A DNA stretch of 64,000 bases, taken from contig JAOZQY010000007.1 of assembly GCA_029931975.1 (NCBI GenBank), positions 25,399 through 89,398 of the forward strand, read 5' to 3'. This document shows, piece after piece, positions 1-64,000 of this stretch (position 1 is its first letter; every line of letters begins with the position of its first letter). The notes below the pieces were generated by a model. That model was not told where the DNA came from, did not search any database, and saw only the letters and a list, made by a program, of their open reading frames with translations. The position numbers and the translations under genes are program-made. The DNA is from Bacteroidales bacterium (GTDB lineage: Bacteria > Bacteroidota > Bacteroidia > Bacteroidales > GCA-2748055).

Positions 1-1
1 T

Positions 2-370
2 ATTGAAACTCTGCCCGATCTGAAAAATACAAGGAACCTGACCATGAAGGAGGTGCAGGAGCAGGAAGGAAAGCTTTTATTAAAGCGGATCAAGCCTGGC
101 GATTATATGGTATTGCTTGATGAGCAGGGCCGGGAGTTTCACTCCATTGGCTTTGCCGAGTACCTGAATGGACTGGAGGGAAGGGTAAAGCATCTTAGCT
201 TTGTCATTGGAGGTCCCTATGGATTCTCTGAAGAGGTCTATAAGAGGGCCGATGCTAAGGTTTCTCTGTCAAAACTTACTTTTTCTCACCAGATGGTGAG
301 GCTTATATTTATGGAACAGCTCTACCGGGCCTATACAATTTTAAAAGGGGAACCCTATCATCATGCGTGA
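2..370 (+). CDS. rlmH: 23S rRNA (pseudouridine1915-N3)-methyltransferase RlmH, 5' end truncated by window edge
   Basis: Open frame runs upstream of the listed ATG (IETLPDLKNTRNLTMKEVQEQEG...); SPOUT-type FVIGGPYGFSEEV and LTFSHQMVRLIFMEQLYRAYTILKGEPYHH C-terminus typical of RlmH. Confidence 0.9.
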   Translation: METLPDLKNTRNLTMKEVQEQEGKLLLKRIKPGDYMVLLDEQGREFHSIGFAEYLNGLEGRVKHLSFVIGGPYGFSEEVYKRADAKVSLSKLTFSHQMVRLIFMEQLYRAYTILKGEPYHHA

Positions 371-3300
371 TCAGCATACTTTTCACAGATTTATTCTACT
401 GCTGACAGCTGCCGTTTTTATGGTGGTGGGGATCATATCTGCCACCCTATTCAGGGAGGCTGGCTACTCACAGAAAGATGCCCGCAGCTTTGAAGCTATA
501 TTGCATAAGAAGGAGCGTCTTCTGAAAGAGGAGTTCCGGGAACTGGAAACCCTTCTTTTAAAAGATCATTCCACCGGAGTGCCTGACTGGAAATCTGCAG
601 AATACCAGGAGCTTGCCAGCAGAAAGGGAATCTATATTTTCTATTATGACCACGGAGAATTGAAATACTGGTCCGATCATTCAGTGCCCGTGCCGGATCG
701 ATGGAGACCACGACTGAACCGGGTTTTTATCTCATGGAGGAATGCGGATTATGTGTCGGTAATTCGACCTTTCAGTAAGGGGATGCTTGTGGGGTTGATA
801 GAGGTGAAGACTCACTATCCCACTCATAATGAGTTTTTAATCAATGAGTTTCAGCAGGATTTTAATCTTGATCCTGCGGTGGAGATCGAATTTTTTGAAG
901 CCGATGGCTCCGAATCTGTTTATAATGATGCAGGGGAGTATTTGTTTTCACTTGATTTCTCAGGAGCCAGGCCCATGTCGGCCGGATTAAAGGTCCTGGG
1001 CATATGTAGCGTGATATTCTCAATCCTCTTGTCTTTTATGGGCTTCTGCTCCATTTTGAGACATAGTTCAGGAAGGAAAAGACATTGGTGGCTTGCCGCA
1101 ATAACTCTGCTTATTGTTTCCATTGTTGTGGCGGTAGGCAAGTACTCCTTCCCCGCATTGTTAACGGATACAGAGCTGTTCCAGCCTGAACTGTTTGCCA
1201 GTCGTCTATTCCCTTCGCTGGGGACCCTGCTGGTATTCTCACTGGCGGCGTTGGCTCTGGGGGCACTCTATTACCTGTTTGGAAACCTGGAAAAGATCGA
1301 ATCGCTGCGCTGGAAAAGAGGATTAGCTACCCTGATGTTTGTACTTGCCACTCTGTTTCTCCTTATTATTGAGTACTTGATCAGTATTCTGGTACTGGAC
1401 TCCAATATTTCTTTTGAAGCGCACCGGATAACCACCTTTACCTGGAGCACTATGGTCGGTCTGACCATCATCATTAGTTGGTTTTTCCTTCTGGGAATGG
1501 CTCTTGACAAAGCCATCGTACTGCTGTCGGGAGTAGGATCGAAATCTTTGTTCTACGGATTTATTTCCATATCACTAAGCTTCCTGCTTGCCCTGATTTT
1601 CCCGGGTTTGAAGAGTTCCTGGCCGGGCTGGATTGGCCTCCTGTTAATCCTGAGCGCTCAGATTTATATGCGCTATCATCATCCCGGACGAATCCCCTTT
1701 TCCCGTTTTATTTTTCTTGTCCTGTTTATCTCCATCTTTATGACCATCCGTTTTCAGGAGAATAACCGTATAAACCTGGCACGTGAGCGGGAGGTAGAAG
1801 CAGTTAAGCTGTCTTCGGAGCACGATCCGGTGGCAGAGATGCTTTTTAGTGATATGTCCATGGCCATCCGCAATGATTCAATCTTTGCCACTTACCTGAA
1901 CCTGCCAGATCCGGATATTGAACAGGTGGTAAACAGGCTAAGGCGCAACTACCTGTCTGGTTACTGGACCAAATATGATTTGTGGGTAACTGTCTGTCGT
2001 CCCGAAGATGACGTCTATTTGGAACCGCCCGATGATGAATACCAGCATTGCTACACCTTTTTCGATGAAATGATCCAGGAGAGCGGTATGGAGATTCCCC
2101 AGAGCGACTTTTATTTTCTCGATAATCTGAATGGCAGGATCTCTTACCTGGCTGCAATCCCTTATTACAGGGCCGAGAGCGAACACCGGGTCTATATTGA
2201 GCTTGATTCAAAGATCTTTTCCGAAGAGCTGGGATATCCCGAACTACTGCTTGATGATAATTTCAGCTCCTATACCAGTACCCGCTTTTCTTATGCCAAG
2301 TATACCGGGGGTGAATTATTTGCCAGAGGCGGGGATTTTCCATACAGGACAAGCAGTTCCTTCTACACCAGCAGGAAGCATGATTTTGAGACCATTCAGA
2401 CAGGCAGGTATGATCATAGCATTTACAATGTGGATGATCAGAACACCATTATTGTAGGCAGTCCCTCCATTAGCATGGTCGATAACCTGATCTCCTTTTC
2501 CTATCTCTTTGCACTTAATTTCCTCGTGCTGGCCCTGGGTTATCTTCTTACCATTCGTCTTCTGAAACCAGCCTTTAACTGGAGTTTTAAGAACCGGATT
2601 CAGTACTCCCTGGTGGGAATCCTCTTTCTAACTTTCGTCCTGATCTGTGCAGGGACCATTTATTTCATTATCCAGCAATACAGTGTGGAGCAAAACGATA
2701 ACCTGAGGAACACCATGCGGTCGGTCTACATAGAACTGGTTCATAAGCTGGAATTTGAGGAGGACCTGGAGAACTGGTCGTCCGATAGCTATTACAACCT
2801 GGATGAGCTCTTACGGAAGTTCTCAAATGTGTTTTATACCGATATTAATCTCTATAATCAGGAAGGGAACCTGCTGGCTACCTCCCGGTCGGAAATTTTC
2901 GACCGGCAGTTGTTGAGTTACAGGATGAATCGGCAGGTGTATGAAAATCTGACCCAGGGAAAGGCGTCGGAATATATTCATAATGAATGTATTGGCAGAA
3001 TGAATTATATCTCAGCCTATGTTCCCCTGATGAACAGCGAAAATAAGTTCCTGGCCTACCTGAACCTGCCCTACTTTACCCAGTCGGGGGCACTTGCCAG
3101 GGATGTGACGAATCTGGTGGTGGCAGTGATCAATGTATATCTGATCCTGATGTTGCTTATCCTGCTGCTGAGTGTTATTCTTTCCGATAGGATCACCCAA
3201 CCTCTCAGGATGATCCAGAACCGCATTGCCCAGGTGAGTCTCAGTCAGAAAAACGAGATGATCCGCTATGAGCGCAGCGATGAGATACGTGGACTGGTGG

Positions 3301-4043
3301 AGGAGTATAATTACATGGTGCAGGAGCTTGAGCGAAGTGCCGGATTACTGGCACAGTCGGAACGGGAATCTGCCTGGCGTGAGATGGCCAAGCAGATAGC
3401 TCATGAGATCAAGAATCCGCTTACTCCCATGAAGCTTAATGTGCAGCATTTACAGCGTGCCGTTGCCGAGGGCAAGGACGATCCTGAAATGGTGAACAGG
3501 ATCTCGCTTACACTTATTGAGCAGATAGATTCCTTGTCAGCCATTGCACGGGAGTTTTCCGATTTTGCAAAAATGCCCAAGGCCAAACATACCAGGATCA
3601 ACCTGGTTTCCAAGCTTGCCAATTTGCATCAGCTTTTTGATGCCAGTGACAGGACTAAGATTAATATAGACCTGGGGGGATATAAAAAGGTTTATGTGAT
3701 GGCCGATAAGGAGCAGTTGATGAGGGTTTTTATCAACCTTGTGAAAAACGGACTTCAGTCGATCCCGGAGGGAAGGGAGGGAGTTATCAGGATAAAGCTG
3801 GAACATGAGGCCGGACAGATGGTGAAAATTTCCTTTAGCGATAATGGAAAAGGAATCCCCGAGGAGATCAGGGATAAGCTCTTTCAACCCAATTTTACAA
3901 CCAAGTCGGGTGGAATGGGAATGGGCCTGGCGATCACCCATAATATTATCCGATCGCAGGGAGGAAGGATCTGGTATGACACTGTTTTGCATCAGGGCAC
4001 GACCTTCTTTGTGGAGCTACCTGAATCCATAGAAAAAAGTTAA
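363..4043 (+). CDS. Large multi-TM sensor histidine kinase (NtrY-like; HAMP, HisKA, HATPase_c)
   Basis: 1226 aa; many N-terminal TM segments; HAMP-like region; H-box AKQIAHEIKNPLTPMKLNVQHL; N/G boxes NLVKNGLQSIPEG, DNGKGIPEEIRDKLFQPNFTTKSGGMGMGLAI. Confidence 0.88.
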   Translation: MRDQHTFHRFILLLTAAVFMVVGIISATLFREAGYSQKDARSFEAILHKKERLLKEEFRELETLLLKDHSTGVPDWKSAEYQELASRKGIYIFYYDHGELKYWSDHSVPVPDRWRPRLNRVFISWRNADYVSVIRPFSKGMLVGLIEVKTHYPTHNEFLINEFQQDFNLDPAVEIEFFEADGSESVYNDAGEYLFSLDFSGARPMSAGLKVLGICSVIFSILLSFMGFCSILRHSSGRKRHWWLAAITLLIVSIVVAVGKYSFPALLTDTELFQPELFASRLFPSLGTLLVFSLAALALGALYYLFGNLEKIESLRWKRGLATLMFVLATLFLLIIEYLISILVLDSNISFEAHRITTFTWSTMVGLTIIISWFFLLGMALDKAIVLLSGVGSKSLFYGFISISLSFLLALIFPGLKSSWPGWIGLLLILSAQIYMRYHHPGRIPFSRFIFLVLFISIFMTIRFQENNRINLAREREVEAVKLSSEHDPVAEMLFSDMSMAIRNDSIFATYLNLPDPDIEQVVNRLRRNYLSGYWTKYDLWVTVCRPEDDVYLEPPDDEYQHCYTFFDEMIQESGMEIPQSDFYFLDNLNGRISYLAAIPYYRAESEHRVYIELDSKIFSEELGYPELLLDDNFSSYTSTRFSYAKYTGGELFARGGDFPYRTSSSFYTSRKHDFETIQTGRYDHSIYNVDDQNTIIVGSPSISMVDNLISFSYLFALNFLVLALGYLLTIRLLKPAFNWSFKNRIQYSLVGILFLTFVLICAGTIYFIIQQYSVEQNDNLRNTMRSVYIELVHKLEFEEDLENWSSDSYYNLDELLRKFSNVFYTDINLYNQEGNLLATSRSEIFDRQLLSYRMNRQVYENLTQGKASEYIHNECIGRMNYISAYVPLMNSENKFLAYLNLPYFTQSGALARDVTNLVVAVINVYLILMLLILLLSVILSDRITQPLRMIQNRIAQVSLSQKNEMIRYERSDEIRGLVEEYNYMVQELERSAGLLAQSERESAWREMAKQIAHEIKNPLTPMKLNVQHLQRAVAEGKDDPEMVNRISLTLIEQIDSLSAIAREFSDFAKMPKAKHTRINLVSKLANLHQLFDASDRTKINIDLGGYKKVYVMADKEQLMRVFINLVKNGLQSIPEGREGVIRIKLEHEAGQMVKISFSDNGKGIPEEIRDKLFQPNFTTKSGGMGMGLAITHNIIRSQGGRIWYDTVLHQGTTFFVELPESIEKS

Positions 4044-4095
4044 GAGGCATTTTATTTTTTGCTATATTTCGATTTGATTGCTTTAAAACCCTGAA

Positions 4096-7000
4096 TTGAA
4101 TCAAAAAAGAGTCATATTTCTGTTTTTCCTTCTGCTGGGTTTTTCTATGCGGCCAGCTTTTCCCCAATCATCTACTCCCATAAATGGTGTTATCAATGCC
4201 TATACTTCTGTAAGTGCTATTCTTTGTGAAGAGATAGGAAATTATGATTCCGTGGTGGTGGCCTCTACTGCAGCATTTGCAGTTGGCGATACGGTGATGC
4301 TCTATGGAGTGAAGGGCGCGATGATTGGCGACAGCATTGATTTTACACCCGGCAGTAGTCCTGCCTATGCACCCGGTGAGGATGCACAGCAACCCGGGAA
4401 TACCGGTAGATATGCCTTTATGATTATCAGGGAAGTGATTAATCCTGGTAATATCCTGGTGTTTAATGTCACTCTTGATCCGGAATTCAAGCCCATGGTG
4501 GAAGGGGAGATGGTTCAGTTAATTCGGGTGCCTTCCTTTCGTAATGCCACAGTGACCTCAGCCGGTCTTACATCTGAATCATGGAATCCCATAGGTGGAA
4601 CCGGAGGGGTGGTGGCCCTGTTTGTACAGGGAGTGCTTGAGCTTGATGGCGATATTGATGTGAGTGGGAGAGGCTTCCATGGTGCGCCCGGGAGTTCGGA
4701 CCCGGAATACAACGGCGATTGCTCCTCTGCAGATACCATGCTTTATTACAAGCACTTTTATCCCTATGCCGATCTTCGGGCAGGTTTGAAGGGAGAGGGA
4801 ACCACCGATACAGTTTTTCATGGCATTGGAGGAATGCGCGGAAAGGCTTCCAGTATTAATGGAGGAGGCGGAGGAATTGGACGTCTGGCAGGTGGTGGTG
4901 GAGGTTCTAATTTCTCGTTCGGTGCGCGTGGTGGAGCGGAATCCAGCTATTGCAGTCCGGGAGTTTCTGTTACAGGGGGCGCAGGAGGTTTTGCCCTGGG
5001 GCGTCCCGGCTGGTACTATGTAAATAATCATGCAGGCGCCGGCAATCGTATATTTTTCGGAGGTGGTGGCGGATCCGGAACCCTGATAGCTGGTGCTAGC
5101 TCCACGGATGGAGCCGATGGAGGCGGAATCGTGGTGATTGTGGCCGATACCATTTTTGGGAATGGGCACGAGATCAGAGCCAATGGAGCCAATGTTGCCG
5201 GATTGGCAGTAAACGGTGCCGGTGGTGGTGGTGGCGGCGGTGGCTGCATTATCCTGGATGTGGCCGGATATAAATCCACAGTTGATCTTAGGGCTGTGGG
5301 AGGAAATGGCGGGAATACTATTGGAACGGATACCACCGGGATGGGAGGAGCTGGCGGTGGCGGTATTTACTGGCTGGCCGGAGATACACATCCGGGTGTC
5401 AACCCTGATTTTTCCATGGGTACTAACGGAAGTTATGGTCCTTATAATCCCCTGGGAGCACCCGGTCTGCCGGGTCAAACGAATGACCTGGTAACACCCC
5501 TGCGGGGCTTTCTTTTTAACCCGGTACCCGGCGAGTTTACCTACTGTTCTGATATGGATCCTGATCCCATTGTTACTTCCGAGCCCAAAGGGGGAGATGG
5601 TACTTACACCTACCAGTGGATAGATAGTTCAAGTACGCAGAATTACTGGGCCAACATTCCCCTGGCCATCAACAAGGACTATGATCCGGGAATACTTACT
5701 GATACCATTTATTACAGGCGAATTGTGTATTCCCTCTCGGGAACCCTGGCCGACACCAGTTTTCTTATAAGTGTTAATATTCACCCGGCCATTACCGATA
5801 ATACCATAGCCGCTGCCGATACGGTTTGCTCCGGAAACGCCCCCATCCTCTTTGAACCCTCATCCACCATAGGAGGAGGACCCACCGGGGGAAGCTTCAC
5901 TTACAAATGGCAGCATATGCCCGATGGGGACCCTGGCTTCACGGATATTTCCGCGGTTACTACAGATCCCGACTACCAGTCGCCGGGTCTGACCACTACA
6001 ACTGAATTCCGGAGGATCGCCTATGCCGGGGTTTGTGTCGATACCTCCAATGCCGAAGAGGTGAGGGTTCTGGAAACCATCACCGGAAATGATATCACTC
6101 CCTATGATACCATCTGTATCAATACCGTTCCGGACCAGATCACAGGCCCGTTCCCTTCAAACGGCGATCAGGCCGATATTCGTTACCAGTGGCTTAGCTC
6201 CATCGATCCCCTGGTGATGGGCTCACTGATACCGGGCGAAACAGGCCTGAGCTATCAGTCTCCGGCCCTGAACCAGACCACCTATATTCGAAGGGTGGTG
6301 CTTTCGGGGAATGACAACGCCTGCAGGGATACCAGTGCTTTTGTTGAGATACTTAATGTTCCCGATATCTTCAACAACACCATTGCTGCCTCGCAGACTG
6401 TCTGTCAGGAGGATACACCAGATCCGCTGACTGCCGGCACACCCGGAGGAGGATATATGAGTCAGTACACATACACCTGGATCTCCAGTACCGATGAGAG
6501 TAACTGGGCACCTGCCACGGGGGGAGGGGATAACGATGTACGCAGCAATTTTAATCCCGGGGCCATGATGGACGGCGATACCACCTGGTACCGCAGGGTG
6601 GTTGCATCGGGAGGACTGGAACTGGTATGCAAGGATACCAGCGATTTTATTGTAATCAATGTGCTTCCGTCCATTAGCAACAATGTAATAACACCTGCAG
6701 ACGATCTTAAGTGCCAGTGGGAGATGCCCGAAGTGATCACCGGCTCTTTGCCGGGTGGAGGGGCTACCATAGAGGGAAATGACCCGAGCAGGAGCTATCG
6801 TTGGGAACTTGCCCGTGTAGATGGGGAGCCGGTTTCGGGCGAGTGGACTCATCCCACATCCGGTGCGGATGCCCAGCACTATACCGATCCCGATCAGCTT
6901 GTAACGGATGTGGATCGCTGGTACCAGCGGATCGTTGTTAGTGGTCCTGCCGGACAGTGTATCGATACCTCCAACCTGGTTCACCTGGTGGTTCATTCCG

Positions 7001-8544
7001 AAATTACGGCCAATGCCATTGATAACAACGAGGCCATCTGTTTTAATGATAGCAGGCCCCTGCGGCATCTATCCCTGGCGGGAGGAGAAGATACCATTGC
7101 TCCCGTATATACCTGGCGCCGTTGGCTGGAGGGAGAGACTTCGGCCGATGCAGTGCCCATAGCTGGCTCCGATCAGCAAGCTTTTTTGAGCGGACCTTAT
7201 TCCGATCCGGCTACCCTGGTCTATTATTACGATCGGGTGGTACAGATCGGAGCCTGTCTGGATACTTCCAATGCCATGCAGGTGACTGTAATGCAGTTGC
7301 CCGGCGGGGAGCTGAGCGATATGGACTTTACGGCCTGCGAAAAGGATACGGTTCTGCAGGTGAATCTCAATATGGGAGCTTTGATTGCAGGGCACTATGT
7401 GACTCCCTGGAACATATATCTCAAGGATGGGGTGCATACGGGGATCGGACCCGGATCGCTGGGTCAGGATATGGATACCATGGGTATCGTAATGGATACC
7501 GATGGAGCCGATCACGTAAGCTATAGCTATGAAATAGAATCCATTCGTTACTACCCTGAAGGGGATGACTATGCCTGTATCTCTCCGGCAGCTAACCTTC
7601 CTGATAATCCGGTTGTGGTGGCCCTCTCCCGCAGACCCGATCCGCAAATTCTTGTGGATGGAGCAGCCCGTGATAGTTTCAAGGTTTGCAACACTACTGC
7701 CACCCTGCAGTTTATGCCTGATAACGGAACCCTGAGCAAATGGAGCAATCCGGCCGGATCTGTATTCTTCACCTCTGGTGCGGAACCCAATGAGCAAAAG
7801 GTCTCCATTCCCAACAATCACGATGATTATGGAGAATACCGGATTTTTATAAAGAGTGAGGCGGGCGACTGTGCCGGGCTCGATTCCATTGATTTGCATT
7901 TCTTTGAACAGCCAGAACCCGCTTTTGCAGGCGAGGATACCATGCTCTTCCTGATCAACTCCGTCAAGCTGAAGGCAGATCCTCCAACAGCGGGCACAGG
8001 TACCTGGAGTCTCAGCGTGGGCGGGGGTATTATTGCAGACGAAAATGATCCCAATACCTATGTGTATGAACTGGGTATGGGAGAGGAAAACACCTTCACC
8101 TGGTTGGTGGAAAATGGGGAGGATGAAGGGAAATGTACAAGCAGCAATGATGTTACCATAGTACTGCGCAACGAAGTAAAAAAGTACAATGGTTTCTCGC
8201 CAGGTAATGGCGATATGATGAATGAGTATTACATCATGCAGGGACTGCCTTATGCGGACGAGTTTGAAGTCTCCTTTTTCAATTCCCTGGGGAATATAGT
8301 CCGCACCATTGACCAGGATAATGTGGATGAGCTGGTGATCGATCCTTCATTGATCATCAATGGATTGAGGGATGACGAGATGGTGATCTGGGATGGCCGG
8401 GCAGACAATGGGAACCTGGTTCCTTCAGGTACGTACTATTTTGTAGTCACATTTATTATGCATCAACGGGATTATCAGACCGGAGAGATTACCCGGACCG
8501 ATACTTATGAATTTAAAGATTATGTGGTAGTAGTACGCGAATAG
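4096..8544 (+). CDS. Giant secreted T9SS cargo with glycine-rich region, tandem Ig-like modules and gliding-motility (CHU_C / type B) C-terminal sorting domain
   Basis: TTG start; signal peptide; Gly-rich stretches; repeated ...TVC...Y.W...YRR.V.SG..C.DTS modules; C-term FSPGNGDMMNEYYIMQGLP..WDGRADNGNLVPSGTYYFVV. Confidence 0.85.
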   Translation: MNQKRVIFLFFLLLGFSMRPAFPQSSTPINGVINAYTSVSAILCEEIGNYDSVVVASTAAFAVGDTVMLYGVKGAMIGDSIDFTPGSSPAYAPGEDAQQPGNTGRYAFMIIREVINPGNILVFNVTLDPEFKPMVEGEMVQLIRVPSFRNATVTSAGLTSESWNPIGGTGGVVALFVQGVLELDGDIDVSGRGFHGAPGSSDPEYNGDCSSADTMLYYKHFYPYADLRAGLKGEGTTDTVFHGIGGMRGKASSINGGGGGIGRLAGGGGGSNFSFGARGGAESSYCSPGVSVTGGAGGFALGRPGWYYVNNHAGAGNRIFFGGGGGSGTLIAGASSTDGADGGGIVVIVADTIFGNGHEIRANGANVAGLAVNGAGGGGGGGGCIILDVAGYKSTVDLRAVGGNGGNTIGTDTTGMGGAGGGGIYWLAGDTHPGVNPDFSMGTNGSYGPYNPLGAPGLPGQTNDLVTPLRGFLFNPVPGEFTYCSDMDPDPIVTSEPKGGDGTYTYQWIDSSSTQNYWANIPLAINKDYDPGILTDTIYYRRIVYSLSGTLADTSFLISVNIHPAITDNTIAAADTVCSGNAPILFEPSSTIGGGPTGGSFTYKWQHMPDGDPGFTDISAVTTDPDYQSPGLTTTTEFRRIAYAGVCVDTSNAEEVRVLETITGNDITPYDTICINTVPDQITGPFPSNGDQADIRYQWLSSIDPLVMGSLIPGETGLSYQSPALNQTTYIRRVVLSGNDNACRDTSAFVEILNVPDIFNNTIAASQTVCQEDTPDPLTAGTPGGGYMSQYTYTWISSTDESNWAPATGGGDNDVRSNFNPGAMMDGDTTWYRRVVASGGLELVCKDTSDFIVINVLPSISNNVITPADDLKCQWEMPEVITGSLPGGGATIEGNDPSRSYRWELARVDGEPVSGEWTHPTSGADAQHYTDPDQLVTDVDRWYQRIVVSGPAGQCIDTSNLVHLVVHSEITANAIDNNEAICFNDSRPLRHLSLAGGEDTIAPVYTWRRWLEGETSADAVPIAGSDQQAFLSGPYSDPATLVYYYDRVVQIGACLDTSNAMQVTVMQLPGGELSDMDFTACEKDTVLQVNLNMGALIAGHYVTPWNIYLKDGVHTGIGPGSLGQDMDTMGIVMDTDGADHVSYSYEIESIRYYPEGDDYACISPAANLPDNPVVVALSRRPDPQILVDGAARDSFKVCNTTATLQFMPDNGTLSKWSNPAGSVFFTSGAEPNEQKVSIPNNHDDYGEYRIFIKSEAGDCAGLDSIDLHFFEQPEPAFAGEDTMLFLINSVKLKADPPTAGTGTWSLSVGGGIIADENDPNTYVYELGMGEENTFTWLVENGEDEGKCTSSNDVTIVLRNEVKKYNGFSPGNGDMMNEYYIMQGLPYADEFEVSFFNSLGNIVRTIDQDNVDELVIDPSLIINGLRDDEMVIWDGRADNGNLVPSGTYYFVVTFIMHQRDYQTGEITRTDTYEFKDYVVVVRE

Positions 8545-8545
8545 G

Positions 8546-9466
8546 ATGAAAAGAAAATTGCTCATATGGATTTTACTGACAGTGCTTGTTTCCGGTACTG
8601 CCCAGAATACCCTGATTCCATCGGTGAGCAATTACCACCTTACCTGGACCACCATTAACCCGGCTTTTTCAGGTTTCCGGGATGCCATCAGCATCAGCTC
8701 CCTTTATCGCTCCTCACTTTATGGAGAGCTTGGTCCCAGCGATATGCAGCTGAATGTGCACACTCCCCTGGGCAATTCAAAGGTGGCCGTGGGTGGAGTA
8801 GTGGCCTATAATAATATCCCCGAAGTGCAGAACCTATATTCCATCATGAGCACCTATGCTTACAGGATATACCTGGGCAGCGGGCGGCTGGCTTTTGGGC
8901 TTTCGGCCGGAATGTATGGGGTAAACAGCGATCTCAGTGGTATTGACCTGAGGGATTCTGGCGATCCGGCCTTTCCAACAGAAGCCTATCAGCGCTGGTT
9001 CCCCAACTTTGGGACAGGGATTTTATATTATACATCGAACTTATTTGTGGGGCTATCGGTTCCCGAGCTTCTATCCATACCAACCGAGAGCCAGGGCATC
9101 GGCAATTTTAATTATGAGAACTACAGATTTATTCTTATAGGGGCCTACCAGTTTAATTTCAGTGAAGCTTTCCGTCTGAAACCAGCACTAATGGTTGATT
9201 ATAACCAGGCCTCAACCTCTTTTAAGGCAAGTTTGAATATGGGTTTCCTGGATTCAAAGGTCTATGTGGGCGGGGCCTATCAATATCCCAATTTTGCCAT
9301 TGCGCTTCTTAACTTCCAGGTAAATCCACAATGGCTGATTGGGTATGCCTATACCATTAATACAGGACCGGTTCGCACCTATCTGGGAGGGAGTCATGAA
9401 ATTGTTCTGCGTTGGGAGTTAAGACCGGTGATCCGGACCATCCCCGACGATCCATTCTATTTTTAG
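8546..9466 (+). CDS. PorP/SprF family type IX secretion system outer-membrane protein
   Basis: Signal peptide, NPAFSGFRDAISISSLYRSS motif, beta-barrel-like repeats; directly follows a type B CTD cargo. Confidence 0.85.
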   Translation: MKRKLLIWILLTVLVSGTAQNTLIPSVSNYHLTWTTINPAFSGFRDAISISSLYRSSLYGELGPSDMQLNVHTPLGNSKVAVGGVVAYNNIPEVQNLYSIMSTYAYRIYLGSGRLAFGLSAGMYGVNSDLSGIDLRDSGDPAFPTEAYQRWFPNFGTGILYYTSNLFVGLSVPELLSIPTESQGIGNFNYENYRFILIGAYQFNFSEAFRLKPALMVDYNQASTSFKASLNMGFLDSKVYVGGAYQYPNFAIALLNFQVNPQWLIGYAYTINTGPVRTYLGGSHEIVLRWELRPVIRTIPDDPFYF

Positions 9467-9469
9467 AAG

Positions 9470-10873
9470 ATGAAGAGAGCGATTTTAGTCATAGGAACAC
9501 TCTTAATCCTGCTGCCTGCGGCGGTGGGACAGGATTATTATAAGGTACGCAAGCAGACCAGGATCTCCTCGAATCTGGACGAAGCCTCTGCTGTCCCCTA
9601 TGAGGATGGAGTAGTTTATATTACCCAATCGAACAGCGTGGGAGCAAGCAGTCCAACCGATCAAAAAGGTCGTAAACTGTATACCATCTATTTTATGGAA
9701 AAGGGGGGAAGGAAAAAACCCTTCCGAGAAGAACTGGTAAGCCAGAAGCATGAGGGCCCGGTCTCTTTTACGGGCGATTTTAAAACCATGGTTTTTTCCC
9801 AGCAGCGTCCTGTTGCCGGAAGCAGGGTGGATCCACTTGGACTCTATTTTGCGGAAAAGAATGAAGCAGGAGAGTGGATCAATGAAAGGGCTTTTGAGTT
9901 CAACGACAGAGAGGCCTGGCTCTTTTCTCCTGCGCTGTCGCAAGACGGTCGAACTCTCTATTTTTCAGCTAACTATGAAGGCGGACTTGGGGGGTATGAT
10001 ATCTATCGTTCAAAACTCAGGGGTGGGGTGTGGACCAAACCGGAGAACCTGGGGCCTTCAGTCAACAGTCCCGGCAATGAACTCTATCCCTTTATTCACC
10101 CACTGGGCAGACTTTATTTCTCAACTGATGGACGTGATAATAATGTGGGAGATTTTGATCTGTTTATGACCGCACTGGTAGATGGAAAGTGGATTGAGGC
10201 TGTTAAACTGGATGCGCCTCTAAATGGTCGCACTGGTGATTACCAGGTCTGGTTCAGTGATAACTTTAAGGAAGGGTACCTGACCAGCACCCGCAGGGGC
10301 GGGTCCAAGGATGTCTATGAGATTTCCACAAGAATCCCGGAGTTTACTTCTGCCGAGCCCATAAAAAAGACCTATTATAAATACCAGATCCGCGATCGCA
10401 AACTGGATACTGTTGATACGGAGTTGTTCAGATATTCATGGGTAATCAACGACACCCTTGAAATCCCCGGGCACGATATTATCTACGAATTTCCCGATAC
10501 GGGCACCTATCACCTGGAGTTGCGTGTATTTGATATCCAGCTGGATACCTTGTTGGAGCCGCAGACTTTCAAGACCTTGGCTATCAAGCTGAAGGAGCAG
10601 GCAGTCATAAGTTGTCCCGACACCATTTCTGTTGGTGCCCGGGTGGAGTTTGACGGGCGCAATACTTATTTACCCGGATTTGATGATTTCACATACCTAT
10701 GGGATTTTGGCGATGGCAGCTTCGGACAGGGCAAGGTAGTCACCCACTCCTATTTGTACCCCGGAAGATTCCGGGTAACCCTGGGCGTACAGGAGCGACC
10801 AAAAAACCGCAGGGATATTCCTGAAATGCGATCTAACTTCAAGAACGTTATTGTTGTCAATTCCGGACAATAG
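9470..10873 (+). CDS. Secreted PD40/TolB-like propeller plus PKD domain protein
   Basis: Repeated FSPALSQDGRTLYFSANYEGGLGGYDIYRS / GRLYFSTDGRDNNVGDFDLF blocks and YLWDFGDGSFGQGKVVTHSYLYPGRFRVTL PKD motif. Confidence 0.75.
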   Translation: MKRAILVIGTLLILLPAAVGQDYYKVRKQTRISSNLDEASAVPYEDGVVYITQSNSVGASSPTDQKGRKLYTIYFMEKGGRKKPFREELVSQKHEGPVSFTGDFKTMVFSQQRPVAGSRVDPLGLYFAEKNEAGEWINERAFEFNDREAWLFSPALSQDGRTLYFSANYEGGLGGYDIYRSKLRGGVWTKPENLGPSVNSPGNELYPFIHPLGRLYFSTDGRDNNVGDFDLFMTALVDGKWIEAVKLDAPLNGRTGDYQVWFSDNFKEGYLTSTRRGGSKDVYEISTRIPEFTSAEPIKKTYYKYQIRDRKLDTVDTELFRYSWVINDTLEIPGHDIIYEFPDTGTYHLELRVFDIQLDTLLEPQTFKTLAIKLKEQAVISCPDTISVGARVEFDGRNTYLPGFDDFTYLWDFGDGSFGQGKVVTHSYLYPGRFRVTLGVQERPKNRRDIPEMRSNFKNVIVVNSGQ

Positions 10874-10942
10874 AATTCTGCTTATTTGATAACTCTTATT
10901 AAACTTGCATGAATTTTGTATATTTTTAATATATATTGAAAT

Positions 10943-11914
10943 TTGATAATGATGAATCGACTACTATATACATTTATACTATTGACAATCTGGTCTTTAG
11001 GACACTCTCAGCCGGTCCCAAACGTGGAAGAAAATATACCCTATCTGATGACTTTCGGGAAAATGGCAGAGACCAGCTGGGGGGATGATGATTTTTCCCA
11101 GACCTTTTTTTTCCTGATTCCGGACGATTATGATCAGCCCTTTTTTATCAGGGTATTTGACCCCGATACAGGCGGTAAAGTGGATGAAATTGCAGGTGTA
11201 TTTGATACCCGTAGTGTTTTTGAGGTATTTGGCGGAGAAGGCAACTGGTCAGAAGACGATGCCAAGGAGACAAGTCCGCGGGGGAACTATAAAAGCGGTA
11301 CGCTGTTGGCCACCAGGGCCTTTACTGCAAACCCCAGATATGACAATGACTGGTTCACTTTTGGCCCCTTTAATCCGGCCCAGGGGGAACATGCAGAGAT
11401 GTACAATGGTTATATTTTTAAGATTATCTGTGAAGGTGTATCGGGCGATGATGGCAACATGTACCGCTATTTTCTGAGTACAAGTGCCACCGAGAACAGG
11501 CCCATTGAAGGAGCCAATGCCTTTGCGTATGAATACTCATTCAGAATGCACAATGATGTGGAAGAGGTGTCCCATATCTATCCATATGTGGAGGAAGGTA
11601 CCGTGTCGGTCAGGATCTCTAATTTTGACTGGGACTGGGATGGAAATATTGTTGTAATTTCGGTCTCCCGTCAGGGCAGGGATGTAAATATTTCCGGGGA
11701 AGACGAATGGGCCGAAGATGAGCTGAGGGTTCAGGATGATGAGATTAAGACATCCATGGACTTCAGGTTTGTAAAAGCCCGTTCGCTTGTGAGAAATAAC
11801 AATGTGGTGGTGAATGTAAGGAACCAGTTTGGTGAAGCCATGCCTTTCTACACCATTCCCCTTGGTGGAGTTCCCAAGTACAAGGGGGAGGTGGAGTTTG
11901 TCCCCATTGAGTAA
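10943..11914 (+). CDS. Conserved secreted hypothetical protein
   Basis: Intact 323-aa ORF with signal peptide in the same-strand T9SS gene block. Confidence 0.6.
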   Translation: MIMMNRLLYTFILLTIWSLGHSQPVPNVEENIPYLMTFGKMAETSWGDDDFSQTFFFLIPDDYDQPFFIRVFDPDTGGKVDEIAGVFDTRSVFEVFGGEGNWSEDDAKETSPRGNYKSGTLLATRAFTANPRYDNDWFTFGPFNPAQGEHAEMYNGYIFKIICEGVSGDDGNMYRYFLSTSATENRPIEGANAFAYEYSFRMHNDVEEVSHIYPYVEEGTVSVRISNFDWDWDGNIVVISVSRQGRDVNISGEDEWAEDELRVQDDEIKTSMDFRFVKARSLVRNNNVVVNVRNQFGEAMPFYTIPLGGVPKYKGEVEFVPIE

Positions 11915-11934
11915 TATGAACTAATTCAATTTCT

Positions 11935-14900
11935 GTGAAAAGATTACCAGGCCTCATTCTTGTTTTTCTGCTTTCCTCTTCCGGGTTTGCCCAAAGCTAC
12001 CAGTTTTCCAATTATGGACTGGAAGATGGCTTGCGGGATAAATTTACCTATACCATTAACCAGGACCAGCAGGGTTTTTTATGGATTGGGACCTCCCAGG
12101 GTTTGTGCCGCTTCGATGGGAATGTGTTTGAATACGAATTTAAAGGAGATTCCATAACACAGAGCATTGCACATGCCAGTCTGCTCGATTCGAGAGGCTG
12201 GTTGTGGTTTGGCCATGAGAATGGTTTGTTATCTGTTTACAGGGAAGGTCGCTTTCACCAGATAGCACCCGGCGACAACCACCGTTCAAAAATTACAGCT
12301 ATCAGGGAAGATGCATCCGGCAATATCATGGTTTTGTGTCAGCAGAGTGGATTGCTGGTGCTTGACAGTGACCTGAAAATCATTCATGAAAAGAGTGATG
12401 AGGACCTGGAAGATCCCTTTGCAGGCCAGTTTCTCTATGATTTTCAGATTACTCCCGGGGGCAACCTGCTTGTAGCCACCCAGGAAGGTGTAAGTATATT
12501 CAGGTATAGCGAGGAGGCAGGGAACTATATCAACACAGGAATACTATCCGGGCTTCAATACCTCGGTGTTCAGGAGCTGGTAAAGGCTAACAACGAAAAC
12601 GAGTACTGGGCAGGTACCCAGGATGAAGGATTATTCAGGATCAATGGAAGCGGGTATGACCCAGAAGGCTATAGCGTTGAAAAAATCGGAGCGGATAAGG
12701 GACTTGCATATGCAAGTGTTTCTTCCATAGTTTTTGATGGAGAAAGAAGGGTCTGGATCAATAGTTTAAGTGAAGGGATTTACCGATTCGATCTGGATGC
12801 AAGGGGAAACCTTGGGTCCTCCGAGATTTTCAATGTGGAGAAAGGGATCCCAAATGCATATATCAACCACGTTTTTGTGGATGAGGAGGGAAACCAGTGG
12901 TTTTCGACTCCGGGAGATGGCATTACCGTTTTAAGGGACCAGGCCTTCACCTTCTATAATATCTGGGAGGAAGAGAGCTACACCAATGTCACGTCGGTAT
13001 ATGTGGATAAGGATATAAGATGGTACGGTGGAGAAGGTAAGATTGCCTTTACATCCAGAGATGGGAGTAGGGAGTTTTCCTATCTGGGAAGCGCCAACGG
13101 ACTTCCCGATGATCAGGTGACTGCTCTCTATGCAGATGAAAGTCAGGACCTGTACATCGGTACCTCCCAAAGTGGACTTTTCAGAAAAAAGGCAGGCAGT
13201 TCAAGAATTGTTCCCCTGGTGGTATCCGGAAATTCACTGGATAACATAGTAAATGCAATCGATGGAGATGGTACACTTCTCTTTGTGGCAACCAATAACG
13301 GGGTTTATACACTGAATCCAAAAACTGGAGAGCGGATCTCCTACACAACCGCCAATGGACTTCCGTATAATAAGATTAATGATGTGCTGGTGGACCGAAA
13401 TGGAGTCGCATGGATTGCTACCCTGACTCCCGGCCTGATTAGCATTAACTCGGACAAGCAGTTTTTGATCAGTGGCAAACCTAAGCTTGAGTTTAAGACA
13501 CTGGTTGAGGGCAAGGATGGTGTCATCTGGGCCGGGAGCGACAGAGGGGTTTTTAAATTTGATTTAAACAAGGACTCTCTGAACCATTTCGGTACCGAAA
13601 AGGGGATTAAATCGGATTACACCTATGCTATTGCCGCCGATCCAAATGGAAACATCTGGGCGGGACACCGAATGGGACTGAGTGTTATCAATCCCGAGCG
13701 GAATACCATACGGGTTTTTGGAAGGGAATCGGGCTTTGATTCTGATGTACGTAACAATGCGGTGGGACTAACCAAAGGGGGAGTGATACTCTTTGGCACC
13801 TCCGGGGGTGTAGTGCAGTATGATGCTTATCAGGCCAGGGAAGATACCCTGGCCCCCAGGTTAAGCATAAAATTCATTGATATCTCCGGGGTATCTTATG
13901 ATCCGGGCGAGGATATCAAACTTAAATATGGGAAATACCGTATTCGCTTCGATTTTGTAGGTATCAATCTCAGTAGTCCGGACCAGGTCACCTACCAGTA
14001 TAAGCTGGACAAATTTGAGGAGCAATGGTCAGACATCTCGGAACTCACCTATGCTTATTACGGCCGTGTGGAGGATGGAGACTATACCTTTATGCTAAGG
14101 GCCTGTGATGGAAACGGGAACTGTTCCACGGAAGTGCTTACCCAGAACATCTCAGTGAAGATCCCGGTATGGAAGGCCTGGTGGTTTATTTTTGCTCTGG
14201 TTTTGTTCGTGCTGACCATCATTTTTGCGGTGTTCAAAATCAGGGAACGAAATCAGAAAGCAATCCAGGAATATCTTCAGCGTCAGCTGGATGAGCGAAC
14301 ACGGGAAGTGGTTCAGCAGAAAGAGGAGATAGAGGTGAAGAACAGGGATATTACCGATTCACTTAACTATGCTCAGCGGATCCAGGCCAGCATCCTGCCT
14401 CCCATTAAGAAGCTGCACGATACCTTTAGTGGTAGTTTCGTCTTCTATCAGCCACGAGATATTGTATCGGGCGATTTCTACTGGTACGAGCAGGTGGGCG
14501 AGAACAGGTTCATCGTGGTGTGCGCCGACTCGACCGGACACGGAGTTCCCGGCGCCTTTATGTCCATGATTGGGACCACCCTGATTAAGGATATATGTCT
14601 GCGGGCAGGTATCGTAAAGCCATCCCAGGTACTTACCACCCTTGATAATGAGGTAAGAGAAGCACTGAACCAGAATATGGAAACCAGCGGGTCAAATGAC
14701 GGGATGGATATTATTGTGGCAGAGATGGATATGAAAACTAATAAGTTAATAGTCAGTTCTGCCATGCGTCCTGTGATTATCTATTCAGGAGGAGAGCAAA
14801 TCTATGTGAAGGGTAGCCGGAGTTCTATCGGGGGACAACTGGATGAGGACAGGGTGGAAAAAGACTTTATTGACCAGGAGTTCCAGCTGAAGAAAGGTGA

Positions 14901-15111
14901 TATCATTTATATGTTCTCGGATGGTTATCCTGATCAATTTGGCGGTCCGCTTGGCAGGAAGTTCAAGATGGTCAGGCTCAAGAACCTGCTCAGGGATATC
15001 CACGACAAGCCCATGGATGAACAATACAATTACATCAAGAGCAACTTCTTCCTCTGGAAGGAGGATCTCGAACAGGTGGATGATGTATTGTTTATGGGGA
15101 TCAGAATCTGA
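11935..15111 (+). CDS. Two-component-regulator-type beta-propeller receptor (Y_Y_Y) with TM segment and cytoplasmic SpoIIE/PP2C-type serine phosphatase
   Basis: GTG start; repeats such as GFLWIGTSQGLCRFDG; TM WWFIFALVLFVLTIIFAVFKI; YAQRIQASILPP..FVFYQPRDIVSGDFYWYEQ..ADSTGHGVPGAFMSMIG..LYSDG-type PP2C motifs. Confidence 0.88.
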   Translation: MKRLPGLILVFLLSSSGFAQSYQFSNYGLEDGLRDKFTYTINQDQQGFLWIGTSQGLCRFDGNVFEYEFKGDSITQSIAHASLLDSRGWLWFGHENGLLSVYREGRFHQIAPGDNHRSKITAIREDASGNIMVLCQQSGLLVLDSDLKIIHEKSDEDLEDPFAGQFLYDFQITPGGNLLVATQEGVSIFRYSEEAGNYINTGILSGLQYLGVQELVKANNENEYWAGTQDEGLFRINGSGYDPEGYSVEKIGADKGLAYASVSSIVFDGERRVWINSLSEGIYRFDLDARGNLGSSEIFNVEKGIPNAYINHVFVDEEGNQWFSTPGDGITVLRDQAFTFYNIWEEESYTNVTSVYVDKDIRWYGGEGKIAFTSRDGSREFSYLGSANGLPDDQVTALYADESQDLYIGTSQSGLFRKKAGSSRIVPLVVSGNSLDNIVNAIDGDGTLLFVATNNGVYTLNPKTGERISYTTANGLPYNKINDVLVDRNGVAWIATLTPGLISINSDKQFLISGKPKLEFKTLVEGKDGVIWAGSDRGVFKFDLNKDSLNHFGTEKGIKSDYTYAIAADPNGNIWAGHRMGLSVINPERNTIRVFGRESGFDSDVRNNAVGLTKGGVILFGTSGGVVQYDAYQAREDTLAPRLSIKFIDISGVSYDPGEDIKLKYGKYRIRFDFVGINLSSPDQVTYQYKLDKFEEQWSDISELTYAYYGRVEDGDYTFMLRACDGNGNCSTEVLTQNISVKIPVWKAWWFIFALVLFVLTIIFAVFKIRERNQKAIQEYLQRQLDERTREVVQQKEEIEVKNRDITDSLNYAQRIQASILPPIKKLHDTFSGSFVFYQPRDIVSGDFYWYEQVGENRFIVVCADSTGHGVPGAFMSMIGTTLIKDICLRAGIVKPSQVLTTLDNEVREALNQNMETSGSNDGMDIIVAEMDMKTNKLIVSSAMRPVIIYSGGEQIYVKGSRSSIGGQLDEDRVEKDFIDQEFQLKKGDIIYMFSDGYPDQFGGPLGRKFKMVRLKNLLRDIHDKPMDEQYNYIKSNFFLWKEDLEQVDDVLFMGIRI

Positions 15112-15630
15112 TCAGTTTTCCTCTTCTAGGTCTATTCCGCTCAGCACAATCACATCTGTAGTATCTGTATTGCTTCGGTTATAATCCCTGTCAATAATAA
15201 AAAATGTATAGTAGATTGTATCGTATTTGATCACGGGGTAGGAGATCTCCAGGTCCATTGTTCCGCTTAAGGGTTGTTTGTCCAGGTAGGGAATCCTGTA
15301 GCGAAGAATTCCACCTTCCTCATCGGGGATTTCAACATATTCATAGTCCTGCAGGTCATACAACTGGAGGAAAAAGTTGTATTTGACCGTGTCGGGTACA
15401 TTCAAATCGTTTGTGTCGATCAGAGGAAGGAGGCCCAGGTTCCCGTCGCCATCAGTAAAGTCAAAAGTTAGTTGTCCCATCAGGGATCTGTTGCCCAGTT
15501 CGTCTATGGAGATATAAAGTCCGAATCCCTGGTAGTCAATCACCGGTTCATCCGGATACACCGGATCGATCTCATTGCATGAGATCATCAGTAGAAGGGT
15601 GCTGAACAAAAGGGCTGTTCTTGTTTTCAT
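15112..15630 (-). CDS. Hypothetical lipoprotein
   Basis: Signal peptide with lipobox (LLLMISCNE); 172 aa. Confidence 0.6.
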   Translation of the reverse strand: MKTRTALLFSTLLLMISCNEIDPVYPDEPVIDYQGFGLYISIDELGNRSLMGQLTFDFTDGDGNLGLLPLIDTNDLNVPDTVKYNFFLQLYDLQDYEYVEIPDEEGGILRYRIPYLDKQPLSGTMDLEISYPVIKYDTIYYTFFIIDRDYNRSNTDTTDVIVLSGIDLEEEN

Positions 15631-15657
15631 CGCAATACAATACTACAAAAATCCTGC

Positions 15658-16965
15658 CTATTTTTTTCTCATGAAGATCCGAATTGGAACGCCGGTGAAA
15701 TTGAAATGCTTCCGAAGCTGGTTTTCCAGGTAGCGTTTGTAAGCTTCCCTGACGTACTGCGGCAGGTTACAGTAGAAGGCAAATGCCGGAGCATGGGTGG
15801 GTAATTGCGTCACATATTTGATCCTGATAAATTTACCCTTCACTGAAGGGGGTTGGTTTTCGTCAATGACCTGCTGCATCACTTCATTCAGTGTCGAAGT
15901 GGGAATCCTGACCTGGCGGTTTTCATAAACCTTTATGACCAGTTCCAATGCCTTGTGTATCCGCTGTTTGGTCAGAGCGGAGATAAATAGAATGGGTACA
16001 TCAACAAAGGGTTCGAGTCGTTGTTTAATTAGCTCCTCAAACTGTTTCTGAGTTTGAGTTTCCTTATCAACCAGGTCCCATTTATTGACCAGTACTACCA
16101 CTCCCTTCCGGTTGCGTTCAATGAGGTGAAAAATATTTACATCCTGAGACTCAATTCCTATGGTGGCATCGATCAGCAGCATGCAGACATCTGCATATTC
16201 GATGGCCCGTACCGATCGCATCACTGAATAGAATTCCAGGTCCTCTTTCACCTTCCCCTTTTTACGCAGTCCGGCTGTATCTACCAGGTAAAAATCGTGA
16301 TTGTATTTGCTGTACCTTGTATGGATGGAGTCGCGTGTGGTGCCCGATATGGGCGTTACAATGTTTCTCTCCTCTCCGACAAGCGCATTGACCAGTGAGG
16401 ATTTTCCAACATTGGGGCGCCCCACCACAGCTATTTTCGGAATTTCTTCCTCTTCCTCCTCTTCCGCTTTTTTCTCAAACATGGATACGAGTTCATCCAG
16501 CATATCGCCGGTGCCACTGCCGTTAATGGAGGAGAGTGGGAAATAGTCACCCAGGCCAAGGCCATAGAAAACGGAGGCATCATAGAGCCTGTTTGCATTG
16601 TCTACCTTGTTTACCACAAGCAATACGGGCTTCTTAATCTTCCGTAGCATTCCTGCCACGGTCAGGTCCAGGTCGGTGATTCCGGAAATAACATCTACCA
16701 TGAAAACCACCACATCGGACTCCTCAATGGCAAGCAGAACCTGCTTTCGGATCTCTTCTTCGAAAATATCATCCGAGTTGGTCACATATCCACCTGTATC
16801 AATGATACTGAATTCGTGACCGTTCCAGATCACCTTGCCATAATGTCGGTCGCGGGTAACACCGCTTTCTTCATCCACAATTGCCTTTCTCGACTCAGTC
16901 AGACGATTAAAGAAGGTGGATTTACCCACATTGGGTCGCCCTACGACGGCTACAATATTTCCCAT
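15658..16965 (-). CDS. der: Ribosome biogenesis GTPase Der (EngA)
   Basis: Two tandem G domains ([15 protein letters not shown] and [16 protein letters not shown]), KH-like C-terminus. Confidence 0.97.
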
Positions 16966-16977
16966 ACTTCAGAAAAC

Positions 16978-17871
16978 TTAATGGTAACCAAAACTCTTAA
17001 TGAAACGTTCATTGTTGCGCCAATCCTTTTTCACTTTCACACGGAGTTCAAGAAAGACTTTCTTCTGAAAGAAGGTTTCCATGTCCAATCTCGACTCTCT
17101 GCCCACTTTTTTCAATGCTTTCCCTTGGTTTCCAATGAGGATGCCCTTCTGACTCTCACGCTCCACATAGATCAGGGCGTAGATACGGATCAGCTTCACT
17201 TCCTCTTTAAATGATTCAATTTCTACCTCCACTGCATAGGGAATTTCCTGTTTGTAGTAGAGAAGGATCTTCTCCCTGATCATCTCTCCCACGAAGAAGC
17301 GCTCCGATTTATCTGTAAGGGCATCCTTGGGATAATAGGGGGGCGATTCGGGGAGGTGTTCAAGGATTCTGTGAAAGATAGAATCCACATTAAATTTCTT
17401 CAGGGCACTGATGGGTATCATTTCCGCTCCGGGGAGGATTTTTTCCCACATCTCCATCGTAGTTCTCACCTGCTCCTGGGTACTCAGGTCAATCTTATTG
17501 ATCACAAGCAGCACAGGAACCTTTGCTTTAGCCATACGCTGGAGGAATGCATCTTCCGGATCTGGTCTTTCACCAATTTCAGTCAGGTAGATAAGTACAT
17601 CGGCGTCCACCAAAGCCGAACGGGCAGCTTTTAACATGGTTTCCTGTAACTTGTAGCTTGGGTCGAGGATTCCCGGGGTATCCGAAAAGATCACCTGGTA
17701 CTCAGGTGTATTCAGGATCCCATGGATCCTGTGCCTGGTTGTCTGGGCCCTGGAGGTAATGATGGAGAGCTTTTCACCCACCAGGGCATTCATCAGGGTC
17801 GATTTACCCACATTGGGCTTCCCGATAATATTTACATATCCTGCTTTATGATTCATGCTATTCGTAGGCAT
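16978..17871 (-). CDS. era: GTPase Era
   Basis: GKPNVGKSTLMNALVGEKLSIIT; C-terminal KH domain ILIGNQGKALKKVGRESRLDMETFF. Confidence 0.97.
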   Translation of the reverse strand: MPTNSMNHKAGYVNIIGKPNVGKSTLMNALVGEKLSIITSRAQTTRHRIHGILNTPEYQVIFSDTPGILDPSYKLQETMLKAARSALVDADVLIYLTEIGERPDPEDAFLQRMAKAKVPVLLVINKIDLSTQEQVRTTMEMWEKILPGAEMIPISALKKFNVDSIFHRILEHLPESPPYYPKDALTDKSERFFVGEMIREKILLYYKQEIPYAVEVEIESFKEEVKLIRIYALIYVERESQKGILIGNQGKALKKVGRESRLDMETFFQKKVFLELRVKVKKDWRNNERFIKSFGYH

Positions 17872-18772
17872 TCATTTTTAACCTGGTGATCTCTTTTTCA
17901 GAAAGAAGTCTCCATTTCCCCCTGGGAAGGTTCTTTTTAGTAAGGCCCCCAAAATAGACCCTGTCAAGTTTTTCTACCCTGTAACCAAGCGATTCAAACA
18001 TCCTTCGCACGATGCGGTTTTTCCCGGAATGGATCTCCAGTCCCACTTCCTTTTTATTCTCAGTGCTGGCATAGCTGATAGCATCCGGCTGGATAAAACC
18101 ATCCTCCAGGGTAAGTCCGTCGGCCAGTGTTTTCAAATCGTTGGCAGTGATTGCCTTATTCAGGAACACATGGTAGATCTTCTTCTTATTGCTCGATGGA
18201 TGCGTCATTTTCTTGGCCAGCTCCCCGTCATTGGTAAAGAGCAGGACTCCGGTTGTATTGCGATCGAGCCGCCCCACCGGATAAACTCGTTCGTTACATG
18301 CTTCCTTTATAAGCAACATAACCGTTTTCCGTTCCCTGGGATCATCGGTGGTGGTTACATAGTCCTTGGGTTTGTTAAGCACCAGGTAAACTTTACGCTC
18401 GGTTCGGATTCGTTCTCCATTGTATTTGACTTCGTCTTCCGGATTCACCTTACTGCCCAATTGGGTCACTGACTTTCCATTTACAGTGATCAGGCCGGCC
18501 GTAATCAGATCATCCGCCTCACGTCGAGAACAGATGCCTGCAGCAGCAATATATTTATTGAGCCGTACCAGGTCCCCTGCAGTTTTCTTAGTAAGACGAT
18601 GGCTGGAGGCAGTGGCTCCGGGCCGGGTGCTCTTTATGGTCGATTTTCCCTGGCCAGAACTCTTTGATGACCTGCGCCTGTCCTCAAGTGGTTTAAAACC
18701 ACCATCTTTGGTGAGGGCGGGCCTTCCGCTCTTTGTCCTGCTCCCTTTTTTTGGTGCTCCTGGTGTACTCAA
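17858..18772 (-). CDS. rluB: RNA pseudouridine synthase (RluB/RsuA family), basic N-terminal extension
   Basis: S4 domain LNKYIAAAGICSRREADDLI; VYPVGRLDRNTTGVLLFTNDGELAKKMTHP. Confidence 0.88.
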   Translation of the reverse strand: MSTPGAPKKGSRTKSGRPALTKDGGFKPLEDRRRSSKSSGQGKSTIKSTRPGATASSHRLTKKTAGDLVRLNKYIAAAGICSRREADDLITAGLITVNGKSVTQLGSKVNPEDEVKYNGERIRTERKVYLVLNKPKDYVTTTDDPRERKTVMLLIKEACNERVYPVGRLDRNTTGVLLFTNDGELAKKMTHPSSNKKKIYHVFLNKAITANDLKTLADGLTLEDGFIQPDAISYASTENKKEVGLEIHSGKNRIVRRMFESLGYRVEKLDRVYFGGLTKKNLPRGKWRLLSEKEITRLKMNAYE

Positions 18773-18879
18773 ATGCCTGTTTTTTAATAAAAGTTAAAGG
18801 ATACAAAGATACAGCTTATTAAGTTACATTCTTGGAATAATAGTTTTAACTTTGGTGACGTTTTTAAAAACAGGTAAAT

Positions 18880-20265
18880 ATGAGCTTAGTTATCTCAATT
18901 TCAGGCATTCGTGGAACCATTGGAGGCAAGCCTTCTGAAGGTTTAACACCCATCGATACAGTACAATTTGCAGCGGCTTACGCCTCCTGGCTGATTGCAA
19001 AATCCGGGAAGGAAAGGCCGTCGGTAGCCCTGGGGCGCGATGCACGTATTTCCGGACCCATGGTGGAGCAACTGGTTTCAGCCACACTTTCGGCCATGGG
19101 TGTGGATGTGTACCTGATGGGATTTGCCACCACTCCGACGGTGGAAATAGCTGTCACAGAAATGGGTGCTGATGGTGGCATCATCCTGACCGCCAGTCAT
19201 AATCCGGCACAGTGGAATGCGTTAAAACTGCTCAATGGCAGGGGGGAGTTTCTTTCAGGAGCGGATGGTGAAGCCATTCTAAAGGCGGCCCGCTCCAATG
19301 ATTACAGCTTTGCGGATGTAAAAAAACTGGGGCGCATTAAACCTCTGGAAGGAATGGACGTCAAACACATCGATCAGGTACTTGAATTGGACCTTGTATT
19401 ACCTGAAAAGATAAAAAAGAAAAACTTTCGTGTGGCTATTGATTGTGTAAATTCGGTAGGAGGTCTTATTCTTCCACAGCTGCTTAAAGCACTGGGAGTG
19501 GAAGATGTGATAGAGCTTTATTGCGATCCCACGGGCGATTTTCCCCATAATCCCGAACCACTTCCTGAAAACCTGACGGAGATTTCTGAGTTGATGGTAC
19601 GTGAAAAGGCCGATGTTGGATTTGTGGTGGATCCCGATGTGGACCGCCTGGCCATTGTTTGTGAAGATGGCTCAATGTTTGGCGAAGAATATACTCTGGT
19701 GGCCGTAGCCGATTATATTCTCTCAAGGAAGCCGGGCAATACTGCTTCAAACCTTTCATCCACCAGGGCGCTCAGGGATGTAAGCGAAGGACATGGACAA
19801 TCCTATTTCCCATCTGCAGTGGGAGAGGTGAATGTGGTCAGGACCATGAAGCAGAATGAGTGTGTGATTGGGGGTGAAGGCAATGGTGGAATCATCTACC
19901 CGGCTCTTCATTACGGAAGGGATGCGCTGGTAGGGATTGCCCTGTTTTTGACCCACCTTGCCGAAAGTGGTATGGAGTGTAGTGTCTTGCGTAAGTGCTA
20001 TCCCGATTACTTTATCTCCAAGAATAAGATCACTCTTCCGGAAGGTGTCGATGCTGATCAGCTGCTTGCTGCTTTTGAACAAGCCTATGCTAGCTATGAT
20101 ATTAATAAGGTGGATGGAGTGAAAGTGGATATGCCCGAAGGATGGGTGCACCTGCGGAAATCCAATACCGAACCGATTATTCGCCTTTATGCCGAAGCCG
20201 GCAGCAGTGAAGAGGCTGAGCGAATTGCCGGGGAGGCCATGCATGCTATAAATGAATTATTATAA
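18880..20265 (+). CDS. glmM: Phosphoglucosamine mutase / phosphomannomutase family
   Basis: ISGIRGTIGG, TASHNPAQWNALKLLN catalytic serine loop, DPDVDRLAIV metal site, KSNTEPIIRLYAE phosphate site. Confidence 0.9.
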   Translation: MSLVISISGIRGTIGGKPSEGLTPIDTVQFAAAYASWLIAKSGKERPSVALGRDARISGPMVEQLVSATLSAMGVDVYLMGFATTPTVEIAVTEMGADGGIILTASHNPAQWNALKLLNGRGEFLSGADGEAILKAARSNDYSFADVKKLGRIKPLEGMDVKHIDQVLELDLVLPEKIKKKNFRVAIDCVNSVGGLILPQLLKALGVEDVIELYCDPTGDFPHNPEPLPENLTEISELMVREKADVGFVVDPDVDRLAIVCEDGSMFGEEYTLVAVADYILSRKPGNTASNLSSTRALRDVSEGHGQSYFPSAVGEVNVVRTMKQNECVIGGEGNGGIIYPALHYGRDALVGIALFLTHLAESGMECSVLRKCYPDYFISKNKITLPEGVDADQLLAAFEQAYASYDINKVDGVKVDMPEGWVHLRKSNTEPIIRLYAEAGSSEEAERIAGEAMHAINELL

Positions 20266-20293
20266 TTAGGACTATTGTTATTTTAAAGGGACC

Positions 20294-21676
20294 ATGAAAA
20301 GAAAGACCATACTTGCCATTGTTATTCCTGTGACTCTGATTGTTACATTGGTACTTTATTCAATGTTTTCAGGAAAGGAGAAAGAAGTTGTCATCGAAAC
20401 CGAGGTGGAGCAGGGAGTATTTGAAATTGCCGTAATGGTTACTGGTGAGCTTCAGGCCATCCGGGAGACTGAGATTAAGGCGCCCTCACAGCTACGAAGC
20501 AGAAACCTGCGAATCCGTAGTGTAAAGATCCAGGATCTGATTCCCGAAGGTACTGTAGTTGATTCCGGACAATGGGTGGCTACCCTGGACCGGTCCGAAG
20601 CAGATAATTCACTGAAGGATATCATGGATAACCTGGAACAGAAACAGTCTGAGTATATGCGGGTCAAGCTGGATACCACCATGCAGCTCAGGGAACTGCG
20701 CGATGAGTTATTTAACTTGAAGTTTGCCATGGAGGAGGCAGAAATCACAGTGGAGCAATCCAAGTTTGAACCCCCGGCTACCATTCGCCAGGCACAGATT
20801 GAACTGGAGAAGGCCAAAAGAGCCTACAGTCAGGCTGAGAAGAATTATGATTTGAAGGTAAGACAGTCAGCTGCTAATATGCGCGAGGCAGAGATCAATA
20901 TGGCCCGGGACCAGCGGAGTAAGGATGAGATGGAAGCCGTGTTGCAGATGTTTGATATCTATGCTCCCGGATCGGGGATGGTAATCTATAAGAAAGATTG
21001 GAACGGACAAAAAAGGACCGCCGGATCGGAAATTAATACCTGGGACCTGGCAGTGGCTACCCTGCCTGATCTCTCTACCATGATTTCCATGACCTATGTG
21101 AATGAGATCGATATCAGTAAGCTGAAAAAGGGACAGAAGGTTGATATTGGTGTGGATGCTTTTCCCGAGAAAAAGTTTTCCGGGGAAGTGGTCGAGGTTG
21201 CCAATATAGGTCAGCAGCTCCCCAATACGGATGCCAAAGTATTTGAGGTGCGAATTGAACTCAATGAGCGGGACACCATACTCAGGCCTTCTATGACCAC
21301 CAGCAATATGGTGATTACCAAGGTGCTGGATAGTGTGTTGTTTATTCCGCTGGAAGCAGTGCATGCCAATGATAGCCTGACCTTTGTTTACACCCGTGAC
21401 GGTAGAAAGCAGGTGGTAGTACTGAGTGAATCCAATGAAAACCATATTGTAGTGGATATGGGATTGAAGAAAGGAGAGAAGCTCTACCTATCCAATCCGG
21501 ACAATCCTGAAAACTTTGAATATGCAGGACTGGAGCTGATGAAGGAGATCGAACGCAGAAAGGCCGAGGAGGAGCAGAAGAGGAAGGAAATGATGGAGCA
21601 GATGAATCAGCCAAAACAGCCACGTAATTTCCAGGGTCCAAGCCCGGGTGGACAGGCAAGAACTAAAAGGAAGTAG
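20294..21676 (+). CDS. Efflux periplasmic adaptor (HlyD/MacA-like membrane fusion protein)
   Basis: N-terminal TM, coiled-coil hairpin, lipoyl/beta-barrel regions; followed by MacB-like permease and TolC-like protein. Confidence 0.85.
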   Translation: MKRKTILAIVIPVTLIVTLVLYSMFSGKEKEVVIETEVEQGVFEIAVMVTGELQAIRETEIKAPSQLRSRNLRIRSVKIQDLIPEGTVVDSGQWVATLDRSEADNSLKDIMDNLEQKQSEYMRVKLDTTMQLRELRDELFNLKFAMEEAEITVEQSKFEPPATIRQAQIELEKAKRAYSQAEKNYDLKVRQSAANMREAEINMARDQRSKDEMEAVLQMFDIYAPGSGMVIYKKDWNGQKRTAGSEINTWDLAVATLPDLSTMISMTYVNEIDISKLKKGQKVDIGVDAFPEKKFSGEVVEVANIGQQLPNTDAKVFEVRIELNERDTILRPSMTTSNMVITKVLDSVLFIPLEAVHANDSLTFVYTRDGRKQVVVLSESNENHIVVDMGLKKGEKLYLSNPDNPENFEYAGLELMKEIERRKAEEEQKRKEMMEQMNQPKQPRNFQGPSPGGQARTKRK

Positions 21677-21680
21677 GCCC

Positions 21681-23030
21681 ATGGGACGCTATTTGCATGA
21701 CGTAGTTATAGCCATTGAGTCGATCATGGCCAACCAGATGCGAAGTATTCTGACAGCCCTGGGGATTATTTTCGGGGTAGCAGCGGTAATTACCATGCTG
21801 GCTATTGGTAAGGGAGCGCAACAGGAGATACTCGAGCAGATCAAGATGGTGGGGGTTAACAATATCATGGTGACTCCTATTATTGAAGCTTCTGAAGGGG
21901 AGAACGGTACTGACTCAGGAGGAGAGTCCCAGAAGAAAAAGTTTTCACCGGGACTAAGCCTCAAGGATGTGGATGCCATTAAGGAGGTGATCCCTACCGT
22001 GAATACAGCCTCTGCCGAAATAACACTGAACTCTTATGTTATCAAGGAAGGGAAACGGGCAAGTGCCAAGCTGCTGGGTGTATCCAATGCCTATTTCGAA
22101 ATTTTTAATCTTCCTCTTCAGGAGGGTGGTTTTTTTAATGATTTTCAGGAAGAAAACGGTATTCCGGTTTGTGTGATCGGGGCCAATATCAAGAATAAGT
22201 TTTTCAGCAAGGAGGATCCTATCGGCAAATACATCAAGTTTGATAAGGTCTGGCTAAAGGTGATTGGTGTGCTGGAAAAGAATGATGTTAGCCTGACCCG
22301 TTTCGAAAATATAGGTGTTAATGTGATGAACGACAATATCTATGTGCCGGTAAAAACCATGTTAATGCGCTACCAGAACAGGGCCCTGGTGGGCTCCAGG
22401 ATCAAAGGTAGTGAAGGCATGTTTTTCTTTGGTGGCATGGCAGCCAGTTTCTCATCCTCCAACGACAGTGAGTCCAACTACAACCAGCTGGACCGGATTA
22501 TCGTGCAGGTGAAAGAGTCAAACGAATTGGCTCCCTCCACCGACCTGATGGCCCGATTGCTTCTCAGGCGACATGAGGAGGTAAAGGATTTTGAGATCAC
22601 AGTCCCGGAGCTGCTGCTCAAACAGGAGCAACGGACCAAGGACATCTTTAATATTGTGCTTGGGGCCATTGCCAGCATCTCCCTGCTGGTGGGCGGCATC
22701 GGGATCATGAATATCATGTATGCCACAGTGATGGAGCGTATCAAGGAGATTGGGACGCGGCTGGCCATTGGTGCTCAGAAAAGGGATATTGTGGTTCAGT
22801 TCCTGGCCGAAGCTGTTCTGATCAGTGTAATTGGCGGCCTGATTGGTGTCATTATTGGGATTACAGCCTCTTGGCTGGTCAACCGCTTTGCCGATATTGC
22901 AACCATTGTTACACCCATCAGTGTTATTATTTCATTTGCAGTTTCTGCATCTGTAGGCGTTATCTTCGGGTACTCGCCAGCTAAAAGGGCTTCCGAACGG
23001 GATCCCATCGAATCTTTAAGGTATGAATAA
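21681..23030 (+). CDS. ABC transporter permease, MacB/FtsX family
   Basis: MANQMRSILTALGIIFGVAAVITMLAIGKGAQQEI; FtsX C-terminal TMs. ORF track extends to 21648, but the ATG at 21681 is the more likely start. Confidence 0.88.
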   Translation: MGRYLHDVVIAIESIMANQMRSILTALGIIFGVAAVITMLAIGKGAQQEILEQIKMVGVNNIMVTPIIEASEGENGTDSGGESQKKKFSPGLSLKDVDAIKEVIPTVNTASAEITLNSYVIKEGKRASAKLLGVSNAYFEIFNLPLQEGGFFNDFQEENGIPVCVIGANIKNKFFSKEDPIGKYIKFDKVWLKVIGVLEKNDVSLTRFENIGVNVMNDNIYVPVKTMLMRYQNRALVGSRIKGSEGMFFFGGMAASFSSSNDSESNYNQLDRIIVQVKESNELAPSTDLMARLLLRRHEEVKDFEITVPELLLKQEQRTKDIFNIVLGAIASISLLVGGIGIMNIMYATVMERIKEIGTRLAIGAQKRDIVVQFLAEAVLISVIGGLIGVIIGITASWLVNRFADIATIVTPISVIISFAVSASVGVIFGYSPAKRASERDPIESLRYE

Positions 23031-24519
23031 TATGTTTCGCAAGGTAATCATAGGATTATGCCTGGTGCTTGGCATCCAGGTCTCTGCACAGTCTCAGTCA
23101 GATATAGAAGTGAAGAAGCTTACGCTTCCTGAGGTCATTAAATTGGCGCATGAGCAGTCCTTGATGGCCCTGATGTCGAGACATCAGTTCCGTAGTAGCT
23201 ACTGGGAGTACAGGTCCCACCAGGCCAATTACAGGCCCGGGCTGACCCTGGAGGGAACCTTGCCTGCCTTGACCAATGCTACGGAGAGTGTGATTCAGCC
23301 CGATGGTACAGAGGAGTTTGTACAACGCTCCAATATGAAAACTTCCGTGGAAATGCAGCTGAACCAAAATATAGCGCTTACTGGCGGACGTGTGTTTGTA
23401 AGCTCTCAACTTCAGAGAAATGATAACTTCGGAGAGGATCCGCCAAACACCTATCTCTCTTACCCGGTGACCATTGGGTTTATGCAGCCCATTAATGGCT
23501 ACAATGAATTCAAATGGGCCCGTAAGATTGAGCCCATAAAGTTTGAGCAGGCCAAACTGCAATATCTTAATACAATGGAGCGGGTGAGCCAGCAATCGGT
23601 CAGGTATTTTTTCGATTTAGCACTGGCCCAGATCAACCTTGAGATTGCAGAGAAAAATATGGCCAATAGCGATACCCTTTATCAGATTGCCACGGGGCGT
23701 TACCAGCTGGGAACCATTGCAGAGAATGATTTGCTCCAGATGGAACTCAGTCGTTTGAACTCGGAGACATCCCTGAATGAAGCGATTATTGACCTGGAAC
23801 TGCGTAAATCCAGGCTTCGTTCTTTCCTGGGATTCAATAGCAAGGTTAGCCTGGAGCTGGTTCTTCCCAGGGAGGTTCCCATGATTGAAATGGATTATGA
23901 AAGGACCCTGGCCGAGGCCAGAGAAAACAATCCGGATATACTGAATATGCGGCGGCAGTTGCTGGAGGCAGAACAGGCTGTTGCGGAGGCTCGATCACGT
24001 AAGGGTTTTCGGGGGGATCTCTTTGCGCAATTCGGACTCAGTGGTAATGATTATGATATTCCTGGCGCATATGGCAACCTGGACCGTCAGCAGCGGGTAG
24101 AAGTGGGTATACAGGTACCTATACTGGACTGGGGTATGGGAAAGGGGCTATACCGAATGGCTCAGTCAGCAGAGGAGGTAGTTAAAATGGATGTGAGTCA
24201 GTCCATGATCGATTTCGATGAGAATATTTTCCTCCAGGTCATGCAGTTCAATCTGCAGGATAACCAGGTGGCCATTGCTTCCAAGGCAGATACCATTGCC
24301 GACCTTCGCTATGAGGTTACCAAGCAGCGATTTCTTATTGGGAAGATTGATGTGCTGGATCTGAATGTGGCCGTGGAAGAAAAGGATGTGGCCCGCCGGG
24401 GTTTTGTGGAAGCTTTACGTAACTATTGGAACTACTATTACGACCTGAGGGGACTCACCCTTTTTGATTGGCAGAAGGGGATAAAACTTTCGGAGGACTT
24501 TGACGATTTGCTGGATTAG
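23023..24519 (+). CDS. TolC family outer-membrane efflux protein
   Basis: Signal peptide, long helical repeats, third gene of MacAB-TolC-like set. Confidence 0.87.
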   Translation: MNNMFRKVIIGLCLVLGIQVSAQSQSDIEVKKLTLPEVIKLAHEQSLMALMSRHQFRSSYWEYRSHQANYRPGLTLEGTLPALTNATESVIQPDGTEEFVQRSNMKTSVEMQLNQNIALTGGRVFVSSQLQRNDNFGEDPPNTYLSYPVTIGFMQPINGYNEFKWARKIEPIKFEQAKLQYLNTMERVSQQSVRYFFDLALAQINLEIAEKNMANSDTLYQIATGRYQLGTIAENDLLQMELSRLNSETSLNEAIIDLELRKSRLRSFLGFNSKVSLELVLPREVPMIEMDYERTLAEARENNPDILNMRRQLLEAEQAVAEARSRKGFRGDLFAQFGLSGNDYDIPGAYGNLDRQQRVEVGIQVPILDWGMGKGLYRMAQSAEEVVKMDVSQSMIDFDENIFLQVMQFNLQDNQVAIASKADTIADLRYEVTKQRFLIGKIDVLDLNVAVEEKDVARRGFVEALRNYWNYYYDLRGLTLFDWQKGIKLSEDFDDLLD

Positions 24520-24523
24520 AAAA

Positions 24524-25705
24524 TCAGCTTCTGAATTGCTTGCTTTGCTGATAGATATGATCCAGGATGCTCCGGTCTTCCTGTGACAGCTCCATACCCC
24601 TGCATTCCAGGACCAGGTTGGCTGTCTCCAGTACCTTCTCCATTTTATAGTCTGTAAAACCTCCGGCTCCTCCCCAGCTGAAAGAGGGGATAAAGGTTTT
24701 GGGGAATCCTGAACCGAAAATATTTGCCGATACACCCACCACGGTACCTGTATTAAACATAGTATTAATGCCGCATTTGGAATGGTCGCCCATGATCAGG
24801 CCGCAGAACCGACTTCCTGTATTGATAAATTTGCTTTCGGGGTAGTTCCAGACCTTCACCTGGGCATAGTTGTTTTTCAGGTTGGAGTTATTGGTATCGG
24901 CTCCCAGATTACACCATTCGCCCAGCACCGAATTACCCAGATATCCGTCATGGGCCTTGTTGGAGTTGGAATGCAGCACTGAATTCTTGATTTCGCCGCC
25001 TACCTTACAATAGGGGCCTATGGTGGTGGGTCCATAGATTTTAGCTCCCATTTTCACCACAGCTCTCTGACCAAGGGCAAATGGTCCGCGAATGACAGAT
25101 CCCTCCATAATTTCACTATCCGTACCCAGGTAGATTGGTCCACGTGTTGCATTAAGTGTAAAATAGCCTCCTTTAAAACCCGGCTCCACGAACACATTTT
25201 CCGGCCGGTCCACCTGCACCGTATCGCTCAGTTTTTCGCTGCTTCGTCCCCGGGTGACACGCCTGAAATCGGCCTCAATCTCCTGTCCGTTCAAACGAAA
25301 GATCTTCCAGGGATAGTCCACCAGTGAAATATCGCCCGCATACTCTTTTCCCTCCTTGATCCATTGTTCCGGATCAAAAGAATCACATATGAGCTTCCCG
25401 ATCCGGGCAGCCAGCAAAAGCCCATCCTTTACAAGAATCTGCTTCTCTTTCAGACTGTTGACGATGTCTAAAATATTATTGTCAGGCAGGAGAGAGCTGT
25501 TGATGAGGAGATTGGAATCTCCTGGTCTGCATGGGTACTTTCCCCGCAGATATTTTTTCGTAAGGGGTGAGGAAAGGATCCCCAGTTCATGCTCCCACTT
25601 TTCTGCAATGGTCATAATCCCAAGCCTGAGATCCGAGACAGGACGGGTAAAGGTAAGGGGCAGGAGCTTGTCCCAGAAATGGTGGTCAAACAGGATCAGC
25701 TGCAT
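24524..25705 (-). CDS. GlmU-like sugar nucleotidyltransferase with left-handed beta-helix
   Basis: FTRPVSDLRLGIMTIAEKWE N-terminus; hexapeptide repeats GPTTIGPYCKVGGEIKNSVLHSNSNKAHDGYLGNSVLGEWCNLGADTNNSNL. Confidence 0.85.
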   Translation of the reverse strand: MQLILFDHHFWDKLLPLTFTRPVSDLRLGIMTIAEKWEHELGILSSPLTKKYLRGKYPCRPGDSNLLINSSLLPDNNILDIVNSLKEKQILVKDGLLLAARIGKLICDSFDPEQWIKEGKEYAGDISLVDYPWKIFRLNGQEIEADFRRVTRGRSSEKLSDTVQVDRPENVFVEPGFKGGYFTLNATRGPIYLGTDSEIMEGSVIRGPFALGQRAVVKMGAKIYGPTTIGPYCKVGGEIKNSVLHSNSNKAHDGYLGNSVLGEWCNLGADTNNSNLKNNYAQVKVWNYPESKFINTGSRFCGLIMGDHSKCGINTMFNTGTVVGVSANIFGSGFPKTFIPSFSWGGAGGFTDYKMEKVLETANLVLECRGMELSQEDRSILDHIYQQSKQFRS

Positions 25706-25721
25706 CTTTTTTATTTAAAAG

Positions 25722-25756
25722 TAAAAAAAAAAGCCATCCCAATAATGAGATGGCTT
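25722..25756 (-). terminator. Rho-independent terminator downstream of rpmE2
   Basis: Inverted repeat AAGCCATC...GATGGCTT followed on minus strand by a T-run. Confidence 0.8.
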
Positions 25757-25778
25757 GCGATCAGGATGTATTTTCCTG

Positions 25779-26069
25779 CTATTTTTTCTTTTTATCCAGG
25801 TGGGTCTTGTACCGGTTCATGAACTTATCCACACGTCCGGCAGTATCGACCAGTTTCATCTTACCGGTATAAAACGGGTGTGAAGTACTGGAGATTTCAA
25901 GTTTGATCAGTGGATACTCATTTCCATCTTCCATTTTAATAGTCTCTTTGGAGGGAGCTGTTGACTTGGTCAGGAAGGTGAATTCATTGGACATGTCCTT
26001 AAATGCAACTAATCTGTAGTTCTTTGGATGTATATCTTTCTTCATCTTATTGTTATTTTCAAAACCCAC
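25779..26069 (-). CDS. rpmE2: 50S ribosomal protein L31 type B
   Basis: [59 protein letters not shown]. Confidence 0.95.
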
Positions 26070-26089
26070 GCTTTTTTCAAAACGGAATG

Positions 26090-26120
26090 CAAAGATAGAA
26101 ATGTTTGTTATAACTTCAAA
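26090..26120 (-). promoter_or_regulatory. Bacteroidota-type promoter upstream of rpmE2 (TTTG-N19-TATCTTTG)
   Basis: Minus strand TTTGAAGTTATAACAAACATTTCTATCTTTG matches the -33 TTTG / -7 TAnnTTTG consensus. Confidence 0.65.
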
Positions 26121-27310
26121 ATATTTGGAGGAAGTTTTGACTCATTTACAGCATCTTCCATAAATCTTTTATAAGGTTTTTTCCTGTCGAACAAATATCG
26201 GTAGGTATGATGCGTTTTGACATGTGTGGCTCCGGTAGCCAGGTATAGGGAAATCATTTTGGGATTGAAATCGCCTACCCATGAAAGTTCAAACTCTTTG
26301 TAATGCGGTTTCTGGTCCATCACCTTCCTTAGCTGGTAGAAAATACCGGATTCCACGCCGGAGTTTTGGTATTTTGGAATCACACCGGCTGCAGTTCCCC
26401 GGGCCCTGGTTATGGTATTCTTTCTTTTATAATTCAGGAACTTCAGTTTGTTTACCAGGTGGAGCTTTCCGTTGAGGTGCCTGAAAATCTGGTTGGCATC
26501 GGGAAGGAACATGAAAAAGGCTATGGGTTCATTGTTAAAGTAAGCATACCAGATCATCTCCGGATCAATAATTGATTTAATCTTCCTCAGTTCATCATAG
26601 AGTGAGGCGGGATCCATGGGGGTGAAATCCTTTCTGAACTTACTCCATGCCTGGTTGTAGATGGAGACAGTATCGTCTACAAAGCGGGAGGTGTTTTTTG
26701 GGTCAAAATGTTTGTATGAGTAGCCTTCCCGGTGGTTGATCCATTCGGCAATTTTCCAGAAGCGTTCAGGGAAGGGTTTATTCAGGTCAAGATGAAAGCT
26801 CAGTTGTCTGTAGTAGAGTTGAAAACCATAGCTCTCAAATAGTTCTTTGTAATAGGGCGGGTTGTATGTCATCCCCAGAGCCTGTGGGATAAAGCCCTGA
26901 ACAAGGCAGCCCCAGTTGGTATCGTTCTCGCCGAAGTTGATGGGGCCGGTCATGGCCTCGTAGCCATTTTTCTGCAGCCACACTTTGGCCGTATCGAAAA
27001 GCATAAACGCTACCTGCTGATCGTCAACGGACTCAAAAAAGCCACATCCGCCACTCTTCACATAATCAGCTTCATCCTTGTCGGTATCATAGAAGGCTGC
27101 AATTCTGCCCACAGTTTTCCCCTGGTCGTTCCGGACGATCCACCTTACAGCCTTGCCGTGCTTATAATAGGGATTGATTCCGGGATTAAAAGCATTCCTG
27201 ATCTCGCTATCGAACTGAACCACATGGCTGGGATCGTTACGGTACAATTTCCTGGGAAAATCCAGGAAATCCTTTTCGTGCTGTTTGTTTTCCACTGCCA
27301 GAATCTGCAT
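26108..27310 (-). CDS. GNAT-fold-like hypothetical protein
   Basis: Probable start [15 protein letters not shown] at 27310 avoids most of the overlap in the ORF-track version (27439). Confidence 0.65.
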
Positions 27311-27326
27311 AGTAGAATCGTTTGAT

Positions 27327-28799
27327 TTAAAGCTTAAACCAGTCTTGCATGATCTCATCCTCAGGAGAGTATTCCTGGTGACTATGGTGAAAAAACTCGT
27401 TCTTTTTTGGAATATATATGTACTCCCTGGCCCACTCAAGGTGGTGGATGCTTACCTCCCTGATGGCATAAAGCACCTGGTGCAGCTCTTCGTTGGTCAT
27501 AGTGGGATGGAGGGACCATCTAACCCAGCCGGGTTTTTCGGAAAGATCCCCATCATTGATCATTTCTGTAATTTCAAGCGACTGGGCATGGGTGACCTCC
27601 AGCAGAAAATGGCCATAGGTGCCTGCACAGGCGCATCCGCCCCTGGTCTGTACGCCAAAGCGGTCGTTCAGCAGTTTTACAAAGAGGTTGAAATGGATGG
27701 CTGGATGGTAAAATGAGATCACTCCAAGCCGGTCGTCCACATTGTTGGCCAGAATCTCGATCCCTTCAATCTCCCTGAGTCCGGGCAGTGCAATCTTCAG
27801 CAGTTCCTCCTCTCGCTTCATAATATTATCCACTCCCATCTGCTCCTTTAGCTCGATGGCCAGGGCCGCTTTGATGGATTGCAGGAAGCCCGGCGTTCCA
27901 CCATCTTCCCTTACCTCAATATCATCCACATACTTGTACCGGCCCCAGGGATTGGTCCAGTCTACCGTACCACCTCCGGGGTTGTCGGGAACCTCTGAAT
28001 TGTACATTTGCTTATCAAAGATCAGCACCCCTGATGAACCGGGTCCGCCAAGGAACTTATGGGGTGAGAAGACGATGGCATCCAGCTTCTCCATAGGATT
28101 CTCCGGGTGCATATCGATATTCATATAGGGCGCGCTGGCTGCAAAATCTATCAGGACCAGGCCACCATATTCATGCATCAGCTTGGCCATAAGGTGGTAG
28201 GGTGTTTTAACACCGGTAACATTGGAGCATGCAGTGAAAGATCCGATCTTGAAATTCCGATCCTTGTAGAGTTCCAGCTTGGCCCTCAGATCGTCCAGAT
28301 CCACCCGAAGTTGCTCATTGGGTTCAATCATCACCACATCGGCTATGGTTTCAAACCATGAGGTATGATTGGAGTGATGCTCCATATGGGTGAGAAATAC
28401 TACCGGGCGTTCACCTTTCTTTACACAATCGTTGCCGCTGCCCCCGCATCCTTTCAGACTCAGGATACGCATTAGTTTATTGATCACTGCGGTCATTCCG
28501 TAGCCAGCTGTGATAATCACATCATTGGGGCCGGCATTCACATGCTCCTTAATCAGTTGATGGGAGCGGTGATACGCTTTGGTCATCAGGGTGCCGGTAA
28601 ATGTGGTCTCCGTATGAGTATTGGCCACAAACGGTCCGAATTGTGTCTGCAGTTTCTGCTCAATGGGCTCATAGAGTCTGCCACTGGCGATCCAGTCGCC
28701 ATAGATGATTCGTTTTGTTCCATAGGGAGACTCAAAGGTGGCATCATTCCCGATGATTTTATCCCTGAAGGGCTCGAAATATTTCTCTAGTTCACTCAC
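27327..28799 (-). CDS. PLP-dependent aminotransferase class V / cysteine desulfurase-like
   Basis: VLIDFAASAPYMNIDMHPENPMEKLDAIVFSPHKFLGGPGSSGVLIFDK PLP-lysine motif; TRGGCACAG. Confidence 0.88.
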   Translation of the reverse strand: MSELEKYFEPFRDKIIGNDATFESPYGTKRIIYGDWIASGRLYEPIEQKLQTQFGPFVANTHTETTFTGTLMTKAYHRSHQLIKEHVNAGPNDVIITAGYGMTAVINKLMRILSLKGCGGSGNDCVKKGERPVVFLTHMEHHSNHTSWFETIADVVMIEPNEQLRVDLDDLRAKLELYKDRNFKIGSFTACSNVTGVKTPYHLMAKLMHEYGGLVLIDFAASAPYMNIDMHPENPMEKLDAIVFSPHKFLGGPGSSGVLIFDKQMYNSEVPDNPGGGTVDWTNPWGRYKYVDDIEVREDGGTPGFLQSIKAALAIELKEQMGVDNIMKREEELLKIALPGLREIEGIEILANNVDDRLGVISFYHPAIHFNLFVKLLNDRFGVQTRGGCACAGTYGHFLLEVTHAQSLEITEMINDGDLSEKPGWVRWSLHPTMTNEELHQVLYAIREVSIHHLEWAREYIYIPKKNEFFHHSHQEYSPEDEIMQDWFKL

Positions 28800-28842
28800 A
28801 GATATAATTTATCATTAACCCACTAAGCACTAACTTCCTAAC

Positions 28843-29595
28843 TCAATTCCTGCCCGAGAACCTGGACAAAAGTCTCAGGAACTCTATATAGAGCCAGATC
28901 AACGTCACCATCAGTCCAAATGCACCATACCACTCCATGTACTTCGGGGCCCCCATCTGTGAACCCTTTTCGATGAAATCGAAGTCCATAATCAGGTTTA
29001 AAGCAGCAATAACAATAATAACCAGGTTGATCAGGATGCCCAGTGGTCCTGTCGAATGCATAAAGCCAACCGGCATACCAATCATACCCAGGATCCAGCT
29101 GACCAGGTAAGCGAAAAAGACAGCTCCTGTGGCCATCATCACCCCGCGTCTGAATTTGGGGGTGGCCCGAATACGACCCGATCGGTAGAGAAACAACATT
29201 GTAAACAGGGTGCCAATGGTCAGCAATACCGCCTGGAAAGCTACACCGGGGTACTTTGCATTGATAATCGCACTGATGGCACCCAGGAAGAGCCCTTCCA
29301 GAATGGCATAGATGGGTGCAGTAATGGCCGACGATTGTGGCCGGAATATGGTAATCAGAGCCATGATAAAACCGCCGATGGCGCCTACAATGGCCAGGGT
29401 ACCAGCCCTGCCCGGATCGGCACTCATCACCATGTTCCATGTATAGGCCGCAGCTGCAATCACCAGCAACAGCATGATACCAACTTTATTTATGGTGCCA
29501 TTGATAGTCATGGCAGTACTTCCGGAATCTATAGTACCGGCCTTTTCAAAAATCTTTCCTGTCATCGCAGGATTGGATGACCTCATTGCTCTCAT
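28843..29595 (-). CDS. Bax inhibitor-1/YccA family membrane protein
   Basis: 7-TM hydrophobic pattern, NPAM...RTG-type N-terminus, YMEWYGAFGLMVTLIWLYIEFLRLLS C-terminus; internal start MRAMRSSNPAM preferred. Confidence 0.85.
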   Translation of the reverse strand: MRAMRSSNPAMTGKIFEKAGTIDSGSTAMTINGTINKVGIMLLLVIAAAAYTWNMVMSADPGRAGTLAIVGAIGGFIMALITIFRPQSSAITAPIYAILEGLFLGAISAIINAKYPGVAFQAVLLTIGTLFTMLFLYRSGRIRATPKFRRGVMMATGAVFFAYLVSWILGMIGMPVGFMHSTGPLGILINLVIIVIAALNLIMDFDFIEKGSQMGAPKYMEWYGAFGLMVTLIWLYIEFLRLLSRFSGRN

Positions 29596-29710
29596 CTCCT
29601 TCAAATTTGCGTTAAATATATGGGTTTTTATCTTGACAGAGGTGGTCAAATTACATGCCAGAGAATAGCAGGAAACAAAACCTGACAGAATTGCAGTTTA
29701 ATTTCTATTT

Positions 29711-31012
29711 TTGATTATGATTAGTGCCCTTCGCAACATCTGGCAAAGTGAGTTCTTCAGGAACGTGGCCACATTGATCTCCGGAACTACCCTGGCCCAG
29801 GCTTTTTCAGTGTTGATTTATATTCTTCTGAGCCGAATCTATACCGAGGAGGACTTCGGGGTTTTCGGCTTGTATATGAATATTCTGAATATCACGGTGA
29901 TATTCTCCACGGCCAAGTATGAGCTGGCCATTCTGCTTCCAAAAAGTGAACGTGAATCAATTAACCTGCTTGGACTCTCAGGAATGATCAGTGTGTTGGT
30001 CAGCCTGCTCTTGCTGGTGATCGTAATTCCGATGAATGATCAGATATCCAGGTGGCTGGGCAGCGAACAGATCTCCAGATGGCTCTATTTCATACCCCTA
30101 TCCACCCTGATGGTGGGCTGGTTTACCTCTTTTAGGAACTTCTCAAACCGGCAGAAGCGGTACAAATTGATTGCCGGGGCCAATATTGGTCAGAGCATTT
30201 CCAACTCCCTGCTAAAGCTTGGACTGGGTTTGCTTATTGCCGGAGCAGCCGGTCTGATTTTCGGAGTGATCTTTGGACAGGTAGTTGGATTCCTGATCTT
30301 TTTTATGGTGCACTGGCGAATAAACGGATCGAAGGTGAACTGGATGAGCTGGAGTGAGATGAAACGACTGGGGCTTAAGTACAGCCTCTTTCCCAGGTAT
30401 AATATGTGGCAGGGGCTGATCAACAATTTTTCCGGCGCCTTCCCGGTTTTCATATTAAGCTCCTATTTTTCCACAGCTACCGCCGGGCTCTATACCTTTG
30501 GATATATGATTCTGTACAGGCCGGTAAACCTAATGGCTAACGCGTTCTATCAGGTTATGTTTCAGCGATTTGTAGAGAAGAAGCATATCAATAGTTCCAT
30601 TCGTCCGGACGTACTGTTGTTTTTGAAACGCAGCATACAGGTCTTAGCGCTTCCCTTTATTGTTGCGGCAATAGGCTTTCCTGAAATATTCGGATTCATC
30701 TTTGGCGATAAATGGATCGAAGCAGGCAGATATGCTCAGATCTTATTGCCCTGGATCTTTATGACAAGCCTGGTGATGCCCCTTTCATTTATTCCGGACC
30801 TCTATAAAAAGCAGCGGGTAGCCATGATCATTGATGGAGTCAAGCTGGTGGGCAGGCTGACAGGCCTTGCGGTGGGAGTGATTATGGAAAATGTTTATAT
30901 TGGCCTGGCTTTATATAGTGGACTGAGTGCGCTAATTATTGGATATAGCCTGTTCTGGTATCTGCAGCTGGTGAAGGAGAATCCACCTGTTGATGAACAG
31001 GATCAATTATGA
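29711..31012 (+). CDS. Wzx-type polysaccharide flippase / oligosaccharide translocase
   Basis: Multi-TM; ISGTTLAQAFSVLIYILLSRIYTEEDFGVFGLYM N-terminus. Confidence 0.85.
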   Translation: MIMISALRNIWQSEFFRNVATLISGTTLAQAFSVLIYILLSRIYTEEDFGVFGLYMNILNITVIFSTAKYELAILLPKSERESINLLGLSGMISVLVSLLLLVIVIPMNDQISRWLGSEQISRWLYFIPLSTLMVGWFTSFRNFSNRQKRYKLIAGANIGQSISNSLLKLGLGLLIAGAAGLIFGVIFGQVVGFLIFFMVHWRINGSKVNWMSWSEMKRLGLKYSLFPRYNMWQGLINNFSGAFPVFILSSYFSTATAGLYTFGYMILYRPVNLMANAFYQVMFQRFVEKKHINSSIRPDVLLFLKRSIQVLALPFIVAAIGFPEIFGFIFGDKWIEAGRYAQILLPWIFMTSLVMPLSFIPDLYKKQRVAMIIDGVKLVGRLTGLAVGVIMENVYIGLALYSGLSALIIGYSLFWYLQLVKENPPVDEQDQL

Positions 31013-31841
31013 GAAGAGAATGAGTAAGATAGGCAAAGCATTAAAGGCACTCTGGTGGATTGTCCGAAAACCGGTACTTCTGAACAATGTCCTCACTGAT
31101 GAGGATAGCTGGAGGAGCTATGTGGAGAAGAAGTATAAGTTGCCGGGCGGACTCCCCGTGGTGGAGATGGGCCAGCTCATCGCTTCCGATTCCATTGAAC
31201 TGGGGCCCATGACCTTTCTGGACGGAGGATCCCTGCCCACCGATATGATGTTGCTGGCCGGACTGGCTGAAGGAATAGAGAAGTGTGCCTATTTTGAAAT
31301 TGGAACCTGGCGGGGCGAAAGTGTTACTACGGTTGCCTCCAGGGCCCGTAGCTGCCATACGCTCTGTCTCACCGACCAGGAGATGCGCCGGATGGGAATG
31401 CATCCGAGTACCATTGAATCGCACAGGCTCTTTTCAAAAGAGCTGGCGAATGTTACCCATTTAAGTGGCGATTCTAGGAATTTCGATTTCGGACAGCTCA
31501 ACAAGAAATTTGATCTGTTTTTTATTGATGGCGACCACCATTATGATTGTGTCAAAAGCGATACGCAAAATATATTCAAACACCTTATTCATGAGAAGAG
31601 CATAGTAGTGTGGCATGATTATGGCTTCCATCCCGATCAGGTAAGGTATGAGGTAATGGCTGCCATTCTTGACGGGATTGGAGCTGAACGAACAGGCAGG
31701 GTCTACCATGTGGCACATACCAAGTCGGCCATCTTTACAGGAGAAACCATTCCTTCTTTAGCGGCGAATTTTCCTCTTGTGCCGGAAGAGTATTACCTTA
31801 CCGAGATTTCTCGTCACAAAATCCAGGCCTCCCCATCCTGA
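30990..31841 (+). CDS. Class I SAM-dependent methyltransferase (Methyltransf_24-like)
   Basis: YFEIGTWRGESVTTVASRA, FDLFFIDGDHHYDCVKSD. Confidence 0.75.
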   Translation: MMNRINYEKRMSKIGKALKALWWIVRKPVLLNNVLTDEDSWRSYVEKKYKLPGGLPVVEMGQLIASDSIELGPMTFLDGGSLPTDMMLLAGLAEGIEKCAYFEIGTWRGESVTTVASRARSCHTLCLTDQEMRRMGMHPSTIESHRLFSKELANVTHLSGDSRNFDFGQLNKKFDLFFIDGDHHYDCVKSDTQNIFKHLIHEKSIVVWHDYGFHPDQVRYEVMAAILDGIGAERTGRVYHVAHTKSAIFTGETIPSLAANFPLVPEEYYLTEISRHKIQASPS

Positions 31842-31852
31842 TTGCCAGAAGC

Positions 31853-33037
31853 ATGGAAAAAGGAAAACGCATCCTGGTTATTCCCTCCTGGTATCCGCCC
31901 GATGGCGGCTACTTTTTTAAGGAACATAGCGAGGCCATTCAAAAGATGGGTTGGCAGGTGGATGTGCTGGTAAACCGGCTTGTGGGAGTCCGGAAACTGA
32001 TCCAGGCCGGTGTTTCGGCGCTGAGACCATGCAGGGTCGGGGAGGAGAACGGACTGCGTGTGATCCGTTCATCAAGTATGAAGCTTCCCGGTAGTGAAAA
32101 GCAGAACATCCTTAACTGGACAAGACATACCAGGAGGCTTTATAAGAGTTATGAACAGCAGTTCGGCAAGCCCGATTTGATCCTGGCACACAGCGTAACC
32201 TGGGCAGGCTATGCAGCTTTTCTGATTAACAGGGAACATCAGATCCCCTATCTGATTGTGGAGCATCGCAGCTTTTTTGTCTGGAGCACGGAGAAGGCTC
32301 GTCAGATGGTGAAGCCCTTTTATGTGCCATTTTTCAGGAAAGCTTATGGCCATTGCAAAAAACTGGTGCTGGTTTCCTCCAGCCTGAGTAAGGGAATTGA
32401 AGCACTGGTTCCTGATGTAAAGACCAGGAGCATGGTAATCCCAAATATGATACGGGAGGATATGTTCCTGCCTCCTGCGGAGCCCAGGCATACGAAACCC
32501 TTTACCTTTATCTGGGCCGGGAGACTGGAGCATGTGAAAGGGCTGGACCTGCTGCTGGAAGCTGTAAAACTACTTGCTGATCGAACAGAGCGGCCGTTCA
32601 GGATACGATTGGCCGGGAAAGGTTCCCTGAAAGGGGAACTGGAACAGCAGGCCGTGAGGCTTGGAATTGCGGAACGGGTGAAGTTCCTGGGAAGGCTCTC
32701 CAGGGAGGAGATGCAGAAGGAGATGCAGAGGGCCAACTGTAAGGTGCTGCCAAGCCGTTATGAGGCATTTGGGGTGGTTCTTATCGAGGCCATGGCCACC
32801 GGGCTCCCCGTGATTGCTACCCGTTCCGGCGGCCCCGATTCCATTATTAACAATGAGAACGGTTTGCTGGTCGAAGCCGAACACATAGAGGAGCTGGCCG
32901 GGGCCATGGAACAAATGATGTTACATATCGAGGAATATCCTGCAGAGAAGATAAGGGGAAATACCCTGCAACAGTATGGCCATACCAGCGTGATGGAGCA
33001 GTACAATCAGCTCTTTTTTCAAGTGCTCAAGGAATAA
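31853..33037 (+). CDS. Glycosyltransferase family 4
   Basis: IPSWYPPDGGYFFKEHSEAI; FIWAGRLEHVKGLDLLLEAV; LPSRYEAFGVVLIEAMATGLPVIAT. Confidence 0.9.
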   Translation: MEKGKRILVIPSWYPPDGGYFFKEHSEAIQKMGWQVDVLVNRLVGVRKLIQAGVSALRPCRVGEENGLRVIRSSSMKLPGSEKQNILNWTRHTRRLYKSYEQQFGKPDLILAHSVTWAGYAAFLINREHQIPYLIVEHRSFFVWSTEKARQMVKPFYVPFFRKAYGHCKKLVLVSSSLSKGIEALVPDVKTRSMVIPNMIREDMFLPPAEPRHTKPFTFIWAGRLEHVKGLDLLLEAVKLLADRTERPFRIRLAGKGSLKGELEQQAVRLGIAERVKFLGRLSREEMQKEMQRANCKVLPSRYEAFGVVLIEAMATGLPVIATRSGGPDSIINNENGLLVEAEHIEELAGAMEQMMLHIEEYPAEKIRGNTLQQYGHTSVMEQYNQLFFQVLKE

Positions 33038-33091
33038 TTCCTCTCAATAGATTCACGGAATAAAAAATTTTGTAAATTTGCAGACCCAAAC

Positions 33092-33166
33092 GGTGGATGT
33101 AGCTCAGTTGGTTAGAGTGCTGGATTGTGGTTCCAGAGGTCGCCGGTTCGAACCCGGTCTTCCACC
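33092..33166 (+). tRNA. tRNA-His (anticodon GTG)
   Basis: Cloverleaf GTGGATG/TA/GCTC..GAGT/CTGGATTGTGGTTCCAG/../GCCGGTTCGAACCCGGT/CTTCCAC; G-1 opposite discriminator C73 is the His hallmark. Confidence 0.95.
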
Positions 33167-33173
33167 CAAAAAG

Positions 33174-33206
33174 AAAATCGCCTTGTGAAAGCAGGGCGAT
33201 TTTTTT
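33174..33206 (+). terminator. Rho-independent terminator after tRNA-His
   Basis: AAAATCGCC...GGCGATTTT stem followed by T-run. Confidence 0.85.
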
Positions 33207-33246
33207 AATTGAAAGACATTCATTAGAATAATTGAGTATCATTTGC

Positions 33247-33254
33247 TAAATTTG
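33247..33254 (+). promoter_or_regulatory. Candidate -7 box (TAAATTTG) for the sigma factor gene
   Basis: TAAATTTG 31 bp upstream of the ATG at 33286; no convincing -33 box. Confidence 0.35.
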
Positions 33255-33285
33255 CCTTAGAGAATTCAGCTCTCTTATCAGCGTA

Positions 33286-33873
33286 ATGGAAATATTCACT
33301 GATCAACATATTATTGATGGTATCCGGAATCGGGATGATGCTACATTCAAGTATCTTCAGGTGAAGTTCCAGGATAGCATCCGTCTGATGGTTATTGAGA
33401 AGGGAGGAAGTCAGGAAGACGCAAAGGATGTATTTAGCGAGGGCCTAATTGCACTGATTCGCCTTGTGGATCACAAGGATTTCGTTCTGAGTTGCAAACT
33501 GGGAACCCTGGTTTATGCACTTTGTCTTAAGAAGTGGAAACAGCACCTGGAAAAACAGACGGCTGTGCACAATTATCATGTACGTAAACTCGATACCACT
33601 CCGGAATCGGATTTTACAGAGGAGGCTGATCAGCACTTATATCATGAAATTTTCTGGGAAAGTTTTGAGAAACTGGATAAGGTTTGCAAGGACATCCTTG
33701 ACGCCTACCTGAAAGAGACATCTCCAAAGGACATAGCAATCAAGCTGGGATATAGCTATGGTTATGTGCGGAAAAGAAAAAGTATGTGCCATAGTTTTCT
33801 GATGAAGACCATCGAAAACCACCCTACTTTCATAAGGATTAAAAAAACCGAGCTAACTCTGGATATAGAATAA
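33286..33873 (+). CDS. ECF-like sigma-70 family RNA polymerase sigma factor
   Basis: Sigma2-like SQEDAKDVFSEGLIALIRLV; Sigma4-like HTH CKDILDAYLKETSPKDIAIKLGYSYGYVRKRKSMCHSFLMK. Confidence 0.8.
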   Translation: MEIFTDQHIIDGIRNRDDATFKYLQVKFQDSIRLMVIEKGGSQEDAKDVFSEGLIALIRLVDHKDFVLSCKLGTLVYALCLKKWKQHLEKQTAVHNYHVRKLDTTPESDFTEEADQHLYHEIFWESFEKLDKVCKDILDAYLKETSPKDIAIKLGYSYGYVRKRKSMCHSFLMKTIENHPTFIRIKKTELTLDIE

Positions 33874-33887
33874 TATATTCTGAACCA

Positions 33888-34694
33888 ATGAGGAACAAAA
33901 CAGACATACATAGAAGGTTGGCGGATTATATCTACGATGATCTGAGTCCGGAAGAGATCGTGGAGATGGAAACTGAAATATCCCGTGACCCTCAGCTTTC
34001 ACAATCTTACCATTTGAATATGCAGGTAAAGGACTATCTGCAGGCGAAGATTCAACTGGAGGAGATGAAGTCAGATCCCCTCCTGGAGGATGCAGAGAAA
34101 CTGGCAGACATGGCATTTGAACTTGAATCCATGGACGAAGAGGAGCCTGTGACCATCCCCATTGGCCGAAAAAAGAACAGGACCAGAATCCTGGCTTTTA
34201 CAGCTGCAATAGCGGCGAGTGTTACCATTATTATCGCTGTTGGACTTCCATCTTCTATGGATCAGGACCGTTTATTTGATTCCTATTATACGCCCATAGA
34301 GGCCTCTGATTATTCCCAACGCGGACTTGCTGATGATACATACAGCAGTATAGCCCAAGGGATTAACCATTATATGGATGGAAATTACACACAATCCATC
34401 GAGCAGTTTAATACCCTGGTTTCAGATCCTGCCTTTCGCTCGGAGGTAAATTTTTTCACGGGACTCTCTTACCTGGGACTGGGGCAGTATGAGGATGCAC
34501 AAAACAGCCTGGAATTAGTACTTAAGGGGGGGGGCAGGTATCAGCCTGAGGCCCTGTGGTATCTCAGTCTCTGCCATCTGAAAACCGGTGCCTTTGAAAA
34601 AGCATACGCAGTTCTTGGACAGTTGGAGCACTATGATGGAATGTACAGGCAAGACGCTCAATCCCTCCGAAAGAAACTTCGTCGCCTTAAATAA
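33888..34694 (+). CDS. Membrane anti-sigma-like protein with C-terminal TPR region
   Basis: N-terminal LADYIYDDLSPEEIVEMETEISRDPQL (anti-sigma-domain-like), one TM (ILAFTAAIAASVTIIIAVGL), then TPR-like helices; 14 bp after the sigma gene. Confidence 0.65.
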   Translation: MRNKTDIHRRLADYIYDDLSPEEIVEMETEISRDPQLSQSYHLNMQVKDYLQAKIQLEEMKSDPLLEDAEKLADMAFELESMDEEEPVTIPIGRKKNRTRILAFTAAIAASVTIIIAVGLPSSMDQDRLFDSYYTPIEASDYSQRGLADDTYSSIAQGINHYMDGNYTQSIEQFNTLVSDPAFRSEVNFFTGLSYLGLGQYEDAQNSLELVLKGGGRYQPEALWYLSLCHLKTGAFEKAYAVLGQLEHYDGMYRQDAQSLRKKLRRLK

Positions 34695-37417
34695 GCAAAG
34701 ATCACCAACGCCGTAAGAATGGATCCTGCAATAAGGGGCCATGTGCCTTTGCTGCGCAAAGCAACAGAATCTCCGGTAACCTGGAAGGCAGCCCAATAAT
34801 AGGGATGGGTATAAAAGGGGGGATGCTGGTTTATATATTGTCTTTTTGCATTGGAAAGTGCTTTGCCCTTGGACTCTCCACGTTTAATTTCTCCATAAAA
34901 TCCGGTCATCACATCCCTGCTTTTAGAATCTTCAACGGGCCAGAGCGAATGTACCACAGATGCAGCACCGGCCTGTAAAAAACTTCTCGACAGGCTCATG
35001 ATACCTTCTCCACTGCGTAATTCACCTCCTGCGGTTTCGCAACTGCTCAGAACCACCATGGGAGAAGAGATGGACAGGGCATTTATCTCATAATCATGCA
35101 ATCGACTGGCCAGCAAGGGATCAGTTATTGTATCCAGGATGAAATAGGGCGACAAACCAGAATATTCTGTTGCAAGAGAGTGCATGGCAAGGTGAAGGAT
35201 TGAGTTTTCCTGTAATAGATCTACTACTTCCGATTTCTCCAGCGACCTCTGGATGCTGCGACCTTTTACAAGTTTTAATATATCCTGAACTTCTTCTTCT
35301 GCTCCCTTTAGTTTCTCAAAATTAGTTCCAGGCGCCGTGGAAGCTTCAGGTATCCAGGCGGTCAGATTCGGGAAAGGCCTGAGCCGGGTGCGGTTTCGGC
35401 TTATCAGCTGAGAATTATACAGATAGGTGATGTTGTAATCGTATAAAAGATAAGGAATCCCGGCATAGTTAGCAATGGATTCAGCTTCATGATGGCTGAT
35501 CAATGCGTCAAAGGGGATAAACGATAGCATTTCATCAGGAACGATAAGCAGATTTTTGCCAGCGAAGAAGGACTCCACGGGTTGAACAAATTCCTGATAG
35601 ATCCCGAACAGAGCAAGCTTCAGACTGTCAAATCGTTCATTGGTCTCCTTGTAAGGGACAAAGCCATGAAGGTTGTTTTTGATTATTTCCAGGTACTGAT
35701 GGAAGGCAGGATCGATGGGACTCTGGCAGACATGACAATCATTTTTCGATACAACAAAGATGAAGACCTGTTCTGAGTCTGTTGACTTGTTTCCCGTAAA
35801 GAAATATTCTACCAGGGTTTCATTTCGGTTCAGGTTCCGGCGGATCTGATCAAGTGACAGATCGGTCTTTAGCCCTTCGAATTGTCCGATTTGCGGAAAA
35901 TCCCTGCGAAACTGTTCCATGTGCTTATTAAAGGAATCCCTGATTTGGAAGAGCTGTGCCTGCCAGTTTAACAAGCGGGCAGAGTCGGGGTTCATTTCCA
36001 GACGTTCTGTCTGGATCAGATTCGAGAAATGGTCTATTTGCTGCTTTAGTTCAGTGGCGGTTAAGGCATCTGTATCGGAACGGCTTTCGAGGTAGAGCCA
36101 CTCCTTGCTGTTCATTTCAAATATGAGTTCACTGGATTTCCCTTTCACAGCCATAAGGAAAGCCTCTTCTTTGTAAATCTCGCGTCCAGTTATTCTGAAC
36201 ATTTCGAGCTTAAGGCGAATCCCGGTAGCGAAAAGATCCTTTTGTCCGGACGTCAGGTATATCCTGCTTTCGCTTGAAAAGAAGGAATCCTGTATCTTGT
36301 GAAGGACATCGATTGATAGAAGATTGGTGGCAAGAGCAGCCTCCAGGAACTCCAATTTTTTGTCCTTCGTTGTTGAGCTGTTTGAAATGCCTTCCAGTAC
36401 CTTCACTTTTGTGGCAAGAATTTTCAACAATGTAAGGTCATGACTGGAGCTTTCAATGTCAGGATTTGAAAGAAGGTCCTTTCCTTCGAAATCCCGGGAA
36501 ATGGAGTGTGAGGCCAGGTGCAGATAGTCCAGAGCCTCATCAAACTCTTCCTGATCAAGGCTGTGCCTTGCCAGATTTTCATAACAGGCAGCCGTCAGCG
36601 GGTGCACGGAGCCGTAGTTCTGCTTATAGTTCTGCAAGGCTTTTTGCAGGTAGTCCTCACCCTGTTCATCCTGTCCGCCTGCAATCAGAAATTGTCCAAA
36701 ATGGAGGTAAATATTGGCCAGTTCGTAGTAGCTTGAATCATATTCGGAAACCCAACGCTTTATTCCCTTAAGGTAATACCGCCCGGAAAGTTCCGAATCG
36801 CCCAGTATCTGGTAGCAGCGGGCAAGGTTAAAATAAACACTTCCCAGGTAGGGTAGATCGTGCTTCTCCTTGATCTGCTCACAGTCCTTCAAAATCTCCA
36901 GGGCCTTCATATACCTTCCAAGGTGGTAAAGTATAATCCCTTTGTTCAGCAAAAGCGCTGAGTACTTATTGAACGTAGCATCATCCCAGTCAGGCACCAA
37001 GTTCAGCAGCCGGTGGGCCTCGTTTATGTAATGCAGGGCATTGGTATAATCCCCCATATCAGTATGATATAAACCCTGATTGATCTGGATACTGATCCTG
37101 AGCTGAAGTGCACCCGGATCGGTTTCCAACAAGAGATCCTCTGCAAACTGATATTGACGATGCGCCTCATCAGGACGTCCTGTCTCATAGTATACGATTC
37201 CCAGGGCATTATGTACCAGGGCCTGGTTATAAGCGGGCAGATCATATTCTCCCTCCAGAATTTGTTTCAATAATACTTCAGAACGAGGAAAATCACCTGC
37301 AGTCCTGGCCTGAGAATATTCATTGTATAGTATGCGGGCAGAATCTTCAGGATTTTGCGCATAAGATATGGCAATGGCCGTAAAGCCAAAAAGGAGAGAG
37401 ATAAATAGCTTTCTCAA
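34658..37417 (-). CDS. Secreted, C-terminally membrane-anchored TPR-CHAT (caspase-like) protease
   Basis: Signal peptide MRKLFISLLFGFTAIAISYAQ; TPR repeats; CHAT catalytic motifs ILHLAMHSLATEYSGLSPYF (His746) and MVVLSSCETAGGELRSGEGIMSLSRSFLQAGAASVVHSLWPV (Cys793); C-terminal TM and basic tail. Confidence 0.9.
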   Translation of the reverse strand: MRKLFISLLFGFTAIAISYAQNPEDSARILYNEYSQARTAGDFPRSEVLLKQILEGEYDLPAYNQALVHNALGIVYYETGRPDEAHRQYQFAEDLLLETDPGALQLRISIQINQGLYHTDMGDYTNALHYINEAHRLLNLVPDWDDATFNKYSALLLNKGIILYHLGRYMKALEILKDCEQIKEKHDLPYLGSVYFNLARCYQILGDSELSGRYYLKGIKRWVSEYDSSYYELANIYLHFGQFLIAGGQDEQGEDYLQKALQNYKQNYGSVHPLTAACYENLARHSLDQEEFDEALDYLHLASHSISRDFEGKDLLSNPDIESSSHDLTLLKILATKVKVLEGISNSSTTKDKKLEFLEAALATNLLSIDVLHKIQDSFFSSESRIYLTSGQKDLFATGIRLKLEMFRITGREIYKEEAFLMAVKGKSSELIFEMNSKEWLYLESRSDTDALTATELKQQIDHFSNLIQTERLEMNPDSARLLNWQAQLFQIRDSFNKHMEQFRRDFPQIGQFEGLKTDLSLDQIRRNLNRNETLVEYFFTGNKSTDSEQVFIFVVSKNDCHVCQSPIDPAFHQYLEIIKNNLHGFVPYKETNERFDSLKLALFGIYQEFVQPVESFFAGKNLLIVPDEMLSFIPFDALISHHEAESIANYAGIPYLLYDYNITYLYNSQLISRNRTRLRPFPNLTAWIPEASTAPGTNFEKLKGAEEEVQDILKLVKGRSIQRSLEKSEVVDLLQENSILHLAMHSLATEYSGLSPYFILDTITDPLLASRLHDYEINALSISSPMVVLSSCETAGGELRSGEGIMSLSRSFLQAGAASVVHSLWPVEDSKSRDVMTGFYGEIKRGESKGKALSNAKRQYINQHPPFYTHPYYWAAFQVTGDSVALRSKGTWPLIAGSILTALVIFAYLRRRSFFRRD

Positions 37418-37457
37418 AATAATCAGATTTCACTTGGGTCGTAAATGTATTTAAAAA

Positions 37458-37488
37458 AAACACCTGATAAAAGAGAAAGCTCTTATCG
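37458..37488 (-). terminator. Candidate terminator/attenuator between GG peptide and CHAT gene
   Basis: Minus strand GATAAGAG CTTT CTCTTTTATC (2-nt bulge), then AGGTG and T8. Confidence 0.4.
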
Positions 37489-37509
37489 CTTCCATATGTG
37501 TGTTACGGA

Positions 37510-37650
37510 TTATGGCTTCCAGGGATCGGGAGGTGCCGTTTGGCCACCGTTGCCATCACCACCAACCAGGTAATTCATCTTTGTACCTTCAATTTTTTCA
37601 TTTCTGAACTGCTCTGTCAGGTCGTTTTTTGTCATTAATCTCTTTTTCAT
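37510..37650 (-). CDS. 46-aa double-glycine-leader-type small peptide (putative natural-product precursor)
   Basis: Translated by hand: MKKRLMTKNDLTEQFRNEKIEGTKMNYLVGGDGNGGQTAPPDPWKP; AAGGA upstream of ATG; below the size cutoff of the ORF track. Confidence 0.65.
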   Translation of the reverse strand: MKKRLMTKNDLTEQFRNEKIEGTKMNYLVGGDGNGGQTAPPDPWKP

Positions 37651-37673
37651 TTTTCCTTGTTTTTAATTAGTTG

Positions 37674-37709
37674 TACCGTTTAATCAGAAAGGACCAGGAA
37701 TTGTTACCC
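37674..37709 (-). repeat. 36-bp promoter-like repeat, copy 1 (upstream of GG peptide)
   Basis: + strand TACCGTTTAATCAGAAAGGACCAGGAATTGTTACCC; 32/36 identical to copy 2 at 38365-38400. Confidence 0.8.
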
Positions 37710-37825
37710 TCTTTTGGCCAAAAAATGAAAAAAAAGTCAAAAATACAGTTAGCACAGCTCCCGGAGGCCGGCTTAAAGCCAAATGAGAGCTGAATTAACC
37801 AAGCATCAAAGGGAATCCCGAATCT

Positions 37826-38092
37826 TCATAAATAGTCCTTGTTGGAATAGATGCACACAGGGTGTAGGTTGTCAATGTTTTCAACTCCTTCAGGAGCATT
37901 TGGGTCCAAGGCTTCAATGGTCCATCCAAATCTTGAATCTGTCCTTCCGTACTTTGACCACATCATCATTCGTCCTGAATTATCCCAGCGCAATACATTT
38001 GGTGAATAGTCCGGTTTGATCCGGCCTTTTTTCCATACTGCTTCTTTCACGGACTTATCCCAGCATATTTCTTTTATTATCATATCTCTCAT
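37826..38092 (-). CDS. Degenerate HNH-endonuclease-like small protein
   Basis: KEAVWKKGRIKPDYSPNVLRWDNSGRMMMWSKYGRTDSRFGWTIEALDPNAPEGVENIDNLHPV follows the small-HNH layout (VW.KG...P..WR.D.CG....YG...S.YGWEIDHI.P...GG.D...NLQPL), with the DH replaced by EA. Confidence 0.5.
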   Translation of the reverse strand: MRDMIIKEICWDKSVKEAVWKKGRIKPDYSPNVLRWDNSGRMMMWSKYGRTDSRFGWTIEALDPNAPEGVENIDNLHPVCIYSNKDYL

Positions 38093-38098
38093 TTCATG

Positions 38099-38275
38099 TT
38101 AATTTTCTGTATTTGGTTCCAGGTTTTCCCCAATCCTTTCCAGGAGCTCATTCTTAAATCTTTTTAATTCCGGGGTGATCCATATATCCGTATTCATATA
38201 GATTAAAAATTCTTTATCCTTCTGGGATAGAAAAACTATTTTTCTCTTCCCGGTTTCATCCTGCATGCCTCTCAT
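38099..38275 (-). CDS. Small hypothetical protein (58 aa)
   Basis: Start MRGMQDETGKRKIVFLSQ preferred over 38353 because the N-terminal extension lies on an inverted repeat; 6 bp before the HNH-like ORF. Confidence 0.45.
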   Translation of the reverse strand: MRGMQDETGKRKIVFLSQKDKEFLIYMNTDIWITPELKRFKNELLERIGENLEPNTEN

Positions 38276-38305
38276 AAGCTTTGTTTTTTTGTATAGTAAA
38301 CAACT

Positions 38306-38351
38306 GTATGCGCACAGGATCAAACACTTAAGTGTTTGCCTGTGTGCATAC
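38306..38351. repeat. 46-bp near-perfect inverted repeat
   Basis: GTATGCGCACAGG atc AAACACTTAAGTGTTT g CCTGTGTGCATAC: outer 13-nt arms with one mismatch, inner perfect 16-nt palindrome. Confidence 0.9.
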
Positions 38352-38364
38352 AAGGGTTATTTTA

Positions 38365-38400
38365 TACTGTTTAATCAGAAAGGCCACGGAATTGTTACCC
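38365..38400 (-). repeat. 36-bp promoter-like repeat, copy 2 (upstream of the small-gene operon)
   Basis: + strand TACTGTTTAATCAGAAAGGCCACGGAATTGTTACCC. Confidence 0.8.
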
Positions 38401-38453
38401 CAATTCGTGGTTTTTTTTCATTTTTTGCAGGAAATATTTATCCAGACATGGAA

Positions 38454-38678
38454 TTATAGCTTTCCAGGCTCATCCGGGGATTGGTATTCCAGGATGTCGC
38501 CTGGCTGACAGTCCAGGACCCTGCAAATCGAATCCAGGGTGGAAAGTTTTATGGCTTTTGCTTTTCCTTGCTTTAAGATGGAAAGGTTGGGGGGGGTAAT
38601 TCCGACTGCATTGGACAATTCGTTCAACTTCATTTTTCTTTTGGCAAGCATCACATCCAGATTGATAATTATAGCCAT
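38454..38678 (-). CDS. XRE/Cro-type HTH transcriptional regulator (YozG-like)
   Basis: MAIIINLDVMLAKRKMKLNELSNAVGITPPNLSILKQGKAKAIKLSTLDSICRVLDCQPGDILEY. Confidence 0.9.
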   Translation of the reverse strand: MAIIINLDVMLAKRKMKLNELSNAVGITPPNLSILKQGKAKAIKLSTLDSICRVLDCQPGDILEYQSPDEPGKL

Positions 38679-38690
38679 CTCTTCAAAAAT

Positions 38691-39323
38691 TTAAATTGTA
38701 TAATCAGTCTGCTCCTTTAATTGATAGCCCTCTTTAAAAACAACGGATATAACATAAAATGCAAAGGCCCCCAATAACATCTTATGGTCTGTTTCCATAA
38801 GAATACTTCGGAAAAATTCTTCATTCAAAGGCACATAATTGATGCTGTCTTCCACCAGGTAGTCGGGAATAAAGAACTGAATAGATTGATACAAAAGAAA
38901 ATCGACCACCACCCAGATAAGCAGAATGAGGGCCATTCGCCGTATGCACTTCAGATTCTCAGAGAGAAAAACTGTTTCTCTATTTAACATGGAAATCAGT
39001 GCACTTAATTGTAAGAGGAGAAGAATTATCAGAAATATAAAGCTAACATTTCTGATGGTCTTGAAAATCAATGTGTTTTGCTGGACCTTTTGATATACTT
39101 CCGGATCATTATTGATGATATCTTCATGCAGATAGAAGAAGGTATCGTTATAGATCCTGATGATTGGCCTGTCCAGGCGCAGATCACTTAGTTCTTCAGG
39201 AGAAAAAATAAGACTGTCCGAAAAATTCCATATTTGGGACAGGATGGAGAAGGAAAGGGAGAATACGAGTAGATAAATTGATGCTCTAACTGCTGATAAT
39301 TTGATAGATTTGTTTGCTTTCAT
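38691..39323 (-). CDS. DUF2975-type membrane protein
   Basis: Four predicted TMs; immediately upstream of a YozG-like HTH gene, the usual pairing for this family. Confidence 0.75.
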   Translation of the reverse strand: MKANKSIKLSAVRASIYLLVFSLSFSILSQIWNFSDSLIFSPEELSDLRLDRPIIRIYNDTFFYLHEDIINNDPEVYQKVQQNTLIFKTIRNVSFIFLIILLLLQLSALISMLNRETVFLSENLKCIRRMALILLIWVVVDFLLYQSIQFFIPDYLVEDSINYVPLNEEFFRSILMETDHKMLLGAFAFYVISVVFKEGYQLKEQTDYTI

Positions 39324-39399
39324 GATAGTGGACTAAAGAATACTCCATTTGACCTGTGTATGCAAGTTAAGAAAAATATATTGAAATAGGTATAAAAAA

Positions 39400-39414
39400 T
39401 ATCGTAAAACGATA
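39400..39414. promoter_or_regulatory. Palindromic operator-like site TATCGT-AAA-ACGATA
   Basis: Perfect 6-bp arms in the divergent intergenic region between DUF2975 and GT39 genes. Confidence 0.5.
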
Positions 39415-39446
39415 ATTATAGCTCCTACAGAGCCTATTGCTGGCGG

Positions 39447-41381
39447 ATGGTAAAACTGACAAACAGAACGATTCTGGTACTTTTATTAGTGGTGGCGGCA
39501 ATAGTGCGCTTTTATAATTTCGCAGAGATTCCATTCACTCATGATGAGTTCAGTGCACTCTCACGTCTTCACTATGATACCTTTTCCACACTGATCAGGG
39601 AGGGTGTTATGCCTGATGGCCATCCGGCCGGAATCCAGGTCTTTCTGTACTACTGGGTCAGACTCTTTGGCTCAGAAGAGTGGATTGTGAAGCTTCCCTT
39701 TACCATCTTCGGCTTACTCTCTGTTTGGCTGGTATATAAAATTGCAGACAGGTGGTTCAATGAAACCACGGGGCTCTTATCTGCCGCTTTTTTTGCCACC
39801 ATGCAATTTACCGTAATGTACAGTCAGATCGCCCGGCCTTATATCAGCGGACTCTTTTTTAGCCTGCTGATGGTTTATTACTGGAGCAGTATCATTCTAA
39901 CTCCCGGGAAGCATTTTTACAGGAACAGCTTGTTTTTTGTAATCTCCGCCTCTCTTTGTAGCTATAACCACCACTTTAGTCTGCTCTTTGCCGTGCTGGT
40001 TGGAGCCAGTGGATTGTTCCTGGTCGATCGGAAATATATGCTCCGTTACATCATGGCGGGTCTTGCCATATTTGTGCTCTATATCCCCCATTTGAAGATC
40101 TTCTTCTACCAGCTTAGCATGGGGGGTGTGGGAGGATGGCTGGCCGCGCCAGAGAACGATTTTTTTGTCAACTACCTGGGATATATATTTAATTTTTCCA
40201 TCCTTAGTCTGGTCGTAGCACTATCGGTCATGCTCTTTGGGCTTAGCCGGAGAAACCGGCAAGAGCTCAATTACAAATATTATTTGCTCTTTTTTGTTTG
40301 GTTTTTGATCCCCTTGCTGACCGGTTTTTTCTATTCCAGATATGTAAATGCGGTACTGCAATTCTCGGTCTTAATTTTCAGCTTTACTTATCTGCTTTTC
40401 TTGCTGTTCGGACATATCAGGCCCCAAAAACCCATTATCAATCTGCTTCTGGTAATTGCAATACTCTTTGCCAATACCTTTTCACTGGTTTTTACCAGGG
40501 ATCATTATAAGCTGTTCTACCAGTCGCCCTACGAAGCCATGCTGATCGATTACCAGGAGGTTGGTCAGACGGATAGCAGTACCATCTCCATACTGGACAC
40601 CCATCACCGAAATTCGGCCTACTACAGCTCCAGGCTTGGAATAGATACTACCGGATTCAGGTGGTTCGATTCTTTTAAAGATGAGCATGAATTTAAGTGT
40701 TTCCTGGAGAATCAGAGTATGGATCATACAAGACTTTACCTGGGATCTCTCTCATCAATAAATCCTCTTGCGGTTCCCCTCATCCTTGATTATTACCCTA
40801 AAACTGAGTGGAGGAGAGATTATGCCGGAGCCACCTCCTATCTGTTTAGTCAGGAGATTGAGCAGGAGTCCTATTTGATCGGAAAGCTGGATTTTGAATC
40901 GGAGAGTCCAACGCATTGGACTTCCCTGGATCCTGAAAAGTGGAGCGATTCAATCAGTTTCTCGGGTAGTAATTCCTATCGAATGGACAGTGAAACAGAG
41001 TTTGGCCCAACCTTTTCGGCATATCTGGATGATATAGATCCTGGTGAGAATGATTTCATTGAGATATCGGCCAGGGTCAAAGGCAGTTTCAAATCCGGGA
41101 GTCAGCTTCTGGTTTCCTCCCTGGAGTCGAAGGGGGAGGGTGTCTACTGGGGAGGCACCCCCTTTGACAGTTTTGCACCCTGCAGTGACTCCGGCGATCA
41201 CTGGATCACCGTTCATCATGTATTGAAGTTATCAGATATGCACCTGAAGCATCGTAAGCTGCAATTCAAGGCCTATATCTGGAACAGGGGAGGCTCATCT
41301 TTCCTGGTGGATGATTTTCAAATCAAGCTTCGCCCAGGCAATCGGGTCATCTATGGCCTGAATAAGAACTTCAGGGACTAA
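39447..41381 (+). CDS. GT39-type membrane glycosyltransferase with C-terminal beta-sandwich domain
   Basis: FTHDEFSALSRLHYD acidic loop, multi-TM, C-terminal non-membrane LDFESESPTHW...FLVDDFQIKL. Confidence 0.8.
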   Translation: MVKLTNRTILVLLLVVAAIVRFYNFAEIPFTHDEFSALSRLHYDTFSTLIREGVMPDGHPAGIQVFLYYWVRLFGSEEWIVKLPFTIFGLLSVWLVYKIADRWFNETTGLLSAAFFATMQFTVMYSQIARPYISGLFFSLLMVYYWSSIILTPGKHFYRNSLFFVISASLCSYNHHFSLLFAVLVGASGLFLVDRKYMLRYIMAGLAIFVLYIPHLKIFFYQLSMGGVGGWLAAPENDFFVNYLGYIFNFSILSLVVALSVMLFGLSRRNRQELNYKYYLLFFVWFLIPLLTGFFYSRYVNAVLQFSVLIFSFTYLLFLLFGHIRPQKPIINLLLVIAILFANTFSLVFTRDHYKLFYQSPYEAMLIDYQEVGQTDSSTISILDTHHRNSAYYSSRLGIDTTGFRWFDSFKDEHEFKCFLENQSMDHTRLYLGSLSSINPLAVPLILDYYPKTEWRRDYAGATSYLFSQEIEQESYLIGKLDFESESPTHWTSLDPEKWSDSISFSGSNSYRMDSETEFGPTFSAYLDDIDPGENDFIEISARVKGSFKSGSQLLVSSLESKGEGVYWGGTPFDSFAPCSDSGDHWITVHHVLKLSDMHLKHRKLQFKAYIWNRGGSSFLVDDFQIKLRPGNRVIYGLNKNFRD

Positions 41382-41480
41382 AGGCAAAACACCGATGCTG
41401 CCAAGGGCATTGCCCTGGCCGAGTATGTGGCCATAGCCTACCTTTTGCATCAGTGATAAGTAATTGAGCTGAGGCAACAA

Positions 41481-41507
41481 AAAAGGGGCCCTTAAAGGCC
41501 CCCTTTA
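41481..41507. terminator. Hairpin terminator after GT39 gene
   Basis: AAAAGGGGCC CTTAAA GGCCCCCTTT. Confidence 0.65.
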
Positions 41508-41735
41508 GCTAACCACTTAAACCTAAAAAGAAATTTTACTGTATCACCCGTTAGTGAAATGTAAAAGGACGTAAGATTTGTTTTCAGCTTATTTATATCA
41601 TAATGTATGCCAAATTCAGCAAGTATTTCTAATCCAGCTCAATACAATTATTTTAACCTTTGAGTTTATTTAGAAAAGTGAACGTTTACGGGACTGGCCT
41701 GTTCGAAAATGGACGTTTTTAAAAAGTCTGCTTAA

Positions 41736-41765
41736 AGAAAAAGCCGGAGCATTCAGCCCCGGCTT
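41736..41765 (-). terminator. Rho-independent terminator downstream of the DUF2147 gene
   Basis: AAGCCGG...CCGGCTT with T-run on the minus strand. Confidence 0.7.
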
Positions 41766-41801
41766 CTCATCATTTTTTAACCGGGCACTAAGCACCAGGC
41801 A

Positions 41802-42245
41802 CTATTTCCGAGTCCAGATGGTTTTACGACCCAGCGCCTTGATTCCGGCTACATAACCCTTGAGGTAAAGCTTGTTAAAATCTCCGTCCTCGAACCAGGC
41901 ATAACAGTCATAGGTTTTGCCGTTCTCGGGATCATAAATGGAGCCCTCTTCCCACTTTTTCTTCTTGGTGTCGTATTTGAAGTTCTTAACAATGGCAAGG
42001 CCCAGGAGGGGGCGCTTGGCCAGTTTCGGATCGGAATTCTCCTTGTCAACTTTAGGTTTGCCATCCTCATTGGGTTCATCCAGCCAGTTGATCTTTCCCA
42101 GATATAAGCCATCAGCTCCCTTGGTGATCTCGATGGTTGAGGTCTTCTCGTCGTTGTACCATGTTCCCTCTATTTTATTGGCCTGCGCATGCAGGAAGAG
42201 AGGAATGAACAGCATGGTGATGGCGGTAAACAAATACTTTTTCAT
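41802..42245 (-). CDS. DUF2147 family secreted protein
   Basis: EGTWYNDEKTSTIEITKGADGLYLGKINWL...LGLAIVKNFKYD. Confidence 0.85.
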   Translation of the reverse strand: MKKYLFTAITMLFIPLFLHAQANKIEGTWYNDEKTSTIEITKGADGLYLGKINWLDEPNEDGKPKVDKENSDPKLAKRPLLGLAIVKNFKYDTKKKKWEEGSIYDPENGKTYDCYAWFEDGDFNKLYLKGYVAGIKALGRKTIWTRK

Positions 42246-42284
42246 GTTAGTAATTTTAAATTTGAGTTTGAAAAAATAGTGAAT

Positions 42285-44540
42285 TCATCGGTCAGTACCA
42301 ACTGGAAGGCGAAAATTATCCAGTAAGTGATCTCCATTCTTATGGCGGATCATTACCCTGGAGTCCTTTGATTTCACTAAAAGGTCGTCCACGGTGATAT
42401 ATTTTCCCCTGATTGTAAGTTGGTATGTTGTTCCCGGTTCAGGAGCAAATTCTTTGCTGATCCGAACCCACATGCCATCCACATTGTGTATCTCGCGGGA
42501 ATTTATCTTTTCTTTGTGGATCAGCTTGTTATCCTTATCCCATTGCCATAGTTCCGGTGTGGGCATATTGTCTGTACGGTGGTCCAAATAGAGCCAGAAG
42601 GAGAGTTCCAACACTGAATCTGAAAAGCGTTCATATAGCTTCTCATTGAACAACTCCACACTGCCCTTTTTCAGATATAGCGAACCCTTGCCTGTAAATG
42701 AGCGCTCAGAAGAAATATCTTCAAAATCCTGGTAGATCACTTGATCGGGGTCCAGATTTTCTTCCAGGGTATCTGCCATGGTAATCCATGAGTCCCATCC
42801 CTGGTTGAAGGCCTGGACGGGTAGTGTGGCAAGAGAAAACCTTGAGCCCGTCCAGAAAACCTCGGCACGGGCAAGCAAGTCCGATTCCCGGTTGTTTAGT
42901 TCCTGTGGAGCTATCACCAGCAGAATGTCCCTGTCATTCATATCCTTCACCCGCTGTTTGTAGATGCTACTGTCGGCCAGCAACTGGATGGAACTCATGG
43001 CATGGGCATAGGAGAGACGGGGCGAGAAACTCTGGATAATTGGAATACCGGTCTGATCGCTGCATCTCATAGCTTCAGAAAAAGCACCCAGACCTTTTTC
43101 AAACTGAAGTTTATCACCACAGGTGTTAGCAAAGGGCAGGAAAAATATTCCCTGGAATTCCTCTGCATTCTTTCCGGCCTCTCCAAGAATGGCCTGGACA
43201 TCTCCCCCGCTTGTGCTCAGTATATCGTTCTTATTGAAGATTCTTTTGGTGCTGGATCGTATCATGGATGCAGACTCTATTCCCCAATAAGCTAGTATGA
43301 TTAACAGCAGAGCCAGGGCTGGGGTTCCATATCCCTTTTTTCGTGCTATCCGGTAGAGGTAATACAGATAGGTAGCTGTAAATACAGTGAATACATAATA
43401 AAAAATCCAGGAGAAGCGGCCCAGGCACCTGAACTGCTTCAGGGGGGGCAGGATATTCGTCAGAAAACCAAGTCCCCATTTAAAGGGGATGCACATGGAG
43501 AAGATCAGTACAATGACCGATGCAGCCAGGTAGAGATTCAGATCTCTGTTGGGAAAATACGATTTAGCGGCGGGTCGTTTTCGCCCTGCCAGTTGAAGGA
43601 TTAAAGTCAACAGAAAGGAGAGTGCCAGCAAGGTGGCAGGAAGACCCACATAGGCACGTCCTTCCCACTTGTAGCTAATATCGAAAATTCCCCTGCTCAG
43701 CTCCTGGAGAGTTGATCCGGGGGGCAGGAAGATACTGAACAGATTGGAATGGAAGATGAAAAATCCCCAGGGATTGTCGGGCCGGTCATCCACCCAGTCT
43801 GTAATGCCTGCCAGGCCTCTTACAAGTAGCAGGGGAAGAATGGCAATCAGAAGAAGATGTGCTCCCTCAGCCAGATAGCCCTTTAGGTTTTGTCGATGAT
43901 TCCAGAGCTGGACCAGGAAAATGGCCATGGGAAAGATGGCCAGGAAGGCGGCATAGTAGGCAGAGGTGAAGCCACCCACAAGGGCCGTGATCAGGAGCAG
44001 AAGAGTCCACCAGGCCTTTTTTGTAGCTTCGTGCCAGCAGATCAGCAGGTACCAGAAGAGTGGAATAAAAAAGGCATAGACCATCTCGAAATGTCCCCCG
44101 AGCCGGTCCACCTGCGGACTCATGAAAAGGATGATCAGGGAGACCACTGCTGCATACCAGGGGGGTAGTGAGAATTTTCGCAGCACCAGGTAGATAAACG
44201 GAATGGCAAAGAGCAGGGAAAAGATCATGCTCAGGTTCAGGATTCCAACCCCTTTGTCAGCCAGGGGATAGATTCTGTCCAGGCCCTTAATCACCTGCAC
44301 ATAGAGGGGATGGGAGTTGATATACTGCAGGTGATCACCATAGGGATAGTTGATTCCCTCGTGAGCGATTCCTTCATCATACTTCAGGTAGTAGCTAAAG
44401 TTATAATAGCTTTTCACTGCGTCGCCGGAAGAAGAAAAGAGGTAGGAGTTTGGATTGACAATCACCTTGCCGAAAATTGCTACCAGGATCAGTAATCCGA
44501 CGCCCAGGATGGCAATCAGTGCGATTGTATTTTTCTTCAT
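42285..44540 (-). CDS. Large multi-TM glycosyltransferase-like protein with C-terminal beta-sandwich
   Basis: About 11 TMs then soluble C-terminus VIYQDFEDISSERSFTGKGSLYL...TVDDLLVKSKD. Confidence 0.65.
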   Translation of the reverse strand: MKKNTIALIAILGVGLLILVAIFGKVIVNPNSYLFSSSGDAVKSYYNFSYYLKYDEGIAHEGINYPYGDHLQYINSHPLYVQVIKGLDRIYPLADKGVGILNLSMIFSLLFAIPFIYLVLRKFSLPPWYAAVVSLIILFMSPQVDRLGGHFEMVYAFFIPLFWYLLICWHEATKKAWWTLLLLITALVGGFTSAYYAAFLAIFPMAIFLVQLWNHRQNLKGYLAEGAHLLLIAILPLLLVRGLAGITDWVDDRPDNPWGFFIFHSNLFSIFLPPGSTLQELSRGIFDISYKWEGRAYVGLPATLLALSFLLTLILQLAGRKRPAAKSYFPNRDLNLYLAASVIVLIFSMCIPFKWGLGFLTNILPPLKQFRCLGRFSWIFYYVFTVFTATYLYYLYRIARKKGYGTPALALLLIILAYWGIESASMIRSSTKRIFNKNDILSTSGGDVQAILGEAGKNAEEFQGIFFLPFANTCGDKLQFEKGLGAFSEAMRCSDQTGIPIIQSFSPRLSYAHAMSSIQLLADSSIYKQRVKDMNDRDILLVIAPQELNNRESDLLARAEVFWTGSRFSLATLPVQAFNQGWDSWITMADTLEENLDPDQVIYQDFEDISSERSFTGKGSLYLKKGSVELFNEKLYERFSDSVLELSFWLYLDHRTDNMPTPELWQWDKDNKLIHKEKINSREIHNVDGMWVRISKEFAPEPGTTYQLTIRGKYITVDDLLVKSKDSRVMIRHKNGDHLLDNFRLPVGTDR

Positions 44541-44611
44541 AAATCAATCTCTTAAGCGACCGGAAATATAGCAAAATTTGGTTACTTTATGGGATCATAA
44601 TCAAGCAGGTA

Positions 44612-45568
44612 ATGGCGATGGAGAAAGTGTCTTTTGTGGTTCCGTTATTTAACGAAAAGGAGAATATTGAATCTTTATGCAATGCCATAAGTTCGGCTAT
44701 GGATGCCACTCCCTACTCCTTTGAGATGATACTGGTGAATGATGGTAGTGTGGATCAAACCTGGGCCGAGATCACCAGGGTTTCGGCTGATTATAAGACT
44801 CTTGTGGCCATTGACCTGATCACCAATTATGGTCAGAGCTCGGCTCTGTCCGCAGGAATTGATCAGGCCGATGGTGAGTTGATTGTGCTGATGGACGGAG
44901 ATATGCAGAACGATCCGGCCGATGTTCCCATGATGATCGATAAACTGAAGGAGACCGATAGTGATGTGGTCTCCGGTGAGCGTGTTCACCGAAAGGATAA
45001 AGCCATCTCCAGGAGGCTTCCAAGCCGGATTGCCAATTTTTTCATTCGATTAATCACCGGAGTTAAGCTAAGGGATTACGGCTGTGCTCTGAGGGTTTTC
45101 AAGAGCGATGTCGCCAGGAACCTGGGGCTTTATGGCGAGTTGCATCGCTTTATTCCAGTGCTGGCCGTGCTCCAGGGTGCCCAGATGGTTCAGGTCCCCG
45201 TGCGACACCACTCCCGCAAATTTGGCAAATCCAAGTACGGTATGGGTCGTACTTTCCGGGTGATCAGTGACCTGTTCCTGATCGTGTTCTTTAAAAGGTA
45301 CCAGAACCGCCCCATTCACTTTTTTGGTACCCTGGGAATCCTCACTTTTGGTGCTGGCGCCGTGATTAACCTCTACTTTTTTATATTGAAATTGCTGGGT
45401 AACGATATCTGGGGGAAGCCCTTGTTGCTACTGGGATTTATGCTTTTTATCGGGGGAATCCAGATCATTACCATCGGAATCATTGCGGAGATATTGATGC
45501 GGACCTATTATGAGTCGCAGCAAAAGAAACCGTACCGGGTGAAACGAATCATCAAAAGTGAAGATTAA
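44612..45568 (+). CDS. Glycosyltransferase family 2 (DPM1/ArnC-like, two C-terminal TMs)
   Basis: VSFVVPLFNEKENIESLCNAI; LVNDGSVDQTW; MDGDMQNDPADVPMMI. Confidence 0.92.
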   Translation: MAMEKVSFVVPLFNEKENIESLCNAISSAMDATPYSFEMILVNDGSVDQTWAEITRVSADYKTLVAIDLITNYGQSSALSAGIDQADGELIVLMDGDMQNDPADVPMMIDKLKETDSDVVSGERVHRKDKAISRRLPSRIANFFIRLITGVKLRDYGCALRVFKSDVARNLGLYGELHRFIPVLAVLQGAQMVQVPVRHHSRKFGKSKYGMGRTFRVISDLFLIVFFKRYQNRPIHFFGTLGILTFGAGAVINLYFFILKLLGNDIWGKPLLLLGFMLFIGGIQIITIGIIAEILMRTYYESQQKKPYRVKRIIKSED

Positions 45569-46418
45569 ACTGCCCCCTTTTGTCAAAGTACTGTTGAAGC
45601 TGGCGTTTACCCTTACTGCCCTCATATATGTATTTTCAAAGATTGAGCTGAAGCAGCTTATGGAAACCATTGCCCAGTCTAATCTCCTGTATCTTATGGG
45701 GGCATTGATCCTCTTTGTGCTCTCCAAGATGGTTTCATCTCTACGGTTCAACAGGTACCTGGGGACCATTGAGATCTGTCTTTCAGAAAAGGCAAATATG
45801 AAACTCTACCTTCTGGGCATGTACTACAACCTGTTTCTTCCTGGTGGAATAGGGGGCGACGGATATAAGATCTATTTGCTGAACAAGCGCTACGATGTGG
45901 CAACCCGGAAGATATTCTGGGCAGTAATGATGGACCGGATTATCGGGGTGCTGGCGCTTTTTTGTATGGCAGTTGTGCTCTTCTGTTTTGTTCCGGGAAT
46001 GGAGAAATTCGCCTGGTTCGCCTGGATACTTATACCGCTGGCTGTTCTGTTTACTTTTCTGTTAAGCAAACGCTTTTTTCCCTATTTGCTAAGCGTGTTC
46101 CGGATTACCAATCTCCAATCCCTGGTGGTTCAATTGTTTCAACTGCTATCCGCACTGCTGATCCTGCTTTCTTTGAAGGTGCAGGGCAACCTCGAGAGTT
46201 ATCTGTTTATCTTCCTGGTCTCCTCCATTGTGGCTGTGCTGCCACTTACCATTGGTGGTCTCGGTTCCAGGGAGTTTACATTTATGCTTGGGGCCCAGTG
46301 GCTGGGGCTTGATTTGAATCTCTCCATCGCATTGAGTTTCATCTTCTACCTGATCACCGCATTTACATCTATTTGGGGAATCATTTACAGCATTGGAGGA
46401 GTTAAGCTGGACGAGTAG
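45558..46418 (+). CDS. Lysylphosphatidylglycerol synthase-like TM (UPF0104) protein
   Basis: Multi-TM; MYYNLFLPGGIGGDGYKIYLLNKR; TIGGLGSREF. Confidence 0.85.
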   Translation: MKIKLPPFVKVLLKLAFTLTALIYVFSKIELKQLMETIAQSNLLYLMGALILFVLSKMVSSLRFNRYLGTIEICLSEKANMKLYLLGMYYNLFLPGGIGGDGYKIYLLNKRYDVATRKIFWAVMMDRIIGVLALFCMAVVLFCFVPGMEKFAWFAWILIPLAVLFTFLLSKRFFPYLLSVFRITNLQSLVVQLFQLLSALLILLSLKVQGNLESYLFIFLVSSIVAVLPLTIGGLGSREFTFMLGAQWLGLDLNLSIALSFIFYLITAFTSIWGIIYSIGGVKLDE

Positions 46419-46429
46419 TGTGTTCGGAT

Positions 46430-46936
46430 TCAGACCCTTACAAACTCCGTATAGCTGTACTTAAACTGGTTGCCTTCACCCGCTTCCACTTCCTCTGACT
46501 GAACCTCTTTCCACTGGCTGAAGTTTATTTCAGGAAAAAAGGTGTCGGCTTCAAAGGAGGCATGAACCCGGGTCAGATATAGTTTCCCGGCAATGGGAAG
46601 GAACTGGCTGTAGACCATGCCCCCGCCAATGACAAAACACTCTTCATCGCTTCCGGCCAGTTGTATTGCCTCTTCAATGGATCCTGCCATTTCACAAGAG
46701 TCGAATACTTCGCCCGGCTTATCAGAGATGACGATATGTCTGCGATTAGGCAGGGCGCCATTGGGCAGTGAGAGGAAGGTGTTGCGCCCCATGATCAGGG
46801 CATGTCCTGTGGTCAGTTTTTTAAAACGTTTCAGGTCGTCCGACAGGTGCCAGAGCAATTTGTTGTCTTTACCGATGGCCCGGTTTTGGGCGATGGCCAC
46901 AATGATGGAGATATTTTTCAGGATTTTTGCTTCCAT
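46430..46936 (-). CDS. folA: Dihydrofolate reductase
   Basis: IVAIAQNRAIGKDNKLLWHLSDDLKRFKKLTTGHALIMGRNTFLSLP. Confidence 0.96.
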   Translation of the reverse strand: MEAKILKNISIIVAIAQNRAIGKDNKLLWHLSDDLKRFKKLTTGHALIMGRNTFLSLPNGALPNRRHIVISDKPGEVFDSCEMAGSIEEAIQLAGSDEECFVIGGGMVYSQFLPIAGKLYLTRVHASFEADTFFPEINFSQWKEVQSEEVEAGEGNQFKYSYTEFVRV

Positions 46937-46939
46937 AAA

Positions 46940-47734
46940 TTATACGGAGATGGCCCCCTTAATATGGGGATGAGGATCGTAGTTTTCGACGCTGAAATCT
47001 TCAAAACGGAAATTGCTTATGGAGAGAATCTCGGGATTAATTTTTACAGTGGGAAGCGATTTGGGCTCTCGACTTAGCTGCAACTTCATCTGCTCTTCAT
47101 GGTTCAGGTAGATATGGGCATCCCCCAGCGTATGGATGAACTCACCGGGCTTGAGGCCGGTAACCTGAGCCATCATCATCAGCAGGAAGGAATAGGAAGC
47201 GATATTAAAAGGAACTCCCAGGAAGATATCTGCGCTGCGTTGGTAAAGCTGACACGATAGTTTCCCTTCGGCCACATAGAATTGAAAGAGAATATGGCAG
47301 GGTGGCAGAGCCATATGATCCAGATCCCCCACGTTCCAGGCGCTTACAATGTGCCTTCTTGAATCGGGATTGTTTTGTATGGAATCAATGACCTGGCTTA
47401 TCTGGTCGATATGCTTTCCGTGAGGTGTGGGCCAGCTTCGCCACTGGTAGCCGTATATATGACCCAGCTCTCCGTTTTCATCTGCCCACTCGTTCCAGAT
47501 CCGTACTCCATTTTCATTGAGGTACTTTGTATTGGTGTCGCCAGCCAGAAACCAGAGCAGTTCATGAATGATCGATTTCAGGTGAAGTTTTTTGGTAGTT
47601 ATCAGCGGAAAACCATTCTCCAGGTTAAAGCGCATCTGGTAGCCAAATGTGCTGATGGTACCGGTGCCGGTCCGGTCCTTCTTCCGGGTGCCATGCTCAA
47701 GTACATGTGTAAGTAAATCAAGATACTGCTTCAT
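46940..47734 (-). CDS. thyA: Thymidylate synthase
   Basis: [48 protein letters not shown]; start moved in from 47806. Confidence 0.97.
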
Positions 47735-47858
47735 AATCTCCTCCGCTCCAATGGCTGGTAAAAGTACCCAAACAAGCCTTGAAATCAAAAGAATAATTAT
47801 CAACATCTGTACCTAATAACTTCCCCTCTCCAGTACCAATAAATCATTATATTTACAG

Positions 47859-48980
47859 GTGAATATGGCATCAAAAATCTGGTATACACCCCGTTCCCTG
47901 CTTGTTGTGGCAGGAGTTGTTCTCCTGGGACTTCTGGTATGGCGTTTTTCCAGTATTGTGGCCTATATCCTGATCGCCTCAGTGCTCTCACTGATCGCCC
48001 GGCCTCTGGTCCGTTTGCTTGGCAGAATCAGGATAGGAAGGTGGCAGATCCCTGCTTCACTCAGGGCACTGATCACTTTACTTACCATATGGACCTTTTT
48101 TTTCAGCTTTTTCAGAATTTTTATTCCCCTGGTAGCCGGTGAGGCTCAGGAGCTTTCCAATATTGATACTGCCCTTGTCATCGAGGCATTTGAAGATCCC
48201 ATTCAAGGGATAGAAGTTTGGTATAATAAGATGAACCTGGGGGGTGAGGCTGGCCTGTCGCTAAGCGAAAATCTGCAGGGAGGATTGGCATCAGTTTTAA
48301 ATATTGATGTAATCACCGACCTGATAGCCACGCTTGCCTCCATCCTGGGCAATTTTGCATGGGCTATTTTTGCAATCTCATTTATCACCTTTTTCCTGCT
48401 CAGGGAGGAAAAGTTGATTACCAGTTATATAATGACAGTAGTTCCAGAGAAAAAGGTGGAGGCTTTCAGCCACGCCCTGGAATCGGTCAAGCACCTGCTC
48501 AGGCGCTATTTTGTCGGGATCTTGCTGCAGATGATTGGGATTCTTACTATGGTAACGCTGGGAATGACCATTGTGGGGGTGGGTTTCAGGCATGGGGTGG
48601 TGATAGGATTGGTGGCCGCAGTATTGAATATTATTCCTTACCTGGGACCCTGGATAGGAGCAGCCCTTGGGATCATCCTTGGAGTAGCAACCCACCTGGA
48701 CCTTGACTTTGCCACCCAGTTGCTGCCCCTTATGGCTTATATGATGCTGGTGTTTGTGATTACCCAGCTCACCGATAACATGGTTTTTCAACCGGTGATT
48801 TTTGGGACCAGTGTATATGCCCATCCAATTGAGATTTTTATAGTCATCATGATGGCAGGAAGCCTGGCCGGAATTGTAGGGATGATCCTTGCCATTCCCA
48901 CTTATACAGTGATAAGGGTATTCGCCAAAGAATTTTTTAATAACTTTAGAGTGGTCCAGAAGCTGACCGAAAAGATATGA
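47859..48980 (+). CDS. AI-2E family transporter
   Basis: Multi-TM; ILNIIPYLGPWIGAALGIILG; VFQPVIFGTSVYAHPIEIFIVIMMAGSLAGIVGMILAIP. Confidence 0.9.
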   Translation: MNMASKIWYTPRSLLVVAGVVLLGLLVWRFSSIVAYILIASVLSLIARPLVRLLGRIRIGRWQIPASLRALITLLTIWTFFFSFFRIFIPLVAGEAQELSNIDTALVIEAFEDPIQGIEVWYNKMNLGGEAGLSLSENLQGGLASVLNIDVITDLIATLASILGNFAWAIFAISFITFFLLREEKLITSYIMTVVPEKKVEAFSHALESVKHLLRRYFVGILLQMIGILTMVTLGMTIVGVGFRHGVVIGLVAAVLNIIPYLGPWIGAALGIILGVATHLDLDFATQLLPLMAYMMLVFVITQLTDNMVFQPVIFGTSVYAHPIEIFIVIMMAGSLAGIVGMILAIPTYTVIRVFAKEFFNNFRVVQKLTEKI

Positions 48981-49402
48981 CCATTACCAGATCTATTGCC
49001 ATTATATGCCTGTGTTGTCTCCAGTTTCCACGTCTGGCTGGACAGCAGGGAGATACTTCTTCGGATGCTGTAAATCTTTCGGATCCGCACTCGCTTATTA
49101 TTGAAACTGTGTTGTATGATTCCATCACTGGAGAACTGGATGTTCCCAATGTATTTACTCCCAATGGTGACCAGGTCAATGATAATTTTGAAGTGAGCAC
49201 CGATGGAACCACTGTTTATGAGTTTTCGGTGTTTACCCGGACAGGCACCCGCATTTACCACTCCCTTTCTCCTCGAATATTCTGGGACGGGAACAGCCTG
49301 GATGGCATCGAATTAAAAGAGGGAGTTTATTACTATGTGATTGAAGAAGAGGGGGGAAGCGATCCCTTCGAGAAAGCCGGGTTTATGTACCTTTTTCGAT
49401 AA
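48977..49402 (+). CDS. Minimal secreted protein consisting mainly of a gliding-motility/T9SS type B C-terminal domain
   Basis: Signal peptide, then VPNVFTPNGDQVNDNFEVS...FTRTGTRIYHS...WDGNSLDGIELKEGVYYYVI; 141 aa. Confidence 0.8.
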   Translation: MTITRSIAIICLCCLQFPRLAGQQGDTSSDAVNLSDPHSLIIETVLYDSITGELDVPNVFTPNGDQVNDNFEVSTDGTTVYEFSVFTRTGTRIYHSLSPRIFWDGNSLDGIELKEGVYYYVIEEEGGSDPFEKAGFMYLFR

Positions 49403-50276
49403 TCTTAGGAACCCATCCCAATTTTTTCACAATCCAACCAAATAGCAAAGTGCTGAAAAAGGAGAAGGATCCGTAGACCACGGGTACCAGGGCCATCTCA
49501 TTACTTTTAAGCAGGGTGGCCGCCACAAAAATGGCCAGTGCCGAATTCTGAAGTCCTACCTCAATGGAAATGGTAAACTGGTTTATCACACCCAGTCGCA
49601 TCACCCGGGCCACCAGGAATCCCGATATCATTCCCAGGATATTAAGAAGAAGGGTATAGGGGAAGATCCTGATAAAATCGGCCCGGGTGGCTGCCCCGGT
49701 TCCCTGGTCAATAAAGATTACCCCGGCATAAACTACCAGCAGGAGAAAGGGTAGTATGATCCTGAGAGGCCGCTCCAGACGAGTGGAAAAGTGCGCATAA
49801 TGTTTCCGGATGCGGGTTCCCACAAAAGCAGGTAGCAGGGTAATCAGAAAAACCTTGACGACAGTTTCACCCACACCCAGCCGGATGGTTATTTGCTCAT
49901 TCAGAAAAATTTCCAGGGAGAGGAAGACCACCAGCGGAATGGTGATAAGGGTAATGATGCTGTTTAGGGCGGTCATTGAGATGGAGAGTGCCACATTTCC
50001 CCGTAAGAGATAGGTGACCAGGTTGGAAGTGGCTCCACCCGGACAGGCAGCAATGATCATTAGTCCCACTTTAAAGAAGGGGTCAATATTGATGGAACGC
50101 GCAATGAGCCATGCAATTACCGGAAGCAGGATCATCTGACAGCAGAGTCCGGTGATGACTGCACGGGGATGCACAAAGATATTCCTGAAATCACGTTCGG
50201 TCAGGGAGAGCCCCATCCCCAGTGTGATGATGGCCAGAGTTACCGGAAGAAAGTATTCAGAAAACAGAGAATGCAT
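49383..50276 (-). CDS. Bile acid:sodium symporter (BASS) family protein
   Basis: LGMGLSLTERDFRNIFVHPRAV; MIIAACPGGATSNLVTYLLRGNVALSISMTALNSI; IEVGLQNSALAIFVA. Confidence 0.9.
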   Translation of the reverse strand: MHSLFSEYFLPVTLAIITLGMGLSLTERDFRNIFVHPRAVITGLCCQMILLPVIAWLIARSINIDPFFKVGLMIIAACPGGATSNLVTYLLRGNVALSISMTALNSIITLITIPLVVFLSLEIFLNEQITIRLGVGETVVKVFLITLLPAFVGTRIRKHYAHFSTRLERPLRIILPFLLLVVYAGVIFIDQGTGAATRADFIRIFPYTLLLNILGMISGFLVARVMRLGVINQFTISIEVGLQNSALAIFVAATLLKSNEMALVPVVYGSFSFFSTLLFGWIVKKLGWVPKIIEKGT

Positions 50277-50389
50277 CTATCGAAGATATATAAATTATTT
50301 ATACAGATTAAACGTGCCTGGTTCAAAACACCACGCCTGGGATCCGGGAAGTTTTCTTAAATTCGCCTCTTTCTTCACAGATTCTCTGA

Positions 50390-51229
50390 ATGAAACTATA
50401 CAGGCATTTCCATTTTCTCAGTCTTGATATCCTTCTGGGAGCCCTGGCTTCTTCATGTTTTGCCGCACAACTTTTTGGAGGAAATCCTGGATGGGTATGG
50501 TGGTTCACCCTTGCCATGACTGTCTGGGTGCTATATACAGGCGATCATATGCTGGATGCATGGAAGCATCGAAAAAAGGTGGAACGCGAGATGCATTTTT
50601 TTATGCTGAAGAATCGCAAGGTACTTAGATTCTCCCTGGGGGCGGTTGCCCTTGTGGATTTCATGTTGATTATTAATCTCATGGACAGGGAACTTATGAA
50701 ATATGCACTGGTCATGGCCGGATTGGCGCTGCTCTTCTATGCCATGCGACATGTATTCAGGAAAAACAGAGTGCTGCATATCCCGGGTGAGATTTTCGTG
50801 CTGCTGCTCTATATGGCGGGAACGTGGCTGGGACCGGCTGTTGTCTTTGAGCACAGTTTTGAAGTGGGTCACGGGATGATCGCCCTCATATTTGCCGGGG
50901 TCCTCCTGATGAATCTGGGTGTGATCTCCCTCTATGACATCAAACTGGATTCAAGGCTTGGTCTTGTTTCCATAGCCAGGGCGCTGGGCGTAAAAAAAAC
51001 GAAAAACATGCTACTGGGCTCCTCGCTTGCCATTTACCTGATCTCCCTGCTGCAGTTCCTGGTATTCGGAGTGGACCGCTTCTCCCAGTTTGCACTGATA
51101 CTGGCCGGTATGGCCACCATTTATTTGCTGGTACTTTATTTTCCTTCCCGGTTCAGAAAGAACGATTACTACCGTCTCACGGCCGATGCGGTACTCTTTA
51201 TGGGCTTCCTCTCCCTCTTTATCCAGTAA
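50390..51229 (+). CDS. UbiA-like polytopic membrane protein
   Basis: Multi-TM; YTGDHMLDAWKHRKK and SLYDIKLDSRLGLVSIARALG motifs. Confidence 0.55.
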   Translation: MKLYRHFHFLSLDILLGALASSCFAAQLFGGNPGWVWWFTLAMTVWVLYTGDHMLDAWKHRKKVEREMHFFMLKNRKVLRFSLGAVALVDFMLIINLMDRELMKYALVMAGLALLFYAMRHVFRKNRVLHIPGEIFVLLLYMAGTWLGPAVVFEHSFEVGHGMIALIFAGVLLMNLGVISLYDIKLDSRLGLVSIARALGVKKTKNMLLGSSLAIYLISLLQFLVFGVDRFSQFALILAGMATIYLLVLYFPSRFRKNDYYRLTADAVLFMGFLSLFIQ

Positions 51230-51353
51230 GCCTCGTCATATTCATTCCCTCGTTTAGCTTGAGCTTCGCTCAATATAGGCTTCGGGTCAAGTTAAAATAG
51301 ATATATTTGTATATGTTTCAATTTATTTTTTTGTTCAACTATCAAAGATATCC

Positions 51354-51557
51354 ATGTTCAAAAAGGTATTCAGATTCTATCGGGATGGCTTCAGGAAGAT
51401 GACCTGGGGCCGGAAATTATGGGGGATCATCCTGGTCAAACTGTTTATCATGTTTGCAATTCTGAGGCTCTTTTTCTTTCCCGATCTCTTGAAACGTGAT
51501 TTCAGTAGTGATGAGGAGCGGGCCGATTATGTACTGGAGCAACTAACTAATCCATAA
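51354..51557 (+). CDS. DUF4492 small membrane protein
   Basis: FRFYRDGFRKMTWGRKLWGIILVKLFIMFAILRLFFFPDLLKRDF; directly upstream of cydA. Confidence 0.88.
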   Translation: MFKKVFRFYRDGFRKMTWGRKLWGIILVKLFIMFAILRLFFFPDLLKRDFSSDEERADYVLEQLTNP

Positions 51558-51561
51558 ACAA

Positions 51562-53124
51562 ATGCTTGAATCAATTGACATGTCACTGGTTGACTGGTCG
51601 CGGGGACAATTTGCCCTTACAGCCATGTTTCACTGGATTTTTGTGCCGCTGACACTGGGTCTTTCATTTATCGTGGCCTTTATGCACACCATTTACCTGC
51701 GAACGGGTAGTGAGGAGTGGAAGCGGATCACTAAGTTCTGGATGAAGCTTTTCGGAATCAATTTTGCCATCGGAGTTTCTACCGGGATCATCCTGGAGTT
51801 TGAGTTCGGGACAAACTGGTCCAATTACTCCTGGTTTGTGGGTGATATTTTCGGGGCACCTTTGGCCATAGAAGGCATCCTGGCCTTCTTCTTGGAGTCC
51901 ACATTCATAGCCATCATGTTCTTTGGATGGAATAAGGTGAGCAAACGTTTCCACCTGATCGCTTCATGGCTCACGGCTTTTGGTGCCAACCTGTCGGCGA
52001 TCTGGATCCTGGTGGCCAACGCATGGATGCAGCATCCGGTGGGAACTGCCTTTAATCCGGATATGGCCCGAAACGAGATGACCAATTTCTGGGATGTGAT
52101 CTTCTCAGATGTGGCCGTCAACAAGTTTCTGCACACGGTCACTTCCAGCTTTCTGCTTGCCTCCGTATTTGTAATCGGAGTCAGCGCCTGGTTCCTTCTA
52201 AGGAATAAAGAGGTGCTTTTTGCCCGAAGGAGTACTGTGGTAGCAGCAGTATTCGGGGTGATCGCAGCCATCGCTACCATCGCTACCGGCGATACCTCGG
52301 CAAGGATTGTAGGCAGGAAACAGCCCATGAAATTTGCAGCCATGGAGGCCCTTTATGAAGGACAGACCCACGCACCCCTGGTGGCCATTGGTGCCATGCG
52401 GACCGATACCACTAAATTTCCCAATCCACGGGAGGACTTCATATTCAAAATTGAAATTCCCAATGCACTCTCCTACATGGTATATCTTACCCCCAGCGGG
52501 TTTATTCCCGGCATAAGCGACCTGGTATATGGGAACGAGGAGCAAGGCTTAATGCCTTACGAGGAGAGGATCGAGCGTGGGACCGTAGCTATTGAGACAC
52601 TGAAGGAGTTAAAAAAGGCTAAGGACAGGGGCGATGAAGCCACCTATTCGGCACTGAGGGAGAAATTTAACGATCCGGTCTGGCTCGATGAATACTATGC
52701 ACATTTTGGATATGGATATTATAAAGGGAGGCAGTTGAATGAGCTGATTCCAAATGTAAAATTGAGTTTCTACGCCTTCCATACCATGGTCATCCTGGGG
52801 GGGCATTTCCTGATTTTCACCCTGGTGGTACTCTGGCTCAGCATGAAGAATCGCTGGGGCAATCATAAGTGGCTGCTCTGGGTGGCACTGATCACCATGC
52901 CCATGCCCTGGATTGCCAGTCAGACAGGATGGGTTCTGGCCGAACTGGGTCGTCAGCCCTGGGTTGTATATGAACTGATGCCCAACCTGGCAGCTGTGAC
53001 GCGACTGAAACCGGCTGCGGTCCAGCTCACCTTCTGGATCTTCCTGGCCACATTCACGGTGCTCTTTATTGCCGAGATAAAAATAATGGTAACACAAATC
53101 AAAAAAGGACCTGGAGGAAAATAG
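51562..53124 (+). CDS. cydA: Cytochrome bd ubiquinol oxidase subunit I
   Basis: DWSRGQFALTAMFHWIFVPLTLG; GWVLAELGRQPWVVYELM. Confidence 0.97.
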   Translation: MLESIDMSLVDWSRGQFALTAMFHWIFVPLTLGLSFIVAFMHTIYLRTGSEEWKRITKFWMKLFGINFAIGVSTGIILEFEFGTNWSNYSWFVGDIFGAPLAIEGILAFFLESTFIAIMFFGWNKVSKRFHLIASWLTAFGANLSAIWILVANAWMQHPVGTAFNPDMARNEMTNFWDVIFSDVAVNKFLHTVTSSFLLASVFVIGVSAWFLLRNKEVLFARRSTVVAAVFGVIAAIATIATGDTSARIVGRKQPMKFAAMEALYEGQTHAPLVAIGAMRTDTTKFPNPREDFIFKIEIPNALSYMVYLTPSGFIPGISDLVYGNEEQGLMPYEERIERGTVAIETLKELKKAKDRGDEATYSALREKFNDPVWLDEYYAHFGYGYYKGRQLNELIPNVKLSFYAFHTMVILGGHFLIFTLVVLWLSMKNRWGNHKWLLWVALITMPMPWIASQTGWVLAELGRQPWVVYELMPNLAAVTRLKPAAVQLTFWIFLATFTVLFIAEIKIMVTQIKKGPGGK

Positions 53125-53127
53125 CAT

Positions 53128-54258
53128 ATGTTTGGAAATCTACCACTTTTAGCTTTACAACAGTACTGGTTTATTATTGTATCTCTCCTGGGATCCATCC
53201 TGGTATTTCTGTTCTTTGTACAGGGTGGACAAACCTTTCTATTTCGAATCGGAAAGTCCGAAACGGAGCGGACCATTATTGTGAATACACTGGGGAGGAA
53301 ATGGGAGTTCACCTTTTCCACCCTGGTCACCTTTGGAGGCGCTTTCTTTGCCTCATTTCCTCTCTTTTACGCCACCAGTTTCGGTGGGGCCTACTGGGTC
53401 TGGATGGCCATTCTTTTTGCTTTTGTGATCCAGGCGGTCTCCTATGAGTTTCGTACAAAAGCCAGTAATTTCCTGGGACAGAGGACCTATGAATGGTTTC
53501 TCTTTATCAATGGTTTGCTGGGAACCTTCCTGATAGGTGTGGCCGTTGCCACCTTCTTCTCAGGTTCACAGTTTTCCCTCAATGAGATGAACAGTGTACG
53601 CTGGGCCACTGGGGCACGCGGTCTGGAGGCAGTACTTTCGGCTTTTAACCTCTCCCTGGGACTGACTGTCTTTTTTCTGGCAAGGGTGCTGGGACTGCTC
53701 TATTTTCAGAAAACCATTGACAATGATAATATCCTGACCCGGACCAAAAAAGCGCTTCTATACAATGCCATCCCCTTTGTTGTGTTCTTCCTCACATTTG
53801 CCGTATGGCTTATGCTCAGGGAAGGTTATGCAGTGAACCCCGAAAGTGGTGAAGTCTTTATGGAGCCTTTTAAGTATCTCCATAACCTGCTGGCCATGCC
53901 GGTGGTACTGGTCATGTTTCTGGTGGGAGTATTGGCTGTGCTGGGAGGTATTGCTATTGGACTTCTGCGCGATGGTGGCAATGGGATCTGGTTCGCAGGA
54001 CCGGGTACAGTCCTGGTGGTCTTCTCTCTGTTTATGCTGGCCGGGTTCAACAATACAGCCTTCTACCCTTCGGCCTGTGACCTGCAGAGTTCCCTGACCA
54101 TTCAGAACGCCTCATCCAGTCACTATACCCTGGTGGCATTGAGCTGGGTCTCCCTGTTTGTTCCATTTGTGCTGGCCTATATTATTTATGCATGGCGGGC
54201 CTTGAATAAAAAGAAGATCGACGAAAAAGAGATGCAGGAAGAACACCACGTGTATTAA
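53128..54258 (+). CDS. cydB: Cytochrome bd ubiquinol oxidase subunit II
   Basis: Multi-TM; LFFVQGGQTFLFRIGKSE; YPSACDLQSSLTIQNASSSHYTL. Confidence 0.94.
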   Translation: MFGNLPLLALQQYWFIIVSLLGSILVFLFFVQGGQTFLFRIGKSETERTIIVNTLGRKWEFTFSTLVTFGGAFFASFPLFYATSFGGAYWVWMAILFAFVIQAVSYEFRTKASNFLGQRTYEWFLFINGLLGTFLIGVAVATFFSGSQFSLNEMNSVRWATGARGLEAVLSAFNLSLGLTVFFLARVLGLLYFQKTIDNDNILTRTKKALLYNAIPFVVFFLTFAVWLMLREGYAVNPESGEVFMEPFKYLHNLLAMPVVLVMFLVGVLAVLGGIAIGLLRDGGNGIWFAGPGTVLVVFSLFMLAGFNNTAFYPSACDLQSSLTIQNASSSHYTLVALSWVSLFVPFVLAYIIYAWRALNKKKIDEKEMQEEHHVY

Positions 54259-54281
54259 CCACTAACCATTAACTTACATTT

Positions 54282-54404
54282 ATGTATATAGGAGCAATAA
54301 TAGGATATCTGAGCTGGCCATTTATGATTACCATCTCTTACCTGGCGGTCCGCCGGGCCCTGAAACATTTTGAAAAGCAGGTGGAAGCCGGGAGGGAAGA
54401 ATGA
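54282..54404 (+). CDS. cydX: CydX-like small subunit of cytochrome bd oxidase (40 aa)
   Basis: Translated by hand: MYIGAIIGYLSWPFMITISYLAVRRALKHFEKQVEAGREE; single TM, directly after cydB, ATGA overlap with pssA; absent from ORF track. Confidence 0.75.
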   Translation: MYIGAIIGYLSWPFMITISYLAVRRALKHFEKQVEAGREE

Positions 54405-55132
54405 AACATCATCTTCCCAACCTCATTACCCTGCTTAACCTAGCCTGCGGAACCGTGGCCATTGTTTTTGCACTTGAAGGGCAATGGCAGTGGGCCGTCT
54501 ACCTGGTGCTGGCCGCCTCGGTTTTTGATTTCCTGGATGGCTTTACGGCACGTATGCTGAAGGCCTACAGCAATACGGGTAAGCAACTGGACTCCCTGGC
54601 CGATATGGTCTCTTTCGGCGTAGTGCCTGCCGTCTTTATCTATATCCTGTTCAAGGAGCTCTTCCTGAATTTGCCTGATGAAGCAGGTACATTTTACAGG
54701 CAACTGCAATGGGTGGTACTAGTGTCGATCTTTATTGTGCCTGCATTCTCTGCCATTCGCCTCGCCCGGTTTAATATTGAAGAGGATCATGGAACTTTTT
54801 TTTACGGGCTTCCCACTCCTGCACATACGCTTTTCTGGACCGGAATTTTCTGGCAGTTTATGAAGAGCGGAACCCTCTTCGGGACTCCTCTGAATATATT
54901 TTTTATGTGGGCCATTATGTTAATCATGGCCTTCCATATGATTCTCCCGGTTCCCATGTACAGCCTCAAGTTTGACCATTTTCGCCTGAGGGGCAATCTG
55001 ATTCGTTATCTGCTATTGTTTCTGGCTGTTGTGATCTTGTTGCTCACAGGACTGGGAGGGATCTCTCTTGTGATTCTGGTGTACATTCTGCTCTCCCTGT
55101 TGAACCTTTTACTTGCCAGGAAGGTTTCATAG
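54401..55132 (+). CDS. pssA: CDP-diacylglycerol--serine O-phosphatidyltransferase
   Basis: CDP-alcohol phosphatidyltransferase motif DFLDGFTARMLKAYSNTGKQLDSLADMVSFGVVPA. Confidence 0.95.
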   Translation: MKHHLPNLITLLNLACGTVAIVFALEGQWQWAVYLVLAASVFDFLDGFTARMLKAYSNTGKQLDSLADMVSFGVVPAVFIYILFKELFLNLPDEAGTFYRQLQWVVLVSIFIVPAFSAIRLARFNIEEDHGTFFYGLPTPAHTLFWTGIFWQFMKSGTLFGTPLNIFFMWAIMLIMAFHMILPVPMYSLKFDHFRLRGNLIRYLLLFLAVVILLLTGLGGISLVILVYILLSLLNLLLARKVS

Positions 55133-55134
55133 TT

Positions 55135-55977
55135 ATGAGCGATGATCACAGGGCTTTTGCAAGCAGGCTGAGTAAATTCAATTCCGGGTACTGTGCCGAT
55201 GTACCATCCATGGTACTGTCGCAGCAGTTTATTGAAAACCTGATCCATGCCCTTTTCCCAATCAGGAAGAGCTGTGCGGTGGATGAAGGTGAAATTGCCA
55301 TTGAACTGGACCGTTCGGCTGTGAAGCTGAGAGAACTGCTCTACTCCATCCGCAAGACACTGGACCGCACCCCCGAGGAGATAACAGACGTTTTTTTTTC
55401 CAGGCTTCCTGAAGCCTTTGAAGAGCTGACAGCAGATGCCGTTGCCGTTTCCAGGTTCGATCCGGCGGCCTCCTGCATTGAGGAGATCATCCTTTGCTAT
55501 CCCGGATTTTATGCCATCTCTGTATATCGGATGGCTCATATACTCTATGAACTTAAGGTACCTGTCCTTCCCCGGATCATGGCCGAATTTGCCCATGAGA
55601 AGACAGGCATTGATATCCACCCGGGGGCGCGGATCGCATCACCTTTTTTCATCGATCACGGAACAGGGATTGTTATCGGGGAGACTGCCCGTATTGGCAA
55701 GGAGGTGAAAATTTACCAGGGGGTTACACTGGGGGCCCTTACCGTGGAGCGTTCCATGGCCAATACCAAACGGCATCCTACTATTGAAGATAATGTGGTG
55801 ATCTATGCCGGGAGTACCATTCTGGGGGGGGGGACTGTCGTTGGACACCATACTGTGGTGGGAGGGAACACCTGGATCACTGAAAGTATTCTTCCCTATT
55901 CGGTGGTTTACAGGAACCATCGTGTGGTGGTGAAGGATCGCAAGGATTTCAAAGCACCCAATGATTTTGTGATATGA
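55135..55977 (+). CDS. cysE: Serine O-acetyltransferase
   Basis: [44 protein letters not shown] hexapeptide repeats. Confidence 0.93.
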
Positions 55978-56029
55978 AACGACCATTTGGGAGTTCCATG
56001 AGTCGCCACTGAAATATATAATTAGACGA

Positions 56030-56941
56030 ATGAAATACGACAATATACTGGAGGGGATTGGGAACACACCCCATGTGCGCATCAATAAGCTTTTCCCGGG
56101 AGCAACTAATGTCTGGATGAAGCTGGAGCGAAACAATCCGGGTGGCAGCATCAAGGACCGTATTGCACTGGCCATGGTAAAGGATGCAGAAGAAAGGGGG
56201 GTCCTGAAGAAGGGCTATACCATTGTGGAGCCCACTTCCGGAAATACCGGGATCGGACTGGCCATGGTGGCAGCAGTCAGGGGATACCGGGTCATCCTGG
56301 TTATGCCCGAATCCATGTCTGTGGAACGCCGAAGCATTCTGAAGGCCTATGGTGCCGAAATTGTACTTACTCCCCGGGAGCTTGGAATGAAGGGCTCCAT
56401 GGAGCGGGCCGGTGAACTGGCCCGGGAGATAGAAGGTGCATGGGTCCCCTCCCAGTTTGATAATCCTTCCAACCCTGAGGTGCATGAAATAAGCACTGCC
56501 AGGGAGATTATTGCAGATTTTCCGGAAGGCATCGACTGCCTGGTTACCGGCGTGGGGACTGGCGGACATATTACAGGGGTATCACGGGTTTTGAGGCAGG
56601 AAATGCCGGGAATCAAAGTATATGCCGTGGAGCCTGCCGACTCGCCTGTACTCAGTGGTGGGAAGGCCGGGCCACATGGGATTATGGGGATCGGCGCCGG
56701 TTTTTTACCAACAAACCTTGACCGTGAGGTGATCGATCAGGTAATACAGATTGAAAAAGCCGATGCCTATGAATTCGCCAGACGGGCTGCAAAGGAGGAG
56801 GGTGTTTTCGCAGGAATCTCAACAGGAGCATCTCTGGCAGCGGTATCAAAGCTACTGAAAAAGGAGGGCAATGCACTAAGAGTTCTGACCTTTAATTACG
56901 ATACCGGTGAAAGATATCTCTCGGTAAACGATCTCTTTTAA
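56030..56941 (+). CDS. cysK: Cysteine synthase (O-acetylserine sulfhydrylase)
   Basis: [67 protein letters not shown]. Confidence 0.93.
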
Positions 56942-56985
56942 GAGGTTTTATTAATTTTAATCGAAATTTTCAATTTCTGTCGGCC

Positions 56986-57417
56986 ATGGATAGCCCTTTG
57001 AAGATTGCCGTCGACTTTGATGGTACCATTGTAGAACATAAGTACCCTGAAATCGGAAAGGAGATTATGTTTGCTTTCCAAACACTCAGGGCTCTGCAGG
57101 AGCAGAAGCACCAGCTGATCCTCTGGACCTACCGTTCGGGGAAGGAGCTGGATGATGCTGTGGAGTACTGCCGGAGGAACGGTGTGGAGTTCTATGCCAT
57201 TAATTCCAGTTATCCCGAGGAGGAGTTTGATGAGGATTATGACAGCAGGAAGATTGATGCAGATATTTTTATTGACGACAGGAATATTGGAGGACTGCCC
57301 TCCTGGGGCGAGATCTACCAGATGATTAATCCCCGTGAAGCACCAAGCCTGGAGGAGGAGCTGAAGAGCCTTTCTCAGAAGAAGCGATCGCTGTTTAAAA
57401 AGAAGGCAGCGAAATAA
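56986..57417 (+). CDS. HAD-like hydrolase (small, BT0820-type)
   Basis: IAVDFDGTIVEHKYPEIGKEI; LILWTYRSGKELDDAVEYC; DIFIDDRNIGG. Confidence 0.8.
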   Translation: MDSPLKIAVDFDGTIVEHKYPEIGKEIMFAFQTLRALQEQKHQLILWTYRSGKELDDAVEYCRRNGVEFYAINSSYPEEEFDEDYDSRKIDADIFIDDRNIGGLPSWGEIYQMINPREAPSLEEELKSLSQKKRSLFKKKAAK

Positions 57418-57428
57418 AACAGGATATA

Positions 57429-58541
57429 ATGAGAATCCCCGCAGTTTTACTGATTACAATATTTGGCTTCAGCCTGTTGTCCTGTAGTTCGGGCAACAGT
57501 AGCACTGAAGGTCATTCAGTGACTAATTTAAAAGCTGTTAAAATCAGCAAGTTGCTGGAGCCATCAGCTGGGCTCAGCATCCCTTTGGGAGAAGAGATCA
57601 GAGTGGTGCTTACTTTGCCCGATACGGTGGCTGTGGACTCTATCCATGTATATCTGGGAGGAAAACTGCTCAGGACCATGGAGGGCTCCTCCGTGAAAAT
57701 GAACCAGGGGTCCCTGGATTTCCTTGTGCCCACCGAAGGGGAAAGGGTCGGGAAATCGGGCCTTCGGCTTCGACTTTACTTTTCTGGTGGCAAGAGCGAG
57801 AACCAGAGCGTCCAGCTCACCTTTCTATCCGACATTGTACCGGAGGCATACTCCTACACGGTGGTGAAGGAGTATCCCCACGATGTGGCTGCCTACACCC
57901 AGGGATTGGAGTACGTGGACGGAGTGCTCTATGAGGGAACCGGGAATTATGGTACTTCTTCACTCAGGCGTGTTGACCTGGAAAACGGTGAAGTGACTAA
58001 AATCAGGGATAATGATCAATCTCTTTTCGCGGAAGGCATCACCGTGCTGGGTGAACGAATTTACCAGATCACTTACAAATCGCAGGTTGGATTTGTCTAT
58101 GATAAATCAAGCTTTGAAGAGATTCAGAAAGTTTATTACCAGAATCGTGAGGGTTGGGGCCTGACCAATAACGGAAAGGAGCTGATTATGAGCGATGGCA
58201 CCAATATTATTTATTTTCTTGATCCCGAAATGTTTACCGTAAACAGGCAGATTGAGGTGTATCATAACACGGGACCGGCCAATAGCCTGAATGAGCTGGA
58301 ATATATAGAAGGAAAGATATGGGCCAACCGTTATTTTACCGATGAAATAGTGATCATTGATCCGGAGACGGGAAAGGTGGAGGGGCGGATCAACCTGAAA
58401 GGGATACTGAAAGCCACAGACCGAAGTCCCACTACGGATGTGCTCAATGGAATTGCCTGGGACAGTGAAGGAGAAAGGCTCTTTGTCACAGGGAAATTAT
58501 GGCCCAAACTGTTCGAGATCAGGGTCAGGCCTTTAGGCTGA
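57429..58541 (+). CDS. Glutaminyl-peptide cyclotransferase family lipoprotein
   Basis: Lipobox LLSCSSG; AAYTQGLEYVDGVLYEGTGNYGTSSLRRVDLENG; LNELEYIEGKIWANRYFTDEIVIIDPETGKV. Confidence 0.88.
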   Translation: MRIPAVLLITIFGFSLLSCSSGNSSTEGHSVTNLKAVKISKLLEPSAGLSIPLGEEIRVVLTLPDTVAVDSIHVYLGGKLLRTMEGSSVKMNQGSLDFLVPTEGERVGKSGLRLRLYFSGGKSENQSVQLTFLSDIVPEAYSYTVVKEYPHDVAAYTQGLEYVDGVLYEGTGNYGTSSLRRVDLENGEVTKIRDNDQSLFAEGITVLGERIYQITYKSQVGFVYDKSSFEEIQKVYYQNREGWGLTNNGKELIMSDGTNIIYFLDPEMFTVNRQIEVYHNTGPANSLNELEYIEGKIWANRYFTDEIVIIDPETGKVEGRINLKGILKATDRSPTTDVLNGIAWDSEGERLFVTGKLWPKLFEIRVRPLG

Positions 58542-59477
58542 CATCTCTCCTGAAACGATCCTTATACTTCTGGGAATAATTTCAAAACTTACCGGTCCGT
58601 GTCCCAGGGTTTCCCCATCAGTCTCCAGTTTAATAAGACTTGAACCGTTTATCTGTACTGATTTAGCCATGTAAGTTTCTACTTTCGAATGCTTGGTAAT
58701 CGTACCATTGTAGAGTTTCTTTATATTGACCAGTACATTTAGTTTTCCTATCTTCTTGATCAGGGTAATGCTGTAGAGACCATCGTCGGCGATGGCATGG
58801 GGTACCTGGATCATTCCTCCTCCGTTATATTTCCCAATGCCCACGTTCAGTGAGAAGATCCTGCGCTTGTAGCTTGTGCCATCTATCTCAATAACAGCGC
58901 TCTTGGCTTTGTATTTGATTAGACTGTAGAAGATGTTATAGAAATAAAGCAGGGCCCCGCTTTTTCCCTTCTCTTTCATGTGATTGGCACGCTCCACCAC
59001 TTTGGCGCCAAATCCCATGCCGGCAATATTGATAAAATAGCGTTTCCACTCCTTTCCATTCTTCTGGTAATTGACCAGCCCGGCATCCTGGATAAATGTA
59101 AGCTGTCTTTTGATGGTTTTTACCGCACCTTCGTAATCGGAGGGAATATTGAATGTTTTGGCCCAATCATTCCCGGTACCCACTGATATCATTCCCAGCA
59201 TTACCTCGGTGGTATGGATCCGCTTCTGGGCAAAGACACCGTTGATCACCTCGTTCATGGTCCCGTCGCCACCTACCACGATGATTTTTGAGTAGCCCTC
59301 TTTGATCTTATTTCGAGCGATAATGGAGGCGTGCAATCTGCGACTGGTAAAACAGGGTTCAAAGCGAATGCCCTCCTTATGAAGTATCTGTTCTATTGAA
59401 AGCCAGTCCCTTTCAGTTTTGCCTCCGCCGGCAGTCAAATTGATAATAGCGATCCAGTTTGATTTATTCATGTTCAA
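58533..59477 (-). CDS. Diacylglycerol/lipid kinase family protein (YegS-like)
   Basis: IIVVGGDGTMNEVINGVF; SVGTGNDWAKTF; DDGLYSITLIKK. Confidence 0.93.
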   Translation of the reverse strand: MNMNKSNWIAIINLTAGGGKTERDWLSIEQILHKEGIRFEPCFTSRRLHASIIARNKIKEGYSKIIVVGGDGTMNEVINGVFAQKRIHTTEVMLGMISVGTGNDWAKTFNIPSDYEGAVKTIKRQLTFIQDAGLVNYQKNGKEWKRYFINIAGMGFGAKVVERANHMKEKGKSGALLYFYNIFYSLIKYKAKSAVIEIDGTSYKRRIFSLNVGIGKYNGGGMIQVPHAIADDGLYSITLIKKIGKLNVLVNIKKLYNGTITKHSKVETYMAKSVQINGSSLIKLETDGETLGHGPVSFEIIPRSIRIVSGEMSA

Positions 59478-59654
59478 AAATTTTCCCGGCGCAAAGATAG
59501 GGATTAAGGAGTTATCAATGAAATTTGTTGAAAAGGTGTTTATAATTGGAGAATTAATGTTTACAATAACGAAATGACTGGAATTAGCGGGGGACTCTAA
59601 AATAGTAAATTTGAAGCCCGTTTTAAATCCAATTAAACTTAAAGAAAAAGGCCG

Positions 59655-60455
59655 ATGGGTAAAGTTATTGCGATAGCAAATCAGAAGGGAGGCGTTGGGA
59701 AAACCACTACGGCAATCAACCTGGGTGCGAGCCTGGCGGTGCTGGAGAAAAGTGTGCTGATTATTGATGCAGATCCCCAGGCAAATGCCACTTCCGGTAC
59801 TGGTTTTGACACCAAGAAGGTTAAGACCAGCATTTACGAGTGCCTGATTGAGGATGCAAATCCAAGGAAGATTATTCTTAACAGTGAGATCAGCAACCTG
59901 GATTTGATCCCCTCACACATTGACCTGGTAGGTGCGGAGATCGAGATGCTCAACATGAATGAGCGTGAGTACATGCTGAAGAATGTCATTGAGCAGGTAC
60001 GTGAGAATTACGATTATATCCTGATCGATTGTTCTCCCTCCCTGGGATTGATTACAGTCAATGCACTAACTGCAGCCGATTCGGTCATCCTTCCTGTTCA
60101 GTGTGAGTACTTTGCACTGGAAGGACTGGGAAAACTATTGAATACTATTAATATTATTCAACGTGGACTCAATCCTGAACTGGAGATTGAAGGTTTTCTG
60201 CTGACCATGTATGATGGAAGGCTCAGACTGTCGAACCAGGTTGTGGATGAAGTGCGGAAGCATTTTCAGCAGATGGTTTTTGAAACCATTATTCAACGAA
60301 ATATCAAGCTTAGTGAAGCACCCAGCTTTGGAAAACCGGCAGTTCTTTATGATGCTGAGTCGAGGGGTGCGGTCAGTTACCTGAACCTGGCCAGGGAGAT
60401 TCTTCAAAAGAATGAAGAGACCCTTTTAAAGCAGGAAGAAAAAGTAATGGAATAA
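59655..60455 (+). CDS. parA: Chromosome partitioning ATPase ParA/Soj
   Basis: MGKVIAIANQKGGVGKTTTAINLGASLA deviant Walker A. Confidence 0.97.
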   Translation: MGKVIAIANQKGGVGKTTTAINLGASLAVLEKSVLIIDADPQANATSGTGFDTKKVKTSIYECLIEDANPRKIILNSEISNLDLIPSHIDLVGAEIEMLNMNEREYMLKNVIEQVRENYDYILIDCSPSLGLITVNALTAADSVILPVQCEYFALEGLGKLLNTINIIQRGLNPELEIEGFLLTMYDGRLRLSNQVVDEVRKHFQQMVFETIIQRNIKLSEAPSFGKPAVLYDAESRGAVSYLNLAREILQKNEETLLKQEEKVME

Positions 60456-60467
60456 GAAGAACATCTG

Positions 60468-61349
60468 ATGGCAAAAAAGAACGCACTAGGAAGAGGATTG
60501 GGAGCATTGATAGAAGTTGGTGATGAGCAGCGGGAGCAACCCCTGGTTCATTCACCTTCGGCAGTCAACGAAATACCCATTAAGAACATTGCTGTAAATC
60601 CTTTTCAACCCCGGACTTCCTTCGACGAAGAGTCATTGAACGAGCTGGTAAAGTCGGTAGAGGAACATGGAATTATTCAGCCCATTACTGTTCGCAGGGC
60701 TTCCGATAACAGCTATCAGCTGATCTCTGGAGAGCGGCGTATCAGGGCCGCTGAGAAGGCAGGTTTGCAGCGAATCCCTGCATATGTCAGAGAGGCAGGC
60801 GACGAAAATATGCTGGAACTTGCACTGGTTGAGAATATTCAGCGGGAGGATCTGGATGCCATTGAGGTAGCCATCTCCTATGCCCGGTTGATAGAAGAAT
60901 TCGAGCTTACACAGGAAGCATTGGGCGACCGGGTGGGAAAGAAACGGGCCACCATTGCCAACTACCTGCGCTTGCTTAATCTTCCCGTGGAGATTCAGAC
61001 AGGCATTCGCGAAAAGAAAATTACCATGGGGCATGCCCGGGCCCTGGCAGGGATTGATGACAAAGAGTATCAGGTGGAGATGTTCAGCCTTATTCTTTCC
61101 AAGGACCTTTCAGTGCGTCAGGTGGAAGGCCTGGCTAAAAAATCAAAGACCGTAAAAGAGTCCGGGGAGAATTCAGAAGAGGAGCTGCGCTCCGATTATG
61201 AGGATCTCAGGGAGCACCTGGCCCACTATTTTGGAGCTACCATCGAATTTAAGCGAAGCAATAAAGGGAATGGCCGGATCGTTATTCCTTTTAAATCGGA
61301 CGAGGATTTGCAACGTATTGTTAGCATCCTCGACAAACCGGGTAAATGA
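60468..61349 (+). CDS. parB: Chromosome partitioning protein ParB/Spo0J
   Basis: GRGLGALI N-term; ISGERRIRAAEKAGLQRIPAYVRE; HTH RVGKKRATIANYLRLLNLP. Confidence 0.97.
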   Translation: MAKKNALGRGLGALIEVGDEQREQPLVHSPSAVNEIPIKNIAVNPFQPRTSFDEESLNELVKSVEEHGIIQPITVRRASDNSYQLISGERRIRAAEKAGLQRIPAYVREAGDENMLELALVENIQREDLDAIEVAISYARLIEEFELTQEALGDRVGKKRATIANYLRLLNLPVEIQTGIREKKITMGHARALAGIDDKEYQVEMFSLILSKDLSVRQVEGLAKKSKTVKESGENSEEELRSDYEDLREHLAHYFGATIEFKRSNKGNGRIVIPFKSDEDLQRIVSILDKPGK

Positions 61350-61960
61350 ACAGATTCACTGTAGCGATTTTTCTTCTATTAAGCTTAGCTCTTCCGGCGA
61401 TCTGCCAGGAGAGGGATACTCTTCATGCTGCTCAGAATGCCGACACGCTGCTACGCGTTTTGCAGACCGACACCATCTATCGTTTCGGGGATCGGGATCT
61501 ACTGGTGAGCGATACAATGCTGGCAAAACCCATGAAGACTAAATCGGCCTACAGGGCACTAATGTATGCCCTTGCCTTACCCGGTCTGGGGCAGGCCTAT
61601 AACGAGAAATACTGGAAAATGCCCATTGTTCTGGGCGCCATGGGAGCTGCAGGTTATGCCATCTATTATAATACCAGCATATACAAGCAGTCGGTGATCG
61701 ATTATGTGACTATCGAAGACTACGATGTGCGCTACCTGGAGCTCTACAGGCGAAATATGGAGTTAAGCTATATTGCCATGATCGCCGTCTATGGGCTCCA
61801 GATACTGGATGCTTATGTGGATGCCTATCTCTATAATTGGGACGTGAATGATAATCTTTCATTGCGGGTCGCTCCCTCTTTACAGCCCATGATGGCACCC
61901 ACCAGCCTGACCGGGTATTCCGGCGGAATTACCTGTAGTATAAAGATCAGAGGCAGATGA
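61346..61960 (+). CDS. DUF5683 family membrane protein
   Basis: KSAYRALMYALALPGLGQAYNEKYWKMPIVLGAMGAAGYAIYYN; usual position after parB in Bacteroidota. Confidence 0.82.
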   Translation: MNRFTVAIFLLLSLALPAICQERDTLHAAQNADTLLRVLQTDTIYRFGDRDLLVSDTMLAKPMKTKSAYRALMYALALPGLGQAYNEKYWKMPIVLGAMGAAGYAIYYNTSIYKQSVIDYVTIEDYDVRYLELYRRNMELSYIAMIAVYGLQILDAYVDAYLYNWDVNDNLSLRVAPSLQPMMAPTSLTGYSGGITCSIKIRGR

Positions 61961-63594
61961 GAAGATATTCCACTATGTTGAATTATTGCATTGCGATCCT
62001 AAGTGGATTGCTTTTTTTGAGATCTGTATCACTGGCACAGGAGCAGACCAGCCTTCCGGACATCATTACATCTGATAGCAGTTTTTCGATCCCCGATACA
62101 TTTACCATGGAGGGGGAACTGAAACTGCGGACCGGTGATAATCTCGACAGCCTGCTTAATCTATGGTATGTTAATCAGTCCCTGGAGACAGCCTGCGACG
62201 ACTATCTGGCCGAAGCCGATACGCTGACCCCCGATTTCAGCGACTCGGTCTATATGCAGCGCCTGGCAGAGATTCCGTCGGTGGTGGACCTTACCTACAA
62301 CCGGATCGTCAAGAATTACATCAATGTCTATACCCGCAAGCGGCGCGAACAGGTGCGTATTATGCTGGGATTGTCCGACTACTATTTTCCAGCATTTGAA
62401 GAAATATTTGATCTCTACGATATTCCCTATGAGATCAAGTACTTATCGATCATCGAATCGGCTTTGAATCCAAGGGCCGTATCCAGGGTGGGAGCCGTCG
62501 GAGCCTGGCAGTTTATGTATAGTACAGGGAAGCATTATGGATTAACTATTAATTCGCTGGTGGACGAACGGCGCGATCCTATTGCTGCCACCCATGCTGC
62601 AGCCAGGTTCCTGGCGGACCTGTATAAGATCTATCATGACTGGACCCTGGCACTGGCTGCTTATAACTGCGGACCGGGCAATGTCAATAAGGCCATACGT
62701 CGCTCGGGAGGCAGAAGAAATTTCTGGGACATCTATTATTATCTGCCACGGGAGACCAGAGGATATGTACCCGCATTTATTGCTGCCACCTATACCATGA
62801 ACTACTATGAGGACCACCTGATAAGCAAGGCCTCACATTCCCTGCCAAGGGCCATCGATACCATGTTGGTATATGAACCGGTCCATCTGAAGCAGGTGTC
62901 AGAGGTGCTGGATATTCCCATCGGAATGCTGCGGGATATAAATCCCCAGTACCGGCAGGATATTGTGCCGGGCACATCAAAGCATGGCTATGCCATCAAA
63001 ATTCCGCAGGAACAGGTAGCTGCTTTTATCGATCTGCAGGACTCCATTTTTGCCTTCAAGGATTCGGTTTATTTCGATCCCGGGAAGAAGGTGGCCTCTC
63101 CGCAGCACTATTCCTCATCCTACAGGGTCGATCTCTCAGCAGATAAGTACGATAAACTCTACTATACAGTGAAATCAGGCGATAATGTGGGATATATTGC
63201 CGACTGGTATGATATCAGATCGTCCGATCTGCGCTACTGGAACAATATCAGTCGCAACATGATCCGTACTGGACAAAAGCTGGTGATCTATAAGCCAAAG
63301 GGGAAATCGGCCAGGTACAGGGAGATCAATACTATGAATTTTTCTGAGAAGCAGAAATCTGCAGGACGGTCGGTCTCATCGGGCAATTCAGCCTCCACAA
63401 ATTCAGCTTCGGCAGGCAGTAGCACTGGCAATGGAGAATATATTACCTACCGTGTGAAGCAGGGAGATTCCCTGTGGGAAATTGCCCGGAAGTATTCGGG
63501 GGTATCAGAAAACGATATCACAAGGCTTAATAATATTAGCAACGCTTCAAAAATTCGGCCCGGGCTGCTTCTTAAGATCAAGCCTAAAGGGTAA
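61957..63594 (+). CDS. mltD: Membrane-bound lytic murein transglycosylase D-like with two LysM domains
   Basis: SLT: SIIESALNPRAVSRVGAVGAWQFMYSTGKHYGL; LysM: YYTVKSGDNVGYIADWY and YRVKQGDSLWEIARKYSG. Confidence 0.92.
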   Translation: MRRYSTMLNYCIAILSGLLFLRSVSLAQEQTSLPDIITSDSSFSIPDTFTMEGELKLRTGDNLDSLLNLWYVNQSLETACDDYLAEADTLTPDFSDSVYMQRLAEIPSVVDLTYNRIVKNYINVYTRKRREQVRIMLGLSDYYFPAFEEIFDLYDIPYEIKYLSIIESALNPRAVSRVGAVGAWQFMYSTGKHYGLTINSLVDERRDPIAATHAAARFLADLYKIYHDWTLALAAYNCGPGNVNKAIRRSGGRRNFWDIYYYLPRETRGYVPAFIAATYTMNYYEDHLISKASHSLPRAIDTMLVYEPVHLKQVSEVLDIPIGMLRDINPQYRQDIVPGTSKHGYAIKIPQEQVAAFIDLQDSIFAFKDSVYFDPGKKVASPQHYSSSYRVDLSADKYDKLYYTVKSGDNVGYIADWYDIRSSDLRYWNNISRNMIRTGQKLVIYKPKGKSARYREINTMNFSEKQKSAGRSVSSGNSASTNSASAGSSTGNGEYITYRVKQGDSLWEIARKYSGVSENDITRLNNISNASKIRPGLLLKIKPKG

Positions 63595-63609
63595 TTGCTA
63601 TATTTGTGT

Positions 63610-64000
63610 ATGAAGCCGTTTCGGACCTTCATATTTTTTTTGGCAGTCCTGTTGTTACTTTTCCTAGTGACCATTCTGTTTCCCCAACAGGGTATTGGTA
63701 TAGGTGGTGATCTCAGGCTTTCCTTCATGTCCCTCTCTGATCTGAACAGAAACGATAGCACCGGCAATGCTGTCAATGTGGAGGAACTGCTTTCAAAATC
63801 GATGGTTACCGACGATCCCGAGTCGGATGCGGGAACGGATCTGAGCTCCGGCTACTTAGAGGATACCATCCGGCCACTGGTTGTTCCGGCCAATGTGGAC
63901 AGCCTGAAACAAAACCTTTACAGAATTCAATTTGCAGAAGGAGGACTTACCCTGCTCCATTCATTTTTCAGGAATCTGGACCGGATCTCCTCGGGCGATA
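63610..64000 (+). CDS. Truncated secreted/membrane-anchored protein, possibly SGNH/GDSL-like (3' end beyond window)
   Basis: ATG at 63610, open to window end; N-terminal TM; ...GLTLLHSFFRNLDRISSGD resembles the region preceding the GDS block in such proteins. Confidence 0.45.
   Translation, partial: MKPFRTFIFFLAVLLLLFLVTILFPQQGIGIGGDLRLSFMSLSDLNRNDSTGNAVNVEELLSKSMVTDDPESDAGTDLSSGYLEDTIRPLVVPANVDSLKQNLYRIQFAEGGLTLLHSFFRNLDRISSGD

Follow-up and report, generated by a model that had tools for sequence, protein, structure and literature searches.

DdvA is the anti-sigma factor of the ECF sigma factor DdvS in Myxococcus xanthus (PMC4374960). It is represented by PDB entries 8rot and 8rw5, in which it is described as a transmembrane, CHAT domain-containing anti-sigma factor. 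In Craspase, a CHAT protease relieves the inhibition of an ECF-like sigma factor (PMC10028731). In the case of ECF54, CHAT and subtilase proteins occur in the gene context, and control by proteolysis has been proposed (review PMC8999054). The sequence-only reading of the locus considered here knew of no characterised function for such neighbours; since the ECF54 context is published and DdvA is solved, the theme is less uncharted than that reading held.

In Bacteroidetes, a recognisable class I anti-sigma gene adjoins the gene of only 6% of ECF sigma factors (PMC7406223). The locus lies in a stretch of 64,000 nucleotides (the window) from a Bacteroidales genome, and the genome searched was the whole 4.76 Mb assembly of 366 contigs. 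It combines genes for an ECF-like sigma factor, a transmembrane TPR (TM-TPR) protein, a TPR-CHAT protease and a double-glycine (GG) peptide. No study of such a module was found in a literature search.

Sigma factor, candidate anti-sigma factor and CHAT protease

The sigma gene (33286-33873, plus strand) encodes an ECF-like protein of 195 aa that, as is usual for ECF factors of about 170-200 aa, contains sigma2 and sigma4 domains only. By its sequence it is a divergent ECF-like member: the TIGR02937 match (3.6e-9) is under the curated cut-off, although a profile built from 19 members of the family retrieves ECF sigma factors of known structure, with matches over the full length (SigW 1.3e-11; SigH, SigE). 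Another 11 genomes of the genus have orthologues with 50-82% identity, and no relatives were found in a search of viral proteins. When all sigma paralogues were aligned, the result was too heterogeneous for scanning contigs; a closer set yielded 11 Bacteroidota MAG loci. Inspection of the upstream region revealed a putative promoter (33240-33254, plus strand; catttgcTAAATTTG, with TAnnTTTG at -7), which we take to be of the Bacteroidota housekeeping type. Most close orthologues carry a similar TTTGcTAnATTTG ahead of the sigma gene. The GGGTAAC motif described below is absent from this upstream region on inspection. A tRNA-His gene is located at 33093-33167.

The TM-TPR gene (33888-34694, plus strand) begins 14 bp past the sigma gene on the same strand. 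Its product of 268 aa has a four-helix N-domain predicted to be cytoplasmic, a single transmembrane segment at about 101-119, and an extracytoplasmic TPR domain. In the AlphaFold model (pLDDT 77.6) the helices span residues 2-15, 21-33, 35-61 and 64-82, the transmembrane segment residues 98-117, and the TPR domain residues 150-267. The class I anti-sigma domain is a three-helix bundle with a fourth helix ahead of the transmembrane segment (PMC7406223), and in the model residues 1-82 look like this domain in the number and order of helices. The NCBIfam antisigma model gives matches under the cut-off, 0.0021 for the window protein and 2e-5 and 6e-6 for its paralogues. The zinc motif, an optional feature of class I anti-sigma factors, is missing from the N-domain. 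The fold search with the model retrieved TPR domains, many peptide-bound TPRs being among the nearest folds, and therefore the anti-sigma assignment is based on the helix order and the sequence models. The TM-TPR protein probably holds back the sigma factor at the membrane.

The CHAT gene (34658-37417, minus strand; TTG start, 919 aa) is convergent to these two; its 3' end and that of the TM-TPR gene share 37 bp. The Pfam CHAT domain is recognised with 3.2e-46. Residues H742, H746 and C793 are invariant among 22 homologues, and the protein thus has the His/Cys dyad of the CHAT fold. At its N-terminus there is a signal peptide, and at its C-terminus a transmembrane helix followed by a basic (positive) tail. 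Both CHAT and the TPR half of the candidate anti-sigma factor are predicted to be extracytoplasmic. The best match in the fold search is Csx29 (8eey, 1.4e-13), and DdvA (8rw5) is also retrieved with 2.1e-11; for the CHAT-family profile, the best sequence match in the PDB is DdvA (4.8e-7). The profile of the TPR part matches, among many TPR proteins, the peptide receptor NprR. Scanning with defence-system models gave only a weak match of CHAT to BovA. Matches of the fold search among viral proteins are mainly TPR and other repeat proteins.

The four genes proposed in the sequence-only reading are thus all in place. So are the features that it had ascribed to their products: the ECF-like nature of the sigma factor, upheld by the SigW match; the anti-sigma-like N-terminus with a single transmembrane segment and TPRs, consistent with the AlphaFold helix order and the weak NCBIfam matches; and the signal peptide, the C-terminal anchor and the invariant H746/C793 dyad of CHAT.

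The GG peptide, its candidate promoter and the candidate exporter

The GG peptide gene (37510-37650, minus strand) encodes 46 aa which, according to the homologue alignment and profile, consist of a 31-aa leader and a 15-aa core DGNGGQTAPPDPWKP. C39 peptidases read GG leaders with hydrophobic residues at -4/-7/-12 (PMC10885120). In 16 homologues the glycines at -2/-1 are present in 100% and the hydrophobic positions -4, -7, -12 and -17 are invariant, so this rule holds for the family of the window peptide. No Pfam entry matches the family. The nearest NCBIfam model, TIGR04149 of rSAM-modified GG peptides, was rejected (12.1 bits against a cut-off of 25, E 0.14). The peptide is found at every window-type module where the sequence covers the site, and comparison with the nearest relative (dN 0.11, dS 0.81) indicates purifying selection.

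Upstream of the GG peptide there is a unit of two small genes on the minus strand. The first of them encodes a conserved protein of 58 aa (38099-38275) that has no Pfam match. The second (37826-38092) encodes a conserved HNH-like protein of 88 aa whose catalytic histidine is lost; one orthologue has a weak Pfam HNH match (E 0.045), which suggests derivation from an HNH domain. Apart from the window, seven close orthologous loci have both genes; in the most distant orthologues (L085, L088) both are absent and the GG peptide is present. Comparison with the nearest relative yielded dN 0.15 and dS 0.73 for the 88-aa gene and dN 0.16 and dS 0.59 for the 58-aa gene, so that dN/dS of all three small genes is about 0.14 to 0.27, the range of purifying selection. 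Further upstream, a Cro/C1-type HTH gene and a DUF2975 membrane protein gene (38454-39323, minus strand) form an ordinary neighbouring pair. The module is flanked by polysaccharide export, glycosyltransferase and mannosyltransferase-like genes (29711-33037 and 39447-41381).

Two near-identical 36-bp repeats of ECF type, GGGTAACAAT-N13-TGATTAAAC, precede these genes on the minus strand. They are putative sigma-dependent promoters, P1 of the two-gene operon (38365-38400) and P2 of the GG peptide (37674-37709). Transcription from P2 probably continues into the CHAT gene. The pattern GGTAACA-N16-18-ATTAAAC has exactly two copies in the genome, P1 and P2, and none in the reversed control. In orthologues, the P2 motif starts 56-58 nt ahead of the GG start codon, in agreement with a promoter that gives a short leader; P1 is conserved at about -970 from CHAT. 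The shorter pattern GGTAACAATTCC, with one mismatch allowed, occurs at chance level (46 matches versus 42 in controls), and its third exact match is inside a coding gene; specificity requires both parts of the motif in full.

The motif was compared with the presence of the sigma factor across 61 relatives. It occurs in 10 of the 12 genomes of the genus that contain the window sigma factor versus one of the six that do not. That one exception misses the TGATTAAAC half, and in both sigma-bearing genomes without the motif the contigs stop before the site. Outside the genus the motif frequency equals the control background. GGGTAAC, which stands ahead of module genes with an unvarying spacing, thus goes with the sigma factor; its use as a promoter is putative, and from the motif we strongly infer that the sigma factor drives the GG peptide.

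One relative (G015) has four further copies of the motif at unrelated genes; the regulon can therefore extend beyond the module. One such copy precedes an operon encoding a TIR_2 (ThsB-like) protein (L147, contig C31, 4096-6332), and the regulon of this relative may include a defence-type gene. Near the distant orthologous module L085 (G017, contig C908) there are three more copies, at 7908, 13001 and 13618; they precede a gene for a 68-aa Cys-rich protein and one with a weak match to T9SS-sorted proteins.

The family profile finds exactly two GG peptides in the genome, one per CHAT/sigma module and none elsewhere; a search with the single sequence had overlooked the paralogue. The latter belongs to a second set of sigma, CHAT and TM-TPR genes located elsewhere in the genome (C36). 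This module has a different motif, GGGTAACGTTT-N-GGAAT, with spacing equal to that of the window motif. In 13 genomes there is a single copy of it and in one more genome there are two; the controls gave none. Eight of the matches lie about 65-80 nt ahead of GG peptides independently found by the profile. The putative promoter of this module reads away from CHAT. In several genomes, a Fur-type regulator and a peroxiredoxin-like gene lie between sigma and CHAT of this module (L038, 4447-5628).

The sequence-only reading described the peptide as associated with the module. Its presence stands, but with P2 ahead of it the peptide looks less like an accessory than like the output of the switch. The module is also larger than the four genes, since the two small genes and the two promoter-like repeats had been overlooked.

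A double-glycine leader next to a co-regulated small operon could also mean a bacteriocin-like weapon deployed under envelope stress, with the two-gene operon providing immunity or a partner. However, the core is short, acidic or proline-rich and, among modules of one type, well conserved, in contrast to toxins, which diverge fast. In the C36 module, moreover, the peptide occurs but the small operon is missing. We find this explanation distinctly unlikely.

The only C39 peptidase of the genome is the C39 peptidase-ABC exporter encoded in the operon of a third sigma/TM-TPR pair (C177), where it takes the place of CHAT. The two-part GGTAAC motif was not found at operons of this type in the motif search. 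As judged from the sequence, the GG peptide is most likely exported by this transporter. In L039 (6371-8952), the exporter gene is followed by genes of eIF1/YciH-like and ankyrin-repeat proteins, and the trio is conserved in relatives.

The mature peptide might in turn activate its own switch by binding the outward TPRs of the anti-sigma factor, of CHAT, or of both. Such autoinduction would agree with the occurrence of one peptide per CHAT module and none elsewhere, with the short cores (13-22 aa in homologues), with outward TPRs whose relatives include peptide-bound domains and NprR, and with the single C39 exporter under a sister regulator. On the other hand, the TPR matches are generic and distant CHAT modules have no GG peptide. 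On its own we consider autoinduction unlikely; it is compatible with the explanation preferred below, and both can be true together.

Conservation of the module and the role of CHAT

Within the genus, the order sigma, TM-TPR, convergent CHAT is kept down to 29-50% identity. At the level of the phylum, 118 Bacteroidota genomes were sampled; 40 of them carry the sigma family, and 40 loci were fetched. The TM-TPR gene adjoins sigma in 21 of the 40 loci. CHAT is found within 5 kb in 14 of these 21 versus none of the 19 loci without an adjoining TM-TPR gene, the chance expectation being about 0.3 if four CHAT genes are assumed to be scattered in 4.76 Mb. This is the co-conservation from genus to phylum that the sequence-only reading had asked for, and the gene arrangement and its conservation can be considered established. 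Of its proposal of a protease-controlled sigma factor, the arrangement is thereby well supported, and cleavage of the anti-sigma factor by CHAT is the conjectural part.

Some upstream genes are also common to the closest relatives, as would be expected if the genes were chance neighbours conserved only through close kinship. However, the module persists across the phylum while its neighbours change, and matching promoter motifs are found at different genomic places. Chance neighbourhood is extremely improbable.

The pairing with CHAT is not obligatory. Seven of the 21 sigma/TM-TPR loci have no CHAT within 5 kb, and the sister operon C177 has the exporter and no CHAT; thus CHAT is not required beside every sigma/TM-TPR pair, and it can serve as the release step for all pairs only if it acts on anti-sigma factors encoded elsewhere. 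Several distant Bacteroidota CHAT operons start with GGGTAACAAT at equal spacing and with a lineage-specific -10 box. The gene directly upstream of CHAT varies, being a GG peptide, a subtilase, a PKD protein or small secreted proteins, and this partner could be the CHAT substrate. In two distant loci it encodes a secreted subtilase (L182, 7075-8376, by Pfam S8; L186, 9893-11206, by sequence resemblance). In another (L177, 9772-16141) two CHAT genes stand in tandem. Each of them has a separate small secreted partner as well as a separate promoter-like repeat, GGGTAACATT, and the two repeats are nearly identical.

Since the GG peptide and probably CHAT look like sigma targets, CHAT may be an output of the circuit, an activator, or both. 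One explanation is that the sigma/TM-TPR pair does the sensing, another protease cuts the anti-sigma factor, and CHAT, made together with its partner from the output operon, is an effector that processes this partner or a target outside. The motif ahead of the CHAT operons of both the window and distant genomes, the constancy of CHAT next to a variable partner and the pairs without CHAT all point this way. However, CHAT tracks the sigma type throughout the phylum, the nearest solved relative of its domain is part of an anti-sigma factor, and the C36 promoter drives the peptide away from CHAT. We take the effector role seriously but place it on the unlikely side.

Proposed mechanism and comparison with known systems

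What the sequence shows is which genes make up the module and that they are conserved, the topology of their products, the catalytic residues of CHAT, the signature of the GG leader, the promoter-like repeats and the single exporter. The explanation that in our opinion best accounts for these features is a dedicated Bacteroidota ECF switch with CHAT-linked release of the sigma factor and the GG peptide as output; on balance we hold it to be probable. The sigma factor would be made from the housekeeping promoter, and the TM-TPR anti-sigma factor would keep it at the inner membrane. The outward TPR domain of this anti-sigma factor and the membrane-anchored periplasmic TPR-CHAT protein would jointly sense a signal and bring about release: when the signal arrives, CHAT would cleave the anti-sigma factor or trigger its cleavage, setting the sigma factor free. 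The free sigma factor would use the two promoters and turn on the GG peptide and the two-gene operon; as CHAT is probably on the GG-peptide transcript, this would create positive feedback. The peptide would be cut after GG and exported, most likely by the transporter of the C177 operon. Here binding of the sigma factor, cleavage of the anti-sigma factor, promoter use and the export route are what we infer. Since the promoter and target genes are named, the circuit is directly testable.

A more elaborate possibility is that of one-sigma-one-peptide circuits, in which each module has its own diverged promoter and GG peptide, the exporter, located with a sister sigma factor, is shared, the peptide feeds back on the TPRs and CHAT frees the sigma factor. 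This combination is slightly more doubtful than autoinduction as such. If true, it would mean that Gram-negative bacteria can signal with peptides by way of an ECF sigma factor.

Proteolytic control of a membrane anti-sigma factor from outside, as proposed here, is known for RseA/DegS and RsiW. In the window, however, the first protease would be the caspase-like CHAT, with no relation to DegS or PrsW. The GG peptide shares with C39-exported peptides the glycines at -2/-1 and the hydrophobic residues at -4/-7/-12, whereas its candidate exporter is encoded in another operon.

ECF54 is described without an anti-sigma factor, with the model in Geodermatophilus; in the window an anti-sigma-like gene adjoins the sigma gene. 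The subtilase genes ahead of CHAT in L182 and L186 recall the ECF54 context of CHAT and subtilase.

The type III-E Craspase (Csx29, Csx30, CASP-sigma; PMC10028731) and the window module have in common a TPR-CHAT protease, a sigma inhibitor (a candidate one in the window), an ECF-like sigma factor and a sigma motif at the locus of the sigma factor itself. However, the CHAT protein of the window is secreted and membrane-anchored, and the candidate inhibitor is a TM-TPR protein, not Csx30. Neither Cas7-11 nor any other CRISPR gene was detected among the neighbours scanned with Pfam and NCBIfam. Thus the module would work like Craspase but is not a member of that type, in line with the sequence-only reading, which had considered it CRISPR-independent and topologically distinct.

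DdvA/DdvS and the window both have an ECF sigma factor whose transmembrane anti-sigma factor, a candidate one in the window, is associated with a CHAT domain. This domain belongs to the anti-sigma polypeptide itself in DdvA, whereas in the window and the orthologues examined there are two separate genes. That the same two parts are one protein in DdvA and two here is a gene-fusion argument for their joint function. With these precedents, it is plausible by analogy that CHAT cuts the anti-sigma factor to free the sigma factor. The window module, unlike DdvA, has a GG peptide and dedicated putative promoters; we know of no GG peptide for DdvA.

A divergent TM-TPR anti-sigma factor accompanied by a secreted CHAT protease is thus a widespread candidate for ECF control in Bacteroidota. 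It would join DdvA, the ECF54 context and Craspase in one theme, in which CHAT enzymes control the release of ECF sigma factors, and would add to this theme a secreted peptide as the likely output.
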